From NCBI GenBank assembly GCA_030652115.1, contig JAUSBK010000011.1, positions 62,001 through 126,000 on the forward strand: a DNA stretch of 64,000 bases, read 5' to 3'. Origin of the DNA: Coriobacteriia bacterium (GTDB lineage Bacteria; Actinomycetota; Coriobacteriia; Anaerosomatales; Anaerosomataceae). Below, piece by piece: positions 1-64,000 of this stretch. The notes beneath the pieces were generated by a model. The model was not told the origin of the DNA. It searched no databases and was given only the letters and a program-made list of their open reading frames with translations. The translations under genes and the position numbers were made by a program. How positions within the stretch are numbered: position 1 is the stretch's first letter; every line of letters starts with the position of its first letter.

Positions 1-1348
1 TCGTCCACAGCAGCCGCCCGTTACCACCGGCCGCCCAGCCGTGGGTCGCGTCGGTGAAGTAGACCGCGTTCAGCTCGTCGGTGACACCGCTCGTCTGCGG
101 CGTCCACGAGGTCCCACCGTTGACGGTCTTGAGGATCCGGCCGTTGCCGCCGACCGCCCATCCGGTGTTGGCATCGAGGAAGTGAAGGTCGTACAGGATG
201 CCGCCGGCGGGGGTGGGCGTGGAGACCCAGTCGATTCCGGCGTTGGTGGATTTCCAGACCCCGCTACCCGCGCACAGGTAGCCGGTGCGGAAGTCGAGGA
301 ACTGGATCGATGTCAGGTAGTCACGGGGGGCCTTCTGAGCGCGGTGGCCCCAGGTTGAGCCGCCGTCTTCGGTGAAGGTGACCTGACCGCCGACCCCGAC
401 GGCGAGCAGCTTCGTGCCGGACGAGCAGTCGATGCCCCAGATCGGCATGTCCTTGCCGTAGTCGGAGTCGTTGTAGACCTCGATGGATGGAACGGTGCCA
501 TCGGTGACCTTGCCGATGTGGTCGGGCTGGCTGTTCATGCCGCCCAGCCACACGACGTTCGAGCCACCGCCCGCGCACTCCACGGCGTACCAGGAGGTGC
601 CTGCGGTCACCGTGTTCCAGGTGGCGCCGCCGTCGTCGGTCTTCCAGGGGCTGCCGGTGCCCGATGCGATCCAGCCGATCTGCGGATCGTCAGGGTCGAA
701 GGAGATGTCCTCGAAGGAGACGGCGTCGCCCTTGTCGATGTGCGTCGGCCAGCTGGCGCCGCCGTCGGTCGAGACGAAGATGTCGCCGTTGGCCGAGATG
801 ACGAACCCCTTCGTAGCGCTCACGAAGTAGACCTCGGTGAAGTAGTAGTCGCCGAGGTCGACAAGCGCCCAGGTGGTGCCCCCGTTGGTGGTGCGGAGCA
901 CGTCGCCGCCGGTCGTGCACGCCCATCCAAGGTTGCTGTCGCGGAAGAAGATGCCGTGAACATCATTGGCCGTGCCGCTGGTCTGCTGCTGATAAGAGGC
1001 CCCATCGGTCATCTTCAGGATGACGCCGCCCTGGCCTGCCGCCCAGCCGTGCGAAGAGTCGATGAATGAGACCGCGAAGAGGTCCGTCGAAACGGGGCAG
1101 CTCTTCTGCACCCAGCTGTTGCCTCCGTCATAGGTCTTGATCGTGGCTCCGTTGTTCCCCACGGCGTACGCCACTTCACCGTCGGCGCTCGCCATGCTCA
1201 CCGCGTTGAGCGTTTCCCCGCGCGGGAGGGGGTTGAGCCAGTGGAGATTCGTGTTGCACGCCGAGGCGATGCCCGGTGGCGACACCGCCACCATGGATGC
1301 CACCAGGATGCTGCACAGCAAAATCCGTGAGATCGCTGATCCCCGCAT
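1..1348 (-). CDS. Secreted BNR/Ycf48-like beta-propeller protein (partial, 3' end outside window)
   Basis: A continuous reading frame runs leftward from an ATG at 1348-1346 to the window edge without a stop, about 449 codons, so the C-terminus is missing. The first ~30 residues form a signal peptide (positively charged start, hydrophobic core, A-S-A before Cys). After it come repeated units of about 40 residues with the signatures GWAAG/GWAVG, GNGRILKT and DGGxTW, typical of the BNR/Asp-box and Ycf48 (photosystem II assembly factor-like) propeller families. In bacteria these are generally exported structural or binding proteins; no enzyme activity is implied. A strong ribosome site (GGAGGAGGG) lies about 8 bases before the ATG. 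It is transcribed in the same direction as the two DUF5648 proteins but is separated from them by a strong terminator, so it probably has its own promoter. Confidence 0.8.
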   Translation of the reverse strand, partial: MRGSAISRILLCSILVASMVAVSPPGIASACNTNLHWLNPLPRGETLNAVSMASADGEVAYAVGNNGATIKTYDGGNSWVQKSCPVSTDLFAVSFIDSSHGWAAGQGGVILKMTDGASYQQQTSGTANDVHGIFFRDSNLGWACTTGGDVLRTTNGGTTWALVDLGDYYFTEVYFVSATKGFVISANGDIFVSTDGGASWPTHIDKGDAVSFEDISFDPDDPQIGWIASGTGSPWKTDDGGATWNTVTAGTSWYAVECAGGGSNVVWLGGMNSQPDHIGKVTDGTVPSIEVYNDSDYGKDMPIWGIDCSSGTKLLAVGVGGQVTFTEDGGSTWGHRAQKAPRDYLTSIQFLDFRTGYLCAGSGVWKSTNAGIDWVSTPTPAGGILYDLHFLDANTGWAVGGNGRILKTVNGGTSWTPQTSGVTDELNAVYFTDATHGWAAGGNGRLLWT

Positions 1349-1506
1349 TGCCGAGCCCTCCTCCACGACATGGGCCAAGGCGGTCGCCTACGCGCGGCCC
1401 CTCATGAACACATCATCGGCTTACAGTGCACCACGACGCATCCCGAAGTGACAAACGGACGGGTTGTGAATCAGTCACGCCTCGCCGAGGAGCGGCAGGC
1501 CCAACG

Positions 1507-1535
1507 CGAAAGGCCGACGTTGTGTCGGCCTTTCG
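1507..1535 (-). terminator. Rho-independent-type terminator after the DUF5648/propeller gene
   Basis: A perfect 12-bp stem (CGAAAGGCCGAC against GTCGGCCTTTCG) with a 5-base loop lies 28 bases beyond the stop codon of the minus-strand gene ending at 1564. The downstream T-tract is short (TTTCG inside the stem), so termination strength is inferred. Confidence 0.7.
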
Positions 1536-1563
1536 GAGGTGCGCGGCGTCTGGGGAGCGACCG

Positions 1564-3198
1564 TTACTGCCCGATCCAGAACGCCGGACCCTCGAAGCGG
1601 TACACGTTCGGCCAGGTGGCGATCACCATGTCGGCCTCTTCGGCGGAGGCGGTGTAGAAGTGGCTGCCGTTGCGCAGGTTGAAGAACCGGTAGACCGGCG
1701 CGCTGTTGGGGACCGGCGCCGGGTTCACGGCGTACGTCTGGCCGTCGAGCTGGAAGATGGTCGGCCAGGTGGCCAGGATGTGCGCGGCTTCTTCGGCGGA
1801 GGCCGTGTAGAAGTGGCTCGCGCTCACCTTATTGTAGAAGCGGTAGAGCGGCTGCGTGTTGTTGTTGAGGTTCGTGTAGTAGCAGATGCCCTCGTACCGG
1901 AAGACCTTCGGGTAGTTCACGATGACCGAATTCGCCTCGTCGAGCGACGAGGTGAAGAAGTGCGTGTTGTTGGTGAAGTTGTAGAAGCGGTAGACGGGGG
2001 CGGGGGCGGGGGGAAGCGCCTGACCCGTGCTGGTGAACACCTCGTAGTCGCTGCCACCGTCTGTGCCACCCGCGCCGAACCACGCGATGCGTGTGCCCGA
2101 GACGACCGGCGCGAGGTCGTCGGCACCATCGGTTGTGAGTTGTATCGTTCCCCCGGTCGGCGTCCACGCGAAGATCTCCGCGTCGGCACCGTCCGGTGCG
2201 CCGGACCAAACGACGCGGTCGCCCGACACCAGCGGCACGTTGTCCATGAACTCGAGATAGTAGGGATCTGGCACCGAGTTCGTGGTGAGCTGGACGACCC
2301 CGCCGGCTGGCGTCCAGGTGAAGATCTCTCCGTCGGCCCCGCCATCGGTGCCGCCTGCACCGTACCAGGCGATGCGGTCGCCCGACACCGAGGGGAACAC
2401 GTCCCACGCGTCGTCGTCCGTCACGGACTCGAGGCCGCCGCCCGGAGTCCAGGTCACGATCTCGGCGTCCCCGCCAGTGCCGCTGTGCCAGGCGATCCTG
2501 TCTCCGGAGACAGACGCTCCATAGTCCAGGACGCTGTTCTGTGTCAGCTGCACGATGCTCCCGGCGGGCGTCCAGGTGAAGACTTCGTTGTCCGCACCGA
2601 AGTCGGAGCCTCCCTCGCCGATCCATGCTATGCGGTCACCGGAGACCTTCGGGCGCGCCTGTGAGTAGGAGTCGGCGGTCAGCTGCGCGATGCCCCCGGC
2701 GGGCGTCCACGTGAATATCTCTGTGTCCATCCCGCTGTCAGATCCGCCACTGCCGTACCAGACGACCCGATCCCCTGAGACGTCGGGGTACATGTCGTGC
2801 CCGGTGTTGTCGGTCAGTTGCACCACGCCGCCTGCTGGCGTCCACATGCGAATCTCGTAGTCATCACCGGGCCAGGCGTACCACACGATGCGGTCGCCGG
2901 ACACGCGCGGTTCTGCATCATCGAGCGTATCCCGGGTGATCTGCACGACGCCACCGGACGGCGTCCAGGTGAAGACCTCCTGATCGGCGCCACCGTCGGA
3001 TCCGCCGGGTGCGATCCAGGCCACCCGGTCTCCGGACATCGACACGAACATGTCGTTCACGCCGTTGGCCGAAAGCTGCGCTAAGTCATACACGAGCGCG
3101 CTCGCCGGCGCAGTGCTCGTCATCATCGACATAACGACGCTCGCTGTGGCGATGATGGCCACTATCCGTCGTGCACCGAGTTGCCGCACATGCCTCAC
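1564..3198 (-). CDS. Secreted TolB-like propeller protein with C-terminal DUF5648 repeats
   Basis: A 544-residue exported protein of unknown function. A GTG start at 3198 follows an AGGGGG ribosome site. Residues 1-35 are a signal peptide ending in A-S-A. Residues ~36-395 contain eight tandem units of about 45 residues, each built around VSGDRIxWY followed by an acidic Gly/Asp stretch and FTWTPxGG, which fits an eight-blade WD40/TolB-like propeller. Three DUF5648-type repeats begin near residues 401, 450 and 501, each starting P-[VL]-YRF and carrying HF[YF]T-[SA]-S/A. The last ~44 residues are almost the same as the C-terminus of the neighbouring gene at 3229-4566. That gene lies 30 bases upstream, so the two probably form one transcript ending at the terminator at 1507-1535. 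Cell-surface or matrix binding is a guess. Confidence 0.85.
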   Translation of the reverse strand: MRHVRQLGARRIVAIIATASVVMSMMTSTAPASALVYDLAQLSANGVNDMFVSMSGDRVAWIAPGGSDGGADQEVFTWTPSGGVVQITRDTLDDAEPRVSGDRIVWYAWPGDDYEIRMWTPAGGVVQLTDNTGHDMYPDVSGDRVVWYGSGGSDSGMDTEIFTWTPAGGIAQLTADSYSQARPKVSGDRIAWIGEGGSDFGADNEVFTWTPAGSIVQLTQNSVLDYGASVSGDRIAWHSGTGGDAEIVTWTPGGGLESVTDDDAWDVFPSVSGDRIAWYGAGGTDGGADGEIFTWTPAGGVVQLTTNSVPDPYYLEFMDNVPLVSGDRVVWSGAPDGADAEIFAWTPTGGTIQLTTDGADDLAPVVSGTRIAWFGAGGTDGGSDYEVFTSTGQALPPAPAPVYRFYNFTNNTHFFTSSLDEANSVIVNYPKVFRYEGICYYTNLNNNTQPLYRFYNKVSASHFYTASAEEAAHILATWPTIFQLDGQTYAVNPAPVPNSAPVYRFFNLRNGSHFYTASAEEADMVIATWPNVYRFEGPAFWIGQ

Positions 3199-3228
3199 GG
3201 TGAACCCCCTGTTCCGAGAGATCTTTGG

Positions 3229-4566
3229 TTACTGGCCGATCCAGAACGCCGGACCTTCGAACGTGTAGATGTGGGGCCACGTGGCGATCACCGTGTCGGC
3301 CTCTTCGGCGGAGGCCGTGTAGAAGTGACTGCCGTTCGTGCGATTGAAGAAGCGGTAGACCGGCACGCTGTTGGCCACGGGGGAGCGGCTCACCGAGTAG
3401 GTGGGGCCGTCGAACGTGAAGACGTGCGGCCATGTGGCGATCACGTAGTTCGCCTCATCCAGGCTTGCGGTGTAGAAGTGGCTGCCGCTGTTGCGGTTGA
3501 AGAAGCGGTAGAGCGGCTGCGTGTTGTTGTCCGGGTTGGTGTAGTACGCCACGCCCTCGAACTCGAAGATGTCGGACCACTGATCGATGACGTTGTTCGC
3601 CTCATCCTCGGATGGCGTGAAGAAGTGCGTGCCGTTCGTGAAGTTGAAGAAGCGATAGACGGGCTGCGGCAGCCTCGTGAGCCGGATGTTGATGTTCGGG
3701 GTGTTCGTGGCGCTGGCAACCGCCACGTCGCCGGGGTAGTAATCGGGGATGATGGTCCAGCCGCTGTCGAAGTTGTTGGGCCACGTGCTGAAGGTGACGA
3801 GGTAGCTGCCAGCAGGGAGCCCGGTGATGCTGTACGCGCCGGATCCGTTCGTGCGCGCGAACCACGTGCCCGAGTCGTCCTCGAGCGAGGCGCGCACCCA
3901 CACGCCCGAAAGCGGCGCGTTGCCCGGCCCGGTCACCACGCCTGAGATCGAACCGGTGCCGCTACCCAGCTGTAGTCCCCCACTCACATAGCCGAATGTC
4001 CCCTCGAACATGAGGGTCGCCGGGTATCCGCTCTGGATGGCGGCGCGCTCGGTCTCACTCGCCGTCAAGAATTGGCTGTTCAGGCCGGGCCCTAGGAACC
4101 GGTAGATCGGGATCTTGCCGGTGCCGGGAGCCCAGGACAGATAGAACGCGACCCCTTCGCTCGTGAAGCGGGTTGGGTAGTACGTGAGAATCTGATTCGC
4201 CTCGGCGAGACCCGCGTACAGGAACGTGTCGGTCTCGACATTGTGCATGCGATAGATTGCCGCCGTGTCGACCGCGGGATCGTAGAGGAACGCGACGCCT
4301 TCATACAAGTAGACGTCCCAGTAGTTATTGATGATGTCGATCGCTTCGGCCAGATTCGCCGTGTAGAGCGTCGCGCCGTTGTACATGTCGGAGAAGCGGT
4401 ACACCGGGACGTAGTTCGGCGTGACGCTGGCCGACATCTCGGTGTCGCCGATGGCCTTGCCGGCAACCGCGCCAGCCACGGAGGTGCCCTGTGCGAACAC
4501 TGGTGCCGGAATCATCGCCGCAAGCGCGATGAGCGCGACAAGCAGAACTAACGTGCGTCTCTTCAT
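3229..4566 (-). CDS. Secreted protein: six DUF5648 repeats flanking a carboxypeptidase-regulatory-like domain
   Basis: The reading frame is open far upstream, but the ATG at 4566 is chosen because it begins a clear signal peptide (MKRRTLVLLVALIALAAM, cleavage near A-Q-G) and follows a G-rich ribosome site. The mature protein (445 residues in all) has three divergent DUF5648-type repeats (PVYRF, AIYRM and PIYRF starts). Next comes a Gly-rich transthyretin-like domain (SGVV...LSGVWVRA, then YSITGLPAGSYLVTF) of the carboxypeptidase-regulatory type. Three well-kept DUF5648 repeats close it. The final repeat is nearly identical to that of the downstream gene, evidence of recent duplication or exchange. 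Function unknown; the architecture suggests an extracellular binding or structural protein. Confidence 0.85.
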   Translation of the reverse strand: MKRRTLVLLVALIALAAMIPAPVFAQGTSVAGAVAGKAIGDTEMSASVTPNYVPVYRFSDMYNGATLYTANLAEAIDIINNYWDVYLYEGVAFLYDPAVDTAAIYRMHNVETDTFLYAGLAEANQILTYYPTRFTSEGVAFYLSWAPGTGKIPIYRFLGPGLNSQFLTASETERAAIQSGYPATLMFEGTFGYVSGGLQLGSGTGSISGVVTGPGNAPLSGVWVRASLEDDSGTWFARTNGSGAYSITGLPAGSYLVTFSTWPNNFDSGWTIIPDYYPGDVAVASATNTPNINIRLTRLPQPVYRFFNFTNGTHFFTPSEDEANNVIDQWSDIFEFEGVAYYTNPDNNTQPLYRFFNRNSGSHFYTASLDEANYVIATWPHVFTFDGPTYSVSRSPVANSVPVYRFFNRTNGSHFYTASAEEADTVIATWPHIYTFEGPAFWIGQ

Positions 4567-4742
4567 CGGATCATGCCCCCCAACGGTACCGAATGGACTC
4601 AGTCTTGGGACTTCGCCGTCGGGCTGGGTGTTCCTGCCATTTCGCTTATGTGACATTGTCTCACCGGGTGCGCATGCTGCGGGGCGGGCCTGGTGCGTGT
4701 CTGCGCGGTTACTTGGGCCTGACCGAACGAGGGCTTTCGCCC

Positions 4743-4772
4743 TTGACACCCCCACCGCTCGCCCCGTACCTT
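4743..4772 (+). promoter_or_regulatory. Promoter of the T-box/methionine operon
   Basis: A perfect TTGACA -35 (4743-4748) is followed after 18 bases by TACCTT (4767-4772) as -10. Transcription would start near 4779, just before the 5' hairpin of the leader. The assignment rests on consensus match and position only. Confidence 0.6.
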
Positions 4773-4782
4773 TGTGCGACAA

Positions 4783-5121
4783 CTTCACAGTCGCCTGTGA
4801 AGGGGATGAGTACGCGCACTCGAGTAGGGCTCCAGAGAGCCGGAGCAGCTGAGAACCGGCGCCCGAAAGAACGCGGAACATGGCCCCTGAGGCATCCGGA
4901 GGAAACGCGCTTCTAGCGGAGTAATGCCGGACGGACGCCCCCGTTATCGTAGGCTGCATGAGCATCGGACACCGTCGGCGAAGATCTCCCGCCCGCCGGC
5001 AACCACCACCGTCCCGTGCTCGAGAAGAGGTCACGAGTACTCGTGACGAAGTCGGGTGGTACCGCGAAAGAGCCTGAGCGCCTTTCGCCCTGACGAACAG
5101 TCCGGGCGGGAGGTGTTTTTT
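4783..5121 (+). promoter_or_regulatory. T-box riboswitch leader, predicted tRNA-Met specific
   Basis: A complete T-box can be traced. A small 5' hairpin occupies 4783-4802. Stem I closes by GGATG (4804-4808) with CATCC (4893-4897). It holds the AGTA element (4809-4812), the AGAGAG bulge (4834-4839) and the distal GCTGAGA loop (4848-4854). On its 3' side GGAAC precedes the triplet ATG at 4880-4882, where the specifier codon belongs. A second helix pairs 4926-4934 with 4972-4979. Stem III is the perfect hairpin 5030-5047. The T-box core TGGTACCGCG is at 5057-5066. The antiterminator pairs GCGAAAG (5064-5070) with CTTTCGC (5082-5088). The competing terminator pairs CCTTTCGCCC (5081-5090) with GGGCGGGAGG (5104-5113), followed by six T at 5116-5121. 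Uncharged tRNA-Met should favour the antiterminator. The downstream genes make methionine, in agreement. Confidence 0.87.
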
Positions 5122-5141
5122 CATGTTCGGAGGTAGGTCGT

Positions 5142-6314
5142 ATGGCCAAGAGCTGGGAAGAGATCAATGCGCGCATCGCGAGCGGTGAGGCAGTCGTCTT
5201 CACCGCCGAGGAGTTCGCGTCGCTTGCCGCCGACGAGGGGGTGAGCGCAGCCGCCAAGAGGGTGGACGTGGTCACCACCGGGACGTTCGGCCCGATGTGC
5301 TCCTCGGGGGTGATCCTCAACTTCGGGCACTCGGACCCGCCGATCCGCATGGCCGAGGTCTGGCTGAACGACGTTGCGGCCTACGGCGGCCTGGCGGCGG
5401 TGGACACCTACCTCGGCGTGACGCAGCCGAGCACCACGCGCGGGCTTGAGTACGGCGGCGCGCACGTGATCGAGGACCTGTTGCGCGGGCGTGCGGTGCG
5501 ACTGCGCGCGACGAGCCCCGGGACCGACTGCTACCCGCGTACGGAGATCGACACCTGGATCACGCTCGACGACCTGAACCAGGCGTACTTCTTCAACCCG
5601 CGGAACGCCTACCAGAACTACGCCGTGGCCGTGAACACCACCGACCGGGCGCTGCACACGTACCTCGGCACGCTGCTGCCGCGGCTCGGCAACGCCACGT
5701 ACTGCTCGGCGGGGGCGCTTTCGCCGCTGCTGAACGACCCCACGTACCGCACGATCGGCGTCGGGTCGCGCATCTTCGTGGCCGGTGCGCCGGGCTACGT
5801 GGCCTGGGAAGGCACGCAGCACAACCCGCACGCCGACCGCGACGAGCATGGCGTGCCCGTGCGGCCGGCAGGCACGCTCGCGGTGATCGCCGACCTCAAG
5901 GCGGCTTCGCCCGAGTTCTTCTCGGCGGCGAGCTTCACCGGCTACGGCGTCTCGAGTTTCGTCGGGATCGGCGTGCCGATCCCCGTGCTCGACGAGGAGA
6001 TCGCGGCCACGCTTGCGCTCACCGACGCGGACATCACCGCCACGATCTACGACTACGGTGTGGCCGGTCGCTCGCGCCCGTCATTCGGCACGGTCAGTTA
6101 CGCGCAGCTGCGCACCGGATCGATCACGGTCGAGGGCAAGAAGGTCCCGACCGGGCCGATCAGCTCTCTTCCCAAGGCGCGGAAGATCGCGGCCGAACTG
6201 AAGCGGTGGATCGCCGAGGAGCGCTTCGCGATCGCCGAGCCGCTGCAGCTGCTCCCGCAGGTGGGGAGCCAGGCGCAGAAGCCGCTCGACATCAGGACAG
6301 GGGAGGCGATCTAG
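5142..6314 (+). CDS. DUF39 homocysteine biosynthesis protein (L-aspartate semialdehyde sulfurtransferase, catalytic subunit)
   Basis: A 390-residue DUF39 protein, the family of Methanosarcina acetivorans MA1821. In that system the DUF39 protein and a NIL/ferredoxin partner introduce sulfur into aspartate semialdehyde to give homocysteine, bypassing the O-acylhomoserine route. Cys53 (in GPMCSSG) and Cys130 (in GTDCYP) are at about the positions of the two conserved functional cysteines of that family; this alignment is from memory. The CBS pair found in some relatives is absent. The ATG at 5142 follows a CGGAGGT ribosome site and is the first gene after the T-box terminator. The NIL/ferredoxin gene starts 2 bases after its stop, matching the two-subunit arrangement. 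Confidence 0.88.
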   Translation: MAKSWEEINARIASGEAVVFTAEEFASLAADEGVSAAAKRVDVVTTGTFGPMCSSGVILNFGHSDPPIRMAEVWLNDVAAYGGLAAVDTYLGVTQPSTTRGLEYGGAHVIEDLLRGRAVRLRATSPGTDCYPRTEIDTWITLDDLNQAYFFNPRNAYQNYAVAVNTTDRALHTYLGTLLPRLGNATYCSAGALSPLLNDPTYRTIGVGSRIFVAGAPGYVAWEGTQHNPHADRDEHGVPVRPAGTLAVIADLKAASPEFFSAASFTGYGVSSFVGIGVPIPVLDEEIAATLALTDADITATIYDYGVAGRSRPSFGTVSYAQLRTGSITVEGKKVPTGPISSLPKARKIAAELKRWIAEERFAIAEPLQLLPQVGSQAQKPLDIRTGEAI

Positions 6315-6316
6315 CC

Positions 6317-6724
6317 ATGGCCCGCAAGAGACTCGACCTCACGTTCCCGCCCCGGCAGTCCCTGAAGCCGGTCATCTACCACCTCGTGAAGGACTACGAT
6401 CTCGTGCCCAACATCCTGCGCGCTCAGATCCACCCCGCGCAGGAAGGGCGCATGGTGCTCGAAGTCACGGGCACCAAGGAGGACTTTGCGGCCGGCGTGG
6501 CCTTCCTCGAGGGTCAGGGACTGATCGTCAACGAGGCCGCGAGCGACATCGTGCTCGATGAAGAGCGCTGCGTGAACTGCGGCCTGTGCACGGCGGTCTG
6601 CAAGCCCGACGCGCTCACGCTCGACCCGGAGGCGCAGACGCTGTGCTTCGACAAGGACAAGTGCGTGTACTGCGAAGCGTGCGTGATAGCCTGTCCGCGC
6701 AGAGCGATCACGCTCACGTTCTAA
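6317..6724 (+). CDS. NIL-domain ferredoxin, electron-transfer partner of the DUF39 protein
   Basis: The start at 6317 gives a 135-residue protein. Residues 1-75 are a NIL domain, a ferredoxin-like fold also seen in methionine ABC ATPases. Residues 80-135 are a two-cluster ferredoxin with cysteines 85, 88, 91, 95 and 116, 119, 122, 126 (two CxxCxxCxxxC sets, the last three of each followed by K/R-P or P-R). This matches MA1822-type partners, which supply electrons during sulfide incorporation into homocysteine. The upstream DUF39 stop is 2 bases away, so the pair is co-translated. An in-frame extension upstream exists but lies inside the DUF39 gene and has no family similarity. Confidence 0.88.
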   Translation: MARKRLDLTFPPRQSLKPVIYHLVKDYDLVPNILRAQIHPAQEGRMVLEVTGTKEDFAAGVAFLEGQGLIVNEAASDIVLDEERCVNCGLCTAVCKPDALTLDPEAQTLCFDKDKCVYCEACVIACPRRAITLTF

Positions 6725-6736
6725 GAGGGGACGAGG

Positions 6737-7105
6737 ATGCCTCAGCTCGCGTTCGTGCAGGTCATGGCGGTGGCGGCCTTCGCCGCGATCCTCGCGGTCG
6801 TGCTCGCCATGCCCGTCAGCGCGCGCCTCGGCCACCGTGCCGGCAGGGTGCTCCTGCGCACGAGTCTGATCGGCGTCCTTGCCGTCTTCGCCGGCTCTCT
6901 GGTGTGGGGATCGTCCACGGGCGACCTCGGCAGGTTCAACGCGCGGGAGGGTACGAGCGCCTGGCTCCAGCTGGGAGCGTTCTTCGGCATCGTCTACGGG
7001 ACCGGCTACCGGTTCGTGTCCATGTACATCGCCGACAAGGCCGCGCGTGCGGCCGAGGCGAGCGGCGCTGCGGCGGCAGCCGGGGAGGGTGATACAGATG
7101 CCTGA
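6737..7105 (+). CDS. Small three-helix membrane protein of unknown function in the methionine operon
   Basis: A 122-residue protein I do not recognise. Three hydrophobic segments are visible at about residues 5-27, 38-58 and 76-97, with an Ala/Glu-rich cytosolic-type tail. The ATG follows GAGGGGACGAGG, a good ribosome site. Its stop lies inside the start of the methionine synthase gene (8-base overlap), so translation is likely coupled and the product is presumably needed with the pathway. Nothing in the sequence shows a substrate. A transporter helper or an anchoring subunit are possibilities without direct support. Confidence 0.75.
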   Translation: MPQLAFVQVMAVAAFAAILAVVLAMPVSARLGHRAGRVLLRTSLIGVLAVFAGSLVWGSSTGDLGRFNAREGTSAWLQLGAFFGIVYGTGYRFVSMYIADKAARAAEASGAAAAAGEGDTDA

Positions 7106-9509
7106 TATCGCACTGCGGCTCGGCTGCGAGGTGCTCGTGCTCGACGGCGCGATGGGCACGATGCTGCAGAAGCACAACCTGCCGGCTGAGCAGTCGTTCG
7201 TGCAGCTCAACATCACGGCACCCGACCTCGTTATCGAGGTCCATCGCCTGTACAACCTGGCGGGCGCGGACTGCGCCACCACGAACTCCTTCGGCGGGAC
7301 GCGTATCAAGCTCGACGCGTACGGGCTCGGCGACCAGGTGGAGGAACTCAACCGCGCCTCGGTGCGTGTTGCGCGAGCGAGCGGCGCCACGCATATCCTC
7401 GGCGAGCTGGGTCCCACGGGCCATGTGCTCGAGCCGCTGGGGAGCGTACGCTTCGACGAGCTGTTCGACGCGTTTGCCGAGCAGGCGGCGGCGCTTGCCG
7501 CGGAGCGGCCGGACGCGATCCAGATAGCCACGATGACCGACATCGCCGAGGCGCGTTGCGCCGTACTGGCGGCACGCTCGGTCACCGACCTGCCGGTGTT
7601 CGTGACGTGCACCTTCGGGCTGAGCGGCCGCATGGATCTCTCGGGCACCGACCCCGAGACCGCCGCGGTGATCCTCGAGGCTGCGGGCGCCTCCGTGGTC
7701 GGGATGAACTGCGGCCTCGGCCCCGAGCAGATGCTGCCGCTTCTGGAGCGGATGGCGCGCGCCACGACACTCCCGATCATCGTGCGGCCGAACGCGGGCC
7801 TGCCCCGGCTGGTGGACGGCAAGACGGTCTTCCCGGGCACCGCGCTCGAGATGGGCCAGTACGCCGCGCGCTTCGTGTCCGCCGGCGCGTCGCTCGTGGG
7901 CTCATGCTGCGGTTCCACGCCCGAGTTCACGGGCGCCATCTTCGACTTCGCCAAGGGACGCCCCCTGGCCGTGCGTGAGGCGCCGCCCGCGGGCGTGACC
8001 GTGGCCGGACCGCGCGGCGTGGTGCGCATCGGTGGCGGGCGTCCGCTCGTGCGCATCGGCGAGCGCATCAACCCCACCGGCAAGAAGCGCCTCGCCGAGT
8101 CGCTGCGCGCGGGCACGCTCGATGTGGTGCGCGAGTACGCCATCGAGCAGCAGGACGCGGGGGCGGACCTACTCGACGTGAACGTGGGCGCCGCCGGCGT
8201 CATCCAGGCGGACGTCCTGCCGAAGGCGGTCCTCGCGCTCGCCGGGCTCGTGGACCTCCCCTTGGTCCTCGACACGACCGATCCGGCGGCCCTCGAGGCC
8301 GCCCTCAAGGTCTACCCGGGCCGCGCGCTCGTGAACAGCGTGAGCGGCGAGGCACGCTCGATCGCCTCGGTGCTGCCGCTTGCCGCGCACTACGGCGCGG
8401 CCGTCGTGGTGCTCGCGCTCGACGACAGCGGCATCCCGCACGCAGCGGACGCCCGCGTGGCGGTCGTAGAGCGCGTGCGCGAGGCTGCGCATGCCGCGGG
8501 ACTCACCGACCGCGATCTCGTCGCCGACACGCTCGTGCTCGCCGCTGCCACCGAAGAGGCTGGCGCGAGCGCCACGCTCAAGGCGATCGCGGCGGTGAGC
8601 CACGACCTCGGCCTCGCCACGCTCGCCGGTGTGAGCAACGTGAGTCACGGCCTGCCGGGTCGGCCGCTGCTCAACGCGCAGTTCCTCGCGATGGCGGTCC
8701 ACTCGGGCCTGACTGCTGCGATCGTGAACCCCTCGGAGACCGTGGAGCTCGACGCGCCCACCGCTTCGGCTGCTGCCGACGCGCTCCTTGGCCGTGACGT
8801 GCGCGCCGAGGGGTGGATCGCGCGTGTAGCTGCCTCGGATGGCGGCTCTGTGCCGGCCGCGCGGGTCACGACCGGCACGACGGCCGAGCGTCTCGGCCTC
8901 GCGATCGAGCGCGGCGACGCGGACTCGGCTCCCGGGCTCGTCGACGAGCTCATCGCCGGCGGTCAGGGCCCGCAGGCGGTCATCGCGCAGGTGCTGACGC
9001 CCGCCATCCAGCGCTTGGGCGACGCGTACGGCCGCGGCGATGCCTTTCTGCCGCAGCTCATCGCCGCCGCCGATGCCATGCGGGCGGCCGTCGAGCGCGC
9101 GAAATCGCACCTGCCCGAGGGCTCGGCCACGCACGAGGGCCGCGTCGTCTTCGGCACGGTGAAGGGCGACATCCACTCCATCGGCAAGGACATCTGCGTC
9201 TCGATGCTCGAGAGCCAGGGTTTCCTCGTGGACGATCTGGGTGTGGACGTGGCACCCGAGTCGTTCGCCGAGGCAGCAAAGGCCGCGGATGCGGTCTGTC
9301 TCTCGGCGCTCATGACCACCACGCTGCCGAACATGGAACGCACGGTCGCCGCGGTGCGCGAGATCGCGGCGGTGCCGGTGCTCGTGGGTGGCGCGGTCGT
9401 GACACGCGACTTCGCCGAAGGGCTCGGCGCAGGGTATTCTGAGGACGCACCGGGGTGTGTCGCCGCCGTGCGAGACGCGATCGGCCGCCACAAGGGGACG
9501 AGCAGATGA
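7098..9509 (+). CDS. metH: Cobalamin-dependent methionine synthase, short form without reactivation domain
   Basis: An 803-residue protein in MetH order. The homocysteine S-methyltransferase barrel (about 1-290) has zinc ligands Cys205 (GMNCG) and Cys270-Cys271 (GSCCGS). A pterin-binding barrel for methyltetrahydrofolate spans about 315-575, with GERINPTG at its start. The cobalamin module (about 590-803) has the DxHxxG motif with lower axial ligand His693. The C-terminal AdoMet-binding reactivation domain of E. coli MetH (about 1227 residues) is missing, as in other short bacterial MetH enzymes. The ATG at 7098 is chosen because conserved sequence begins there; longer frames read through the preceding gene. 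It overlaps the next gene by ATGA, so the operon is tightly coupled. Confidence 0.93.
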   Translation: MPDIALRLGCEVLVLDGAMGTMLQKHNLPAEQSFVQLNITAPDLVIEVHRLYNLAGADCATTNSFGGTRIKLDAYGLGDQVEELNRASVRVARASGATHILGELGPTGHVLEPLGSVRFDELFDAFAEQAAALAAERPDAIQIATMTDIAEARCAVLAARSVTDLPVFVTCTFGLSGRMDLSGTDPETAAVILEAAGASVVGMNCGLGPEQMLPLLERMARATTLPIIVRPNAGLPRLVDGKTVFPGTALEMGQYAARFVSAGASLVGSCCGSTPEFTGAIFDFAKGRPLAVREAPPAGVTVAGPRGVVRIGGGRPLVRIGERINPTGKKRLAESLRAGTLDVVREYAIEQQDAGADLLDVNVGAAGVIQADVLPKAVLALAGLVDLPLVLDTTDPAALEAALKVYPGRALVNSVSGEARSIASVLPLAAHYGAAVVVLALDDSGIPHAADARVAVVERVREAAHAAGLTDRDLVADTLVLAAATEEAGASATLKAIAAVSHDLGLATLAGVSNVSHGLPGRPLLNAQFLAMAVHSGLTAAIVNPSETVELDAPTASAAADALLGRDVRAEGWIARVAASDGGSVPAARVTTGTTAERLGLAIERGDADSAPGLVDELIAGGQGPQAVIAQVLTPAIQRLGDAYGRGDAFLPQLIAAADAMRAAVERAKSHLPEGSATHEGRVVFGTVKGDIHSIGKDICVSMLESQGFLVDDLGVDVAPESFAEAAKAADAVCLSALMTTTLPNMERTVAAVREIAAVPVLVGGAVVTRDFAEGLGAGYSEDAPGCVAAVRDAIGRHKGTSR

Positions 9510-10168
9510 TCATCACCAGGCCGCGAGACTGGTCGCGCATCAAAGCAAACCTCGAGTCCATCGGCGCCAGGCGCGTCTTCCTCATGGGCTGCGGTCAGTG
9601 CGCGACCGTGGCGCATACCGGCGGCGAACCCGAACTCCGGGAGATGGCCGAGCGCATGGCCGAGGTGGGCGTGGAAGTCACCGGCTGGACGGTCGGTGAG
9701 GTGACCTGCCATCTGAACGGCACGAGGCTCGAGAGCCGCAAGCATCAGGAGGCCATCGACGCTGCGGACGCAGTGCTCGTGCTCGCGTGCGGCGCAGGCG
9801 TGCAGACCACTGCCGACGCCATCGGCAAGCCGGTGTTCCCGGCACTCGAGTCGCTGTTCCTCGGCACGGTCATCCGCAACGGCATCTTCGAGGAGCGCTG
9901 CCAGACCTGCGGTGACTGCGTGCTCGACCAGACCGCAGGCATCTGCCCCGTCACGACCTGCCCGAAGGGGCTCTTGAACGGCCCATGCGGCGGCATGTGG
10001 GACGGCATGTGCGAGGTGCTCACCGATCGTGAGTGCACGCACGTGCGCATCCGCAAGCGGCTTGCCGAGCAGGGTCGTGCGAGCAAAGGGACGCTCGCTC
10101 CTAAGGACTTCTCGACGGCGCTCAAGCCCGGCGCCGTGGACATCCACGACCGGAAGGCCGAGCGATGA
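9506..10168 (+). CDS. Methylenetetrahydrofolate reductase C-terminal-domain protein (MetV-like)
   Basis: A 220-residue cysteine-rich protein of the MTHFR C-terminal family, known as MetV in acetogens, where it forms the electron-accepting partner of MetF. Visible motifs are GCGQCATVAHTGG near the N-terminus and a C-terminal cluster CQTCGDC, CPVTTCPKG and GPCGG, suited to Fe-S or zinc binding. The start ATG at 9506 overlaps the metH stop (ATGA) and its own stop overlaps metF by 4 bases. Membership of a MetV-MetF pair suggests the reductase uses ferredoxin or another low-potential carrier rather than NADH alone; that is inference from the family. Confidence 0.87.
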   Translation: MIITRPRDWSRIKANLESIGARRVFLMGCGQCATVAHTGGEPELREMAERMAEVGVEVTGWTVGEVTCHLNGTRLESRKHQEAIDAADAVLVLACGAGVQTTADAIGKPVFPALESLFLGTVIRNGIFEERCQTCGDCVLDQTAGICPVTTCPKGLLNGPCGGMWDGMCEVLTDRECTHVRIRKRLAEQGRASKGTLAPKDFSTALKPGAVDIHDRKAER

Positions 10169-11031
10169 GTCGGCTTCGCGACATGCTCGAGGCCGGGGAG
10201 TTCGTCGTCACCGGCGAGGTGGCGCCGCCCAAGGGCGCCGACCTCACCCACATGCACGCGGCGGTCGACTTACTCGCGCCGCACTGCCATGCGCTCAACG
10301 TCACCGACAACCAGGGTGCGAGCCTGCACCTGGCGAGCCTCGCCGCCTCCAAGGCGATCCTCGACCGGGGGATCGAGCCGATCTTCCAGCAGACGTGCCG
10401 CGACCGGAACCGCCTCGCGCTGCAGAGCGACCTGCTTGCGGCCTGGTCGCTCGGTCTCGAGAACGTGCTGATGGTGACCGGCGACGATCCGCGCGCCGGC
10501 GATCACCCGAACGCGAAGGGCGTCTTCGACCTCGACTCCACCCAGCTTGCGCAGGTGGCGGTGGGGATGAACGAAGGCCACGACATGATGGGCCACGAAC
10601 TCAAGGGTTCGACCGGCTTCTACATCGGCGGGGCGATGTTCCCCGAGGCCGAGCCCTGGGACGTGCAGCTTGCGCGCACCGAGCAGAAGATCGAAGCCGG
10701 CATCCGCTTCTTCCAGACGCAGGCCATCTTCGACATGGCTAAGCTCGAGCGTGCGGTGGAGGCCGTGCGCCCCCTCGGCGCCAAGATCATCGCGAGCGTG
10801 CTGGTCATCAAGAGCCCGGGCGTGATCCGGTTCGTGAACGAGCATCTCGCCGGACTCATGATTCCCGACGCGATCGCCGATCGCATTCGCGGCGCCGAGG
10901 ACCCCGCCGAGGAGGCGATCCGCCTCGCCGCCGAACAGGTGCGCGAGATCCGTCAGATCGCCGACGGGGTGCACGTGATGCCGCTCGGTCTGGATCGCGC
11001 GATCGGGCGCATCCTCGGCGAAGGAGCGTAG
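10165..11031 (+). CDS. metF: 5,10-methylenetetrahydrofolate reductase
   Basis: A 288-residue MetF barrel that reduces methylene-THF to methyl-THF, the methyl donor for the MetH encoded two genes upstream. Typical elements are the N-terminal E-V-x-P-P-K-G (residues 18-24), the FAD-site region with MVTGDDP, GFYIGGAMFP, and the Q-T-Q-x-x-F-D segment (FFQTQAIFD) of the barrel. Length is normal for the family. It is the last clear methionine gene of the operon. The next gene starts 7 bases on and may be co-transcribed, though its function differs. Confidence 0.93.
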   Translation: MSRLRDMLEAGEFVVTGEVAPPKGADLTHMHAAVDLLAPHCHALNVTDNQGASLHLASLAASKAILDRGIEPIFQQTCRDRNRLALQSDLLAAWSLGLENVLMVTGDDPRAGDHPNAKGVFDLDSTQLAQVAVGMNEGHDMMGHELKGSTGFYIGGAMFPEAEPWDVQLARTEQKIEAGIRFFQTQAIFDMAKLERAVEAVRPLGAKIIASVLVIKSPGVIRFVNEHLAGLMIPDAIADRIRGAEDPAEEAIRLAAEQVREIRQIADGVHVMPLGLDRAIGRILGEGA

Positions 11032-11037
11032 GCCGGC

Positions 11038-12621
11038 ATGCGTCGCATCGCACTCTACAGCGATGTGCACGCGAACACGCTCGCGCTCGAGGCGGTTGTG
11101 GCAGCCATCGCCGCCGAGGGAGTCGAGGAGCGCTACTGCCTCGGTGACCTCGTGGGGCTCGGGCCGCGTCCCGAGGAGGCGGTCGCGCTCGTCCGCTCCT
11201 ACGGTGACCGGGTCGTCCAGGGCAACTACGACCGCGCCATCGGGTCGCACCTGCGCAGCCCGGGCAGTGACTTCCCCACGCCGCAAGAGGCGCTCGACGG
11301 TGCCGAGGCGTACGCTTTCACGATCGCCGAGGTCGGGCGCGCCAGTGCCGAGTACCTCTACGCATTGCCACGCGACATCACGATCAATGAGGGCGGCACA
11401 CGTATCGTCCTGTGCCACGGCACGCCGCGGTTCGTGAGCGAGATCGTTGCGTCCGACGCGCCTGCACCGCTTCTGGTGGCCCTCGCGCGGGAGGCCGAGG
11501 CCGATGTCGTCTGCTGCGGGCACACGCACGTGCCTGTGCATCGTTCCGTCCCTTCCGAAGACGGCGTCGTCCACTGGGTGAACGTCGGCTCGGTCGGTCG
11601 TCCGAGGGATGGCGATCCACGGGCGGCGTGGGCTGAGCTCGTGCTCGGCACGCAGGAGGAGGTCCTCGGCCAGGCGCATGCGGACACGGCGTCGCGGCGT
11701 ATCGGGCAGTCCGAGGTGTGGCTGGGCGTCGTCTTCCATCGCATACCGTACGATGGCGATGCGGTGGCCCGCGACATGATCCGCCACGCGCTACCCGCGA
11801 CGCTGGCGGCGGGCATCAAGATCGGTCTTGAGGGCCACGACGCGGAGCAGGCCGCGGCGCGCCGGGCCGAGCAGGCGGCAGGTCCGCAGGCATCGTCGGG
11901 CGATGCTCCGGACGATGAAGACCCGTTCACATGCGGGCACACGCCGTCCGAGCACTGCGCGTGTGTGCTTGAGGACCGCATCGCGGCGTACGAATCGCTT
12001 GCGCGCATGTACCGCGGCGCTCTCGCCGAGGTCTCGCCCGCGGCGCGTCGCCTGCGCAGTGCGATACGGAGCTGTCGCATCAACCGCAACGTGAACGAGG
12101 CGGCCATCCTTGAAGCGTTCCAGAGCGCGGACATCGCGCTTCGTACCTCCGACGGTCGTGCAGCGTTCGAGGCTGAGCGCGACCGGCTGTACGGGCTGGA
12201 GTCCGGTTTCGATCCGTTCGTCCACGTGCTCTCGCCCGAGGAGGGCACGTACGTCTCAGGCGACGTTCAGGGCCACCTGGCGCTCATAGAGGCCGCATAC
12301 GCCGAGGGTGTCTTCACTGCTCCGGAGGTCCGGAACGGACTGCACCCGCCCGATCACATCTCCTCCGAGCTCGACTTCGTCGCACACTGCCTGCGCGGCG
12401 CGGCGGCCGGCGACCCCCGGGCGCGTGACCGCGCCCACGACTTCTTCGCGACACACCTCGCCGAGTGGGCGGTGCTTTTCGCGGTGGTCGTGGGTCAGCA
12501 GGCACGCGAGCCGGTCATGCGCTTCGCCGGTCTGGCGCTCGACAAGTTCCTCACCTGCGAGGGCGCGATCTTCCGTCATGCGGTGCCCGAGCACTGCTAT
12601 CTGCGCACCCCGCATCCGTAA
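11038..12621 (+). CDS. Metallophosphoesterase fused to a TorD-like chaperone domain
   Basis: A single uninterrupted 527-residue frame. Residues 1-205 are a calcineurin-like/YfcE phosphoesterase with SDVHAN, GDLVGLGP, GNYD, the His of LCHGTP, and CGHTHVP followed by NVGSVGRPRDG, so all metal ligands are present. Residues ~205-300 are an Ala-rich linker with a Cys/His patch (CGHTPSEHCACV). Residues ~300-525 resemble the TorD/NarJ/DmsD family of molybdoenzyme chaperones, with SPEEGTYVSGD, PPDHISSELDF and a helical HLAEWAVLF segment. An AAGGAG ribosome site precedes the ATG by about 11 bases. The neighbouring MoaE-like gene supports a molybdoenzyme link. The phosphoesterase substrate is unknown. 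Confidence 0.82.
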   Translation: MRRIALYSDVHANTLALEAVVAAIAAEGVEERYCLGDLVGLGPRPEEAVALVRSYGDRVVQGNYDRAIGSHLRSPGSDFPTPQEALDGAEAYAFTIAEVGRASAEYLYALPRDITINEGGTRIVLCHGTPRFVSEIVASDAPAPLLVALAREAEADVVCCGHTHVPVHRSVPSEDGVVHWVNVGSVGRPRDGDPRAAWAELVLGTQEEVLGQAHADTASRRIGQSEVWLGVVFHRIPYDGDAVARDMIRHALPATLAAGIKIGLEGHDAEQAAARRAEQAAGPQASSGDAPDDEDPFTCGHTPSEHCACVLEDRIAAYESLARMYRGALAEVSPAARRLRSAIRSCRINRNVNEAAILEAFQSADIALRTSDGRAAFEAERDRLYGLESGFDPFVHVLSPEEGTYVSGDVQGHLALIEAAYAEGVFTAPEVRNGLHPPDHISSELDFVAHCLRGAAAGDPRARDRAHDFFATHLAEWAVLFAVVVGQQAREPVMRFAGLALDKFLTCEGAIFRHAVPEHCYLRTPHP

Positions 12622-12683
12622 GGGCTGCCGATGTCGCGTGGTATTATTCGCGCATGTCGCGCCGCCGACGAGAGGGGTCGACC

Positions 12684-13064
12684 ATGAGCGATCAGCAGCG
12701 GCCGAGCCTGGACGCTTGGCTCGCCGAAGTGAAGCGTGAGGCGGGTGCCGCAGGCACGGGCATGTACCTCTGCCACAACGGCGTCGTGCGTTCGTACTCC
12801 CGCGATGGCCGCCCCGTGGTCTCGATGGATCTCAGCGTCGACCGCGAGCGCCTTGAGGAGATCGTCACTACCGCCCGCCTGATGGAAGGCGTGACGGTGG
12901 TCCGCGCCTGGGTGAACGAAGGTCATCTCGAGGTGGGGGACGACATCATGTACGTCCTGGTCGGCGGCGATATCCGCCCGAACGTGCTCGAGGCGCTCAC
13001 CGCGCTCGTGAGCATGATCAAGAGCGAGGTCGTCACCGAGGCCGAGCACCGTCCGGAACCGTAG
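12684..13064 (+). CDS. Short MoaE-like (molybdopterin synthase large-subunit-like) protein
   Basis: The start at 12684 follows AGAGGGG and gives 126 residues; a weaker ATG lies at 12654. The sequence follows the MoaE fold in reduced form: MYLCHNGVVR, then RDGRPV, a helix, and HLEVGDDIMYVLVGGDIR followed by a helix ending in IKSEV. It has G-D in place of the usual G-E and lacks the canonical K-x-x-V-P-I-W-K end, so it may not be an active molybdopterin synthase subunit. Similar short proteins occur in anaerobes. A TATTAT box at 12642-12647 could be its -10. Its position after the TorD-fusion gene suggests a role around molybdoenzyme maturation. Confidence 0.75.
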   Translation: MSDQQRPSLDAWLAEVKREAGAAGTGMYLCHNGVVRSYSRDGRPVVSMDLSVDRERLEEIVTTARLMEGVTVVRAWVNEGHLEVGDDIMYVLVGGDIRPNVLEALTALVSMIKSEVVTEAEHRPEP

Positions 13065-13108
13065 AACCCGCCGCCACGCACGGGCGGTCAGTCACGAAAG
13101 GCAGCATC

Positions 13109-14503
13109 ATGCACATCGTCGTCCTCGGAGGCGGTCCCGGCGGCTACAGCGCGGCGTTCGAGGCTGCACGCCTCGGCGCGGAGGTCACGCTCATCGAGCG
13201 CGAGCGGCTCGGCGGCACGTGCCTCAACTGGGGCTGCATCCCTACCAAGACCATCCTGCGCTCGGCACACATCGTCGCCGACACGCGCGATGCCGCCACC
13301 TTCGGCCTCAACGCCGCGGTCGCCACCGCTGACATCCCGGCACTGCGCGCGCGCAAAGAGGCGGTGGTCGACGAGCTCGTGGGACAGGTCGAGTCGTCGG
13401 CAAAGCGGCTAAAGATCCGCATCGTCTACGGCGCAGGCAGGCTCGTCGGTCCCAAGTCGGTCGAGGTCGCACTCGCCGATGGCACGGCGGAGACCATCGA
13501 AGGCGATGCGCTCATCCTCGCCACCGGCTCGGCGGTCTTCAAGCTGCCGACCATCGACCACGAGCTTGAAGGGGTCTGGACGAGCGACGACGCGGTCGCA
13601 CTGCGCGAGATCCCCAAGAACGTCGTCATCATCGGCGGCGGCGTGATCGGGCTGGAGTTCGCCTGCGCGTACGCGGCGTTCGGCAGCGTGGTCACCGTCG
13701 TCGAGCTCATGGACCAGGTGCTGCCCGGCAACGACAAGCGCGTGGTGAAGCAGACGCAGACCGCGCTTGAAGAGATGGGCGTCGCCTTCCACCTCGGCGA
13801 CGCGGTCGAGCGCGTCGAGCGCGTGGGGGATCGGATGCGCGCCACGCTGCGGAGCGGTGTCGTGCTCGAGAGCGACATCGTGATGAGCGCCGTGGGCCGC
13901 ATCCCCAACTCGGCGGGGCTCGGCTATCCCGAGGCCGGCATCGAGATGGACCGTGCCGCGGTGAAGGTAGACGAGTACTTCCGCACCAACATCGACGGGG
14001 TCTACGCGATCGGTGACCTCATCGGCGGCATGATGCTCGCGCACGTGGCCGAGGAGGAGGGCGTGGTGGCGGGGCGCAACGCGGTGGCCGAGCTTTCCAC
14101 GGTCGGCGCCGAAGCGCATCTCGAGAGCATGCGCTACGACTGCATCCCGGCCTGCGTGTACACATTTCCCGAGGTGGCGGTCGTGGGCAGCGGTCGCGAC
14201 GCGGCCAAGGAACGCGGCGTCGACGTGGTGCAGGCGGTGGCCAAGTTCGCCGCCAACGCGAAGGCGCTCGGCGAGGGCGAAAGTGACGGTTTCGTGCAGA
14301 TCGTGGCCGAGAATGGCACCGGGCGCATCGTCGGCTGCCAGATCGTCGGGCCGCACGCGGTCGAGACCATCCACGAGGTCGCACTTGCCATGAAGCACGA
14401 CATCTCCGTGCGGCAGGTCGCCGAGACGGTGCACGCACACCCCACCGTCTCCGAGGTCATCCGCATGGCGTGCGCCGACGCGGCCGGGAAGTGCGGCTGC
14501 TAG
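13109..14503 (+). CDS. lpdA: Dihydrolipoamide dehydrogenase
   Basis: A 464-residue class I flavoprotein disulfide reductase. The FAD site GGGPGGYSAA is at the N-terminus. The redox pair is in GGTCLNWGCIPTK. The NAD site is IIGGGVIGLEFA, the second FAD motif is YAIGDLIGGMMLAH, and the catalytic C-terminal His-Glu region is HAHPTVSE. The enzyme reoxidises dihydrolipoyl groups of glycine cleavage or 2-oxoacid dehydrogenase complexes. No E2 or H-protein gene is in the window, but the lipoyl synthase gene starts on its last base, so both act in lipoate-dependent metabolism. The C-terminal CGC is an unusual end for the family. Confidence 0.93.
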   Translation: MHIVVLGGGPGGYSAAFEAARLGAEVTLIERERLGGTCLNWGCIPTKTILRSAHIVADTRDAATFGLNAAVATADIPALRARKEAVVDELVGQVESSAKRLKIRIVYGAGRLVGPKSVEVALADGTAETIEGDALILATGSAVFKLPTIDHELEGVWTSDDAVALREIPKNVVIIGGGVIGLEFACAYAAFGSVVTVVELMDQVLPGNDKRVVKQTQTALEEMGVAFHLGDAVERVERVGDRMRATLRSGVVLESDIVMSAVGRIPNSAGLGYPEAGIEMDRAAVKVDEYFRTNIDGVYAIGDLIGGMMLAHVAEEEGVVAGRNAVAELSTVGAEAHLESMRYDCIPACVYTFPEVAVVGSGRDAAKERGVDVVQAVAKFAANAKALGEGESDGFVQIVAENGTGRIVGCQIVGPHAVETIHEVALAMKHDISVRQVAETVHAHPTVSEVIRMACADAAGKCGC

Positions 14504-15387
14504 TGCCCTACGAGCACGGGGGCTCGGCCAAGCGGCTGCCCGCATGGCTCCGAAGGCCGATCGCGCACGCGGGCGAATACCGCGCCGTCGAGGGGCTGCT
14601 CGACGAACTGCGCCTGGCGACCGTCTGCCAGGAGGCCAAGTGCCCCAACCGCGGCGAGTGCTACGCGAGCGGCACGGCCACCTTCCTGATCGCCGGCGAC
14701 GCCTGCACGCGTGGCTGCCGGTTCTGTGCCGTGGAAACGCGCGCTCCGCTGCCGCTCGATGCCGACGAGCCTGCGCGTGTTGCCGAAGCGGTCGCGCGGC
14801 TCGGGCTGCGTCATGCGGTGGTCACCATGGTCACGCGCGACGACCTTGCCGACGGCGCAGCGGGACACGTGGCGGCCACCATCGCGGCGATTCGTAGCGC
14901 CGCGCCGGACGTTGCCGTCGAGGTGCTCGTGAGCGACTTCGGCGGGGACGAGGCCGCGATCGACACCGTCACCGACGCACGTCCCGACGTCTTCAACCAC
15001 AATCTCGAGACCGTTCCTCGCCTGTACGCCGACGTGCGTCCGGGTGCGAGCTACGAGCGCAGCCTCGGCGTGCTTGCGCGTGCGAAGACGCGTGCACCAC
15101 AGATGCCGACGAAGTCGGGACTCATGCTCGGCCTTGGCGAGACGCACGACGAGGTCCTCGCGGTGATGCGCGACCTGCGTGCCGTCGGCTGCAGCTACCT
15201 CACGCTCGGCCAGTACCTGCGTCCGAGTGCCGCACACCTGCCGGTCGCCGAGTTCGTGGTGCCCGGAGAGTTCGCCGCGTTCGCGCGCGAGGGCAGGGCC
15301 GTGGGCTTCGCGGGCGTCGCGAGTGCGCCGTTCGTGCGCTCGAGCTACCACGCCGCCGAGCTGGCCGAAGGCGAGTCGGGGCGCTAG
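14503..15387 (+). CDS. lipA: Lipoyl synthase (radical SAM)
   Basis: A radical-SAM enzyme inserting two sulfurs into octanoyl groups. With the GTG at 14503 (sharing a base with the lpdA stop) the protein has 294 residues. Cys42, Cys47 and Cys53 (CX4CX5C) bind the sacrificial auxiliary cluster. Cys68, Cys72 and Cys75 (CTRGCRFC) bind the radical-SAM cluster, and the RSSYHA end carries the conserved serine. A GTG at 14491 is an alternative start. No octanoyltransferase is nearby, so scavenged lipoate or a distant lipB is needed. The stop TAG shares the palindrome CTAG with the stop of the convergent gene. Confidence 0.93.
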   Translation: MPYEHGGSAKRLPAWLRRPIAHAGEYRAVEGLLDELRLATVCQEAKCPNRGECYASGTATFLIAGDACTRGCRFCAVETRAPLPLDADEPARVAEAVARLGLRHAVVTMVTRDDLADGAAGHVAATIAAIRSAAPDVAVEVLVSDFGGDEAAIDTVTDARPDVFNHNLETVPRLYADVRPGASYERSLGVLARAKTRAPQMPTKSGLMLGLGETHDEVLAVMRDLRAVGCSYLTLGQYLRPSAAHLPVAEFVVPGEFAAFAREGRAVGFAGVASAPFVRSSYHAAELAEGESGR

Positions 15388-16430
15388 GAGGCGCTGTCGA
15401 CGCTCGCGGGCGGGGCGGCGCAGTTGCGACCGGTCGACTTGGCCGCATAGAGCGATCGGTCTGCTGCCGCGAGCAGCGTCTCGATGCGCCGGGGCGGCGA
15501 GCCTGCCGGATCCTTCGCGACCACTCCGCCGATACTCACCGCGAGCGGGATCGCCTGGCCGTCATCGGTGCGTACGTCGAGCAAGCGTACCGTGTCCGAG
15601 ATGCGGTTACACAGTTCCGCGTACTCATCGGTGTCGGTCTCGGGAGCGATCACCGCGAACTCATCGCCGCCGTACCGGATCACCAGATCGGACGCCCGGG
15701 TCGCCGTGCGCAACGCGTGAGCCACTGCCTTCAACGCCTTGTCGCCCTCGGGATGTCCGAAATGGTCATTGACGGACTTGAACCGGTCCACGTCCACCAG
15801 CATGACCGTGAGGGCGTGACCGTACCGTGCCGACCAGGCGGCCCACTGAGGCAGGTGCGTCTGTAGGGCGCGCCGGTTGTAGAGTCCGGTGAGCATGTCG
15901 TGCGTGGCGTACACAGCAAGACGCAGGTTGTCGCGCCACGTGCGCGACAGCGTGGTCGCGAGCAGTCCGGCGAGTGAATCGGGCGTGTAGTGGTCACCGA
16001 TCGCGTCGACGAGTCGCTGCAGGTGCGCCTGGTACGCCGAGTGGCGCCGTTCGGCCTGGCCCGGCTCCGTGAGGTCGATGAGCTCGCTGAAGACGGGGTC
16101 GATCATATAGAACTCGAGGCGGGCGGCGAGTGCGAGCATGCCGTCGATGTCCAGCTGCTCGAGGTGCACCGGTTGGATCGCCTCGAACTCGCCGTCGAGG
16201 GCGCGCAGACGGTCCATCAGCTCGCCGGTGTCGTTCACCAGGTCGGGGAGCAGGCCCTGTTCCCACGCGTTCATGAGGCCCTGCCACCAACTGGTGTGCT
16301 CCGCCTCGTCCTGTCCGAGTCTCACGAACGTGGACTGGAGCTCGGGCTCCGGGCAGGCGGACGCGAGCTGAGCGTACAAGCTCTCCGCGTGACGGTCCAT
16401 CCGAACGCACAACTCGAGGATCTCGCGCAC
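15384..16430 (-). CDS. Diguanylate cyclase with N-terminal ferritin-like diiron domain
   Basis: A 348-residue protein starting at GTG 16430 behind GAGGGG. Residues ~1-150 are helical and carry a ferritin/rubrerythrin-like metal pattern: Glu16, Glu42-x-x-His45, Glu106, Glu127-x-x-His130. Residues ~170-345 form a GGDEF domain with DxLTGLxNRR and an intact GGDEF motif at 254-258. An RxxD inhibitory site (245-248) lies exactly five residues before it, so it should make c-di-GMP and be product-inhibited. There is no membrane segment. Iron, oxygen or redox sensing through the diiron domain is an inference. It is convergent with lipA (4-base overlap) and divergent from the UPF0280 gene. Confidence 0.87.
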   Translation of the reverse strand: MREILELCVRMDRHAESLYAQLASACPEPELQSTFVRLGQDEAEHTSWWQGLMNAWEQGLLPDLVNDTGELMDRLRALDGEFEAIQPVHLEQLDIDGMLALAARLEFYMIDPVFSELIDLTEPGQAERRHSAYQAHLQRLVDAIGDHYTPDSLAGLLATTLSRTWRDNLRLAVYATHDMLTGLYNRRALQTHLPQWAAWSARYGHALTVMLVDVDRFKSVNDHFGHPEGDKALKAVAHALRTATRASDLVIRYGGDEFAVIAPETDTDEYAELCNRISDTVRLLDVRTDDGQAIPLAVSIGGVVAKDPAGSPPRRIETLLAAADRSLYAAKSTGRNCAAPPASVDSAS

Positions 16431-16526
16431 GGCAATGCCCCCTCATGGCATCATCGGCACCGCGCCGTGCGCGGGTCCTCCGACACCCTCACGGAGTCAG
16501 TCCCGTCGGACTGCTACCATGACTCT

Positions 16527-17258
16527 ATGGTATGGGAGCCACGCAGATACCGCCAGAGTACGGACGCGGACGGCCTCGTCACGTTCGAGGTCCTCCATGG
16601 CGAGACCGACCTGCAGATAAGCGCGCTCGGTGACCTGTCCGCCGAGGCAGCGGCGGTCGTCTCCGCGCTGCGCGAGGATCTCGAGGCGTACATCGCCGCG
16701 CATCCACGCTTCGCCGAGAGCTTCGCGCCGATCGCCGTGGAGCCGGACGCACCGGAGATCGTGCGTGCGATGGCCGAGGCTGGCGCGGCTGCGGGTGTGG
16801 GACCGATGGCGGCGGTCGCGGGCGCTGTCGCCGAACGCGTCGCGCGTGGCCTTTCGGCGCTCTCCGCCGAGGTGCTCGTGGAAAACGGCGGGGATATCTA
16901 CATCGTCGGAAGCACCGCGCGGAGCGTACTGCTGCTTGCAGGAAGCTCGCCGCTCTCCGGACGTCTCGCGGTGAGCGTACCCGGGGATTCACTCCCGTGC
17001 GCGGTATGCACGTCGTCGGGTACTGTGGGGCATAGCGTGAGCCTCGGCTCGGCACACGCTGTGACGGTGATCGCCGGTGACGGCGCGCTGGCCGATGCGG
17101 CTGCAACGGCCGCGGGGAACCTGGTGCACGGCGTGGACGACATCGAGAGGGCGCTCGAGCGGGCGCTTGGCATCGCAGGCGTCCGTGGCGCGATCGTGGT
17201 TGCAGGCGAGCGTGTGGGCGCGCTCGGCGAGGTGACGCTCACGCCCGTTGAGGCGTGA
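16527..17258 (+). CDS. UPF0280 family (ApbE-like) protein
   Basis: A 243-residue protein of UPF0280, a family related to the ApbE flavin transferase fold. Recognisable parts are VAGAVAE, the ENGGDIYI strand-turn, TSSGTVGHSVSLG and ADAAATAAGN. In ApbE the corresponding segments bind FAD and magnesium, but the biochemical role of UPF0280 is not established. The ATG at 16527 is the start closest to the conserved sequence. The gene begins a plus-strand group with DUF2469 and ligA, spaced by about 65 bases. Confidence 0.85.
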   Translation: MVWEPRRYRQSTDADGLVTFEVLHGETDLQISALGDLSAEAAAVVSALREDLEAYIAAHPRFAESFAPIAVEPDAPEIVRAMAEAGAAAGVGPMAAVAGAVAERVARGLSALSAEVLVENGGDIYIVGSTARSVLLLAGSSPLSGRLAVSVPGDSLPCAVCTSSGTVGHSVSLGSAHAVTVIAGDGALADAAATAAGNLVHGVDDIERALERALGIAGVRGAIVVAGERVGALGEVTLTPVEA

Positions 17259-17323
17259 TGCGGTCGGACTCGCCCTGACGGGTCGGGACCGGGCGTGCGA
17301 GGCACGACTGAGAGGGGTTGCGC

Positions 17324-17617
17324 ATGGATAGCATCGACGAACTGGACATGTTCGAAGCGGACCGGCGGCTCGCGCTGTACAACGAGTACCGCGATGCGGC
17401 GAAGTTGTTCAAGTACTACATCGAGACGGAGCTCCGCGCCTACCTCGCCAACGGCGCGGTGGTCGAGCCGGTTTCCACACCGGGCGGCGCGTACTTCAAA
17501 GTGACCCTCACCGACGTATGGATCTACGAGGCCGAGCGCATCAACCGCTTCGTTCCCGAGACCGTCATCTACTCGGTGAACGACGTGCACGTTCAGACGC
17601 TCAAGGCCGAGGAGTAG
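17324..17617 (+). CDS. DUF2469 family protein
   Basis: A 97-residue protein with the family pattern LYNEYRDAAKLFKYYIETE, LRAYLAN, YFKVTLTDVWIYEAERINR and VNDVHVQTL. DUF2469 is typical of Actinobacteria, where it often sits near rnhB or lepB; its function is unknown. It supports an actinobacterial origin for the window. The ATG at 17324 is preferred over the TTG at 17318 because GAGGGG is then 6 bases upstream. ligA begins 9 bases after the stop. Confidence 0.85.
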   Translation: MDSIDELDMFEADRRLALYNEYRDAAKLFKYYIETELRAYLANGAVVEPVSTPGGAYFKVTLTDVWIYEAERINRFVPETVIYSVNDVHVQTLKAEE

Positions 17618-20663
<3,046 letters not shown>

Positions 20664-20667
<4 letters not shown>

Positions 20668-21713
20668 GCCCGGCTCCACGCTTGCTCCTCACGCCCCGGC
20701 TGTGCGACCGCTGCGGCGCCTGCACCACCGCCTGTCCGCGCGATGCGCTCAAGGTCGGCCGAACGTACCTCAAGGTCGACTGGCAGCGTTGCGACGCCTG
20801 CGGTGCGTGCGCGCGCGTCTGCGCGCGCCGGGCGATCGTGTTGCGAGATGGGCCGAAGGCCCGGGGCGCGTCCGGCGCGGCCGCGCCGGCGGCCCATCCC
20901 AAACCAACACCACGGAAGACGACCGACACGCCGCGCAGCGTCAGTGCCGCAAAGCTGCGCGAAGAGCGGGCGACGCGGTCCGTGCCGGCCCCCAAGGGCG
21001 GCGAACGCGGGGGGTTCCAGTGGACGCTCCTCGAGGCAGTTGCGATGCTGTCCGTCACCTTCTCGGCGTTCACCGCGAAGGAGACCGCGGTACGGCTGCC
21101 CGCGGTCAGTTTGATGCCCTCGACGCTGCAGGTCCCCGTGCGCGTGGGCATGCTCGCGCTCTACTACCTCGTTCAGGTGGCGGTCCTCGTGTGGCTGGTG
21201 CGGCGGCGCGGCGGCGATCCGTTCTCGGCGCTCGGGCTCCGCGAAAAGCGCGCGTCGTTCGGCCATGCGCTCGCCTCGGTCGGTCTCGTCGTCGGGGGTC
21301 TCGTGGTCACGCGGCTGGTCACATCGCTCTACGCCTATGTCACGCGGTCACTCGGGCTGATGCCGTCGGCCACGACGGATCTCACGACGATGTTCGGCGC
21401 GAACGCGTCAGGGTTGGTCCTGGCGCTGGCGATGGTGGTGGTGGTCGGACCGCTGGTCGAGGAGGCGGTGTTCCGCGGCGCACTCCTTGAGGGCCTCATG
21501 GCGAGGTTCGGACCGTGGCCCGCGATCGTCGTTCAGGCACTGCTGTTCGCGGCGTTCCATCGCAGCCTGTGGATGCTGTTCCCGACCTTCGCGCTCGGTG
21601 TGGCGCTCGGCTGGTTGGCCCATACGCGTAGCAGCCTCTGGCCGCCCATCGCGCTTCATGCTCTCTACAACGTGATCACTGTTGCGGCCGCGTTCCTCGT
21701 GGCGGGCCTCTGA
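20664..21713 (+). CDS. Ferredoxin-CPBP intramembrane protease fusion
   Basis: A 349-residue fusion. Residues 10-60 are a two-cluster ferredoxin with Cys14, 17, 20, 24 and 43, 46, 49, 53. A charged, Pro/Ala-rich linker (~65-115) follows. The membrane part has several helices and the CPBP core: EEAVFRG (EExxxR), FAAFH and ALHALYN. The fusion would place 4Fe-4S clusters on the cytosolic face of an intramembrane protease, suggesting redox control or electron delivery; this is inference. The frame is continuous and overlaps the upstream CPBP gene by ATGA, so a sequencing join is unlikely. Confidence 0.85.
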
Positions 21714-21804
21714 AGTCACGCTAATGGACGTTCATGTTTCGACCGATTACCCTGTATGCACGGGTAGATGCTCGTGAGGTATCCCACAACGATGAGGGGC
21801 AAGG

Positions 21805-22035
21805 ATGGCAGAATGCGAGTGCCTTCCTCAGTGTCTGTTCTTCCACGATCAGATGGCCGACATGCCGTCGACCGCGGAGCTGGTCAAAGCCAAGTACTGC
21901 TCGGGGCCGCGGGCGGACAATGCCCCGTGCGCGCGCCATATGATCTTCCTGGTGCGCGGCAGCGACGAGGTGCCCATGGATCTCTTCCCGTCGGATGTTA
22001 CCCGTGCCGAGTCGGTGCTCGCCGGTCGCGAGTGA
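21805..22035 (+). CDS. Small conserved cysteine-rich protein
   Basis: A 76-residue protein with Cys4, Cys6, Cys10, and further cysteines in KYCSG and APCARHM. The pattern (CxCxxxC, FFHDQM, MPSTAE, KYCxG, CARHMIF, VP-x-DLFP, RAESVL) resembles small hypothetical proteins I recall next to signalling genes in anaerobes, but I cannot name a characterised family. The cysteine spacing could bind a metal or Fe-S cluster. An AGGGGCAAGG site precedes the ATG. It sits 62 bases before a sensor kinase gene and is probably co-transcribed with it. Confidence 0.75.
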   Translation: MAECECLPQCLFFHDQMADMPSTAELVKAKYCSGPRADNAPCARHMIFLVRGSDEVPMDLFPSDVTRAESVLAGRE

Positions 22036-22097
22036 GCGGGGCGCCCGGTGCCCGAAGCGGCCGACGGTGATCGTTCCGGGATCGTGGGGAGGTGTGG

Positions 22098-23864
22098 ATG
22101 AGCGCCGAGCCTGAACGCGTCGAGGGTGCCGCTGCGGCGCATCGCTCGGACTCAACCCCGCCCGGACCAGCATGGCGATCGTTTGCGCTCGTCGCCCTGG
22201 CGATCCTCGTCGTAGGCGCGATGGCCGTCTATGCGGTGAACGACTACCGCACCGAGCAGTACGAGCGCGCGCGCGAACTGCTCATGCGCGCGGCCGATGA
22301 CGACGCGATCGAACTCCAGCGCTGGCTGGATGAGGGTTCCACCGACGCTGCCGTGATGGCCACACAGTCTGGCGTTGCCGAGCGCTACCTGCGCTGGCAG
22401 AAGGGGGCCGATCCGGAATTCCCGCGGATGCTCTCAGACCGCCTCACTGCCGAGCGCGACATCCGGGGCTACGACTGCATCAGTATGTTCACGCAGAGCG
22501 AGTGGCCGTTCGCGACCTCGGCGGGCGAGCGCTGTGCGGATTCGCAGTTCAAGTGCGCGGACTTCGCGAGCGTGGTCGTGGATTCCGACGAGCCTGCGTT
22601 CGAGGACCACTTCCACAACGGCGTCGGCGCATGGTGCGTGGCGTGGAGCAGCCCGGTGCAGCAGACCGCCGACGGGCCGGTCGTCGGCGTGATCGTCTAC
22701 TCCGTCCAGGTGCACGATGAGGTGGTCGCGGTCCTCGAAGACGAGCCGCTTCCCTACGATTCCTCTCAAGTCGCCCTGGTCGGTCCTCACGGGGACGGGT
22801 TCGACATCATCGGCTCGGCCAACGGGTTCGAACCGGTGACGGTGGGCCGGGGCGAGCAGCTGCATGTGCAGCTTGCTGAGGACATCGTGCACCAGGAATC
22901 CGTCACCCGAACCGGCCCGAACGAGGAAGGTGCGGCGGTCATGGCTGCCGCCCGACGCATCCCGGGAACGGACTGGTTCGTCGCATCGCGCGTCGACATC
23001 CGGGAGATCGAGGGGCCGGTAGTGCGATACGCGATGCTGCTGGGCTCCGCCGCTGTCCTGGCCGTGCTCGCGTTCGGGCTCGGCACGATCATCGTGCGAC
23101 GGATGCAATGGGAGCGCTACCGCGAGCACCTTGCACTTGTGGAGATCCGCGAGGCGCTCGACGCACGCGACCGCTTCATGCGGAACATGAGCCACGAACT
23201 GCGGACGCCTCTGCAGTCGATAATGGGGTTCACGTCGATCATGCTCGCCGGTCTTGCGGGTCCGGTGTCTGAAGAGCAGGAGCGACAGCTCGGCATGGTG
23301 GACGCCTCCTCCAAACGCCTCCTCGCGCTGGTGGACGACGTGCTCGATCTCGACAGGATGCGCGATCACGGCGCGCGCATCCGTGCTACCCGCTTCACAT
23401 CGACGGAGGTCGCCAGTGCGCTGATCGAGGCCATGCGTCCGCTCTCCGAACACAAGAGGCTCGAGTGCCGCCTCATGCACGAGGGCGAGCCGATCCAGCT
23501 CGAGACCGATCGTGACATGGTCGAGCGCATCGTGCTCAACTTGCTCTCGAACGCGATCAAGTACACCGACACCGGGTTCGTTCAGCTCAACGTGCAGCCG
23601 GACGGTCCCAATCATGTGCTGCTCGAGGTCTCGGACAGCGGCCGCGGCATCGCCACCGATGAGCTGGACCGCGTGATGGACGAATTCCATCAAGTGCTCG
23701 ATCCCGAGGGTGCCAAGCCCGTTGGCATCGGCCTCGGCCTGGCGATCAGCAAGCGGATGGCCGAAGTGCTGGGCGGGGACCTCTCGGTCTCGAGCACGCT
23801 CGGTTCCGGCTCCACGTTCCGTCTGCGCATCCCGCGTGTGCACGCCGAGGTACATCGCGACTGA
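22098..23864 (+). CDS. Membrane sensor histidine kinase with extracytoplasmic sensor domain
   Basis: A 588-residue kinase. The ATG at 22098 follows GGGGAGG. A membrane helix near residues 25-45 and a second near 310-335 flank an extracytoplasmic domain of about 265 residues, possibly Cache-like, with several cysteines (YDCISM, ERCADSQFKCADF, GAWCVAW). HisKA has SHELRTPLQ with phospho-acceptor His366. The HATPase part shows NLLSNAIKYT, DSGRGI and GIGLGLAISKRM. No response regulator is adjacent, so the partner is elsewhere. The upstream small Cys-rich protein may be part of the same pathway. Confidence 0.9.
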   Translation: MSAEPERVEGAAAAHRSDSTPPGPAWRSFALVALAILVVGAMAVYAVNDYRTEQYERARELLMRAADDDAIELQRWLDEGSTDAAVMATQSGVAERYLRWQKGADPEFPRMLSDRLTAERDIRGYDCISMFTQSEWPFATSAGERCADSQFKCADFASVVVDSDEPAFEDHFHNGVGAWCVAWSSPVQQTADGPVVGVIVYSVQVHDEVVAVLEDEPLPYDSSQVALVGPHGDGFDIIGSANGFEPVTVGRGEQLHVQLAEDIVHQESVTRTGPNEEGAAVMAAARRIPGTDWFVASRVDIREIEGPVVRYAMLLGSAAVLAVLAFGLGTIIVRRMQWERYREHLALVEIREALDARDRFMRNMSHELRTPLQSIMGFTSIMLAGLAGPVSEEQERQLGMVDASSKRLLALVDDVLDLDRMRDHGARIRATRFTSTEVASALIEAMRPLSEHKRLECRLMHEGEPIQLETDRDMVERIVLNLLSNAIKYTDTGFVQLNVQPDGPNHVLLEVSDSGRGIATDELDRVMDEFHQVLDPEGAKPVGIGLGLAISKRMAEVLGGDLSVSSTLGSGSTFRLRIPRVHAEVHRD

Positions 23865-23966
23865 TGCCGCCGAACGCCCCCCGTGGTGATCGCCCCGTCG
23901 GGTATGATGTAACGCGTTCCCGCGAGGGTCTTCGTTGCATCACCACTCTGTATGGAGGCACACCGC

Positions 23967-24269
23967 ATGGCGATCACCGAGTCCGACGTCCGTCACGTCG
24001 CGCTGCTTGCACGGCTTGCGCTGAGCGATGAGCAGGTCTCGACGCTCACCGCCGAGCTCGGGGCAGTGCTCGGCCATATCGATGAGTTGCAGCGGCTCGA
24101 TCTTGAGGGCGTGCAGCCCACGGCGCATCCGCTTGCGATGACGAACAACACGCGGGCCGATGTCGTGGTCCCCGGGCTCACCCGGGAGATGGCGCTCAAG
24201 AATGCGCCGGCATCGGATGGACGCGCCTTTCTCATCCCCGCCATCACGGGTGCAGGGGAGGAGTCGTGA
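23967..24269 (+). CDS. gatC: Asp-tRNA(Asn)/Glu-tRNA(Gln) amidotransferase subunit C
   Basis: A 100-residue GatC: DVRHVALLARLALSDEQ, then helix and HIDELQRLDLEGVQPTAHP, ending with GRAFLIP. GatC stabilises the GatA-GatB complex. The ATG at 23967 has GGAGG 8 bases upstream. TATGAT at 23903-23908 is a plausible -10 for the gatCAB operon. gatA starts inside the stop codon. Confidence 0.95.
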   Translation: MAITESDVRHVALLARLALSDEQVSTLTAELGAVLGHIDELQRLDLEGVQPTAHPLAMTNNTRADVVVPGLTREMALKNAPASDGRAFLIPAITGAGEES

Positions 24270-25780
24270 CGATGCTCGATCTCTCCGCTCTTTCCGCACG
24301 TGAGGTGCGCGACGGTATCGCCGCAGGCGAGTTCTCCGCGCGCGAGGCCGCCGAAAGCGCGTATGCCCGTATCGAAGCGCTCGACGGCGACGTGCACGCA
24401 TTCCTGCAGCTCACGCCGGAACTGGCCTTCGCGGCTGCCGAGCGTGTTGACGCGGCCCGTGCCGCCGGTGAGGATCCGCCGCCGCTGGCGGGCGTACCGG
24501 TCGGGATCAAGGACAACATGAACCTGATCGGCACGCGCACCACCTGCGGAAGCCGAATACTCGGGAACTACAAGAGCGTCTACGACTGCACCGCCGTCCG
24601 CCGTCTGCTCGATGCGGGCGCGCTGCCGATCGGCAAGTGCAACATGGACGAGTTCGCGTTCGGGTCGTCCACCGAGAACTCGGCGTACGGGCCCACGCGC
24701 AACCCGTGGGACCTCGAGCGTGTTCCCGGCGGTTCGAGCGGCGGCAGCGCCGCGTCCGTCGCGGCCGGAATGGTGACCCTGTCGCTCGGTAGCGACACGG
24801 GCGGCTCGATCCGCCAGCCCGGAGCGCTCACCGGAACGGTGGGGCTCAAGCCGACGTACGGCCGCGTAAGTCGCTACGGCGTCGTTGCGTTCGGCTCGTC
24901 GCTCGACCAGATCGGGCCCTTCGGTACGTCGGTCGCAGACGTGGCGCTCGCGCTCGACGCGATCGCCGGGGCCGACACCATGGATGCGACCTCCTCGCCC
25001 GAGCCGGTCGAGCGCTACTCGGCGGCGGTCGGGCTGGGTGTGCAGGGCCTGCGCGTGGGCATCGTGCGGGACATGCCCGGGGTGCCCGACACGGACGGCT
25101 GCCTGAACGAGATAGCGCATGTCGTGGACCGTGCGGCGGAGACGTTTGCAGCGCTCGGTGCCGAGGTCGGGGACGTCACGCTGCCGAGCGCCCGGCACGG
25201 TCTGGCCGCCTACTACATCATCGGTCCCGCCGAGGCGAGTTCGAACCTCGCGCGATTCGATGGCATCCGGTACGGCGTGCGCGCCGAGGACCCGACCGAC
25301 GTGCTCGACCTCTACATGCGTTCCCGCGCCGAAGGGTTCGGCCCGGAGACCATCCGGCGCATCATGCTCGGCACGTATGCGCTCTCGGCGGGCTACTACG
25401 ACGCGTACTATGGCCAGGCGCAGAAGGCGCGCACCCGTATCATCGAGGACTTCCGTGCGGCGTTCGAGCACTACGACGTGCTGCTCACGCCCACCACGCC
25501 GGAGGTGGCGTTCCGCTTCGGCGAGAAGGCCGCCGATCCGTACATGATGTACCTGAACGACGTCTACACGATTCCGGTGAACCTCGCCGGCAACTGCGCG
25601 GTGAGCGTGCCTGCCGGACTGTGCTCGAGCACCGGAATGCCGATGGGCCTTCAGCTCATCGGCGACTACTTCGCCGAATCCACGCTGTTGCGTGCGGCAG
25701 CGGCCTACGAACAGGCAGTGCACTTCGACCCGGTGCCGCCGCTCGTGCGCTCGCTCGTGGGCGCGAAAGGCGGTGAGTAG
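24266..25780 (+). CDS. gatA: Asp-tRNA(Asn)/Glu-tRNA(Gln) amidotransferase subunit A
   Basis: A 504-residue amidase-signature enzyme that hydrolyses glutamine and passes ammonia to GatB. The Ser-cisSer-Lys triad is visible: Lys82 in VGIKDN, Ser157 in GGSSGGS and nucleophile Ser181 in SDTGGSIRQPG. The GTG at 24266 overlaps the gatC stop; ATG at 24272 is possible too. The presence of gatCAB implies that Gln-tRNA and/or Asn-tRNA are made by transamidation here. Confidence 0.96.
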   Translation: MTMLDLSALSAREVRDGIAAGEFSAREAAESAYARIEALDGDVHAFLQLTPELAFAAAERVDAARAAGEDPPPLAGVPVGIKDNMNLIGTRTTCGSRILGNYKSVYDCTAVRRLLDAGALPIGKCNMDEFAFGSSTENSAYGPTRNPWDLERVPGGSSGGSAASVAAGMVTLSLGSDTGGSIRQPGALTGTVGLKPTYGRVSRYGVVAFGSSLDQIGPFGTSVADVALALDAIAGADTMDATSSPEPVERYSAAVGLGVQGLRVGIVRDMPGVPDTDGCLNEIAHVVDRAAETFAALGAEVGDVTLPSARHGLAAYYIIGPAEASSNLARFDGIRYGVRAEDPTDVLDLYMRSRAEGFGPETIRRIMLGTYALSAGYYDAYYGQAQKARTRIIEDFRAAFEHYDVLLTPTTPEVAFRFGEKAADPYMMYLNDVYTIPVNLAGNCAVSVPAGLCSSTGMPMGLQLIGDYFAESTLLRAAAAYEQAVHFDPVPPLVRSLVGAKGGE

Positions 25781-25781
25781 C

Positions 25782-27350
25782 ATGCCGAAGGACCGTCTTG
25801 CCGAGGTGCTCGAGCGCTACGAGGCTGTCATCGGCCTGGAGATCCACACCGAGGTCACGGCGACGAACACGAAGATGTTCTGCGGCTGCCCGGTCGCCTT
25901 CGGCGGCGAACCCAACACGCGTGTGTGCCCCGTGTGCCTGGGGATGCCCGGTGCGCTGCCGGTGCCCAACGAGGCTGCGATCGAGTGGACGCTACTGGCG
26001 GGCCTTGCCACGAACTGCGACATCGCGCTGTGGAGCCAGTTCCATCGCAAGCAGTACTTCTATCCGGACATGCCCAAGGACTACCAGATCTCGCAGTATG
26101 ACCTGCCGTTCGCGAGTGGCGGAGCGCTCGAGGTCGAGGTGGACGGCGAGGGGGTCGCGCAGCGTATCGACTTTGGTGGCGCGGTCGCGGCCGTGGGCCC
26201 CGAGGCGCATCCCGAAGACGGCGGCTACCGTGCGACGATCGGCATCACGCGCATCCATCTCGAGGAGGACACCGGCAAGATGATCCACGTTGGCGGGAGC
26301 GAGGGCCGCATCGCCGGCGCCACGCACTCGCTCGTGGACTTCAACCGCGCGGGCACGCCGCTGATGGAGCTCGTGAGCGAGCCCGACATCCGCACGCCTG
26401 AGGAGGCGCGCCGCTTCGCGCAGAAGTTGCGTAGCATCTGGCTCGCGCTCGGTGTGAGCGACTGCAGCATGGAGGAAGGCTCCATGCGCGTGGACGGGAA
26501 CGTGTCCATCCGCCCTCGGGGGGAGACCGAACTCGGCACCAAGAGCGAGGTCAAGAACATGAACTCCTTCAAGGCGCTGCACGATGCGCTTGCCTACGAG
26601 ATCGTCCGCCAGGCCGAGTTGCTCGACACGGGCGGTCGCGTGGTGCAGGAGACGCGTCACTGGGACGCCGGCGCCAGGCGCACGAGCGCGCTTCGCAGCA
26701 AGGAAGAGGCGCACGACTACCGCTACTTCCCGGAGCCCGACATGGTGCCGTTTCGCTTCGAGCCTGCGTGGATCGCGTCGCTGGCCGAGAAGCTGCCCGA
26801 GCTGCCGGATGCGCGTCGCGAACGCTACACGACCGACTTCGACCTGCCCAAGCACGACGCGTCGATGCTGTCTGCCGACTTTGCGCTTGCCTGCTATTTC
26901 GAGGATGCGGTGGCGCTCGCGGGCGTGGACCGCGCCAAGCAGATCGCGAACTGGATGCTCGGCGAACTCGCCGCACTGCTCAACGCCGAGGCGATCGAGA
27001 TCGGCGACACCAGGGTCACCCCTGCGATGCTCGCGGAGATGGTGGGCCTCATCGAGGAGGGCGCTATCTCGGGCAAGCAGGCAAAGGAGGTCTTCGCGGA
27101 CATGGCGGCGACCGGTGACGCCCCCGGCGCCATCGTGGCGGCCCGCGGCATGAAGCAAGTCTCGGACACCGATGCGATCGAATCGGTCGTCCATGGAGTG
27201 CTCGAGGCCAACCCGAACGAGGTCGCGAGCTACCGTGCAGGCAAGACCGGCGTCATGGGTTTCTTCGTCGGAGCCGTGATGCGTGAGATGCGCGGGCAGG
27301 GCAATCCGCAGGTGATCAACGAGGTGCTCAGGCGGATGCTCGGGGGGTAG
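25782..27350 (+). CDS. gatB: Asp-tRNA(Asn)/Glu-tRNA(Gln) amidotransferase subunit B
   Basis: A 522-residue GatB, the subunit that phosphorylates and amidates the mischarged tRNA. It has the family start YEAVIGLEIHTEV, the zinc-site cysteines CGCP and CPVCLGMPG, QKQYFYPDMPKDYQ-like KQYFYPDMPKDYQISQ, SMRVDGNVS and the C-terminal tRNA-binding tail domain ending GFFVGAVMREM. It starts one base after the gatA stop. No terminator is obvious directly after it; the next 170 bases hold no gene I can support. Confidence 0.96.
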   Translation: MPKDRLAEVLERYEAVIGLEIHTEVTATNTKMFCGCPVAFGGEPNTRVCPVCLGMPGALPVPNEAAIEWTLLAGLATNCDIALWSQFHRKQYFYPDMPKDYQISQYDLPFASGGALEVEVDGEGVAQRIDFGGAVAAVGPEAHPEDGGYRATIGITRIHLEEDTGKMIHVGGSEGRIAGATHSLVDFNRAGTPLMELVSEPDIRTPEEARRFAQKLRSIWLALGVSDCSMEEGSMRVDGNVSIRPRGETELGTKSEVKNMNSFKALHDALAYEIVRQAELLDTGGRVVQETRHWDAGARRTSALRSKEEAHDYRYFPEPDMVPFRFEPAWIASLAEKLPELPDARRERYTTDFDLPKHDASMLSADFALACYFEDAVALAGVDRAKQIANWMLGELAALLNAEAIEIGDTRVTPAMLAEMVGLIEEGAISGKQAKEVFADMAATGDAPGAIVAARGMKQVSDTDAIESVVHGVLEANPNEVASYRAGKTGVMGFFVGAVMREMRGQGNPQVINEVLRRMLGG

Positions 27351-27524
27351 GCGGGCAGTCGCAAGGCCGCTGTCTGGGCAGTTGTCGGCGGCGATCGGGC
27401 CGGTTTGCGGCGTGCGAACGCCCCGTGGCGTGTGCATGCCGCCGTTGGTCCTCGCCAGAGAGCGCTAGTCGGTCGATTGCGACCGTTAAGCGCAGATTAG
27501 AGACCGTACAGCGACAAGGACGAC
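27351..27524. other. Intergenic stretch with no recognised feature
   Basis: Between gatB and the palindrome/promoter of the RNA gene I see no conserved reading frame, RNA motif or clear terminator, only GC-rich sequence with minor self-complementarity. Confidence 0.5.
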
Positions 27525-27570
27525 ATTTCGCGAAATCGCCCTTGCACCCGCCCCGGGCATGGTCTAGAGT
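27525..27570 (+). promoter_or_regulatory. Promoter of the structured RNA with an upstream palindromic operator candidate
   Basis: TTGCAC (27542-27547) and TAGAGT (27565-27570) are separated by 17 bases and would start transcription near 27577, exactly where the 5' strand of the RNA's closing helix begins. A perfect 12-base palindrome, ATTTCGCGAAAT (27525-27536), ends 5 bases before the -35 and could bind a dimeric regulator. Binding is inferred from symmetry only. Confidence 0.6.
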
Positions 27571-27576
27571 CGATCT

Positions 27577-27822
27577 TGTCCCGAGAGGTTGAGCGGGCGA
27601 ACCGCGAAAGGTAGCGTACCAGTAGCTGCCGGCGGGGTGTGCAGGCGGAAGGCTTCGCGCAAGCTGGCCGGAGGCTCGTAGGCTCCAAAGGTGTGAAATG
27701 GGAAGCTGCGGATTAGGGGCTCGTCGGCGAGGTCTCTCGGGACACCTCTATTCTCAGGACGATCTACGAGATCGTCCGAACCCCTCACACAAGACACCCC
27801 GCAGCGCGCTGCGGGGTGTCTT
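27577..27822 (+). ncRNA. Unidentified structured non-coding RNA, about 246 nt
   Basis: No credible protein frame covers this interval. The predicted 5' end, TGTCCCGAGAG (27577-27587), is perfectly complementary to CTCTCGGGACA (27734-27744), closing a 168-nt domain. Inside it, small helices can be drawn: GCGG/CCGC (27593-27605 region), GGTAGC/GCTGCC, GCCGGC/GCTGGC and TGTGC/GCGCA. A separate perfect hairpin, GGACGATC-TACGA-GATCGTCC (27757-27777), follows, then a 15-bp terminator. Size and end-pairing recall 6S RNA, but I cannot draw the long rod with a central bubble. I do not find the signatures of tmRNA, RNase P, SRP RNA or the common riboswitches. Since the downstream gene is on the other strand, it is not a leader; it is probably a stand-alone RNA. 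Confidence 0.6.
27791..27822. terminator. Strong bidirectional terminator hairpin
   Basis: AAGACACCCCGCAGC pairs perfectly over 15 bases with GCTGCGGGGTGTCTT around a 2-base centre. It ends the plus-strand RNA and, read the other way, would terminate the minus-strand gene whose stop is at 27859. Confidence 0.8.
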
Positions 27823-27858
27823 CGTTGCCGGGTGCGATCGGTAGCCGCCGAGCGGGCC

Positions 27859-28206
27859 CTAGCCGCGACCCGGTATGAGCGACAGTACTTCGCGCTCGCC
27901 GACGCTCTTGAGAACCTGGGCCCGCGCGATCGGATCGAGGGCCGCGAGTTCGCTGGAGATGCTCTCTTCCGTTTCGGCGATGCGGTAGCTGCGTGTGTCG
28001 AGCACCACATCGGCGAGGACGGCGAGCCCCACGCCGATGAACGCGCCCGGGACCAACCACACGAACAGGCCCCGCCGTCTGCGTAGCATCAGGAATGCGG
28101 CTGCGACGAGACCTACACCGAGCATCGCTGCACCGGCACCGGCCTCCCCGCGTTCGCCTTCGGGAATCGACTCCCGCCACTGTTCGATCGTGTTGCGTGC
28201 GTCCAT
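27859..28206 (-). CDS. Small two-helix membrane protein, function unknown
   Basis: A 115-residue protein. Two adjacent hydrophobic segments (about residues 26-42 and 48-68) are separated by RRRRG, a strong positive-inside signal. The N-terminal 25 residues are acidic and the C-terminal tail (70-115) is soluble, with ELAALDPIARAQVL. The ATG at 28206 is preferred to the GTG one codon earlier on ribosome-site spacing (GAGAAGGG). I recognise no family. It is divergent from the transporter gene and followed by the shared terminator at 27791-27822. Confidence 0.65.
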   Translation of the reverse strand: MDARNTIEQWRESIPEGERGEAGAGAAMLGVGLVAAAFLMLRRRRGLFVWLVPGAFIGVGLAVLADVVLDTRSYRIAETEESISSELAALDPIARAQVLKSVGEREVLSLIPGRG

Positions 28207-28281
28207 CACGTCGTCCCTTCTCCGGTGATCTCTGAAAGCTATGTTCCCGAACTGTGCGGCTCTCTCGCGGATGGCCGATCG

Positions 28282-28303
28282 GCCTGCGGTACACTCGTGC
28301 GGA
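28282..28303 (+). promoter_or_regulatory. Promoter element repeated before the acetyltransferase gene
   Basis: TACACT (28290-28295) is a likely -10. The 22-base segment 28282-28303 matches 31103-31124 at 21 positions, so the two genes may share regulation. Confidence 0.45.
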
Positions 28304-28328
28304 GATGGTCACGGATGGGGGGAGTCGG

Positions 28329-29582
28329 GTGGAGCCGTCGGACGCGCCGCAGGTGTGGACGCCCGGCCGACGAAGCGTGACCTCGTGGCTGCTGTACGAC
28401 CTCGCGAACACCACCTTCGCGCTGGGCGTGGGCAGCCGCTACTTCGGCCCCTGGCTCGTCGAGGACCGCGGCGGCGCGGACTGGCAGCTGTCCGCCACCA
28501 TCGTGGTGGCGATGGTGGCCGTAATCATCCTCGGCCCGTGGATCGGTGCGCTCTCCGACCATCACGGAACGCGCAGGCCGTACCTCATAGGTGCCACCCT
28601 CGTGTGCGTTGGCGCCACGGCGCTCCTCGCAACCTGGGGTGTCGTGCCCTCGCTCGTCTTCTACGCGATCGGGACGGTCGGCTTTCACAGCGGGAGCGTC
28701 GTCTACGACGCGATGCTTCCCGACGTGAGCACGCCCTCGTCGGCCGGACGGATCTCCGGGCTCGGGGTGGCCATCGGCTACTCGGGCTCGGCGCTCGCGC
28801 TCGGGCTCGGCATGTACCTGCTGCCGAGGTTCGGGTACGCGGCGGTCTTCCGGTCGCTCGCCATCGCGTTCCTTGTCTTCGCGTTGCCCGCGTTCGTGTG
28901 GATCCGCGAGCGGCCGCGTCTCCGTCACGAGGGACGTGCGCCGGGCATCCTGTCGTCGCCAGCCACGATGGTGCGCGCGTGGCGCTCGGCGGCCGGCTAC
29001 CCGGGCGTCGTACGGTTCCTCGTGGGACGCTTCTTGTACACCGACGCGATCAACACCGTGTTCCTGTTCAACGCGTTGTTCGCCAAGATGGAGATGGGTT
29101 TCACCGATGCGCAGACGGATCGGCTGGCGCTCCTGGGTATCGTCTGTGCCGGCCTCGGCGCGGTCATCGCCGGCCGGATCGTGGACAGCGCGGGTCCCAA
29201 GCGCGTGCTCATCTTTGCGCTCTACTCGCAGATCGCCGGGCTCGCGGCCGCGGTGACGGCCGGCCTCACGGACTTCCAGGGGGTGGGCTGGCTCGTGGCG
29301 GTGGGCGGAGGCGTGGGCATCGGCGCGGCATGGGCGGCCGACCGGGTGCTCATGACGCGTCTGGCGCCCGAGCACCTGATGGGCGAGTTCTTCGGCCTCT
29401 ACGCCACGGTGGGGCGCTTCGCCACCGTGCTCGGCCCGCTCGTCTGGGCGCTCGTGAGCGACGGGCTCGGCCTGGGGAGGACCGCCGCGCTCGCATCGCT
29501 CGGGCTGTTCATCGTGGCCGCGCGCGTCGTGCTCCACAAGGTGCAGGATGTGGGGCCGGTGCCGGTACCCGCCGAAGGATAG
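28329..29582 (+). CDS. MFS transporter, UMF1/Atg22-like family
   Basis: A 417-residue membrane protein with about 12 hydrophobic segments. The opening SWLLYDLANTTFALGV and the loop GALSDHHGTRRP (MFS motif A-like) fit the UMF1 family, which relates to yeast Atg22 vacuolar amino-acid effluxers; substrates in bacteria are largely unknown. The GTG at 28329 is chosen because GGGGGGAG lies just before it and the protein then starts about 17 residues before the first conserved helix. The ATG at 28305 would put its ribosome site too close and would begin within bases of the predicted transcription start. Confidence 0.85.
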   Translation: MEPSDAPQVWTPGRRSVTSWLLYDLANTTFALGVGSRYFGPWLVEDRGGADWQLSATIVVAMVAVIILGPWIGALSDHHGTRRPYLIGATLVCVGATALLATWGVVPSLVFYAIGTVGFHSGSVVYDAMLPDVSTPSSAGRISGLGVAIGYSGSALALGLGMYLLPRFGYAAVFRSLAIAFLVFALPAFVWIRERPRLRHEGRAPGILSSPATMVRAWRSAAGYPGVVRFLVGRFLYTDAINTVFLFNALFAKMEMGFTDAQTDRLALLGIVCAGLGAVIAGRIVDSAGPKRVLIFALYSQIAGLAAAVTAGLTDFQGVGWLVAVGGGVGIGAAWAADRVLMTRLAPEHLMGEFFGLYATVGRFATVLGPLVWALVSDGLGLGRTAALASLGLFIVAARVVLHKVQDVGPVPVPAEG

Positions 29583-29651
29583 GCGTGCGACGAAGTCTGG
29601 CATGTGCGGGTAGGAACCGTTGCGTAATGGCGGGTGCGTGAAGGGGGAGTC

Positions 29652-31091
29652 ATGCGCCGGATTCGATCTGGTACGTTCGTGATGGTGCTGGTGGTATCGC
29701 TGGGTCTCATGGGAGCCGGTGCGATCGAGCCAGCGGATGCGCCGGCGCTGGTACCGCTCCCCGAGCATGTGACCTTCGTCCACAACGGCGCGCTCGAGCG
29801 AGTGCTCGCAGGGGACGACCAGGCCACCGTGCTGGTGGATCCTGCCGCGCTTCCCGCCGAGGACCCGGGCTTCTCCGCGCCGCTCGAAGTGATCGCTCAC
29901 TGGTGGGCGCCGGACGGCACGCACGTTCTGGTGGGCGTCGAGAGCACGGTCACCGGCGCTCGCCAGCTGTTCATCTGCGATCAGAACGGTGGCAGCCCGG
30001 TGGCGGTGGACGCGGCGAGCGGCCTGTTCCTCGAGCGCGGCGGTGTCGCCGGGGAACTGTGGGACAACCCGTTGCCGCTCTGGTCACCGGACGGGCAGTC
30101 GATCGCGCTCACGGTCTTCGACGGCGACACCCCCTTCGGTGACATCTACGTGGTCGGCCTCGATGGCACGAGCGAGCTCGTCGGCAGCGGCGTCGAGCCC
30201 GCGTGGTCACCGGACTCGGCGCGGATCGCCTACGCGCGCGTCGTGCCCGGGGTCATGAGCCTCGCCGAAGCTCGGCCCTACGTCACGGTAGGCACGCTCG
30301 GTGGCGGAACCGTCGATCTAGGGACGGGGCGCTCGCCGGTCTTCTCGCCAGACGGCACCGAGGTGCTGTACCGCACCTGGACCGAGAGCGACGGCGACGC
30401 CGGGGACTCCGAGCAGCTTGCGATCGCACCGGCGGCGGGCGGCGCGGAGCGGCGTCTCACGGCCTACGGGCCGATGGACGACATGGGCGGTCCCTCGGCG
30501 ATCTTCGACCACCGCTTCTCGCCGGATGGCAGCACGGTCTACTACCTCCTCGGCAGACGCAGCGACAGCCGCTACGTGTACGGGGTGGCGGCGGACGGGT
30601 CGTCTGCCGCTCCGGTCGGGGTGTCCGGGCTTGCGACGGAGTACACGCTCTCGCTCGACGGGTCGCTGCTGATCTACGCGGGTGGTGGGGTGTACGAGGC
30701 GAGCTTTCAGACGCGACAGCAGATCTACGCGCGCAACCTTGCTTCGTGCGCGGAGTGGCAGCTTACGACTGGCGAGATCGCTGACTTCTCCTGCTCGAAC
30801 CTCAGCGTCTCGCACCAGGATCGCTACGTGGCCTTCGATGCCGCCATCGTGCCTGCCGGTACACTGCCGGGCGAGGCGACCACGCGCGAGGTGTGGGTGG
30901 CCACGCTTGACGGCTCGCATGCGTGGCGCTGTGCGACGGACGCCTGGGACGCGGCATCCCAACCGCTGTACGGAACCTCGGTGACGGGGGACACGGGCAC
31001 GTCGGACGATGTGGCCGGGAACGGCTTCTTCGAGGCCATCGGGGACGCCATCGCATCGTTCTTCGAGTGGCTGGCGGGCCTGTTCGACTAG
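29652..31091 (+). CDS. Secreted WD40-like/PD40 beta-propeller protein
   Basis: A 479-residue exported protein. The ATG at 29652 follows GGGGGAG and gives a signal peptide (MRRIRSGTFVMVLVVSLGLM). The body carries PD40/TolB-type repeats: HWWAPDGTHVLVG, LWSPDGQSIALT, AWSPDSARIAYA, VFSPDGTEVLY and RFSPDGSTVYYL. The end is hydrophobic with FFEAIGDAIASFFEWLAGLFD, perhaps a membrane-interacting helix or a sorting element. Ligand unknown. It may be co-transcribed with the transporter 70 bases upstream. Confidence 0.85.
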   Translation: MRRIRSGTFVMVLVVSLGLMGAGAIEPADAPALVPLPEHVTFVHNGALERVLAGDDQATVLVDPAALPAEDPGFSAPLEVIAHWWAPDGTHVLVGVESTVTGARQLFICDQNGGSPVAVDAASGLFLERGGVAGELWDNPLPLWSPDGQSIALTVFDGDTPFGDIYVVGLDGTSELVGSGVEPAWSPDSARIAYARVVPGVMSLAEARPYVTVGTLGGGTVDLGTGRSPVFSPDGTEVLYRTWTESDGDAGDSEQLAIAPAAGGAERRLTAYGPMDDMGGPSAIFDHRFSPDGSTVYYLLGRRSDSRYVYGVAADGSSAAPVGVSGLATEYTLSLDGSLLIYAGGGVYEASFQTRQQIYARNLASCAEWQLTTGEIADFSCSNLSVSHQDRYVAFDAAIVPAGTLPGEATTREVWVATLDGSHAWRCATDAWDAASQPLYGTSVTGDTGTSDDVAGNGFFEAIGDAIASFFEWLAGLFD

Positions 31092-31102
31092 CGCGGGTGC
31101 GC

Positions 31103-31140
31103 GCCTGCGCTACACTCGTGCGGACCCGCATCCGCACGAG
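31103..31140 (+). promoter_or_regulatory. Repeated promoter element and hairpin before the acetyltransferase gene
   Basis: 31103-31124 is the second copy of the element at 28282-28303, with TACACT as -10. CTCGTGCGG (31115-31123) pairs perfectly with CCGCACGAG (31132-31140) around an 8-base loop. The 3' arm runs into the GAGAGG ribosome site of the gene at 31151, so folding could limit translation. Confidence 0.5.
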
Positions 31141-31150
31141 AGGTGCTCGC

Positions 31151-31972
31151 ATGCTCGACCACCCCCTTGCCGACACCGAACTCGCCCGTCGCATCGAGCG
31201 CGCGGGCGTCGATGACCTGTGCGCCTGGACCGACGAAGCGCGAGCGAGCGGCGTGTATCCTAACGCCGCGTCGTTCAGGATGGCCGGCGGCGCCGCGGTG
31301 TGGTTCTCGCCGGGAAGCGTGCTCAACGGCTCGTTCGGCCTCGGCATGGATCGCCCGATCGAGCAGGAGGAGATCGCAGCGCTCGTCGCGTTCTTCGCCG
31401 AGCGCGGAGCGCCGGCCAAAGTGGACGTCTGCCCGCACGCGCACCCATCGCAGCTGCGATGGCTCGCCGAGGCCGGCTTCGTGGCCACCGACTTCGAGAC
31501 GGTGCTCTGCCAGCCGCTGCCCGCGACGGGGCTCGCGCCGGCGGCTGCAGGCGTTGAGGTGCGCATCGCGCAGTCCGACGAGGAGCGCGCGCTGTGGGCC
31601 GAACTCGAAGCACGGGGCTTCACCGAGGACCATCCCACCGACGATGACTACGCGCTCGCCCGCGCGATCTCGCTGCGCGCCTCGGCGATCCCGTTCCTCG
31701 GGTTCCTCGACGGCGAGCCCGCCGGCACCGGAATGCTCAATCTCGTCGACAACGTCGCGATGTTCAATGGCGACAGCACGCTGCCGACGGCTCGAGGTCG
31801 CGGCGTCCAGAGTGCGATCCTCGCCGAGCGTCTGCGCTACGCAGCTGCGAACGGGTGCGATCTTGCCGTGATCGAGGCGGCCCCCGGCGGGACTTCGCAG
31901 CGCAACCAGCTGCGTGCCGGCTTCCGCATCGCATACACGCGCGTCTGTACCGAGCTGCCCTTGAAGCCGTAA
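31151..31972 (+). CDS. GNAT-family N-acetyltransferase
   Basis: A 273-residue protein. The C-terminal half (~130-273) is a GNAT fold: a pair of strands with GFLDGEPAGTGMLNLVDNVAMF, the acetyl-CoA loop TARGRGVQSAIL (Q/R-x-x-G-x-G/A type) and the final strand with NQLRAGFRIAYTR. The N-terminal half (~1-125) has a separate domain with PEQEEIAALVAFF-like content and a Cys/His patch (DVCPHAHPSQL), perhaps a second degenerate GNAT. The substrate cannot be told. GAGAGG precedes the ATG. Confidence 0.85.
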   Translation: MLDHPLADTELARRIERAGVDDLCAWTDEARASGVYPNAASFRMAGGAAVWFSPGSVLNGSFGLGMDRPIEQEEIAALVAFFAERGAPAKVDVCPHAHPSQLRWLAEAGFVATDFETVLCQPLPATGLAPAAAGVEVRIAQSDEERALWAELEARGFTEDHPTDDDYALARAISLRASAIPFLGFLDGEPAGTGMLNLVDNVAMFNGDSTLPTARGRGVQSAILAERLRYAAANGCDLAVIEAAPGGTSQRNQLRAGFRIAYTRVCTELPLKP

Positions 31973-32033
31973 TACCGCGCGTCCGCCTCGGCTATACTGA
32001 CGAGCGTCGGCACACCCTCCGAGGAGGTCACAC

Positions 32034-32918
32034 ATGTCCGAGCGTCCCACCGTCGCGTTCGTCGGTACCGGCGTCATGGGAGCGGCGATGGCCGGCCACC
32101 TGCTCGATGCCGGGTATCCGCTCGTGGTGTTCAACCGGACGTCGGCCAAGGCGCAAGTGCTGGTCGACCGGGGTGCGCGGTCCGCGACGAGCGCGGGCGA
32201 GGCCGCCGCGCAGGCGGACATCACGATCACCATGGTCGGCTACCCGTACGACGTCGAGGAGGTCTACTTCGGCGAGGGCGGCATCATCGAACGCGCGCCA
32301 GACGGCGCGCTACTGATCGACATGACCACCTCCACGCCCACCCTTGCGGCGCGGATCGCCGAAGTTGCGGCTGCACGCGGACTGTCGGCGCTCGACGCGC
32401 CTGTCTCAGGCGGCGATGTGGGTGCGCGCAACGCGACGCTCACGATCATGGCCGGCGGGTCCGAGGCGGCTTTCGGTCGCGCGCTCCCGCTCTTCGAGGT
32501 CATGGGTAAGACGTACTCACACATGGGAGCCGCGGGAGCGGGCCAGCACACGAAGATGGCGAACCAGATCGGGATCGCGGGCACCATGCTCGGCCTCATC
32601 GAGGCGCTCGAGTACGCCAAGGCCGCAGGTCTGGACCTCGAGCGCACGCACGCGGCGCTCTCGGGCGGCGGTGCGAATTCATGGTCCTGGGGTGCGTACG
32701 GTCCCCGCATCCTGTCGGGCGATTTCGAGCCAGGCTTCTTCGTGAAGCACTTCGTGAAGGATCTGCGCATCGCCATCGATGAGAGCCGCGCGCTCGGCCT
32801 GGCGCTGCCCGGACTCGAACTGGCCGAGCGGCTCTACTCGCGGCTGCAGGATGCGGACGGCGCCGAACTCGGCACGCAGGCGTTGTGGCTGTTGTACGAA
32901 CGGGGAGAACAGGAGTAG
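32034..32918 (+). CDS. 3-hydroxyisobutyrate dehydrogenase-family NAD(P)-dependent oxidoreductase
   Basis: A 294-residue beta-hydroxyacid dehydrogenase. The Rossmann motif VAFVGTGVMGAAMAGHLL is at the N-terminus, the substrate-site signature DAPVSGGDVGA near residue 122, and the catalytic lysine region GAGQHTKMANQ near 170, with KDLRIAIDES at the end of the helical domain. Members reduce tartronate semialdehyde, succinate semialdehyde or similar; the sequence alone does not decide. GAGGAGG lies 6 bases before the ATG and TATACT (31993-31998) is a likely -10. Confidence 0.88.
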   Translation: MSERPTVAFVGTGVMGAAMAGHLLDAGYPLVVFNRTSAKAQVLVDRGARSATSAGEAAAQADITITMVGYPYDVEEVYFGEGGIIERAPDGALLIDMTTSTPTLAARIAEVAAARGLSALDAPVSGGDVGARNATLTIMAGGSEAAFGRALPLFEVMGKTYSHMGAAGAGQHTKMANQIGIAGTMLGLIEALEYAKAAGLDLERTHAALSGGGANSWSWGAYGPRILSGDFEPGFFVKHFVKDLRIAIDESRALGLALPGLELAERLYSRLQDADGAELGTQALWLLYERGEQE

Positions 32919-32988
32919 CAGCGGCGGGGGCGCCGTCGTCACGGCCGTGTCAGGGGTTGCGAGCGCGGGTCAGCCGAAGGAGGAGCAC

Positions 32989-33699
32989 ATGAGCGACAGC
33001 GTAGGTGCGGGTGTAGCGACGAGGCTCGGCGAGTTCGTGAGCGCACACGCACAGACCGATACCGGCGGGACGTGGCAGCTCGAGAGCAAGAAGATGCTCG
33101 AGATCCAGCTCGGCGGCAACACGGTGTACACGAAGCTCGGGGCGATGGTCGCGTACTACGGCAACCTCACCTTCGACCGGGCCGGAGCGGGAAGCGCAGG
33201 CAAGTTCCTCAAGACGATGGCGACCGGCGAACGCGCCGCCACCACCAAGGTCACCGGCTCGGGCATCCTGTACTGCGCCGACCAGGGCAAGGAGATCTCG
33301 ATCCTGTACCTGGACAACGAGTCGATCTTCGTGAACGGCAGCGACTGCCTCGCGTACTCGGAGTCGCTCGCCTGGGACATCGTCTTCACCGGTGGAGCGA
33401 GCATGATGGCAGGCGGCCTGTTCAGCCTGAAGCTCACCGGCACGGGCTACGTGGCGATCACGACCAACGGCAAGCCGCTCGTGCTCGGCGTGGCGCCGAA
33501 CTCCCCGCTGTTCACCGATCCAAATGCCACGGTCGCGTGGTCGGACGGGCTGCAGACGTCGGTCAAGGCCGACGTGAACCTGAAGACGCTCATCGGCCGT
33601 GCCAGCGGCGAGACGTTCCAGATGCGCTTCGACGGACAGGGTTTCGTGGTCGTGCAACCGTACGAGGAGATCGTCGTCGCCAGCGGCGGCGGCTCGTAA
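32989..33699 (+). CDS. AIM24 family protein
   Basis: A 236-residue protein of the AIM24/TRAP-like beta fold (LEIQLGGNTVYTKLGAMVAYYGNLTFDR; GSGILYCADQGKEISILYL; LFSLKLTGTGYVAI; DPNATVAWSDGLQTSVKADVNLKTLI, each well conserved). The family is widespread in bacteria and named after a yeast mitochondrial protein; its bacterial role is unknown. GAAGGAGGAG precedes the ATG. A 10-bp hairpin follows the stop. Confidence 0.88.
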   Translation: MSDSVGAGVATRLGEFVSAHAQTDTGGTWQLESKKMLEIQLGGNTVYTKLGAMVAYYGNLTFDRAGAGSAGKFLKTMATGERAATTKVTGSGILYCADQGKEISILYLDNESIFVNGSDCLAYSESLAWDIVFTGGASMMAGGLFSLKLTGTGYVAITTNGKPLVLGVAPNSPLFTDPNATVAWSDGLQTSVKADVNLKTLIGRASGETFQMRFDGQGFVVVQPYEEIVVASGGGS

Positions 33700-33712
33700 G
33701 GCAATGCTCGGG

Positions 33713-33744
33713 CACGACACCGGTGGTGTACCGTCGGTGTCGTG
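33713..33744 (+). terminator. Hairpin after the AIM24 gene, possible terminator
   Basis: CACGACACCG and CGGTGTCGTG form a perfect 10-bp stem with a 12-base loop 14 bases after the stop codon. No T-tract follows, so factor-independent termination is doubtful; it could be a processing or attenuation structure. Confidence 0.45.
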
Positions 33745-33767
33745 CCACGCGACGAGGGGGGGATCCG

Positions 33768-34214
33768 ATGATTGAGGTCTTTGTGGTGATCATGCTCGGT
33801 CAGCGGCTCGGCAAGAAGGCCGCGAGCAGGGGGCTCAACAAGAACTACGGCTGGCTGATCGTGCCCTTCTGGCTTCTGCCGGAGTTCATCGGGGCATTCA
33901 TCGCCGGCCTTGCCGGCGCCGACACGCTGGTCGTCTACGTCGCCGCCCTGGCGGCTGCCGCGGTCGGTGCGGTGCTTGCATTCGTGGTGGTCGGCCGGAT
34001 GGGACCGGGCGTGCCGCTCGCGTCCGCCGTGCCCCAAATGCCGTACGCCGGGCAGGCGTACCCGCCTCCCGCTCCGCCCGCGGCTGCCGCGCTCGCCCCT
34101 CAGGCCGGCTTCTGCTCCGAATGCGGCGAAAGTGTGTGGCTCACGCCGAACGGGAGCTGCACCCGGGGCCACGGGCCCGAGTGCATCTCGGGTCAGTACA
34201 CGCCGTCGACGTAG
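33768..34214 (+). CDS. Small membrane protein with C-terminal zinc-ribbon-like motif
   Basis: A 148-residue protein starting at ATG 33768 behind GAGGGGGG. A short N-terminal stretch (GQRLGKKAASRGLNKNYGW) precedes two membrane helices (~30-50 and 53-76). A Pro-rich linker (~88-112) and a Cys-x2-Cys ... Cys ... Cys tail (FCSECGESVWLTPNGSC, then GPECISG) follow, resembling a zinc ribbon. I do not recognise a family; the layout is like small membrane-anchored zinc-ribbon proteins. The next gene begins 47 bases on. Confidence 0.7.
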   Translation: MIEVFVVIMLGQRLGKKAASRGLNKNYGWLIVPFWLLPEFIGAFIAGLAGADTLVVYVAALAAAAVGAVLAFVVVGRMGPGVPLASAVPQMPYAGQAYPPPAPPAAAALAPQAGFCSECGESVWLTPNGSCTRGHGPECISGQYTPST

Positions 34215-34261
34215 GGGCCGCTGTGGAGACTCCGGGTGGTGCGCCCGCCGAAGGACGCCGG

Positions 34262-34513
34262 GTGACGATCGAGATCGTCGAGATCCAAGGCACGGGCGCG
34301 TGCTCGATCGGCCACGAGGTCGGCGACCGGTGGGCGGTCGATTCCGCGCTCGTGCCCGCAGGCATCTGCGGTTGGGCGTACGCGGCGATGCTGCCGTTCC
34401 TCCAGCCGCTGCGCTTCGGCGGGAGCTTCCCCTGGGAGGCCGAGGGTGAGGCGCTGGTGTGCTGCCCGGATCCGGCGAACCCTGTCGTGTTCAGACTGCG
34501 GGCTTCCGAGTAG
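34262..34513 (+). CDS. TIGR04076 family protein
   Basis: An 83-residue protein with the TIGR04076 pattern: VTIEIVEIQGTGACSIGHEV, a strand, PAGICGWAYAAMLPFLQPL, RFGGSFPWE, then CCPDPANPVVFRL. The conserved cysteines suggest metal or Fe-S binding; the family has no known function and is common in anaerobes. The GTG at 34262 is favoured because GAAGGA is 8 bases upstream and the family starts there. A GTG at 34223 would add 13 residues. Confidence 0.8.
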   Translation: MTIEIVEIQGTGACSIGHEVGDRWAVDSALVPAGICGWAYAAMLPFLQPLRFGGSFPWEAEGEALVCCPDPANPVVFRLRASE

Positions 34514-34530
34514 CGCCGACACGGGGTGCT

Positions 34531-34665
34531 CCACGCTTGCTGTCCTCGGCGCACAACCCGCAATGCGCCGGCCCCGGCGAGGGTAGACCACGCTCGCTGT
34601 CCTCGGCGCGCTGGCTTCGCCATTGTGCGCGCCTGCGGAGGCTTCGCTTAGGTCTCCCTCGCCGG
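34531..34665. repeat. Direct and inverted repeats in an intergenic region
   Basis: A 22-base unit at 34531-34552 recurs at 34588-34609 with one difference. Overlapping it, CCGGCGAGGG (34574-34583) plus AGACC (34585-34589) are complementary to GGTCT (34651-34655) plus CCCTCGCCGG (34656-34665), a 15-bp stem with one bulged T. It lies between two convergent genes and may be a small repetitive element or serve in termination. Confidence 0.5.
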
Positions 34666-34675
34666 TCCCGATCCT

Positions 34676-35140
34676 CTACTTCACGTCAACAACAACAGCC
34701 AGCTCCTTCTCGTCCACGAAGTACGGGCGGTCGGGGCTGCCGGCGGGGTCGTCCATGTCGAAGTCGAACTCGTCGGCCGCACCCTTGTCGGCGTGAACGG
34801 CCACGATGAGCGTCTCGGTCGTGACGTCTTCGAGCGCGACCGCCACGTCAAGCGATTCGCCCTCGGAGACGTGCTGCAGGCCGACGCGCATCCCCGGCGC
34901 GCCATCGTCGTCCAGGTGCACGACGATCCAGGCGTCGCCGGGGGCAAGCACGCGGTCGACCACGAGTGCATCGGCGGTCGCGCTGCCCGCTATCTCGAGC
35001 TGGGCATCGTCGGCTGCGGCAACATAGCCCCAGACGCCGTCGGTGGGATGCGAGGCCTCGATGTCGGTGGTGCAGCCCGCGAGTGCAAGCGCGCCGAGCG
35101 CGAGCGCCACCACCAACAGGCGCGTGAGTGGACGGTTCAT
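34676..35140 (-). CDS. Lipoprotein downstream of copA
   Basis: A 154-residue lipoprotein: signal peptide with lipobox LALAGC (Cys near residue 23), then a beta-rich domain similar to DUF7282 ([22 protein letters not shown], followed by HLDDDG and [10 protein letters not shown]). It is rich in Asp and Glu, including a terminal [12 protein letters not shown] stretch that could bind cations. Its start overlaps the stop of copA, so it is co-expressed and may be an extracytoplasmic metal-binding partner; this is inference from position. Confidence 0.78.
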
Positions 35141-37839
35141 CGTGAGGCTCCTTTCGCGAGGCTCGGACGGAACCGGCGGAGCAGGAGCGAGCTCGTCACG
35201 ACGCTGACGCTCGAGAGCGCCATCGCCGCACCGGCAAGCTCCGGCTTGAGCAGCCCGAGGGCTGCCACCGGGATGCCGAGCGAGTTGTAGCCAAGCGCCC
35301 AGAAGAAGTTCTGGCGGATCTTGTGGATGGTGGCGCGGGAGAGCTCGATCGCCGTCACAACGTCGCGCAGATCGTTTTTGATGAGCACGATGCCGCCGGT
35401 CTCCATGGCGATGTCGGTGCCGGCACCCATGGCGATGCCCACGTCGGCCTGCGCCAGCGCAGGTGTGTCGTTGATGCCATCGCCCACCATGGCAACCGTG
35501 AGTCCGCGCTCCTGAAGCCGCGAAACTTCCTCGGCCTTGTGTTCGGGCAGCACCTCGGCAAGCACGTGGTCGGCGGGGATGCCGGCCTGCACCGCGATCG
35601 CTTCGGCGGTCGTGCGGTTGTCGCCGGTGATCATGAAGACCTCGACGCCCATCTGTGCGAGGCGCGCCACGGCCTCCTTCGAGTTGTCCTTGAGCGTATC
35701 GGCCACGGCGATGATGCCGGCCAGCTTCGCCTTGTTGACGCCGATGAGCATGACGGTCTTGCCCTCAGACTCGAGCGCGGCGATGCGCGACTCGTGTGCC
35801 GAGATGTCGATGCCCTCGCGCTCCATCAGGCGGCGATTGCCGAACGCGACCCACGTTCCGTCCACGCGGCCCTCGACTCCGTGGCCCGGAACAGCGGCGA
35901 AGCCATCCACGGGCGGCAGGTGCAGCGCCTTGTCCTTCGCGTGGGCGACGATCGCCTCGGCGAGCGGATGTTCGCTGCCGCGCTCGAGCGCCGCGGCGAG
36001 CATGAAGATGCGCTCCACGTCGTGTCCCTCGGCAAGCTCGATGTCGGTCACCACGGGCTTGCCGTGCGTGAGCGTGCCGGTCTTGTCGAAGACGATCGCG
36101 TCGATCTTGTAAGCGGTCTCGAGCGCCTCGCCGCTTTTGATGAGGATGCCGTTCTCGGCGCCCTTGCCGGTGCCGACCATGATGGCCGTCGGCGTGGCGA
36201 GGCCGAGCGCGCAGGGGCACGCGATCACGACGACCGCGGTGCCGGCGAGCAGCGCCTTGATGAACGGCGTGACGTTCGCGTAGAAGGATGCATCCACGAA
36301 GTTCGGCACCACGAGCAGCCACACGAGGAAGGTCAGGACCGCAAGGCCCACGACAACCGGCACAAACACGGCGCTGATGCGATCGGCGAAGCGCTGCACG
36401 GGCGCCTTCGAGCCCTGCGCCTCCTCAACGAGCTTCACGATCTGGGCGAGGGCGGTCTCCGCGCCCACCTTGGTGGCACGGAAGCGGAAGGTGCCGAGCT
36501 TGTTGAGCGTCGCGCCGATGACGGTGTCGCCTTCGCGCTTCTCCACGGGAATCGATTCGCCGGTGAGCATGGACTCGTCCACCGCCGAGGAGCCGTCGGT
36601 CACGGTGCCGTCGACCGGCACCTTCTCGCCGGGACGGACCACCACGATGTCGCCCACGAGCACGCTTTCGACCGGGACGTCCACTTCGGCGCCCTCGCGC
36701 ACCACGCGCGCGGTCTTGGCCGCAAGGCCCATGAGCTTCTTGATCGCGTCGCTCGTCTTGCCCTTCGCGCCTGCCTCGAGGAGCTTGCCGAGGATGACGA
36801 AGGTGAGCAGGAGCGCGCTCGTTTCGTAGAAGACGGGCTCGCCCAGCAGCGCGGGTACGAAGGTCGCGGCGAGCGAGTAGAAGTATGCCGACGAGGTGCC
36901 GATGGCCACCAGCGTGTCCATGTTCCCGGTGCGACGCTTGAGCGCATGCCAGAAGCCCTTGTAGAACTGGGCGCCGGCGATGATCTGCACGGGTGTGGCG
37001 AGCGCGAAGCTGAGGTACTTGAAGACCATCATCGGGTCCCACGCGCCGCCGAACGTCTCGGCAAGCCACATGGCGACAGCGAGTGGCACGGCCTCCATGA
37101 CCGACGGAATCATGAGCAGCAGCAGCGGTAACGAGAGTGCGAGCGAGAAGACGAACAGCCGCTTCTGCCCGCGGATATGCTGCTGCTGTGCCTCACGCTG
37201 CGCGTCGCCGCCCTCGCCGGGAGCAGCGTCCTCGTCGCGGGGGACCGCATCGTAGCCCGCGTTGCGGATAGCGTGCACGATCTCGTCCACGCCAAGCCAG
37301 TGCGGATCGTAGGTGACCGAGGCGGTCTCAGCTGCGAGGTTCACGACCGCGCTGCCGATGCCGGTGGTGCGCTGCAGCGTGCGCTCGATGACCGCCTGGC
37401 ACGAAGAGCACGTCATGCCGATGATGCCGAGGGTGACCGATGCGCTCGCCGACGCCGCGCTCGCCGCCATGATGGCGGGATCGGGTGCGGGCGGAACGGT
37501 CGGGCACGTGCCGGTATCGCACGCGTCGGATGCGGGCGCGGGGGCGGGCTCGGCTGTGGCCGGCAGCTCGACGGCGGGCGTCGCCGCGCTCCACTCGATA
37601 GGCTCGAGCGTCACTGCGCTGCCGTGTGGCGCGAAGCCCGCTGCGGCGATGGCGTTCGCGATCGCCTCGGTGTCGGGCCGGGTCTCGGCCTCGATGACGG
37701 CAAAGCCGTCCTGCGCATCGGCGTGCAGCACCGTGACGCCTTCGATATTCGAGAGGTTCGCGGTAACGAGCCGCTCGCAGGCGTGGCAGTGCATGCCGTC
37801 GATCGCGATCTTGTACGTGTGGGTCAATGTCGTCTGCAT
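35137..37839 (-). CDS. copA: Copper-exporting P1B-type ATPase with two heavy-metal domains
   Basis: A 900-residue Cu+ P-type ATPase. The first metal domain has Cys18 and Cys21 (GMHCHACE) and the second GMTCSSCQ, separated by a Pro/Ala-rich linker with extra cysteines. The membrane core carries the CPC motif ([12 protein letters not shown]) and later N/MxxSS copper-binding residues (MALSS). Cytosolic motifs are [13 protein letters not shown] with the phosphorylated Asp, HPLAEAI and [10 protein letters not shown]. The ATG at 37839 lies 9 bases after the stop of the upstream SafE-cupredoxin gene. A GTG at 37848 is too close to the ribosome site. The gene order supports copper export or delivery. 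Confidence 0.94.
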
Positions 37840-37847
37840 GATCGTCA

Positions 37848-39272
37848 CTACTCCACAATGATGGTGCCGAAGACCATGCTCATGCCGCACGAGAACTCAT
37901 GCGTGCCCGGCGTGAGCAGTTCGGCGTCGATTAGAATCGTTGCGTCGCCGCCCGTGAGGTCGGCGTAGAAGTCCAGGTCCTCGCTCATCACTTCGGCGAG
38001 GCATCCGGATGCAGCCGTGAAGGTGATCTCAGCGGGGATACCGGCTGCAAGCGTGATGATGTTCGGGTCGTAGTAGCCCTTCGATGTGTCCACCGTGATG
38101 CGCTGGACGTTGTCCTCAAGGGCGGCCGTTCCCTCGATCGGGCTGCTCGCCGCGGCTCCGCCGCAGCAGGCGCACGCCGGGGAAGCCGGGTCCGCGTCTG
38201 GGGCGGCCGCAAGGGCGTTGTCGCCGGTCGTCGCTCTGTCGCCTGCCTCGGCGAACACGAGCCGTCCGGACATCATCCCCATGCCGCAGGTGAGCGTGTA
38301 GCTGCCCGCAGGCGCTGCCGGCAGCTCGACGGTGGTCGTGCCGTTGGCCGTGAGGTCGGCGAGCACGCCGAGCTGCGGCACGGCGAGCTGGTCGGAGCAG
38401 GGGTTCGACTCGCGGCGCTCGACGATGAGCCGCACCGGGGTGTCGGCGGGCAGTTCGAGCGTCGAGGGCACGAACCGGGTGTTCTCGATGACCACCGGAG
38501 CTTCGGCGTACCCGTCGGCGGCAAGCGTGTATCCGCCGACGGCGGTCTCGGCGCCGAAGGCGGCGTCGCGGGCGGCCTGCAGGGTCACCGGCGAGCCGAG
38601 CAGCACCGCGCCGCGGTTGAGGTACGTCACGCCGAAGACGAGCACCACGATCGCGAGCGCCACCATCACGCGCTCCTTGAAGCGCTTGGGGATGAGGCTC
38701 GAGGCGGTACCGAAGCCGAGCATGAGCGGCGCTGTCCCGAGGCCGAACGCGAACATGGCGAGCGCGCCGTTCACCGCGCTTCCGCTCGCGGCGGCGTTGA
38801 GCTGTGCAGCCATCAGCGGCGCGCACGGCATCAGGCCGGTGAGCAGGCCGAACGTGACGGGAGTGGCGAGCGACGGGCGCTCGGCCTCGGCGTCTGAGAC
38901 GGCCTTGCGGCGAACGGCGGTGAACGCCCGCAGGAGGAACTTCGGCGGACGCGGGGTGAGCTTGTTCGCCCACGGCACGTGGCCGGTCATGCCGAGCGCG
39001 AGAACGATCATGAACAGCCCGGCGGCGACCATCACGTACGGCCGAATGGCGTCGAGGTCGAATGCGGAGCCGATCGTGCCGAGCAACAGGCCCACGGCCA
39101 TGTAGCTCGCGATCTTGGCGCCCTGGTAGGCGAGGTTCGGGGTGATGCGCTGGGCGATGGTGCCGTCCTCGGTGCCCTTGAGGGCGTAGGTGACGACCAT
39201 CGGTCCGCACATCGATACGCAGTGGAGGCTCGTGATGAGCCCGAGTGCGAGCATAGGGAAGAACAGGTCCAT
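37848..39272 (-). CDS. SafE/TauE-like (DsbD-type) membrane protein fused to two cupredoxin-like domains
   Basis: A 474-residue fusion. Residues ~1-240 are a six-helix membrane domain of the sulfite exporter TauE/SafE or CcdA-like type, with paired cysteine motifs [10 protein letters not shown] and [11 protein letters not shown]. Two extracytoplasmic cupredoxin-like domains follow. The first has NPCSDQLAV and [11 protein letters not shown]; the second has SGCLAEV and [18 protein letters not shown] cluster sits in the linker. C-x-M / C-G-M-x-M patterns suit copper. The ATG at 39272 follows GAGGAG. A role in copper transfer to or from CopA, or in cytochrome oxidase assembly, is inferred. Confidence 0.87.
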
Positions 39273-39352
39273 CGGTGACACTCCTCGTGAGTCGGGGAAC
39301 ACGACTGGCGCAGCGGGCGGGTTGCCCGTGCGCTTCAAGCGAGGAGTGACGT

Positions 39353-39703
39353 CTAGACCGTGAGGCGGACCCCGAGCGGGTCGAGCGGCGGTGGCGAGGC
39401 CGTGACCTCGGGCGCTGCGAACGCCGGCAGGACGATCGTGGGTGCAGGGACGACCTCCGAGGCGGCGAGCGCCACCGGAGCATCGATCTCGTGGGCAGCG
39501 ACGCGGATCGCGTCGTCGTGCGTGTGCTTCATGACGACGTCGGAGTCGGGGCACTCATCGCAGGCGGGCTTGAAGTCGGAGCAGGTGCCTGCCGAGAGGT
39601 CGTCGCAGTCGGGCATCGTGCACAGCGGCGTGGCTATGCCGAGGAGCGCGACGGCCACCAGCGCCATCGCGAGCACCTTCATGATGTCGAGCCTGCGGGT
39701 CAT
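39353..39703 (-). CDS. Small cysteine-rich membrane-anchored or secreted protein in the copper cluster
   Basis: A 116-residue protein beginning MTRRLDIMKVLAMALVAVA, a signal peptide or anchor. It then carries six cysteines within about 28 residues (PLCTMPDCDDL, GTCSDF, PACDECPD) and a His/Asp stretch (MKHTHDDAI). The C-terminal half is Pro/Ala/Val-rich. I recognise no family. It stands 80 bases upstream of the SafE-cupredoxin gene on the same strand, so an extracytoplasmic metal-binding role is plausible but unproven. An upstream extension of the frame has no supporting signal. Confidence 0.65.
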   Translation of the reverse strand: MTRRLDIMKVLAMALVAVALLGIATPLCTMPDCDDLSAGTCSDFKPACDECPDSDVVMKHTHDDAIRVAAHEIDAPVALAASEVVPAPTIVLPAFAAPEVTASPPPLDPLGVRLTV

Positions 39704-39797
39704 GCTGCGCCGCCCCTTCGGGACTTCGTGCGTGCTAAGGGAGAGCAGCAACGCATGTGCCATCTTGGGGCGAACGTCCCACAAGCCGAGCGCCGTT

Positions 39798-40757
39798 CTA
39801 CTCGCCGTACCCTGCCCACAACGGCGTCGAAAGGTAGCGTTCGCCGGTTGACGGCGCCACCGTCACGATCGTGGCGCCCGCGAGCTCCGGGCGTGCCGCG
39901 AGTCTGAGCGCTGCCACCACGTTCGCGCCCGAGGAGATGCCCACGAGCAGGCCCTCTTCGGCGGCGAGTCGCCGGGCCATGGCGATGGACTCGTCGCCGG
40001 TGACGTGCTGCACCTCCGCGAGCAGGCCGAGGTCGAGCACGGAGGGTACGAAGTTGGCGCCGATGCCCTGGATGGCGTGGCCCGCCGGCGTGAGCGGCTC
40101 GCCTGCGAGCGTCTGCGCGATGATGGGCGATTCGGCGGGCTCGACCGCCACTACAAGCGCGTCCGGGCGATGCTCCCGCAGGTAGCGGCCAACGCCGGTG
40201 ATCGTGCCGCCGGTGCCGACGCCTGCGACGAACGCGCCGAGCCGGGCCTCGCCGAGCGCGGTATCGATCTCCGGGCCGGTCGTGGCGTAGTGGCTGGCGG
40301 GGTTCGCGGGGTTGTCGAACTGCCGGGTAAGGAAGCCGCCCTCGGTCTCCGCGGCGATGCGCTCGGCGGCCGCCACCGCACCGGTCATACCGTCGGCGCG
40401 TGGCGTGAGCACGAGCTCGGCTCCGTAGGCCGCGGCGAGCGCGCGCCGCTCGATCGACATGCTTTCGGGCATCGCGAGGATCACCCGGTAGCCGCGGGCG
40501 GCCCCGATCATCGCCAGCGCGATGCCGGTGTTGCCCGAGGTGGGCTCCACGATCGTCGAGCTTCCGGGCGTGATAAGCCCGCGCGACTCGGCGTCGTCGA
40601 GCATTCCGCGGGCGATGCGGTCCTTGACCGAGCCGCCCGGGTTGCGCGACTCGAGCTTCACGGCAACACGCGCACCGAGCCCTGCCGACACGCGGTTGAG
40701 CAGCACGAGCGGGGTCGAGCCGATGGTCGCGTCCACGCGGGGATGCACGCCAGGCAT
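39798..40757 (-). CDS. cysK: Cysteine synthase (O-acetylserine sulfhydrylase)
   Basis: A 319-residue PLP enzyme making cysteine from O-acetylserine and sulfide. It has the family entry IGSTPLV, the PLP lysine Lys45 in NPGGSVKDR, the substrate loop EPTSGNTGI and the PLP phosphate loop GVGTGGTITG, then the C-terminal GISSGANV. The ATG at 40757 follows GAAGGAG. It is the last gene of a minus-strand sulfur operon (Rrf2-IscS-IscU-MnmA-CysK), which places cysteine synthesis next to cysteine desulfuration. Confidence 0.93.
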   Translation of the reverse strand: MPGVHPRVDATIGSTPLVLLNRVSAGLGARVAVKLESRNPGGSVKDRIARGMLDDAESRGLITPGSSTIVEPTSGNTGIALAMIGAARGYRVILAMPESMSIERRALAAAYGAELVLTPRADGMTGAVAAAERIAAETEGGFLTRQFDNPANPASHYATTGPEIDTALGEARLGAFVAGVGTGGTITGVGRYLREHRPDALVVAVEPAESPIIAQTLAGEPLTPAGHAIQGIGANFVPSVLDLGLLAEVQHVTGDESIAMARRLAAEEGLLVGISSGANVVAALRLAARPELAGATIVTVAPSTGERYLSTPLWAGYGE

Positions 40758-40773
40758 GCGAGTCTCCTTCGGT

Positions 40774-41814
40774 CTATCCGGCCGGCACGATGCCGCCGCC
40801 GACAACCCGGTCACCAGCGTACAGCACCACCGACTGCCCGGGTGCGAGCGGCTCGCCGAGTGTCTGGAACTCGATCTCGACGCCGCCGGGTACCGGCGCC
40901 GCCACTGCGGGCAGCGGCTGCGAACGATAGCGGATTTGAGCGAGCACGGCTCCCGGGGTGGCCCCGGTCTCCCAGATGGCGTCGGCGAGCACGAGCCGGG
41001 TGGAACGCGTCGCGCGCTCAGGTGCCACGATCAGCGCGTTGCGCCGCGCGTCGATGCGCACCACACGGTACGGACCCTCCGGCCCGCCCACGCCGAGTCC
41101 CTTGCGCTGGCCTACGGTGTAGCGCGCCATGCCGCGGTGCGTGCCGAGCGTCGTGCCATCGGCCGTCTCGATCGGTCCCGGCTCGAGCGCTTCGGGGTGT
41201 GCGGCCGCCACGAGCGCCACGCGGTCGCGCGTGAAGCACACCTCCTGGCTCTCGCGCCGCTCGGCCGTGGGTAGTCCGCGCTCCCCGGCCATCGCACGCA
41301 CCTCGACTTTGGTGAGCTCGCCGAGAGGGAACTCAAGCATCTCGAACGTGAAGGAAGGCACCCGGTACAGGAAATACGACTGGTCTTTCGTGCGGTCGGC
41401 CGCCCGCTCGAGCCACGTTCGGCCGCCGTCTCGCACGAGGCGCGCGTAATGGCCGGTCGCGAGCGTCTCCGCGCCGAGCGCGCGCACGCGTTCCGCCAGC
41501 GCGCCGAACTTGATCCGCTCGTTGCAGCGGATGCACGGGTTGGGCGTGAGCCCCGCCGCATAGGCGCCCGCGAAGGGTTCGACGACCTCGGCGCGGAAGG
41601 CGTCCGCCAGATCGATCACGACGTGCGGTATGCCGAGCACCTCGCATACGCGACTCGCGAGCGCGACCTCGTCTCCGCCCGTGCCGAGCGCGTGCAGGCC
41701 GAGGTCCATCGTGACGCCTACCACGTCGCGGCCTGCTTCGACGAGCAGCGCCGCCGCCACCGACGAGTCCACGCCTCCGCTGAGCGCTACAGCCACATCA
41801 GGCATCGGTCTCAC
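40774..41814 (-). CDS. mnmA: tRNA-specific 2-thiouridylase
   Basis: A 346-residue MnmA that thiolates U34 of Glu, Gln and Lys tRNAs using persulfide sulfur. The ATP-binding PP-loop is ALSGGVDSS, and the catalytic cysteines are Cys94 (NPCIRC) and Cys193 (EVCFTRD), with TGHYARL and KDQSYFLY between. The C-terminal barrel has GGVEIEF and PGQSVVLY. The GTG at 41814 begins 3 bases after the iscU stop; ATG at 41805 is an alternative. Sulfur is probably supplied by the IscS encoded two genes upstream. Confidence 0.94.
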   Translation of the reverse strand: MRPMPDVAVALSGGVDSSVAAALLVEAGRDVVGVTMDLGLHALGTGGDEVALASRVCEVLGIPHVVIDLADAFRAEVVEPFAGAYAAGLTPNPCIRCNERIKFGALAERVRALGAETLATGHYARLVRDGGRTWLERAADRTKDQSYFLYRVPSFTFEMLEFPLGELTKVEVRAMAGERGLPTAERRESQEVCFTRDRVALVAAAHPEALEPGPIETADGTTLGTHRGMARYTVGQRKGLGVGGPEGPYRVVRIDARRNALIVAPERATRSTRLVLADAIWETGATPGAVLAQIRYRSQPLPAVAAPVPGGVEIEFQTLGEPLAPGQSVVLYAGDRVVGGGIVPAG

Positions 41815-41817
41815 GCG

Positions 41818-42273
41818 CTAGTGCGCGTGCTCCTCGTCGTCCTCGTCAGCGTGCGGGTCGAAGTCGGGGTCCGCGCTCTTGATCGGCCCGGAGATGGGCT
41901 CACGCCCGTGCTTCACGAGGTAGTCGTCCACCGCGACCTTCAAGCCGTCGGTGGCGAGCACCGAGCAGTGCATCTTTGCGGGCGGCAGGCCGCCGAGTTC
42001 CTCGGCCACCTGGTTCTTGGTGATCGCAACGGCCTCCTCGAGCCTCATGCCCTTGGCCATCTCGGTCACGATCGATGAGGTGGCGATCGCCGCGCCGCAG
42101 CCGAGCGTCTGGAACTTGATGTCATCGATGCGATCATCGTCCACCTTGATGGTGATCTTCATGACGTCGCCGCACACGGGGTTGCCCACCTCGCCGACGC
42201 CGTCCGCGTCCGCGATCACGCCCACGTTGCGCGGATTGCCGAAGTGCTCCATCACCTTGTCGCTGTAGATCAT
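41818..42273 (-). CDS. iscU: Iron-sulfur cluster scaffold IscU/NifU-N type
   Basis: A 151-residue scaffold. Cluster-ligand Cys34 is in GNPVCGD with Asp36, Cys59 in LGCGAAIATSS and Cys103 in MHCSVLA. The C-terminus adds a His/Asp/Glu-rich tail (HADEDDEEHAH), unusual in length and possibly iron-binding. It starts 10 bases after iscS. Together with IscS it assembles Fe-S clusters for the many ferredoxin-like and radical-SAM proteins encoded nearby. Confidence 0.94.
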   Translation of the reverse strand: MIYSDKVMEHFGNPRNVGVIADADGVGEVGNPVCGDVMKITIKVDDDRIDDIKFQTLGCGAAIATSSIVTEMAKGMRLEEAVAITKNQVAEELGGLPPAKMHCSVLATDGLKVAVDDYLVKHGREPISGPIKSADPDFDPHADEDDEEHAH

Positions 42274-42283
42274 CTGCGTGCTC

Positions 42284-43483
42284 CTATTCCTTGACGCCGA
42301 GGAGTCCGGCGACCGTCTTCTCGTAGAGCGGGTTCATCGAGCGCAGCCGTTCGACCACGGGAACGAGCTTCTCCACCAGGTAATCCACGTCGGCCTCGGT
42401 GGTGAACCTGCCGAGGCTCACGCGCAGCGAGCCGTGCGCGAACTCCACAGGACAACCGATCGAAAGCAGCACGTGGCTCGGCTTGAGTGAGCCGGAACTG
42501 CAGGCCGAGCCGGTGGAGACGGCGATGCCGGCCGCATCGAGGTGGAGCAGCATGGCCTCGCCCTCCACGCCCGGGATCACGAAGTTCGCGATGTGGGGGA
42601 GGCGCGTGGCCGCATCGGCGGCGTTCAGGCGCGCGTGCTCGATGCTGCCGAGTAGCCTATCGGCCAGTCGGTCGCGGAGCGCCGTGAGTCGCGGTATCTC
42701 GGTGGCCCGCTCGGCGTCCATGAGTTCGAGCGCAGTCGCGAAGCCCACGTTGCCGGCCACGTTCTGCGTGCCGCTGCGGCGCTTGTTCTCCTGGCCGCCA
42801 CCCAACAGCATCGGCGCGACCCGCACGCCCTTCTTCACGTACAAGGCACCGGTTCCCTTGGCGCCGTAGATCTTGTGGCCCGAGAACGACGCGGCGTCGA
42901 TGCCGAGTTCGGCCACGTTGAAGTCGATCTTGCCGAGGGTCTGCGCCGCATCCGTGTGGAAGAGCGCTCCGCGAGCGTGCGCGGCGCCTGCCAGCTCGGC
43001 TATCGGCTGCACCGTGCCGATCTCGTTGTTGCCGTGCATCACCGAGACGAGGATGGTGTCGTCGCGTAGTGCGGCCTCGAGGTCCCCGGGGTGGATGATG
43101 CCGTCGGTCCGCGGCTTGAGCTCGGTCACGTCGAAGCCATGCTTGCCGAGCCACCAGGCGGGCTCGAGAACGGCGTGGTGCTCGAACTCCGAGACGACGA
43201 TGTGGCCCTTCGTCCGCCCGCCTGCGGTGGCCAGGCCGATGAGCGCGGTGTTGTCGGACTCCGTGCCCCCCGAGGTGAAGATCACTTCATCAGGCTTCGC
43301 GGCGCCGAGCGAGGCGGCCACCCGCTCGCGCGCCTCCTCGAGTGCCCGGGCCGCGTCTCGTCCGAGCGCGTAGAGGCTGTTGGCGTTGCCGTAGCGCTCG
43401 GTGAAGAACGGGAGCATCGCGTCCACTACCCGCCGGTCGGTCGGGGTGGTTGCTGCGTAGTCGAGGTACACCGTCCGGTCCAT
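42284..43483 (-). CDS. iscS: Cysteine desulfurase
   Basis: A 399-residue class V aminotransferase-fold enzyme. The start is VYLDYAATTP. PLP is bound at Lys204 (SGHKIYGAKG) and HTDAAQTLGK lies in the cofactor site. The persulfide-forming cysteine is Cys328 in SACSSGS. It supplies sulfur to IscU and MnmA in the same operon. It begins one base after the Rrf2 regulator's stop. Confidence 0.95.
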   Translation of the reverse strand: MDRTVYLDYAATTPTDRRVVDAMLPFFTERYGNANSLYALGRDAARALEEARERVAASLGAAKPDEVIFTSGGTESDNTALIGLATAGGRTKGHIVVSEFEHHAVLEPAWWLGKHGFDVTELKPRTDGIIHPGDLEAALRDDTILVSVMHGNNEIGTVQPIAELAGAAHARGALFHTDAAQTLGKIDFNVAELGIDAASFSGHKIYGAKGTGALYVKKGVRVAPMLLGGGQENKRRSGTQNVAGNVGFATALELMDAERATEIPRLTALRDRLADRLLGSIEHARLNAADAATRLPHIANFVIPGVEGEAMLLHLDAAGIAVSTGSACSSGSLKPSHVLLSIGCPVEFAHGSLRVSLGRFTTEADVDYLVEKLVPVVERLRSMNPLYEKTVAGLLGVKE

Positions 43484-43930
43484 CTAGTCATTCCTCCGTG
43501 TCGTGCACGTCAGGGGTGCCCGGTCGAGCCGGGCCTGTTCGTCGGCGAGGCGAGCCAGCGTTAACGCCGAGAGCGCGTCGCGGACCGCACCGGAGACATC
43601 GCTCCACACGCTCGCGGCTGCGCAGTCCTCCTCGCGTCCGCACGCACCCGGCGCGCACACCGACGGTGCGATCGGGCCTTCGAGGGCTTCCACGATCTCG
43701 AGTGCGGTGATGTCGCCGGCGTCGCGGGTGAGCGCGAACCCGCCCCGCGGCCCGCGGGTGGCGCGCACGAGGCCGGCACGCCGCAGGTCGGCGAGCAGTT
43801 GTTCGAGGAACGCGGCAGGGATGCCCCGGCTCTCGGCGAGCTCGCGCGTGGCCAGCGGCCGTGAGTCACCGGCGGCTGCGAGGTCGATCAGCGCGAGCAG
43901 GCCGTATTCGCTTCGTGCCGAAAGGCGCAT
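43484..43930 (-). CDS. Rrf2-family (IscR-like) transcriptional regulator
   Basis: A 148-residue winged-helix regulator: MRLSARSEYGLLALIDLA, recognition helix region with RGIPAAFLEQLLADLRRAGL and wing RGPRGGFAL. Cys92, Cys97 and Cys103 form the CX4CX5C set that holds a [2Fe-2S] cluster in IscR. It heads the isc-mnmA-cysK operon and probably autoregulates it; the likely operator is just upstream at 43954-43966. Confidence 0.9.
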   Translation of the reverse strand: MRLSARSEYGLLALIDLAAAGDSRPLATRELAESRGIPAAFLEQLLADLRRAGLVRATRGPRGGFALTRDAGDITALEIVEALEGPIAPSVCAPGACGREEDCAAASVWSDVSGAVRDALSALTLARLADEQARLDRAPLTCTTRRND

Positions 43931-43953
43931 CGTTCACTCACCCACAAAGTTGA

Positions 43954-43966
43954 CCGAAATAGTCGG
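43954..43966 (-). promoter_or_regulatory. Candidate Rrf2/IscR operator
   Basis: Within 24-36 bases of the regulator's start lies an inverted repeat CCGA-AATAG-TCGG, inside a longer sequence (TACCCGACTA on the minus strand) that resembles published IscR/CymR-type sites. Position over the presumed promoter supports feedback control. Confidence 0.5.
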
Positions 43967-44060
43967 GTACTAGCGGGACGATACGCCTCGGCCACGGCTC
44001 CGTCAAGGGTGTCGAAGGCTCCTGGTATCCTAGGGACACGCGCTTGCCGAAGGAGGAAGC

Positions 44061-45536
44061 ATGGGACACCCAGGAGCTCCGAAACCTCCGTCAGGCATGC
44101 TCACCGACCTGTATCAGCTCACGATGGCCTATGCGTACTGGAAGACGGGAATCACCGGCACCGAGGCGTGCTTCCACTTGAGTTTCCGAGGCAACCCCTT
44201 CGATGGCGGCTACGCGATCGCCTGCGGTCTGGCGCCCGCGATCGAGTACCTGCAGAACCTGGGTTTCACCGACGATGACACCGCCTATCTCGCAACGCTC
44301 ACCGGCCGGGGCGGCACGCCGCTGTTCTCGGCCGAGTTCCTCGAGTGGCTTCGCGGCTTCCGCTTCACCTGCAGCGTGCTCGGCGTGCCCGAGGGCGCCG
44401 TCGTCTTCCCGCACGAGCCGCTGCTCCGGGTGACGGGACCCATCGCCGAGTGTCAGCTCGTCGAGACGGCGCTGCTCAACACCATCAACTTCCAGACGCT
44501 GGTGGCCACCAAAGCGGCACGGGTGTGTCGTGCGGCCGAGGGCGACCCGGTGATCGAGTTCGGCCTCAGGCGCGCGCAGGGCCCGGACGGCGCGCTCTCG
44601 GCAAGCCGTGCTTCGTACGTCGGCGGCTGCACGGCCACCTCCGACGTGCTCGCGGGCGCCGTCTACGGCATCCCGGTGGGTGGCACGCACGCGCACAGCC
44701 TCGTGATGGTCTTCGACACCGAGCTGGAGGCGTTTCTCGCGTACGCCGAGGCGATGCCCAACAACGCGGTCCTCCTCGTGGACACGTACGACACGATCGA
44801 GGGCGTCGAACATGCGATCGAAGCGGGGCGGCGCCTGCGCGAGCTGGGGAGCGACCTCATCGGCATCCGCATCGACTCGGGCGATCTCGCGTGGCTCTCG
44901 CAGCGCGCACGGCAACTCCTCGATGAGGCCGGATTCGGCGACGCGAAGGTCTACGCCAGCAACGAGCTGGACGAACACACCATCGTGAGCCTGAAGAAGC
45001 AGGGTGCGGCGATCGACGTCTGGGGCGTAGGCACCAAGATGGTGACCGCCTACGACCAGCCCGCGCTCGGCGGCGTGTACAAGCTCTCAGCCGTACGCGA
45101 GCCGGGCGGGGAGTGGGAGCCGCGGGTCAAGGTCTCCGAGCAGGCCGCCAAGGTGACCACGCCAGGGCTGCTGCAGGTGCGGCGCTACACCGACGCGTCC
45201 GGTCGGCTTGCGGGTGACATGATCTACGACGAGCTCGTGCCGCCCGCGGAGCCGTGCTCGATGGTCGATCCTGCGGATCCGACGCGCCGCACGTCGTACT
45301 GCGGCAGCGATACGGCGGAGGAACTGCTGGTGCCGGTCTTCGAGCGCGGGCGGCTCGTCTACGATGTGCCGTCGCTCCCGGAGAGCCGATCCCGGACGCT
45401 CGAGCAGATGGGGCGTCTCGACGCGACCCATCTGAGGCTGCTCAATCCGCACGTCTACAAGGTAGGTATCGAACTCGGCCTGCACGAGCGGAAGATGAGG
45501 CTCATCATGGCCGCCAGGGGCATAGACTCGCCGTAA
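44061..45536 (+). CDS. pncB: Nicotinate phosphoribosyltransferase
   Basis: A 491-residue NAPRTase that joins nicotinate to PRPP in NAD salvage. Typical segments are MLTDLYQLTMAYAYW, ETALLNTINFQTL, FGLRRAQGPDGAL, VGGTHAHSLVM, the phosphoribosyl loop GIRIDSGDLAWLS and GVGTKMVTAYD. GGAGG precedes the ATG and TATCCT (about 44027) could be the -10. Nicotinamidase follows after 10 bases, so nicotinamide is converted to nicotinate and then to nicotinate mononucleotide by one operon. Confidence 0.94.
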   Translation: MGHPGAPKPPSGMLTDLYQLTMAYAYWKTGITGTEACFHLSFRGNPFDGGYAIACGLAPAIEYLQNLGFTDDDTAYLATLTGRGGTPLFSAEFLEWLRGFRFTCSVLGVPEGAVVFPHEPLLRVTGPIAECQLVETALLNTINFQTLVATKAARVCRAAEGDPVIEFGLRRAQGPDGALSASRASYVGGCTATSDVLAGAVYGIPVGGTHAHSLVMVFDTELEAFLAYAEAMPNNAVLLVDTYDTIEGVEHAIEAGRRLRELGSDLIGIRIDSGDLAWLSQRARQLLDEAGFGDAKVYASNELDEHTIVSLKKQGAAIDVWGVGTKMVTAYDQPALGGVYKLSAVREPGGEWEPRVKVSEQAAKVTTPGLLQVRRYTDASGRLAGDMIYDELVPPAEPCSMVDPADPTRRTSYCGSDTAEELLVPVFERGRLVYDVPSLPESRSRTLEQMGRLDATHLRLLNPHVYKVGIELGLHERKMRLIMAARGIDSP

Positions 45537-45546
45537 GGAGGCAACC

Positions 45547-46161
45547 GTGCGCGCGCTTCTGCTTGTGGACATCCAGAACGACTTCGTGCCCGGAGGCGCG
45601 CTGGCCGTGCCCGACGGGGACGCGGTGGTCGCCGTCGCCAATGCGCTCGCACCGCGCTTCAGTCTGGTGGTGGCCTCGCAGGACTGGCACCCGGCCGATC
45701 ACGGCAGTTTCGCCTCGGCGCATGCGGGCGCCGCGCCCGGTGACGTGGTGGACCTCGGCGGCATCGCACAGGTGCTCTGGCCGGATCACTGCGTGCAGAA
45801 CTCGCCCGGCGCGTCGTTTCACTCGGACCTGAACGTGGCGGTCATCGATCACGTGGTGCGCAAGGGCACGGACCCGGGCATCGACAGCTACAGCACGTTC
45901 TTCGACAACGGGCATCGCAAGGACACCGGGCTCGCCACCTTCCTCGAGCAGCGCTGCGCCGAGGAGCTCGTGGTGCTCGGTCTGGCCACGGACTACTGCG
46001 TGAAGTACACGGTGCTCGACGCGATCGGTTTGGGCTTTGGTGTGACGGTGATCGCCGATGGCTGTCGTGCGGTGGATCTGGCGCCGGATGACGGCAAGCA
46101 GGCGCTCAAGGAGATGCGCTCGGCAGGGGCACGCATCATCGCCTCTACCGAGCTGACGTAG
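45547..46161 (+). CDS. pncA: Nicotinamidase
   Basis: A 204-residue isochorismatase-fold amidase. Catalytic residues are visible as Asp8 (LLVDIQNDF), Lys106 (VRKGTDP) and Cys151 (TDYCVKY). Metal ligands are in SQDWHP and DHGSF. It starts with GTG after GGAGGCAACC. Deamidation of nicotinamide feeds the pncB product encoded just upstream. Confidence 0.94.
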   Translation: MRALLLVDIQNDFVPGGALAVPDGDAVVAVANALAPRFSLVVASQDWHPADHGSFASAHAGAAPGDVVDLGGIAQVLWPDHCVQNSPGASFHSDLNVAVIDHVVRKGTDPGIDSYSTFFDNGHRKDTGLATFLEQRCAEELVVLGLATDYCVKYTVLDAIGLGFGVTVIADGCRAVDLAPDDGKQALKEMRSAGARIIASTELT

Positions 46162-46176
46162 GAGAAGGGACACGGC

Positions 46177-46758
46177 ATGAAGGTGGTCGCATTCTCGGGA
46201 AGCGCACGCAAGGGCGGCAACACGGCCGTCATGCTGCAGCGCGTGCTCGACGTGCTTGAGGCCGAAGGCATCGAGACCGAGCTCGTCGAGCTGGCCGGCA
46301 AGAAGGCCCAGGGCTGCACGGTGTGTCTCAAGTGCCGGGAGCTCAAGGACCGGCAGTGCCACGGGCGCAACGATGCCATCAACGAGTGCATCGCCAAGGC
46401 CGACGAAGCGGACGGCATCATCATCGGGTCGCCGGTCTACTTCGCGGACGTCTCCTCGGAGGCCAAGGCGCTCATCGACCGGCTCGGCTACGTGGCTGGC
46501 GCGAATCCGGGCATGCTGGAGCGCAAGGTGGGGGCGGCTGTCGTGGCCGAGCGCCGGGCGGGTGCGGTGCACGCGTTCGACTCGATCATGCACCTCTTCA
46601 TGATCCGGCAGATGATCGTGCCGGGCTCCACCTACTGGAACCTCGGCATCGGCGGAGCACCGGGTGCGGTCGCCGAGGACGAAGAGGGCATGGGTACGAT
46701 GGACAACCTCGGGCGCAACATGGCCTGGCTGCTGAAGCTGACGGCCGAGGCGCGTTAG
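46177..46758 (+). CDS. Flavodoxin-fold iron-sulfur flavoprotein / NADPH-dependent FMN reductase family
   Basis: A 193-residue flavodoxin-like protein. The FMN phosphate loop is SGSARKGGNT and the second flavin loop is GSPVYFADVS. The compact cysteine set CTVCLKC plus a further Cys (RQCHGRND) corresponds to the 4Fe-4S motif of Isf-type flavoproteins of anaerobes. It may carry electrons or protect against oxidants. It follows pncA by 15 bases and probably shares its transcript; no link to NAD salvage is evident from sequence. Confidence 0.87.
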   Translation: MKVVAFSGSARKGGNTAVMLQRVLDVLEAEGIETELVELAGKKAQGCTVCLKCRELKDRQCHGRNDAINECIAKADEADGIIIGSPVYFADVSSEAKALIDRLGYVAGANPGMLERKVGAAVVAERRAGAVHAFDSIMHLFMIRQMIVPGSTYWNLGIGGAPGAVAEDEEGMGTMDNLGRNMAWLLKLTAEAR

Positions 46759-46913
46759 CGCCCCGCCCGTCGGCGTCGCGTGCCTCGGGTCACGGGAGAC
46801 GGTCGTGGCCCGTGCTCGGCAGAGCCGTCTGTCGGTTCGTGCTCAAATGCGCAGGTCAGAAGCCCGATATTCCGAGAGTAGGCAATGAACTGATTCGACC
46901 TCGGAGGTCTTCG

Positions 46914-47492
46914 ATGAAGCGCACGCTGACGTTGGTCCTGATACTCGCGCTCACACTCTCGCTTGCCTTTCCGGCTGTGGCGCTCGCTAAGAAGGGCGGC
47001 GTCCCCGCCAACGGCAAGTCGGTCGGCAACGCCCCCGTTTCGGTTTCCGAAGACGGCGAGTCTCCCGAAGATCCAGCGGACGTGCCCGAGACCGGTAAGG
47101 ACAAGGCGAAGGACAAGAGCAAGGGCGGCGCCGTCGAGCCGGGCGATGGTGGTCCCGACAAGGACCGCGACCAGGACGGCAGCGACGAGGCGTCGGGCAC
47201 CGCATCGCCCAAGCGCACGGGTGTCGAGAACGCACTCTCCAGGCTGCAGCGGAATCTCGAGCGCATGCAGACCCAGCTCGAGTCCGGCAAGCGTACGGGC
47301 CTTCCCGAGGGCCTGCAGTCCGCGATCGCGAAGTTCATGTCGTGGCTCGGAGTCGATCCCGCCGCAGAAGCCGAGAACACAGATGAGGGCTCAGATGAGA
47401 CCAGCGGGACGGTAGAGCCGGAGCCGGTTGACGACGCAGACGATGAAGCTGCCGGCGCCGATACGACGCAGGAACCACCTGCCGACGAGTAG
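46914..47492 (+). CDS. Secreted low-complexity acidic/lysine-rich protein
   Basis: A 192-residue exported protein. The ATG at 46914 follows TCGGAGG and starts a clear signal peptide (MKRTLTLVLILALTLSLAF, cleavage near A-L-A). The mature part is dominated by Lys, Asp, Glu, Gly, Pro and Ser, with one amphipathic segment (NALSRLQRNLERMQTQLESG) that may form a coiled coil. No family recognised. The terminator at 47513-47551 follows. Confidence 0.75.
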   Translation: MKRTLTLVLILALTLSLAFPAVALAKKGGVPANGKSVGNAPVSVSEDGESPEDPADVPETGKDKAKDKSKGGAVEPGDGGPDKDRDQDGSDEASGTASPKRTGVENALSRLQRNLERMQTQLESGKRTGLPEGLQSAIAKFMSWLGVDPAAEAENTDEGSDETSGTVEPEPVDDADDEAAGADTTQEPPADE

Positions 47493-47512
47493 CCTCGACG
47501 GAGCAGGTGGCC

Positions 47513-47551
47513 CCCGAGGACCGGGACCCGTACAGGGTTCCGGTCCTCGGG
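47513..47551. terminator. Bidirectional terminator between convergent genes
   Basis: CCCGAGGACCGG and CCGGTCCTCGGG form a perfect 12-bp stem, extended by an inner ACCC/GGGT pairing. It lies between the stop codons at 47492 (plus) and 47556 (minus) and would serve both. T-tract is weak (TGTTCT). Confidence 0.7.
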
Positions 47552-47555
47552 TGTT

Positions 47556-49316
47556 CTAGGACTTGATGCCTGCCTCGGCCGCAGTCCTCCGCGTCCGGGG
47601 GTGGATCCTGCCCACGAGCCACGTGAGGGGCGGTCCTATGACTGCCGCGGCGCCGAGCGCGGTGAGTTGGATGAGGTCGAGGTCGTACTTGAAGGCGGCC
47701 TGCATGTTGGGGAGTATCCATGTGACCTGCGCGCCCCACTGCCACAGGAAGTACGCCACCTGCACCACGAGCGCGGCCTGGGCCATGAGCACCGTGGCGC
47801 TTCCGAGCGCGAGCCATTCGACCGCGTAGCCCGACTGTGGCCCCCTCGGCTCCTTGCGGAGCGCCGCGTACACGAGCGCCGCCACCAGACATGCGGCCAC
47901 GCCGGCAAGGACGGTCTCGAGCATCCGCTGGTTGAAGAACGCATCTAGCATGGTCTCCTCATTGAACGCCGAGAGCGACCACGTGAGGCGGTGCGCGCCG
48001 AAGAACAGTGCGTTGTAGACCGCTGCGTAGACCGCGGTTCCGACGAGCGCGGCCACAAGCGCCCGCCACGAGGCGATCCCGATGACCGCAGCGGCCACGA
48101 GGACAGCCACGATGGCGCCGATGAGCAGCGCCTTGCGGCTATCCCTCTCCTTGGCGAGGCGCTCGGCATCGGCATCGGCGCGCATGCTCGCAAGGTCCGC
48201 GGGCGAGCCGATCGACTCGATGCCGCGGACGCCCTCGTCGCCCAGGACTCTGCGGACGTACGCGAGCGTGATGCCCGCCGAGCGCACGAACTCGGCGTTG
48301 CGGGCGGCGCCGTTCTGGTCGGTGAGCACCGCATCGATGGCGGTCCCCGTCCCCTGAAGCGGGGCCTGCATGCCGGCGATCACCGCGACGGTCGGGGCGA
48401 TGTCCTCGAGGTTCGCCTCGGTCTCGATCTGTGCAACGCCCGGGCCGGCCAGTGCGGCGAATGTGCGGGTGACCGGCTCCTCCCAGCCACCGTGGCCGCC
48501 GACGTCGATGTGACCGTGATCGGGGAGGACCACGAAGGTGGTCGCCCCGTCGTCGAGCCCCTCGATCAGGCGCGCGAGGTCGACATCCACCTTCGCGACG
48601 ACGTCGGCGTACTCGGCCGAGGAACCGCCGTAGTTGTGACCGGCGTTATCCACATCGGGCAGCAAGACGAAGATGAAGTCCGCGCCGCCCACCTCGGCGT
48701 CCAGTGCGAGCGCGTTGTCCACGACCTTGTCGCTTGAGTAGGCGTCGTTGTCCCACTCGATGAGCGATGTGGCCGTTGCAACCTCCGAGGCGCTGTACAT
48801 CTCGTCGAGGTCCACCGGACCCGAGATCACCACTGAGCGGCCGGAGCCGACCGCGACATCGAAGAGCGTCTCGACTTCGACCGGGCCCTCGTACCAGTTG
48901 GTCGTGACGCCGCTGATCTGCTGCGGAGCACCGGTGAGGATCGTGGTCCAGGTGGGGTAGGAGAGGCTCGGCTGTGGCACGGTGAGGTGGACGTCGGCTC
49001 CGCGCGCGCGGAGCCCCGAGATCGATGCCATAGTGCGTGACGCGTCATCGCGCAGGCCATCGATCAGCACGAGCACGACCCGTCGGGGTTGTGCATCGGG
49101 GATCGGGTCGGCGAGGTCCGGCCGGGGGCCGGAGAAGTCGATGCCGCTCTGCGTGGTGTACGGGCTCTCGTACGACACCACCTGGTCCCATGAGTACGAC
49201 GCGAGGTTGTATGCGCCGTACGCCAGGCCGAGTGATACCGCGAGCGCCATGAACGGCAGGAGCCAGCCGAGGATGGAGCGGCGTTTCGTGCGAAGGTTCG
49301 CGGTGCGTCTGCCCAT
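47556..49316 (-). CDS. Alkaline-phosphatase-superfamily membrane protein (type I phosphodiesterase-like)
   Basis: A 586-residue protein. One membrane helix near residue 20-42 precedes an extracytoplasmic phosphodiesterase/nucleotide pyrophosphatase domain (~75-350). Its metal and nucleophile motifs are VLVLIDGLRDD, SLSYPTWTTILTG (with the Thr nucleophile position), LLPDVDNAGHNYG and LPDHGHIDVGGHGG. The C-terminal third has at least five membrane helices. The layout is reminiscent of PIG-N-type ethanolamine phosphate transferases, so it may modify surface glycans or lipids. The ATG at 49316 follows GGAGGG; an in-frame extension upstream is not supported. Confidence 0.85.
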   Translation of the reverse strand: MGRRTANLRTKRRSILGWLLPFMALAVSLGLAYGAYNLASYSWDQVVSYESPYTTQSGIDFSGPRPDLADPIPDAQPRRVVLVLIDGLRDDASRTMASISGLRARGADVHLTVPQPSLSYPTWTTILTGAPQQISGVTTNWYEGPVEVETLFDVAVGSGRSVVISGPVDLDEMYSASEVATATSLIEWDNDAYSSDKVVDNALALDAEVGGADFIFVLLPDVDNAGHNYGGSSAEYADVVAKVDVDLARLIEGLDDGATTFVVLPDHGHIDVGGHGGWEEPVTRTFAALAGPGVAQIETEANLEDIAPTVAVIAGMQAPLQGTGTAIDAVLTDQNGAARNAEFVRSAGITLAYVRRVLGDEGVRGIESIGSPADLASMRADADAERLAKERDSRKALLIGAIVAVLVAAAVIGIASWRALVAALVGTAVYAAVYNALFFGAHRLTWSLSAFNEETMLDAFFNQRMLETVLAGVAACLVAALVYAALRKEPRGPQSGYAVEWLALGSATVLMAQAALVVQVAYFLWQWGAQVTWILPNMQAAFKYDLDLIQLTALGAAAVIGPPLTWLVGRIHPRTRRTAAEAGIKS

Positions 49317-49494
49317 CGTGCCCTCCGTTGCATGTGGCGGTGTGCGACTCAGTCTACGCAACTTCCCGTGCCGGGCACCACCGGTCGGCCGTAGCCCGCG
49401 CTTAACGCTGCGGCTCGGGCCGCGCGCTGGGGGATAAAGAAAGGCGTACGCAACTCACACGCATACTGCATGGACACAGGAGAGGAAACGCGCA

Positions 49495-50376
49495 ATGGCC
49501 GTCAAAGTGATCACTGACAGCACCTCTTACCTCCCCACCGCGATCCGCGAGGAGCTCGATCTTGGCGTCGCCCATGTGCGTTGCCTGCTCGACGGTGTCG
49601 AGTATCCCGACGACGCCGAGGACTGCGAGGCGTTCTTCAGCGCCTTGGAGGCCTCCTCCGCCATGCCGACCACCTCGCAGCCGACTGCCGGCGAGATCGC
49701 TGCGCTCATGGAGGAGCGCGTCGTGGCGGGGCATGAGGTTGTCGGTGTCTTCATCTCGGCGAAGCTGAGCGGCACGATCGAGTCGGCGCGTCTGGCGCGC
49801 ACGATGGTCCTCGAGCGCCATCCCGGGGCGGTGATCGAGATCGTGGACAGCGAAAGCAACTCCACCGAGCTCGGGTTTGCGGTTCTCACCGCTGCGCGAG
49901 CCGCAGCCGCCGGCGAGAGCGTTGCCGAAACGGTCGCGACCACACGCACGACGATCGAGCGCTCGCGCCTGCTGTTCGTACCGAGCACGCTCGAGTACCT
50001 GCGTCGTGGCGGCCGGATCGGGACGGCCATGGCGTTGGTGGGAAGCATCCTGCGCATCCGGCCGATTCTCACGGCCGCCGACGGAACGACCACGGTCTTC
50101 GCGCGGGTCCGCACGATGGAGCGCGCGCTTGCGACGATGGTCGGTACGCTCAGCGCGGATATCGCCGCGAAGGGCGGTCTCGCTCAGGTCTCGGCGCTCC
50201 ACATCCACGCACCCTCGGCGGCGCGCGCGCTTGCCGAGCGCGTCGCCGCAGTGGCGGGCGTCGAGGTCCCGGTCGTGCCGGTCGGTCCCGCCATCGGCGC
50301 GCACGTCGGCCCCGGCGCGGTCGGCATCGCGTACTGCACGAACGACCCGATGCTGAAGTCGCGGACCCGCGCATGA
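49495..50376 (+). CDS. DegV family fatty-acid-binding protein (copy 1)
   Basis: A 293-residue DegV protein. Family marks are KVITDSTSYLP, PTTSQPTAGE, FISAKLSGTIESA, ESNSTELGFAVL, TLEYLRRGGRIG and GPAIGAHVGPGAVGI. Relatives (FakB) bind a fatty acid for the FakA kinase; no kinase gene is in the window. It is the first of three DegV genes in a row and most like the second (shared TTSQP and LEYLRRGGRIG). Ribosome site AGGAGAGG. Confidence 0.92.
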   Translation: MAVKVITDSTSYLPTAIREELDLGVAHVRCLLDGVEYPDDAEDCEAFFSALEASSAMPTTSQPTAGEIAALMEERVVAGHEVVGVFISAKLSGTIESARLARTMVLERHPGAVIEIVDSESNSTELGFAVLTAARAAAAGESVAETVATTRTTIERSRLLFVPSTLEYLRRGGRIGTAMALVGSILRIRPILTAADGTTTVFARVRTMERALATMVGTLSADIAAKGGLAQVSALHIHAPSAARALAERVAAVAGVEVPVVPVGPAIGAHVGPGAVGIAYCTNDPMLKSRTRA

Positions 50377-50452
50377 CGGCGCACGCTGGACGGACGGCCC
50401 GGGGAAGCCGACTATGGGACGCGTGTCTCAGGCAGCCGGAGGGAGCCGCATC

Positions 50453-51325
50453 GTGGGCGTGAAGGTGATCGCTGACAGCACGTCGTACATTCCGAGGCCG
50501 CTTCGAGCGTCGCTCGATATCGGTGTGGCGACCCTCTCGTCGCTACTCGATGGCGTGACGTATCTGGACGACGCCGAGGACTACTCCGCATTCTATGATG
50601 CGCTCGCCAAATCGGGCGCGTTCCCGACCACGTCACAGCCGGCCGTCCAGGACATGGTCGATCTCATGGAGGAGCGCGTCGCCGCCGGCCACGAGGTCGT
50701 GGGGGTCTTCATCTCGGAGCTGATGAGCGGCACGTACTCCACCGCCCTCCTCGCCCGGGACATGGTCATCGAGAAGCATCCCGATGCGGTGATCGAGGTC
50801 GTCGACGGCCGAAGCAACTGCATGGAGCTCGGCTACGCCGTGCTGGCTGCGGCGCAGAAGGCCGCCGGGGGCGGCACCGCCGATGAGTGTGTGGCGGCGG
50901 CCAAGGAGATGACGCTCCACACCCGCTTCCTGTTCACGCCGCTGACGCTCGAGTACCTTCGCCGTGGCGGCCGCATCGGCAACGCGCAGTCACTGCTGGC
51001 GACGCTCCTGCAGATCAAGCCGGTGCTCACGGTGGTCGACGGCGTGACCGACACCTTCGCGAAGATACGGACGTTGCAGAAGGCGCACGATCTCATCGTG
51101 GACACGTTCGCCGCCGACATCCGCGACAAGGGCGGGCTGGGCGAGGCGTTCGTCCACCACATCCACGATGAAGCGGCCGGGAAGACGTTCCGGGACCGTA
51201 TCGCGGAGGTGGCAGGCCGCGAGATCGAGCTGCTCGACATCGGTCCGGCCATCGGCTCGCACGTCGGACCGGGAACGGTCGCGGTCGTCTACTCTACGAA
51301 CGGCTTGATGCATAAGGCGGGCTAG
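50453..51325 (+). CDS. DegV family fatty-acid-binding protein (copy 2)
   Basis: A 290-residue DegV protein starting at GTG 50453, 7 bases after GGAGGGAG and aligned with the start of copy 1; an ATG at 50414 is less likely. It has KVIADSTSYIP, PTTSQPAVQD, FISELMSGTYSTA, TLEYLRRGGRIG and GPAIGSHVGPGTVAV. Strong overall resemblance to copy 1 indicates tandem duplication. Different lipid specificities of the three copies are possible but cannot be read from sequence. Confidence 0.92.
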   Translation: MGVKVIADSTSYIPRPLRASLDIGVATLSSLLDGVTYLDDAEDYSAFYDALAKSGAFPTTSQPAVQDMVDLMEERVAAGHEVVGVFISELMSGTYSTALLARDMVIEKHPDAVIEVVDGRSNCMELGYAVLAAAQKAAGGGTADECVAAAKEMTLHTRFLFTPLTLEYLRRGGRIGNAQSLLATLLQIKPVLTVVDGVTDTFAKIRTLQKAHDLIVDTFAADIRDKGGLGEAFVHHIHDEAAGKTFRDRIAEVAGREIELLDIGPAIGSHVGPGTVAVVYSTNGLMHKAG

Positions 51326-51356
51326 CCCCGCTCCGCACAATCTAAGGAGCTCACCT

Positions 51357-52226
51357 GTGACGGGCAAGCCCGTACTCATCATCGATTCATGCTCGGACTT
51401 GCCGGCTGCCGTCGTCGAGGACCTCGGAGTCGAGGTCCTGAACTTCCCCTACACCCTCTCGGGCCGGGAGCACCTCGACGACTTCGGACGCGCCCAGTCG
51501 CATGCCGACTTCTACGCGGCGATGCGCGCGGGCGACCATCCCACCACCGCGCAGATTCCGCGGCAGGTGTTTCTCGACACCTTCAGAACGCACGCGGCTG
51601 CGGGGGAGCCCGTCTTGTACCTCGGCTTCTCCTCGGCGTTGTCGGGCACGTTCGACGTGGCGTGGCTCGCGCGCCAGGACGTGCTTGCCGAGTACCCCGA
51701 CGCTGAGATCCGCCTGATCGACACGAGGGCGGCGGCGGTGGCCGAGGGGCTGGTGGTCTATGAGGCCGCTCAGCGTTGGCGCGACGGGATGCCGCTTGCG
51801 GACATCGAGGCGTGGGTGCTTGCCGAGCGGCCCCGGCTCAACGGCTGGTTCATCGTTGACGACCTCGAGACCCTGCGTCGCGGTGGTCGTCTGCCCGGTG
51901 CGGTCGCGGCAGCGGGCTCGCTGCTCGACGTCAAACCGCTCCTGCGCGTCACCGATGACGGTCGGCTCGAGGTGAAGAAGTCGATCCGCGGTCGCCAGAA
52001 GTCCATGCGCACGCTCGCCGATCTAGTGGCAGACCGCGCCGCGGACCCCGCCGGGCAGACCATCGCCGTCGCTCACGGTGACTGCGCCGAGGACGCGGCG
52101 CGTCTGCGTGACATGATCACCGAACGGGTCGTGGTCAAAGACATCCTGACCATGGAGGTCGGCGCGGTCATCGGCACGCACACCGGCCCCGGCATGCTCG
52201 CCGTGGTCTTCTGGGGGGAGGCGTAA
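51357..52226 (+). CDS. DegV family fatty-acid-binding protein (copy 3, divergent)
   Basis: A 289-residue DegV protein from a GTG start behind AAGGAG. It keeps the DSCSDLP start, TTAQIP, GFSSALSGTFDVA, the RRGGR motif (LETLRRGGRLPG), KPLLRVTDDGRLE and GTHTGPGMLAV. It differs clearly from the two upstream copies (for example TTAQIP in place of TTSQP). An alpha/beta hydrolase gene begins 6 bases after its stop, so lipid chemistry may be shared. Confidence 0.9.
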   Translation: MTGKPVLIIDSCSDLPAAVVEDLGVEVLNFPYTLSGREHLDDFGRAQSHADFYAAMRAGDHPTTAQIPRQVFLDTFRTHAAAGEPVLYLGFSSALSGTFDVAWLARQDVLAEYPDAEIRLIDTRAAAVAEGLVVYEAAQRWRDGMPLADIEAWVLAERPRLNGWFIVDDLETLRRGGRLPGAVAAAGSLLDVKPLLRVTDDGRLEVKKSIRGRQKSMRTLADLVADRAADPAGQTIAVAHGDCAEDAARLRDMITERVVVKDILTMEVGAVIGTHTGPGMLAVVFWGEA

Positions 52227-52232
52227 GCAGCA

Positions 52233-53081
52233 GTGGTTCGTCGGTCGTGGGCGATCGCCGAGCGGCTTTCCTTGCCGTGGCTGCTCGCGGGGCTGCTCTC
52301 ACGCGGCGCCGGTACGGCGCACGGACTCATCGAGGAGACGATCTCCTTCGGCGATGATCCGGCCCAGCACGTCCTCGTGATCCGCTCCGAGCACCTCTCG
52401 GCCGCTCGGCCGCTTGTGTACTTCATCCACGGCGGCAGCTGGAAGTATGGCGACCCCGAGTTGTTCCGCGCCGTGGGGCGGTTCTTCGCGCATTACGGCT
52501 ACACCACTGCGCTCGGCGGCTACCGGCTCGTGCCGCGTCACCTGTTTCCGGCACAGCGCGACGATGTGTTCGCGGGCATCTCGGCGGTGATGCAGGAGGG
52601 GTGGTTCGCCGACGCGTGCGACGGCTCGGTGCTGCTTGCCGGGCAGTCGGCCGGCGGGCACCTCGCCGCTCTCGCGGCCTTCGACGAGGACTCGCGCGCC
52701 GACGCCGGACTCGGCGACCTCGACATCGCCGGCGTACTCGCCGTGAGCGGCGTGCTGGATTTCAGCGTGCTGTGTCCCGCAGGCTCCCGGTGCCAGCTCG
52801 TCGAGAACCTCATGGGTGGTCGGGAGGGGTGGGAGCACGCGGACCCGGCCTTCTACGTGCATGGCTCTCCGCGGGTCCCCGTGCTGTGTCTTCACGGCTC
52901 CCGCGACCCGCTCGTTCCGGTCGAGGTCGCCGCGTCGTTCGTCCTGCGCGCGAACGGGTCCGAGGGCGACCACGCGGTCTTCATGGCGGACCCGGACGCG
53001 CATCACTCGGACATGACGCGACTGTTCTTCGGCACGTCCCCGCTCACCGGGGCCATGCTCGACTGGATGGGCGACCTGTAG
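52233..53081 (+). CDS. Alpha/beta hydrolase (esterase/lipase-like)
   Basis: A 282-residue hydrolase. The oxyanion motif is FIHGGSWKYGD, the nucleophile elbow GQSAGGHLA, the acid in HGSRDPLVP and the His in PDAHHSDM, the order of BD-FAE/HSL-like esterases. It starts with GTG 6 bases after the third degV gene and is likely part of that operon. A lipid or small-ester substrate would fit the DegV context, though this is inference. It is convergent with the following gene. Confidence 0.87.
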   Translation: MVRRSWAIAERLSLPWLLAGLLSRGAGTAHGLIEETISFGDDPAQHVLVIRSEHLSAARPLVYFIHGGSWKYGDPELFRAVGRFFAHYGYTTALGGYRLVPRHLFPAQRDDVFAGISAVMQEGWFADACDGSVLLAGQSAGGHLAALAAFDEDSRADAGLGDLDIAGVLAVSGVLDFSVLCPAGSRCQLVENLMGGREGWEHADPAFYVHGSPRVPVLCLHGSRDPLVPVEVAASFVLRANGSEGDHAVFMADPDAHHSDMTRLFFGTSPLTGAMLDWMGDL

Positions 53082-53089
53082 CCCCGGTG

Positions 53090-54427
53090 CTACTGCTTCG
53101 TGAGGCCGTGTCTCATGCAGAATGCATCGAGCACCTGACTGAGCGACATCCCGGTGCCCCGCTCTTCGATGTGGTACTTGGCGCGCACGGCCGGTATGCC
53201 GAGGTCGAGCAGGCGCGAGAGGTCCACCGGCGTGGCCACGAGGACCACGTCTGCGCCGGACGCCTGCACGGTGGCCTGGAGGTCGGCGAGCTGCTCCTCC
53301 GAGTAGCCCATCGCGGGAAGCACCTCGGTGAGATGCGGGAACTTGTCGAACGTGGCCTTGATGCTTCCGACCGCGAACGGCCGCGGATCGATGAGCTCGG
53401 CCGCCCCCGCGCGCTTGGCCGCGATGGCGCCGGCGCCGTAAGGCATGCCGCCGTGCGTCACGGTGGGGCCGTCCTCGATCACGAGCACGCGCTTGCCCGC
53501 GAGCGCCGTGTCATCCACGTCGATCGCCGAGTTCGTCTCAATCACGATCGCGGTCGGATTGTATTCCCGTGCGGCGGCGCGAACCGCCTCGACCTTCTCC
53601 GGCTCGGCACTATCCACCTTGTTCACCACGAGCACGCTCGCACGCAGGAAGTTCGCCTCGCCGGGATGGTAGAGACGCTCGTGGCCCGCGCGATGCGGGT
53701 CGAGCGCGACGATCTCGAGGTCGCTCTTGTAGAACGGCAAGTCGTTGTTGCCGCCGTCCCACACGATCACGTCGGCCTCCTTCTCGGCCTCGCGCAGGAT
53801 CTTCTCGTAGTCCACGCCGGCCATGACCACGGCGCCCTCTTCGATGAGCGGCTCGTACTCCTCGCGCTCCTCGATGGTGGTGCCGAGGCGATCGAGGTCC
53901 TCGAGCGAGGCGTAGCGCTCCACGGTCATCGCCTCAAGGTCGCGGTAGGGCATGGGGTGGCGGATGTCCACGGCCTTGATGCCACGCTCGCGGAAGAGCT
54001 TGAACAGGTGGCGGCTGATGCCGCTCTTGCCCACGCCGGTACGTACAGCGCACACGGACACGACGGGTTTCACTGACGGGATCATCGTGGACTCGGCGCC
54101 CAGGAGGGTGAAGTCCGCGCCGGCGGCGATGACGGCCTCGGCGTGGTGCATCACGTAATCGTGACTCACGTCGCTGTAGGCGAAGACGACCTCGTCGATC
54201 TTCTCTTCGGCTATCAGGTCGAGCAGACGGCTCTCGGGGAGGATGCGGATGCCCTCGGGGTACCGGGGCCCGGCGAGCGCGGGCGGGAAGGTACGTGAAT
54301 CGATGCCGGGGATCTGCGTTGCGGTGAACGCCACCACGCGCACCTGATCGTCATCCCGGTAGCGCGTCAGGAAGTCGTGGAAGTCGCGCCCTGCCGCACC
54401 CATGATGACGATCCGTCGCTCGGCCAT
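53090..54427 (-). CDS. Cyclic 2,3-diphosphoglycerate synthetase-like GTPase-fold protein (COG2403)
   Basis: A 445-residue protein of the family that includes archaeal cyclic 2,3-diphosphoglycerate synthetase. It begins with a Rossmann-like region (RRIVIMGAAGRDFHDF) and has a P-loop (RTGVGKSGISR), a second motif WDGGNNDLPF and NKVDSAEPEK (NKxD). The C-terminal LLDLGIPAVRAKYHIEE completes the family pattern. In hyperthermophilic methanogens the enzyme makes an ATP-dependent phosphoanhydride; in bacteria the role is not established. The start is about 26 bases downstream of two possible -10 sequences. Confidence 0.85.
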   Translation of the reverse strand: MAERRIVIMGAAGRDFHDFLTRYRDDDQVRVVAFTATQIPGIDSRTFPPALAGPRYPEGIRILPESRLLDLIAEEKIDEVVFAYSDVSHDYVMHHAEAVIAAGADFTLLGAESTMIPSVKPVVSVCAVRTGVGKSGISRHLFKLFRERGIKAVDIRHPMPYRDLEAMTVERYASLEDLDRLGTTIEEREEYEPLIEEGAVVMAGVDYEKILREAEKEADVIVWDGGNNDLPFYKSDLEIVALDPHRAGHERLYHPGEANFLRASVLVVNKVDSAEPEKVEAVRAAAREYNPTAIVIETNSAIDVDDTALAGKRVLVIEDGPTVTHGGMPYGAGAIAAKRAGAAELIDPRPFAVGSIKATFDKFPHLTEVLPAMGYSEEQLADLQATVQASGADVVLVATPVDLSRLLDLGIPAVRAKYHIEERGTGMSLSQVLDAFCMRHGLTKQ

Positions 54428-54705
54428 TTCGGCTCCAATCCTCTATACGGAATAACCCTCTCATTATGCACTCTTCCCCGGACGGGGCATTCCCGACACG
54501 GTTCTGATGAGCGTAGCGCATCGCGAGCCGCCGCGACGGCGTCTTTGCGTATCCAATGCCTATGAATACCGCGATTCAGTCCCCGGGATACCCCTGCCGG
54601 TACCTTAACGGTGCACACACCCTCCGCACACAGTTCCTCCACACCTGCAGGGCAGTATCGGTCATGTCAGAAGCGTCACTCCATACCTTCAAAGGAGGTA
54701 CGAAC

Positions 54706-55218
54706 GTGAACAAGCGGAAAGCACTTGCACTTGTCAGCGCTGGCCTTGTTGCCGGACTGGTGTTCGGAAGCGTCGGTGCGGCGTATGCCGCGACCGGTAC
54801 CGCTGGAACGCCTCTCGGAGCCGGGGCCCGCATGGGTCAGGCCATCCGCGACGCAGGCGCTCGCATGATCGACATCGTTGCCGATCTCACCGGGCTGTCG
54901 GTCGAAGACGTACAGGCGCAGCGCGCCGAAGGCAACTCGATCTCCGACATCGCCGAGGCCAACGGGGTCTCGAGCGACGCGGTCGTCGATGAGGCGCTCG
55001 CCGCTCGCAAGGCGATCCTTGACGCCAAGGTCGCCGATGGCTCGATCACTCAGGAGCAGGCCGATCTCGCCTACGAGCAGATGACCGAGCGCGTGACCGA
55101 GCGCGTGGCCACCGATGAAGTCGGTCGCCCGAGCTGGGCTGCGGGTGGCACCAAGGGCGGTCGTGGCGGAGCCGGCGGACAGGGTGTCTGCGACGGTTCC
55201 TGCATCGTCACGGAGTAG
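54706..55218 (+). CDS. Small secreted helical protein
   Basis: A 170-residue exported protein from a GTG at 54706 behind AAAGGAGGT. A signal peptide (~1-29) ends in A-Y-A-A. The core is helical with a ladder of short repeats: LTGLSVEDVQAQRAEGNSIS, DIAEANGVSSDAVVDEAL and KVADGSITQEQADLAYEQM, similar in style to DUF2680-type secreted proteins. The end is Gly-rich with two Cys (GVCDGSCIVTE). Function unknown. The 280 bases upstream hold no gene I can support. Confidence 0.75.
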   Translation: MNKRKALALVSAGLVAGLVFGSVGAAYAATGTAGTPLGAGARMGQAIRDAGARMIDIVADLTGLSVEDVQAQRAEGNSISDIAEANGVSSDAVVDEALAARKAILDAKVADGSITQEQADLAYEQMTERVTERVATDEVGRPSWAAGGTKGGRGGAGGQGVCDGSCIVTE

Positions 55219-55253
55219 GGCAGCAGGGCCCACACGGGCCATTCATACCACAA

Positions 55254-55281
55254 GGCGGGCGGTCCCTCGGGGCCGCCCGCC
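55254..55281 (+). terminator. GC-rich hairpin, probable terminator
   Basis: GGCGGGCGG pairs with CCGCCCGCC over 9 bases, 35 bases after the stop at 55218. T-tract is poor. Confidence 0.55.
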
Positions 55282-55422
55282 GTCGTTGCGGCGTGCATCG
55301 ACCGCACGCGGCGCACTTCGCAAGTATCGTTCAGCTGTGTTAGCGTGCGGCAAGAAATCTTTCGGCCGACGCTGAAGTCCGGTGAGCGGTGCGCCGATAC
55401 TCACTGCAAGGAGGTGTCATCC

Positions 55423-55629
55423 TTGGGCAGCCTGTACACAGCACTCCAGGAGATCGACCGCGTCATCGAGGAACGCGGTCTCGATCCCTTCGCGACCAAA
55501 GGGACGATCGGCATGAAGGCCGGCCTCTTCCTTGTGACCATCAAGCCTGACACGCCCGACGACCCGGCGCGATTGGAGGCCCTTAAGAGGGCCGCCACAG
55601 AAGTGCTCGGATCTTCAGTGCGCATCTAA
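55423..55629 (+). CDS. Small conserved-looking protein, function unknown
   Basis: A 68-residue protein. The TTG at 55423 is chosen because AAGGAGGTG lies 6-8 bases before it; a GTG at 55414 overlaps that site. The sequence is compact and well structured: a helix (SLYTALQEIDRVIEERG), then DPFATKGTIGMKAGLFLVTI and a second helix (ARLEALKRAATEVLG). No family recognised. It is followed by a terminator-like hairpin, so it is a single-gene unit with a strong ribosome site, suggesting real expression. Confidence 0.65.
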   Translation: MGSLYTALQEIDRVIEERGLDPFATKGTIGMKAGLFLVTIKPDTPDDPARLEALKRAATEVLGSSVRI

Positions 55630-55673
55630 GGAGTCACCGGCGGCAGTTCCCAGCCGCTGCGGTATGAACGGTC

Positions 55674-55701
55674 CGAGGGCCCCGCTACGGCGGGCCCCTC
55701 G
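55674..55701 (+). terminator. Terminator-like hairpin after the 68-residue protein gene
   Basis: CGAGGGCCCCGC (55674-55685) pairs with GCGGGCCCCTCG (55690-55701) except at one position, with a 4-base loop, followed by CCATTTC. Confidence 0.55.
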
Positions 55702-55796
55702 CCATTTCACGCTGCCGGTTGTGCGTGCCGTAGCGGTCCGTGTGTGGCATGATTGCCGTAAGGGGACTACACACATTCGGAAGGTCGTGCCTGCTC

Positions 55797-56606
55797 ATGG
55801 CAGATGAAGCACACTCGCTTGCCGTACTGATCGACTTCGAGAACCTCGCGCTCGGCATAGAACGGCCGTCGGGAACCACACCCTCCGGCCGTCGCAGCCG
55901 TGCGAAGACCACGACCACGAACGGGACCTTCGACATCAAACTCGTACTCGAGCGACTCGTCGAGAAGGGGAAGGTCATCGTCAAGCGCGCGTATGCCGAC
56001 TGGGGCCGCTTCAGCTCGTACCGAGAGGTCATGCACGACTCGGGCATCCAGATGATGGAGATCCCTGAGCGTGGCAAGACCGGCAAGAACCACGCGGACA
56101 TCCAGCTGTGCGTGGACGCCATGGACATGTGCTACTCCAAGGAGCACATCGACACGTTCGTGATCGTGTCGGGCGACTCGGACTTCACGCCGCTCGTCTC
56201 CAAGCTCAAGGAGAACGGCAAGAGCGTCATCGGCCTCGGCATCAAGGACTCAACGAGCGACCTGCTGGCGTCGAGCTGCGACGAGTTCATCTATTACGAG
56301 GACATCGTGCGCGGCCCGGCCACGCCCGTGGTGCACGTGGCCGACATCCCGCAGGCCAAGCAGCCGGCGATCAACCTCATGATCGAGTCGGTGCAGGCTC
56401 TCCAGCGTGAGAACAAAGACGTGATGCTGGCTTCGATGGTGAAGGACACCATGCGCCGCAAGCAGCCGCAGTTCTCCGAGTCGAGCTACGGCTATCGCTC
56501 CTTCTCCGACTTCCTGCAAGACGCTGAGCGGCTCGGCATCATCACGCTGAGGACCGATCAGCGCTCGGGTACCTGGGTCGTCTCGGGGTTCGCCGAGAAG
56601 CGATAG
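55797..56606 (+). CDS. NYN-domain nuclease-like protein with C-terminal OST-HTH/LOTUS domain
   Basis: A 269-residue protein. The N-terminal NYN (PIN-like) domain has VLIDFENLALG, KNHADIQLCVDAMDM and VSGDSDFTPLV, with acidic residues suited to metal-dependent RNA cleavage. Residues ~195-269 (LMIESVQALQ, SMVKDTMRRKQPQF, YRSFSDFLQDAERLGII) match an OST-HTH/LOTUS domain, which binds RNA. The ATG at 55797 is favoured although an upstream in-frame ATG exists at 55749 within the presumed promoter. It precedes a glycosyltransferase by 15 bases. A role in RNA turnover is likely from family knowledge. Confidence 0.87.
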   Translation: MADEAHSLAVLIDFENLALGIERPSGTTPSGRRSRAKTTTTNGTFDIKLVLERLVEKGKVIVKRAYADWGRFSSYREVMHDSGIQMMEIPERGKTGKNHADIQLCVDAMDMCYSKEHIDTFVIVSGDSDFTPLVSKLKENGKSVIGLGIKDSTSDLLASSCDEFIYYEDIVRGPATPVVHVADIPQAKQPAINLMIESVQALQRENKDVMLASMVKDTMRRKQPQFSESSYGYRSFSDFLQDAERLGIITLRTDQRSGTWVVSGFAEKR

Positions 56607-56621
56607 CGCAAAGGCGACATC

Positions 56622-57923
56622 ATGCGCATCGCGTTCTTCACCGATACGTACCTGCCTGAGGTCAACGGCGCCGTCACGAGCATCGACTCGCACTCGCGTC
56701 TTCTTGGCGCGCGGGGTCATGAGGTCCTCATCATCTGCCCCAAGTACCGCAAGCCGATCCTGCACGTGGTTCCACACGTGACGATCAGGCGGTACCGGAG
56801 TTTCAGCTTCATCTCCAACAAGGACACGCGCCTCGCGTTTCCGGCGATGGCTTCGGTTGCGCGGGCGCTCCAGCGCTTCGAGCCGGATATCGTCCACATC
56901 CACACGCCGCTCTCCATCGGCGTGATCGGACTCGCGACGGCGCGCATGATGCGGCTGCCGATCGTCGAGACCTACCACACGTACATCCCTGACTTCATGC
57001 AGTACGTCGAGCCGCAGCGGCTGTTGCGCCTGGACGACTTGCAGGACCGCGTGCTGAACTCGCTCATCTTCGAGCGCATGTTCGACGCCGGCATGTTTCA
57101 TGGCCTTGCGGCCCTTGAGGAGCAGGGCAAGCGGGCGGCGGACGAGATCGCCCGCGTGGCGCGGGCCGCGCTCGGCGAGGAGGCGCCGGAGAAGCCGGCC
57201 GACCTCACCACGCGCTTCGCGTGGCAGTTCACTCGCACGATCTACAATCGCGCTGACCTCGTCATCACGCCTTCGGCGACACTGCAGCGTGAGCTCGTTC
57301 AGCACGGTGTCACGGTACCCGTGGAGCATCTGAGCAACGGACTCGATCTTTCGATCATCCACCCCAAGACGTCGTACGCTTCCACCGGCAAGTTGCTGCA
57401 TGCGGGGCGCCTCGGCCACGAAAAGAACATCGATGTGGTGGTGAGGGCGTTCGCGTTGATGCTCGAAGAGCACCCCGGTTACACGCTCGACATCCTCGGC
57501 GATGGCCCCGCCCGCGAGAGTCTCGTCCGACTCGCCGAGCGCCTCGGTATCTCGGAGCGGGTGCACATGGGCGGGTTCATGGACCGCCACGCGCTCGGCA
57601 AGGCGTACGCCGACTACGATGCGTTCGTCACGGCGAGCACCATCGAGACGCAGGGCATCGTGTTGCTCGAGGCGATGGCGGCCGGTCTGCCGATCGCCGG
57701 CGTGAAAGCGCTTGCTATCCCCGAACTCGTGATCGACGGCCGCGACGGGCTTCTGGTCGAACCGGGGGACGAGCGCTCGCTCGCCGCCGTACTGCGTACC
57801 CTCGTCTCCGATGAGACGCTGCGTGCGCGGCTGGGTGCGGCCGGGCAGATGGACGTGAAGCCGCACGCGCTCGAGTCGGTGGTCACCCGGCTCGAGGAGC
57901 TCTACGAGCAGGTGCTGGCCTAG
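56622..57923 (+). CDS. Glycosyltransferase family 4 protein
   Basis: A 433-residue GT-B enzyme. The N-terminal Rossmann domain begins MRIAFFTDTYLPEVNGAVTS with DIVHIHTPLSIG and YHTYIPDF; the C-terminal part has HAGRLGHEKNIDVVV, GDGPARESL and the EAMAAGLPIAG nucleotide-sugar site. It resembles enzymes making glycolipids such as diacylglycerol mannosyl- or glucosyltransferases, but acceptor and donor are not determined. An insert around 145-200 (Ala/Glu-rich helix) is longer than usual. It overlaps the convergent ferredoxin gene by the 4-base CTAG. Confidence 0.92.
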   Translation: MRIAFFTDTYLPEVNGAVTSIDSHSRLLGARGHEVLIICPKYRKPILHVVPHVTIRRYRSFSFISNKDTRLAFPAMASVARALQRFEPDIVHIHTPLSIGVIGLATARMMRLPIVETYHTYIPDFMQYVEPQRLLRLDDLQDRVLNSLIFERMFDAGMFHGLAALEEQGKRAADEIARVARAALGEEAPEKPADLTTRFAWQFTRTIYNRADLVITPSATLQRELVQHGVTVPVEHLSNGLDLSIIHPKTSYASTGKLLHAGRLGHEKNIDVVVRAFALMLEEHPGYTLDILGDGPARESLVRLAERLGISERVHMGGFMDRHALGKAYADYDAFVTASTIETQGIVLLEAMAAGLPIAGVKALAIPELVIDGRDGLLVEPGDERSLAAVLRTLVSDETLRARLGAAGQMDVKPHALESVVTRLEELYEQVLA

Positions 57924-58108
57924 GCGATGCTGATCGCCGAGACGGGGCAGAGTTCGACGCACCCCTCGACATCGGGGTACGTCTCGGCGGGTGGGTCTTC
58001 GTCGATCACGTAGGCGAGGCCGTCCTCGCCCATGCGAAAGACCTCGGGGCAGGTCTGCTCGCACAGACCGCACCCGATACACAGGTCGCGGTCGACCACT
58101 GCTTTCAT
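57920..58108 (-). CDS. Small 4Fe-4S ferredoxin
   Basis: A 62-residue ferredoxin. The ATG at 58108 has AGGAGGTG upstream. Cysteines lie in CIGCGLCEQTC and in GCVELCP, giving one [4Fe-4S] cluster of the Thermotoga/Desulfovibrio ferredoxin type, with the two extra cysteines possibly forming a disulfide. It is a stand-alone gene and may serve the many low-potential enzymes in this genome, such as the MetV/MetF pair. Confidence 0.92.
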   Translation of the reverse strand: MKAVVDRDLCIGCGLCEQTCPEVFRMGEDGLAYVIDEDPPAETYPDVEGCVELCPVSAISIA

Positions 58109-58219
58109 CGCACACCTCCTCCAGGCGAGACGCATCCACGATATGTTTGCCCCAACCGCGCGCTACGTCACGACGGGGGAGTAGACTGACCCCAGACCCG
58201 CCTGACCGAGGAGGACCGC

Positions 58220-58639
58220 ATGTCCGATAACTGGAGTCAGAATCCGCCGCCCCCGGCCCCACCGTCAGCACCGCCGCCCCAGCCGGCACCTCCAGCGTAT
58301 GCGCCTCCGCAGGCGCCGGCGCCCGGCCAGTACCTGCCGGCACCGCAGGCCTACGCGCCGCAGTACGTCCAGCCGCAGAGCCGCGGCGGCGAGGGCCAGG
58401 CGATCGCCGCTCTCGTCATCGGCATCGTCGGTGTCCTCGCGTGGTGTCTGCCGATCCTCGGCGTGCCGCTGGCGATCATCGGCATCGTGCTTGGCGTCAT
58501 GGGCATGAAGTCATCGAAGCGCACGCTCGCCATCATCGGTCTCGTGCTGTGCGTGCTCTCGCTCCTGGCCGGCATCGTGAACGGCGTGCTCGGTGCGGTT
58601 CTGGCCGTATCGGATCCGACCTTCCTCGAGAGCCTCTAG
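58220..58639 (+). CDS. DUF4190-type membrane protein with Pro-rich tail
   Basis: A 139-residue protein. Residues 1-55 are Pro/Ala/Gln/Tyr-rich and disordered. Two membrane helices (~60-85 and 98-128) flank the signature GVMGMKSSKRTLAIIG of DUF4190, common in Actinobacteria. Function unknown. GAGGAGG precedes the ATG. Its stop shares CTAG with the convergent acetyltransferase gene. Confidence 0.82.
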   Translation: MSDNWSQNPPPPAPPSAPPPQPAPPAYAPPQAPAPGQYLPAPQAYAPQYVQPQSRGGEGQAIAALVIGIVGVLAWCLPILGVPLAIIGIVLGVMGMKSSKRTLAIIGLVLCVLSLLAGIVNGVLGAVLAVSDPTFLESL

Positions 58640-59121
58640 AGCACAAGCTCGAGCTGCGCGACGTCCAGCCAGCGGCCGAACTTGAAGCCGACTGCGTGGA
58701 GCGTGCCCGCGTCCTCGAAACCGAGATTGCGGGTCAGCCGTAGGCTGGCCTCGTTCTCGGTGCAGATGCGCGCGACGATCACGTGCAGGCCGATTTCGCG
58801 CGCGCTTGCGAGCAGCTGCTGGCCGAGAGCCGCGCCGATGCCGCGCCGGTGCCACGAACGCTCGATGTAGATGGAGATCTCCACGGTGGCGTCGTAGGCG
58901 GGCCGCTCCGAGTACGGTGAGAGCGATCCCCAGCCCGCGATCTGCCCCTCGGCCTCGGCGACGAACACGGGGTGCCGCGGGCCGTGGTTCACGAACCACG
59001 TCATGCGCTCGTCGAGCGTCTTGGACTCGAGATCGAAGCTCGCGGTGGTGTCGGTGACCGCCTGGTTGTAGATGGCGGTGATCGCCGGGACGTCATCGGC
59101 CGTGGCCGGACGGATGTGCAT
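58636..59121 (-). CDS. GNAT acetyltransferase, phosphinothricin acetyltransferase-like
   Basis: A 161-residue GNAT enzyme starting at 59121 behind AAAGGGA. It has IRPATADDVPAITAIYNQAV, FVAEAEGQIAGWGSL, the acetyl-CoA loop RSWHRRGIGAAL and GFEDAGTLHAVGFKFGRWLD, close to the PAT/MddA group that acetylates phosphinothricin or methionine derivatives. The natural substrate is unclear. An in-frame extension upstream has no ribosome site. Confidence 0.88.
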   Translation of the reverse strand: MHIRPATADDVPAITAIYNQAVTDTTASFDLESKTLDERMTWFVNHGPRHPVFVAEAEGQIAGWGSLSPYSERPAYDATVEISIYIERSWHRRGIGAALGQQLLASAREIGLHVIVARICTENEASLRLTRNLGFEDAGTLHAVGFKFGRWLDVAQLELVL

Positions 59122-59232
59122 GCGGGGTCCCTTTCCGTGGCTGCGGCGTGCGCGTACAGGGTACGCCGAGCGGCCCCGCGTGTGCCAGCGAAACGTGCGC
59201 GGATTCACATGGACGCGTGCGAAGACGTGCCG

Positions 59233-59319
59233 TACACTGTTGGTTCCGTTTGCGGCACCTATGGCAGCTGTCGCGAGTACGTTCCCATACGAGGAGTGTG
59301 CGCCTGCATTGCCGCACAC
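59233..59319 (+). promoter_or_regulatory. Promoter and leader hairpin of the synthase-dehydratase operon
   Basis: TACACT (59233-59238) is a likely -10, leaving a leader of about 90 bases. GTGTGCG (59296-59302) pairs with CGCACAC (59313-59319) immediately before the GAGGAGG ribosome site, and ACGAGGAG occurs on both sides of the hairpin. Confidence 0.4.
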
Positions 59320-59333
59320 GAGGAGGACCGGTC

Positions 59334-60515
59334 GTGGAGACTCAACTCGCGAAGAACTTCCCGCTCGAAAGCAAGCTCGGCGTGACGCGCGTCATGATCG
59401 ACGACACCACGCTGCGCGACGGTGAGCAGACGGCAGGCGTGGTCTTCGCCAACAAGGAGAAGATCCGCATCGCCCGGCTCCTCGACGAGATCGGCGTCGA
59501 CCAGATCGAGGCGGGCATCCCCGCGATGGGCGGCGATGAGCGCGACGTGATCGAGGAGATCGCGCACCTCGGCCTGAAGGCGTCGGTGCTCGGCTGGAAC
59601 CGTGCGAACACGGTGGACATCAAGACCTCGCTCGACTGTGGCGTGGACGCCATCGCGATCTCGCTCGCCACCTCGGACATCCACATCCAGACGAAGCTTA
59701 TGAAGGACCGCGACTGGGTGCTCAGCACCATCCGAGAGAGCGTTGCGTTCGCCAAGGCCGAGAGGCCGGACGTGTACATCTCGGTGAACGCCGAGGACGC
59801 CTCACGCACCGAGATCGGCTTCCTCATCGAGTACGCCAAGGCCGCCAAGGCCGAAGGCGCTGACCGCATCCGCTTCTGCGACACGATCGGCCTCATGGAG
59901 CCGTTCCGTACCTACGAGGTCGTGAAGGCGCTCCGTGAGGAGAGCGGCCTTGAGGTGGAGATGCACACGCACAACGACTTCGGCATGGCGGTGGCCAACG
60001 CCATCGCGGGCATCCATGCCGGCGCCACGTGGGTGAACGTGACCGTCGGTGGCCTCGGCGAGCGCGCCGGCAACGCAGCGCTCGAAGAGGTCGTGATGGC
60101 ACTCAAGTACATCGAGGGCTTTGACCTCGAGATGGACACCACCCGCTTCCGCGAGGTGGGCGAGTACGTGATGGCCGCCGCCGGCCGCCAGATCCCTGTG
60201 TGGAAGTCGGTCATCGGCACGAACATGTTTGCGCACGAGAGCGGCATCCACGCCGACGGCGTGATCAAGAACCCGAAGACCTACGAGGTCTTCGCACCAG
60301 CCGAGGTCGGCCTCGCGCGGCAGATCGTCATCGGCAAGCACTCGGGCTCGCGCTCGCTCGAGCTCAAGTTCGACGAGTACGGAATCGCCGTCACCCGCGA
60401 GGAGGCCGCCGAGCTGTTGCCACGGGTGCGAACCATGGCAATCGAGCTCAAGCGCGTGCTCTTCGACAAGGAACTCATCTACATCTACAACGACTGGAAG
60501 GCCGAGAAGAAGTGA
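59334..60515 (+). CDS. NifV/homocitrate synthase-family enzyme; candidate Re-citrate synthase
   Basis: A 393-residue DRE-TIM acyltransferase of the homocitrate/isopropylmalate synthase family. The GTG at 59334 is 7 bases after GAGGAGG. Motifs are IDDTTLRDGEQTAG, EAGIPAMGGDE, the metal histidines in HTHNDFGMAVAN and the gap HESGIHADG region. It lacks a full LeuA regulatory domain. Re-citrate synthase of Clostridium kluyveri belongs to the same family, and here the gene directly precedes an aconitase-like pair and an NAD-IDH-like gene. Citrate synthesis for 2-oxoglutarate is therefore as plausible as homocitrate synthesis. Substrate choice cannot be settled from sequence alone. Confidence 0.8.
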   Translation: METQLAKNFPLESKLGVTRVMIDDTTLRDGEQTAGVVFANKEKIRIARLLDEIGVDQIEAGIPAMGGDERDVIEEIAHLGLKASVLGWNRANTVDIKTSLDCGVDAIAISLATSDIHIQTKLMKDRDWVLSTIRESVAFAKAERPDVYISVNAEDASRTEIGFLIEYAKAAKAEGADRIRFCDTIGLMEPFRTYEVVKALREESGLEVEMHTHNDFGMAVANAIAGIHAGATWVNVTVGGLGERAGNAALEEVVMALKYIEGFDLEMDTTRFREVGEYVMAAAGRQIPVWKSVIGTNMFAHESGIHADGVIKNPKTYEVFAPAEVGLARQIVIGKHSGSRSLELKFDEYGIAVTREEAAELLPRVRTMAIELKRVLFDKELIYIYNDWKAEKK

Positions 60516-61786
60516 CCCAGGGCAAGACGATCGCCGAGAAGATCTTCTCGGCACACTCAGGCACCGACGCGCACGCCGGCGACATCGTCGTCGCGGACGT
60601 GGACTTTGTGATGGGGCAGGACGGCACCACGCCGCTTGCGATCCGCGCACTCGAGAACATGGGCGTGACGACGGTCTTCGACCCGGCCAAGGTGGCCGTG
60701 GTCATGGACCACTCGAGCCCGAGCCCGATCGAGGGCGTATCCGCGCTTCACACCATGATGCGCGAGTTCGGCAAGAAGACCGGGGCCAAGGTCTACGACG
60801 TGGGCTGTGGCGTGTGCCATCAGCTCATCCCCGAGAACGGGCATGTCGTGCCGGGCGATCTCATGGTGGGCTGCGACAGCCACACCTGCACCTACGGTGC
60901 GGTGAACGTCTTCTCCACGGGCGTGGGCTCCACCGACGGCGCCGCGGCGATGGCCTCGGGCAAGCTGTGGTTCAAGGTGCCCGATACGATGAAGGTCACC
61001 TATGAGGGCACGCTCCAGCCGGGCGTCTTCAGCAAGGACCTCATCCTCGCGCTCGCCGGGAAGATCGGCGTGGACGGCGCCACGTACATGGCGCTCGAGT
61101 TCCACGGGCCGGTGATCGACGGGCTCTCGGTCGATGCGCGCATGACGATTTCCAACATGGCTATCGAGGTGGGCGCCAAGGCCGGTCTCATGAAGGCCGA
61201 CGATAAGACGCTCGCCTGGTACGAGGGCCGAGGGGACCGCGCTCCGCAGCCGGTCGATCCGGACGCCGACGCGGTCTACGCCGAGGAGATCACCCTCGAC
61301 GCCTCGGCGATCGGCCCGATGGTCGCCAAGCCACACGCGGTGGGCAATGTGTCGCCGATCGAGGAGGTCGCCGGTACTAAGGTCGCGCAGGGCTACATCG
61401 GCACCTGCACGAACGGCCGGCTTGAGGACCTGAAGATCGCCGCGGACATCCTCCGCGGCCGGAAGGTGCACCCGGATGTGCGCCTCATCATCGCGGCTGC
61501 GAGCAAGCAGATCTTGCTCGACGCCATGGATGCCGGCTACATCCGCGACCTCGTTGAAGCGGGCGCCATCATGGTGACGCCGGGATGCGGCCCCTGCGTG
61601 GGCACGCACAACGGCGTGCCGAGCGACGGCGAGAACGTCATCTCCACGGCCAACCGCAACTTCAAGGGCCGCATGGGCAACTCCAATGCATTCATCTACC
61701 TCGGCAGCCCGGCTACGGTTGCCGCATCCGTCATCGAGGGCGTCATCACCGACCCCCGGAAGTACTTCACGGGAGGGGGGGCCTGA
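60512..61786 (+). CDS. Aconitase/homoaconitase/isopropylmalate dehydratase large subunit (LeuC/HacA type)
   Basis: A 424-residue aconitase-family large subunit. The cluster cysteines are Cys299 (GTCTNGR), Cys359 and Cys362 (GCGPCVG). Other motifs are DFVMGQDGTTPLAIRA, VMDHSSPSP, GCDSHTCTYGAV and GSTDGAAAM. The length fits the archaeal/bacterial two-subunit type (about 420) rather than full-length aconitase. The GTG at 60512 overlaps the synthase stop. Name depends on the true substrate of the pathway: citrate, homocitrate or isopropylmalate. Confidence 0.87.
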   Translation: MTQGKTIAEKIFSAHSGTDAHAGDIVVADVDFVMGQDGTTPLAIRALENMGVTTVFDPAKVAVVMDHSSPSPIEGVSALHTMMREFGKKTGAKVYDVGCGVCHQLIPENGHVVPGDLMVGCDSHTCTYGAVNVFSTGVGSTDGAAAMASGKLWFKVPDTMKVTYEGTLQPGVFSKDLILALAGKIGVDGATYMALEFHGPVIDGLSVDARMTISNMAIEVGAKAGLMKADDKTLAWYEGRGDRAPQPVDPDADAVYAEEITLDASAIGPMVAKPHAVGNVSPIEEVAGTKVAQGYIGTCTNGRLEDLKIAADILRGRKVHPDVRLIIAAASKQILLDAMDAGYIRDLVEAGAIMVTPGCGPCVGTHNGVPSDGENVISTANRNFKGRMGNSNAFIYLGSPATVAASVIEGVITDPRKYFTGGGA

Positions 61787-61787
61787 G

Positions 61788-62291
61788 ATGGCGATCACGG
61801 CGAAGGCGTTCAAGTACGGCGACGACATCAACACCGACTACATCATCAGCGGCAAGTACAAGTTCAAGAGCAACGACATGGCCGCGATGTCCGTGCACGC
61901 CATGGAGGAGCTGGACCCGAACTACTACGAGAAGGTGAGCCCGGAAGGCGGCTTCCTCGTTGCGGGCACCAACTTCGGCATGGGCTCCAGCCGCGAGCAG
62001 GCGCCGCTCGTGCTCATCGGCTCCAACACGAAGGCGGTGCTCGCGAAGACCTTCGCGCGCATCTTCTACCGCAATGCGATCAACACCGGTCTACCGGTGG
62101 TTGAGTGCGACACCGACCTGATCGCCGACGGTGACTCCCTCGAGCTCGACCTCGAGGCGGGCGTGGTGCGCAACCTCACGCAGGGCACGGAGATTCCCTT
62201 CGCGCCGCTGCCGCCGGTGATGGCGCAGCTGCTCGCCGACGGTGGGCTCGTGGAGCACTTCAAGAAGCACGGCGGGTTCGCGGTACGGTGA
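61788..62291 (+). CDS. Aconitase-family dehydratase small subunit (LeuD/HacB type)
   Basis: A 167-residue small subunit. It begins AKAFKYGDDINTDYIISG and has GTNFGMGSSREQAP and the ARIFYRNAINTGLP segment. The substrate-specificity loop after the first strand reads YKFK (residues 24-27), unlike YLRT of homoaconitase or YLVM/YLVY-type loops of isopropylmalate isomerase as I recall them, hinting at a different substrate such as citrate. It follows the large subunit by one base. Confidence 0.88.
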   Translation: MAITAKAFKYGDDINTDYIISGKYKFKSNDMAAMSVHAMEELDPNYYEKVSPEGGFLVAGTNFGMGSSREQAPLVLIGSNTKAVLAKTFARIFYRNAINTGLPVVECDTDLIADGDSLELDLEAGVVRNLTQGTEIPFAPLPPVMAQLLADGGLVEHFKKHGGFAVR

Positions 62292-62764
62292 CCGCCGGGG
62301 GCACCGATCGCAAGCCCGAGTCTGAGATGCCTCTCTGGGACGGTCTCGAGCGGCGAGTCGCGAAGCGCCGCCACCACCGCAGGTACCGCTTCATAGATCG
62401 GCGCCACGGCTTCGACCGGCGCAAGTGGTACCCGGTGCTGGGCACGATGCGCGATCACGGCTGGATTGTCGTGTTCACGATCCTGCTGATCAACGTGCTC
62501 TCGTTCATCGACGGCTACTTCACGGCCGCCGAGCTGGGTCTGGGGATAGCCCGAGAGGGTAACCCCGTGCTTGCTGCGGCCCACCGGGAAGGTCCGATGG
62601 TCGCCATCGCGGTGAAGCTTGGCGCGATGGCGGTGGTGAGCACGGTGATCTGGCACAGCCGCCGCAGGCGCTCAATCCTCACGCTGGCGCTCGTGGCCGT
62701 CGCGCTCTTCGGCGGACTGGTCGCCTACCACGCGGGCACGCTTCGCGGACTCGGGTGGCTGTAG
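62288..62764 (+). CDS. DUF5658 membrane protein
   Basis: A 158-residue protein from a GTG inside the small-subunit stop. The N-terminal ~55 residues are very basic (RRVAKRRHHRRYR, DRRHGFDRRK) and may bind the membrane face or nucleic acid. Three membrane helices follow, with the family signature NVLSFIDGYFTAAELG and GNPVLAAA. The family has no known function. Translational coupling to the metabolic operon may be incidental. Confidence 0.8.
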   Translation: MTAGGTDRKPESEMPLWDGLERRVAKRRHHRRYRFIDRRHGFDRRKWYPVLGTMRDHGWIVVFTILLINVLSFIDGYFTAAELGLGIAREGNPVLAAAHREGPMVAIAVKLGAMAVVSTVIWHSRRRRSILTLALVAVALFGGLVAYHAGTLRGLGWL

Positions 62765-62788
62765 CGGTCTACTCCTCGAGCGGCGTCT

Positions 62789-63340
62789 CTACGGCCGACC
62801 GGGTTCCAACTCCGCGACGATCGTGCGGTACTTCTCGTGGACAAGCTGCGCGTCGAATTCGGCCGACTCCTCGAGCATCGCCCGCTTCTCCGCCTCGGTG
62901 AAGTAGGCGAGGCATGGCCGGAAGAAGTGCTTGTCCTCCTTGGCGATGTGCACCGGGTAGAAGTCCGAGAGCGTCTGGATGGTCGCGCGAACCGCCTCGA
63001 GTGCGCCCTCGTCGCCGGCACGGTAGGCGGCGTTCGCCTCGACGAGTTGCCCGGTGACCTGCCGCCCGAGCAGGTGGTCCGCGATCAGGCCCTGCATGTC
63101 TGCCCCGAGCGCAGGGTCGAGGTCCTTCTTGGCAAGCTCCCGGAAGAGGATGTCCTCCTCCTTGCCGTGGTGGCATCGGTCGGCGTACGTGCGGATGAAG
63201 TCCGTGGCCGTGTCGATGAAGCCGGGGTCGACGGTGCCGGTCTCGTCGATCGTTGTCAGCTGCTCGCGCATGAGCGCGATCATCCGCTCGATGAGCCGGT
63301 GCTCCCAAACGAGTGGACCGGTGGGTGTGCGCCACTGCAT
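62789..63340 (-). CDS. Hemerythrin (HHE) domain protein
   Basis: A 183-residue four-helix protein with diiron ligands His14 (WEHRL), His58 and Glu62 (HHGKEED), His88 (ADHLLG), His130 and Glu134 (HIAKED) and nearby His137. Such proteins bind or sense oxygen or nitric oxide or store iron. The start at 63340 follows AAAGGAG. It is divergent from the dehydrogenase gene. In an anaerobe it may protect Fe-S enzymes such as the dehydratase encoded next door; that is inference. Confidence 0.92.
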
Positions 63341-63431
63341 GTCGTTCTCCTTTCAGGCACTCCTGCGTTCGTCTATTCCCTTGCCGAGGCATGCGGCTTG
63401 TGGAGGTTCGCGCCGCACGCGTTCACTCGCG

Positions 63432-63437
63432 TACAAT
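63432..63437 (+). promoter_or_regulatory. -10 element for the dehydrogenase gene
   Basis: TACAAT lies 74 bases before the ATG at 63512. No convincing -35 is seen at 17 bases. Confidence 0.4.
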
Positions 63438-63511
63438 CGCAGAACACGCATCCGCATCGTCCGAGGGCGCGCCGCGTGAGCCGCCCGTCGAACCCTTGGA
63501 GGCACTCCCGC

Positions 63512-64000
63512 ATGGCCAAGCACACCGTGACCCTCATCCCCGGCGACGGCATCGGGCCGGAGCTTACCCGCGCGATGACGCGCGTGGTCGAAGCCGCCGG
63601 TGTCGACATCGAGTGGGAGATCGCCGAAGCGGGCGCCGGTGTGATGGACAAGTACGGCACGCCGCTCCCCGAGCACGTTCTCGAGTCGATCCGTAAGAAC
63701 AAGGTCGCGATCAAGGGTCCGATCACCACGCCGATCGGCACGGGCTTTCGCAGCGTGAACGTGTCGATTCGCAAGGAACTCGACCTCTACGCCTGCCTGC
63801 GGCCCGCGTTCTCGATCAAGGGCAGCGGAGCGCGCTACGACGACATCGATCTGGTGATCGTGCGCGAGAACACCGAGGACCTTTACGCCGGCATCGAGTT
63901 CGCCGAAGGCTCCGAGGGCGCGCGCAAGCTCATCGAGTTCGCGGCCGCCGAAGGCGCTGGCGTCATCCGGCCCGACTCGGGCATCTCGCTCAAGCCGATC
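63512..64000 (+). CDS. NAD-dependent isocitrate/homoisocitrate dehydrogenase-type enzyme (partial, 3' end outside window)
   Basis: The first 163 codons of a beta-decarboxylating dehydrogenase. The ATG at 63512 follows GGAGG. Motifs are [29 protein letters not shown] (substrate-site Ser/Asn as in isocitrate enzymes), LRPAFS and [16 protein letters not shown], the last typical of NAD-IDH and homoisocitrate dehydrogenase rather than LeuB. With the preceding synthase and dehydratase genes it would finish a route to 2-oxoglutarate or 2-oxoadipate. Confidence 0.88.

Follow-up and report, generated by a model that had tools for sequence, protein, structure and literature searches.

The window, that is, the whole 64,000-nucleotide stretch of Coriobacteriia DNA analyzed here, contained a leader on the + strand that runs from a promoter into an operon whose first gene has its start codon at 5142. 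All elements named in a preliminary description (promoter, Stem I, ATG triplet, Stem II, Stem III, core, both hairpins, and six T) were present in the letters, and a hairpin domain at 4960-5021 was additional to them. The features of the leader, with the basis of each placement where one applies, were as follows:

4743-4772, + strand: promoter, with -35 TTGACA (4743-4748), an 18-nt spacer, and a weak -10 TACCTT (4767-4772); read directly
4793-4893, + strand: Stem I; RF00230 alignment
4809-4812, + strand: GA motif/AGTA in Stem I; read directly and RF00230 alignment
4834-4839, + strand: AGAGAG in Stem I; read directly and RF00230 alignment
4848-4855, + strand: Stem I distal loop, GCTGAGAA; RF00230 alignment
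4880-4882, + strand: specifier codon AUG (Met), followed by the purine G at 4883; ungapped in the RF00230 specifier loop
about 4895-4931, + strand: Stem II, UCCGG/CCGGA, with GAGUAA within; RF00230 alignment and RNAalifold consensus
4932-4954, + strand: Stem IIA/B pseudoknot, pairing CGG 4932-4934 with CCG 4941-4943 and GCC 4937-4939 with GGC 4952-4954
4960-5021, + strand: extra domain, helix P1 closing hairpin P2; covariation in aligned leaders
4960-4964 with 5017-5021 and 4967-4970 with 5011-5014, + strand: P1, GAGCA/UGCUC and GGAC/GUCC
4974-5000, + strand: P2 hairpin, loop CUCCCGCC at 4986-4993
5030-5047, + strand: Stem III, GUCACGAG/CUCGUGAC; compensatory changes in 7 of 8 pairs across 31 leaders
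5052-5093, + strand: antiterminator, with a UGGU bulge complementary to the ACCA end of tRNA-Met
5057-5066, + strand: T-box core UGGUACCGCG (TGGTACCGCG as read directly); one base differs in one leader, otherwise invariant
5076-5121, + strand: intrinsic terminator, stem 5076-5118 and T6 5116-5121
5130-5135, + strand: Shine-Dalgarno GGAGGT, outside the terminator; read directly

The operon behind the leader comprised:

5142-6314, + strand: HcyBio (DUF39), homocysteine synthesis enzyme; PF01837, E 8.4e-146
6317-6724, + strand: protein with a NIL domain and 4Fe-4S ferredoxin; PF09383, E 4.8e-16, and PF00037, E 2.4e-13
6737-7105, + strand: small membrane protein; weak MFS match below cut-off
7098-9509 (start estimated), + strand: MetH-type cobalamin-dependent methionine synthase; PF02574, PF00809, PF02607, and PF02310
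9506-10168, + strand: MetV-like protein (MTHFR C-terminal family); PF12225, E 2.7e-29
10165-11031, + strand: MetF, methylenetetrahydrofolate reductase; PF02219, E 5.9e-32

These Pfam matches agree with the gene set read earlier from the letters (DUF39, NIL-ferredoxin, MetH, MetV-like, and MetF), and the order DUF39-NIL-MetH-MetV-MetF was kept at loci L119, L120, L121, and L212, among which the gene for the small membrane protein was present in the first only. Genetic work in Desulfovibrio and Methanosarcina supports a route to homocysteine through DUF39 and the NIL-ferredoxin protein (PMC5764234). By these domain matches and that precedent, the downstream genes would make homocysteine and then methylate it. 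Close after metF, at 11038-12621, lay a gene joining a calcineurin-like phosphoesterase to a nitrate-reductase-delta-like domain, which was also present in L119 and absent from this position in more distant relatives. Divergent from the operon were two - strand genes, of which the first (3229-4563) has DUF5648 repeats and the second (1564-3198) ends in repeats that look similar by eye.

Searching with the Rfam T-box model, the check that the preliminary description had proposed, gave a highly significant, full-length match to RF00230 (model positions 1-219) at 4788-5095 in a sensitive scan of 4700-5200, with 81 bits and an E-value of 4.8e-18. An Rfam scan of the entire window at default settings returned zero matches, because the 81 bits of the leader lie under the RF00230 gathering score of 93 bits. 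Other T-boxes of the same genome were likewise below 93 bits, specifically those upstream of trpE (79), ileS (72), ilvD (51.9), and pheS (33.3, partial), the open reading frames 3′ of them being ones that we take, from recognizing their sequences, to be these genes. Across the order, 59 of 61 genomes had a T-box match at an E-value of 0.01, and 19 of 61 had one above the gathering score; the T-boxes of this lineage are real, yet mostly under the threshold of routine annotation. The SAM-I model (RF00162) had no match within the leader. Judged from its letters, 4788-5121 is a complete T-box leader, having the Stem I motifs, a specifier that fits the operon, a UGGN bulge, and mutually exclusive hairpins. 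In 31 aligned leaders the AGTA, AGAGAG, and distal-loop columns of Stem I were invariant or nearly so, and both helices of Stem IIA/B were paired in 100% of cells, one IIB pair being compensatory in three sequences.

The specifier loop aligned ungapped to RF00230 as GAA-C-AUG-G-CCCC. We calibrated this placement against other T-boxes, both within the same genome, where ileS had GAAC-AUC-A-CCCC and ilvD had GAAA-CUC-A-CCCC (Leu), and in relatives, where GAAC-CUG-G-CCCC (Leu) and, before ilvD of G030, GAAC-GUG-U-CCCC (Val) were found. Since the T-boxes of the order place the codon directly before one base and a C run, the codon here is AUG, not UGG or ACA. That CATGG holds both AUG and UGG, and that a Trp T-box is present in the same genome, could be taken to mean that the T-box is real and senses another tRNA, its specifier being read in a different frame as UGG (Trp) or ACA (Thr); however, the alignment and the placement rule both give AUG, the trp leaders of the order are one base shorter (GAA-UGG-R-CC), and the operon downstream makes methionine, so that such a reading is scarcely credible. 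For the AUG specifier, drift among homologues had been named as a refuting observation, and none was seen: GAACATGG was identical in every orthologous leader that holds the region (39 genomes, 12 families), GAAC-AUG-G being present throughout. A looser pattern, allowing any base before ATG, found a single T-box of this kind per genome in 39 of the 61 genomes (12 families), and C always preceded the ATG. Separately, the specifier of the ilvD-type T-box was seen to shift across the order, from CUC in the window's genome (L004, G000:C7:6876-7079) to CUG in some relatives and GUG before ilvD of G030 (loci L013, L023, L205).

Three tRNAs of the genome carry the anticodon CAU, and by their sequences we take them to be elongator tRNA-Met (L089), initiator tRNA-fMet (L112), and a tRNA-Ile (L077). 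All three end in A73-CCA, which the UGGU bulge matches, and elongator and initiator both fit the leader. A preference for initiator tRNA-fMet over the elongator, which would couple methionine synthesis to translation initiation, is an appreciable possibility at somewhat under even odds: the met T-box of S. aureus binds initiator tRNA strongly and elongator weakly (PMC3771891), and both tRNAs here share the CAU anticodon and A73. Against it, sequence features favoring either of the two tRNA-Met species were looked for and none was found.

Next, we considered the expression platform. The terminator stem (5076-5118) had a folding energy of -30.1 kcal/mol and a z-score of -4.96, with none of 200 shuffles as good, and was paired in 91.8% of cells across 31 leaders. 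The antiterminator, at -15.3 kcal/mol and z -1.57, was alone within the chance range of shuffles. The two are mutually exclusive via the common strand CUUUCGCCC (5082-5090). A simple consensus scan reported neither the promoter nor the terminator of the leader, because of a mismatch inside the terminator stem and the weakness of the -10; nonetheless, of 37 orthologous leaders, 35 had a TTGAC-type -35 with a correctly spaced -10 in the corresponding position. The terminator-state structure, including IIA/B, the extra domain, and Stem III, was paired in 90.4% of cells across the 31 leaders, with two-sided changes in 19 pairs as compared to 9.6 in shuffles, and every slid control was far lower, a comparison that leans in favor of the structure given that it was drawn from one of the aligned sequences.

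The terminator and its T run after the core, present in nearly all leaders, bear out the transcriptional mode that had been claimed for this T-box. Control is likely exerted at transcription because the Shine-Dalgarno sequence at 5130-5135 lies outside the terminator. Published actinobacterial ileS T-boxes instead sequester the Shine-Dalgarno sequence (PMC1262725), and one Met orthologue (L066) is without a T run, both of which would suit a leader that acts on translation as ileS T-boxes of other Actinobacteria do. Here the Shine-Dalgarno sequence was not sequestered in place of a terminator and lies beyond the terminator stem, six T follow that stem, and a T run of 3-6 is kept in most orthologues, making translational control very improbable and transcriptional control the preferred reading. 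Besides having no T run, the exceptional L066 leader (G057:C18) has lost IIA/B, Stem III, the extra domain, and a good part of Stem II; it could be a translational leader or one in decay.

The extra domain sets the Met leaders apart from the trpE and ileS T-boxes of the genome. About 60 nt lie between IIA/B and Stem III for which no counterpart was seen in those two T-boxes, and IIA/B and the core were 114 nt apart in the Met leader, 86 in trpE, and 51 in ileS. Some trp leaders of relatives were nearly as long (up to 106), and their sequence was different. P1 was paired in 96.8% of cells, with compensatory changes, and P2 in 80.3%, with two-sided changes in all four counted pairs. The P2 stem was variable and its loop was mostly CUCCYGCC, which is complementary to GGCGGGAG (5105-5112) in the 3′ arm of the terminator. 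We consider it tentative, and on balance doubtful, that this loop captures the terminator 3′ arm when the leader is antiterminated, which would constitute a third long-range pairing and an added lock on the two-state switch. That the extra hairpin is a mere spacer, its complementarity to the arm being a by-product of high G+C, is reasonably probable. Loop and arm vary little; a leader's own loop-arm pairs were barely better than swapped ones (-19.1 vs -18.4 kcal/mol); most of the domain (4956-5013) folded no more stably than shuffles (z 0.36); and the domain or its loop was missing in the diverged Met leaders L058, L065, L066, L068, and L121. A spacer fits less well with a loop that stays conserved as the P2 stem varies and that, in 25 of 31 leaders, formed a better duplex with the terminator 3′ arm than any other upstream window did. 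Nor does it readily fit L043, in which both sides were altered together, to CCCCACC with GGUGGGG, pairing at -15.9 kcal/mol as compared to an average of -10.0 for its loop with other arms. A further complementarity exists between the GGUGGU of the T-box core (5055-5060) and an ACCACC at 5005-5010, within the extra domain. Most leaders conserve it, and as the core is invariant at this point, covariation cannot assess such a pairing.

We also followed the leader and DUF39 across the order, in which 43 of 61 genomes had DUF39. Two of these (G041 and G050) were left out, as their DUF39 was cut by a contig end and the upstream region fell outside the assembly. The Met T-box was found in 39 of the 41 genomes assessed and, using the AUG T-box pattern, in 0 of the 18 without DUF39, these being counts from related genomes and not independent observations. 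In G018 and G024 the leader was split between contigs, one part being upstream of DUF39 and the other on a different contig. In the two genomes of a single family that differed (G042, locus L207, and G056, locus L208), DUF39-NIL stood behind a NUDIX-like gene, and neither a T-box nor any other Rfam match was found there. Farther afield, the strict Met-leader pattern had no matches in a sample of 292 genomes, which came from the same phylum but not from the window's family and included none from the order's other families. Among the best 80 DUF39 loci from named genomes, a T-box core was upstream in only three, as detected by a regular expression that could miss degenerate cores; these three were actinobacterial (two labelled Coriobacteriia, one Actinobacteria), nearest to the window's DUF39, and 79-88% identical. 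A predicted Met T-box is conserved across this order of mostly uncultured actinobacteria.

Taken together, we assign a probability of roughly 0.93 to the reading that the leader is a tRNA-Met-specific T-box riboswitch controlling transcription of the homocysteine/methionine synthesis operon. Speaking against this reading are the 81 bits under the 93-bit threshold (shared by the genome's other T-boxes), the antiterminator z of -1.57, the weak -10, the consensus scan's failure to report promoter and terminator, and the one orthologue (L066 in G057) without a T run and several stems. In such a switch, the specifier AUG of Stem I would pair with the CAU anticodon of tRNA-Met, with the distal elements of Stem I and the IIA/B region probably helping to dock the tRNA, as is known for T-boxes. 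Under methionine shortage, uncharged tRNA would pair through its free ACCA end with UGGU and stabilize the antiterminator (5052-5093), allowing RNA polymerase to read into DUF39-NIL/Fd-MetH-MetV-MetF. Charging of tRNA-Met would instead leave the strong terminator (5076-5121) to form, and transcription would be expected to stop. Much less certainly, the P2 loop might pair with the released terminator arm and so help to hold the antiterminated state.

The preliminary description had called a transcriptional tRNA-Met T-box on the DUF39 route unusual for an actinobacterium, a judgment that held for the Met specificity together with that route and did not hold for a terminator T-box away from ileS, as trpE, ilvD, and pheS of the same genome have T-boxes and one is described for the his operon of Corynebacterium (PMC9413887). 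Most descriptions of actinobacterial T-boxes concern ileS and control at the level of translation (PMC1262725, PMC7583486); these ileS T-boxes share the phylum and the T-box core with the present leader and differ in their Ile specificity, truncated Stem I, and Shine-Dalgarno sequestration rather than a terminator. Met T-boxes have been reported for both staphylococci and Lactobacillales (PMC3771891, PMC2494555, PMC3766115). That of S. aureus metICFE-mdh (PMC3771891) likewise precedes methionine synthesis genes and has an AUG specifier, a terminator, and a long leader whose middle part is variable, whereas its phylum and gene set are different ones, it is also under CodY, and its initiator preference has been shown by experiment. 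Those of Lactobacillales (PMC2494555, PMC3766115) share the Met specificity and the association with methionine metabolism and transport genes, although they come from Firmicutes, and the genes listed for them encode transporters and methionine synthesis enzymes outside the DUF39 route. In the open-access literature we found no report pairing a T-box with DUF39, an earlier description in subscription journals or TBDB being possible, and T-box and Coriobacteriia appeared together only in one unrelated paper. The leader is presented as a well-supported putative new member of the T-box family, from an unusual lineage and pathway.

Finally, we compared the leader with SAM-I riboswitches. In five of eight other loci tested, all five clostridial (L122, L124, L127, L130, L134), one lay no more than about 330 bases upstream of DUF39. 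Because clostridial DUF39 operons often carry SAM-I, methionine-related RNA control of a DUF39 operon is to be expected. The clostridial SAM-I has the same position before the same gene and also reports methionine status; it senses S-adenosylmethionine, whereas the window's leader would sense uncharged tRNA. The single SAM-I match in the window's genome (L113, G000:C10:2247-2352; 37.7 bits, below cut-off) precedes metK, and across the order 54 of 61 genomes contain one match each, the gene behind it having been checked in the window's genome only. SAM sensing at metK and tRNA-Met sensing at the synthesis operon appear to be divided between the two RNAs. This suggests regulatory replacement at one operon, with SAM-I in Clostridia and a tRNA-Met T-box here, SAM-I being kept for metK.

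The leader would tie the charging of methionine tRNA to the DUF39, homoserine-independent, route to homocysteine, and this tie supports assigning the whole gene set, including the MetV-like and NIL-ferredoxin proteins, to methionine synthesis. From its extra hairpin comes a concrete proposal, open to testing, that a T-box may have a third pairing. More broadly, regulation in the window's order is under-annotated, with several T-boxes in use and most of them below the Rfam cut-off.

Follow-up and report, generated by a model that had tools for sequence, protein, structure and literature searches.

What kind of gene lies behind gatB at 27577-27822 of the window (the whole 64-kb stretch of DNA that was analysed)? 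The first-pass annotation described an unidentified stand-alone structured RNA of about 246 nt, and the description is supported, as no Rfam family matches the sequence, and conservation and covariation are strong in near and distant relatives alike. The structured RNA is real, but its length has to be revised: since the hairpin and terminator at the 3' end differ from copy to copy, the conserved unit is set at 168 nt (27577-27744). We consider it probable that this 168-letter gene encodes a stand-alone, trans-acting structured RNA of an undescribed family, which would most likely bind protein, as an RNA machine or a regulator, and work mainly through rigid loops.

Extent, fold and covariation of the RNA core

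The stretch 27577-27822 folds with a minimum free energy of -124.8 kcal/mol (z = -5.1), and none of 200 shuffled sequences is as low. There is no + strand ORF of at least 60 aa within it, nor was a conserved reading frame found in the RNA core, the lengths of which in 91 homologues cover all three values modulo 3. A coding gene is rejected on both counts, and the earlier judgement that no coding frame is credible is upheld.

Table 1. Predicted features of the RNA gene in the window, in order of position
Feature	Coordinates	Strand	Basis and remarks
Sigma-70-type promoter	27542..27570	+	-35 TTGCAC 27542-27547, 17-nt spacer, -10 TAGAGT 27565-27570; comparison of 93 copies
Conserved RNA core, 168 nt	27577..27744	+	blastn and covariance models; covariation
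P1 closing helix, 5' strand	27577..27590	+	14 pairs, 98% of cells paired
P2, 5' strand GCG	27597..27599	+	Pairs with 27722-27724; two-sided changes at all three pairs; 86% of cells paired
P3, 5' strand	27602..27605	+	Pairs with 27716-27719; covariation at each of the four pairs; pairing in 81.5% of cells
First loop-E-like internal loop, GAAAG side	27606..27610	+	Faces 27710-27715; GAA opposite AGUA beside the closing pair; retained in L101
P4, 5' strand GUAGC	27611..27615	+	Pairs with 27705-27709 GCUGC; covariation at each of the five pairs; pairing in 93% of cells
Near-invariant internal-loop strand GUACCAGUAG	27616..27625	+	ACCAG in 90/91 full-length copies
Distal arm, 5' side (P5, P6)	27626..27642	+	Pairs with 27678-27695; P6 pairs all covary
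Terminal hairpin GC-GCAA-GC	27657..27664	+	GNRA-type tetraloop; stem paired in 96% of cells
Distal arm, 3' side (P5, P6)	27678..27695	+	Pairs with 27626-27642; covariation and mutual information
Second loop-E-like loop, partner strand GAAAUGGGAA	27695..27704	+	GAAANGGRAA in 90/91 full-length copies
P4, 3' strand GCUGC	27705..27709	+	Pairs with 27611-27615; basis as 5' strand
First loop-E-like internal loop, GGAUUA side	27710..27715	+	AGUA in most copies
P3, 3' strand	27716..27719	+	Pairs with 27602-27605; basis as 5' strand
P2, 3' strand	27722..27724	+	Pairs with 27597-27599; basis as 5' strand
P1 closing helix, 3' strand	27731..27744	+	Pairs with 27577-27590; basis as 5' strand
Pyrimidine-rich single-stranded tail CCUCUAUUCUCA	27745..27756	+	In most copies P1 is followed directly by a pyrimidine/U-rich tract
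Local 3' hairpin and 15-bp terminator-like repeat	27757..27822	+	Sequence varies between copies; no T run

The predicted fold is one long imperfect hairpin, both ends of which are joined in a helix of 13-14 bp (Table 1). From the ends inward, its elements are P1 (13-14 bp), a short CC/GG step, P2, P3, the loop GAAAG/AGUA and P4, and past P4 come GUACC/GGGAA, the second loop AGUA/GAAA, P5, a purine-rich loop, P6 and a hairpin with a GNRA-type cap. The perfect 11-bp end-closing helix recognised in the first pass lies exactly where it was placed, TGTCCCGAGAG at 27577-27587 being fully complementary to CTCTCGGGACA at 27734-27744, and with G-U pairs it grows to 14 bp (27577-27590 with 27731-27744). 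The pair 27604/27717 of P3 is G-G in the window copy. The most conserved letters sit in the loop-E-like internal loops and the GNRA-type cap, and the GNRA pattern is present in the loop region of all 91 full-length copies. Judged from its letters, the first loop would be a good match to the bulged-G (loop E, sarcin-ricin) signature, with 27605-27716 as the closing pair beside it. For the second loop, which is possibly loop-E-like, the closing pair is less clear; in the GUACCAGUAG strand of this loop, CC 27619-27620 pairs with GG 27700-27701, and AGUA faces GAAA 27695-27698. At locus L101 a natural deletion has left an RNA of 85 nt in all, in which P1-P4 and the first loop are kept and the distal arm is replaced by GUAA. 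Because the whole distal arm was lost naturally there, what remains, P1-P4 with the first loop-E-like motif, would be the minimal unit.

The covariation evidence for this fold is decisive. In alignment A4 (78 sequences), which was fitted to the structure and favours it, the 44 pairs have 91.6% of their cells paired, and 506 two-sided compensatory cells are counted against 163±12 after shuffling, a number that none of 500 shuffles reaches. The A4 covariation score of 0.468 compares with 0.211±0.006 in shuffled alignments, and with at most 0.105 when partners are slid by 1-3 columns. At position 7 of P1, for instance, G-C has become A-U in 26 sequences of A4. Alignment A1, built by MAFFT without the structure, nevertheless shows the same picture (44 pairs, 93.4% of cells formed; 107 two-sided cells against 33±5 shuffled). 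The mutual-information calculation made no use of the structure, though the alignment it used was fitted to that structure; model pairs account for 12 of the 13 strongest column pairs, with the pairs of P4 among the strongest, and the remaining one, 27627-27694, is an additional covarying pair. Might the locus not encode an RNA at all, and be a conserved DNA element or a chance fold? The case for RNA is built from sequence comparison, which is what such a reading can draw on, but compensatory changes extend across classes of the phylum and a promoter stands at a fixed place, so that this reading has next to no probability and is practically refuted by the covariation. Comparison instead shows a conserved, covarying family of stand-alone RNA genes.

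Promoter and 3' end

The -10 box TAGAGT stands 6 nt before 27577, and it had been proposed that the promoter sets the start of transcription at the 5' strand of P1. The same element, with the same spacing and at the same distance, recurs across the family: TTGNNN, a spacer of 16-19 nt and TANNNT are found at this site in 92 of the 93 copies with enough upstream sequence, the single exception being a truncated match, compared with 1.3% of shuffled upstream regions. The spacer is 17 nt in 85 copies, and TANNNT ends 3-8 nt ahead of the RNA, 6 nt in most. A strict consensus scan flagged neither this promoter nor a T-run terminator; the predicted window promoter is nonetheless held to be secure by comparison, because its place and spacing are shared by those 92 copies.

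At the other end, blastn comparison shows that conservation ends near the end of P1. The perfect hairpin and 15-bp terminator reported earlier do exist in the sequence, as hairpin arms 27757-27765/27769-27777 and an inverted repeat 27791-27805/27808-27822, but they are not conserved, varying in sequence by copy, and lack a T run. The sole open segment of the RNA is the 3' pyrimidine tail, which changes with lineage. A single-stranded 3' tail could pair with targets, and a tail CACCUCUAUUCUC or a near variant is present in many Coriobacteriia copies, which raises the idea of a base-pairing small RNA in which CCUCUAUUCUC, anti-Shine-Dalgarno-like and comparable to the end of 16S rRNA, would bind the ribosome-binding sites of mRNAs, the hairpin serving as a stabiliser. 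We regard this as quite unlikely. The tail of the Aquicultor copies is CUUUAUUUU, as a termination tract would be, and a mere stabiliser would not hold the internal loops near-invariant. The anti-Shine-Dalgarno likeness of the tail is set aside, as it is lost outside Coriobacteriia. The preferred reading is protein binding, because it is structured loops, and no open seed, that contain the conserved letters: the RNA would work less by antisense pairing than by offering its rigid loops to a protein or to a large RNA-protein machine.

Distribution, neighbouring genes and paralogous copies

How widely is the RNA distributed? With 27540-27830 as query, blastn detected it in 36 of 41 related genomes, most members of the window's own family having two to three copies, and the window's genome itself has three, at C11:89577-89744 (the window copy), C13:159511 and C7:463324; the genomes compared are mostly metagenome assemblies. 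Covariance model R1 was built from 38 copies. Of the 197 genomes of the class, 63 carry the RNA according to this model, and they all belong to the same order as the window, the other orders of the class having no match; outside the class, R1 added 15 genomes of the phylum. With model R3, built from 78 copies, it was found in 32 of 396 genomes of the phylum sample. Lower-identity members occur in other Actinomycetota, including Candidatus Aquicultoria. The family is thus retained, in multiple copies, by several deep-branching lineages of the phylum. A pattern scan of 84,980 species returned 97 stretches, of which the model-confirmed ones all fit Actinomycetota, barring doubtful bins; they include Coriobacteriia and Anaerosomatales bins, Candidatus Aquicultor and Candidatus Oleimmundimicrobium. 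A few confirmed members lie in bins with an unclear or probably wrong organism name. The RNA-bearing contigs L116, L177 (bin named Aeromicrobium) and L168 (bin named Slackia heliotrinireducens) carry names that conflict with the tree, and these bins are probably misnamed or contaminated. Presence outside the phylum is rejected, as the model did not confirm what the pattern had picked up in Bacillota, Bacteroidota and other groups, and so is a viral origin, none of five pattern matches on viral contigs being confirmed. A pattern for the closing helix alone had no match, but it is so strict that the three known copies of the window's genome escape it too, and the negative result carries no weight.

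Toward the edge of the family, weak model matches at L250, L251 and L252 (genomes G415, G259 and G454) have mainly the closing helix (CCCCAAGAAGUCGGA / AAGGUUUCUUGGGG) in common and differ in the interior; they may be relatives whose interior has been exchanged, or else stems of no relation to the family. Apart from the closing helix, the weakest model matches have little in common with the family and may be non-members. At L042, L120, L134 and L141, two RNA copies lie about 1-3 kb apart, in tandem or in opposite orientation.

The most widespread copy adjoins an ancient locus, nif3 - CT398/Zn ribbon - rnhA - PTPS, with DtxR/FeoA - FeoB or DUF6504 - DnaE coming next; Pfam assignments of ten proteins near copies comprise NIF3, CT398/Zn ribbon, RNase H, PTPS, DtxR-FeoA, FeoB, DUF6504, DNA polymerase III and PHP. 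This nif3/rnhA locus with the RNA was found also in several Aquicultoria and other bins, and at it rnhA is opposite in 46 cases and on the same strand in 5, PTPS opposite in 44 and on the same strand in 6. In some genomes the nif3/rnhA-locus copy has RNase P RNA nearby, within 1 kb in L085 and L088 and about 15 kb away in the window's genome (C7:463324 / C7:478207). A second group of copies, including that of the window, sits behind gatB or elsewhere, and is on the gatB strand at 15 of 15 gat loci. The gene downstream of the RNA in the window is on the opposite strand. The arrangement noted at first, with gat genes upstream and an opposite-strand gene downstream, is thus correct for the window, but gatB is one of at least two loci, and the rnhA/PTPS copy is the more widely shared.

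Comparison of the nif3/rnhA and gat loci reveals no consistent cis target among the neighbouring genes. A cis riboswitch or leader is rejected, the RNA being mostly opposite to its flanking genes and no downstream gene being consistently on its strand. Because no neighbour is consistent, the RNA would act in trans. A 35-nt element, GGTTNATAGAGGCACGGGTCTCGAGAACCCACTGG, directly follows one RNA copy in each of five genomes from two families (L256-L260 = G372, G313, G294, G508, G333), where it has a single occurrence and all its fixed letters are identical; it is seen also in L085 and L088, and has no Rfam match. Such an element after one copy in each of five genomes, together with dense invariant internal-loop letters of the kind usual in binding pockets, could be taken to indicate a ligand-sensing or catalytic RNA, a stand-alone riboswitch-like molecule or a ribozyme. 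We consider this very unlikely, given that no downstream gene is consistently on the strand of the RNA, that promoter and tail delimit a complete short transcript, and that there is no meaningful match to an Rfam ribozyme or riboswitch.

The two groups of copies differ in their promoters. The -35 box begins with TTGA in 52 of 53 typed nif3/rnhA-locus copies and with TTGC in all 16 gatB copies, and several lineages retain a second copy with a different -35 box. Because the -35 label needs only three changes on a tree of 90 copies, compared with about 23.5 when shuffled, an old duplication with a promoter change is suggested, perhaps like that of 6S-1/6S-2. The two promoter types suggest that the two copies may be expressed under different conditions.

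Relation to known RNAs and proposed role

Could the RNA belong to a known family? Rfam 15 at gathering thresholds places no family anywhere in the 64-kb window, and no gathering score is reached at the RNA in 20 member loci, nor in 10 others. At E<=10, the window copy has just unrelated matches of 15-17 bits near the RNA, and 20 short stretches, mostly with divergent members, give chance matches alone (15-20 bits). The first-pass annotation could match the sequence neither to tmRNA, RNase P, SRP or 6S RNA nor to a common riboswitch, and these searches, with no meaningful match even at E<=10, agree. Each of these four RNA families has its own candidate gene or gene pieces elsewhere in the window's genome. 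tmRNA is rejected, with no RF00023 match at the RNA and a separate gene at C4:9620-9971 (149 bits), as is SRP RNA, with no RF00169 match and a separate gene at C3:67156-67251 (67 bits). RNase P RNA is rejected for want of an RF00010 match at the RNA, separate pieces being present at a contig end (C7:478207-478351); RNase P RNA genes are full-length in most relatives. Identity with 6S RNA is rejected, as there is no RF00013 match at E<=10 and a separate 6S candidate (57.9 bits) lies at C10:326583-326753. Candidates for 6S RNA (RF00013) occur in 111 of 119 genomes of the class, 36 of them above the gathering score; 6S RNA is said to be lacking in Actinobacteria (PMC9130861).

Some likenesses to other RNAs remain. 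The large stand-alone RNAs raiA and OLE are, like the window RNA, highly conserved with complex loops; they differ from it in length and fold, and the window RNA has no Rfam match and occurs in other organisms. Bacterial Y RNAs, which are bound by the Ro/Rsr protein, also have both ends in a conserved closing helix. Unlike those, the window RNA comes from a bacterial class in which a Ro (TROVE-domain) protein was found in 0 of 197 genomes, the control genome Deinobacterium being positive, and Y RNA identity is rejected. The Ms1 RNA is likewise a stand-alone small actinobacterial RNA, but its conservation is described as weak and its gene as associated with a HAD-IB hydrolase (PMC9130861), whereas the window RNA is strongly conserved and has nif3/rnhA/PTPS or gat genes as neighbours, with no HAD-IB hydrolase among the ten nearby proteins assigned by Pfam, and Ms1 identity is rejected too. 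No descriptions of RNAs in these organisms were found in the open-access literature, and Actinobacteria and Coriobacteria go unmentioned in the main texts of two surveys of bacterial noncoding RNAs. Compared with that literature and with Rfam 15, none of whose families shares its sequence and structure, the RNA is new at the level of the RNA family.

Ms1 is another polymerase-binding RNA that evolved in actinobacteria (PMC9130861), and the window RNA could be viewed as a third kind, a rod-like functional analogue of 6S and Ms1 that docks on RNA polymerase and tunes transcription. It shares with 6S RNA a stand-alone gene, a rod shape, a similar length (about 170-190 nt) and the possibility of two copies, and its duplicate genes with different promoters are reminiscent of 6S-1/6S-2. 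In B. subtilis the latter are duplicate genes with different promoters. This role seems unlikely, since the window RNA has no large open central bubble and no 6S match at E<=10, its genome has a 6S candidate of its own, and the weak conservation and HAD-IB linkage of Ms1 are unlike its context. The internal loops of 6S are also far less conserved than those of the window RNA.

On the protein-binding reading, to which we return, the RNA would be abundant and stable. By a narrow preference, we favour an undescribed housekeeping-like RNA, the core of an RNA-protein particle, that would have been present early in Actinomycetota; most of the better-studied lineages would since have lost it. Closing helix and loop E would form its shared platform, on which the distal arm is variable or dispensable. 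The RNA was not found in the sampled genomes of better-studied actinobacterial lineages, and may for that reason have gone unnoticed so far. Were its partner to prove to be RNA polymerase, or some other machine already known, the RNA would be a new form of a known kind. New stand-alone RNAs that are broadly conserved in bacteria and have elaborate internal loops are rare, and several of those already known (6S, SRP, RNase P) belong to important machines. The RNA is held at the same locus across classes and is duplicated with distinct promoters, and because it comes with a searchable model, a fixed locus and these promoters, its expression, structure and partner are directly testable.
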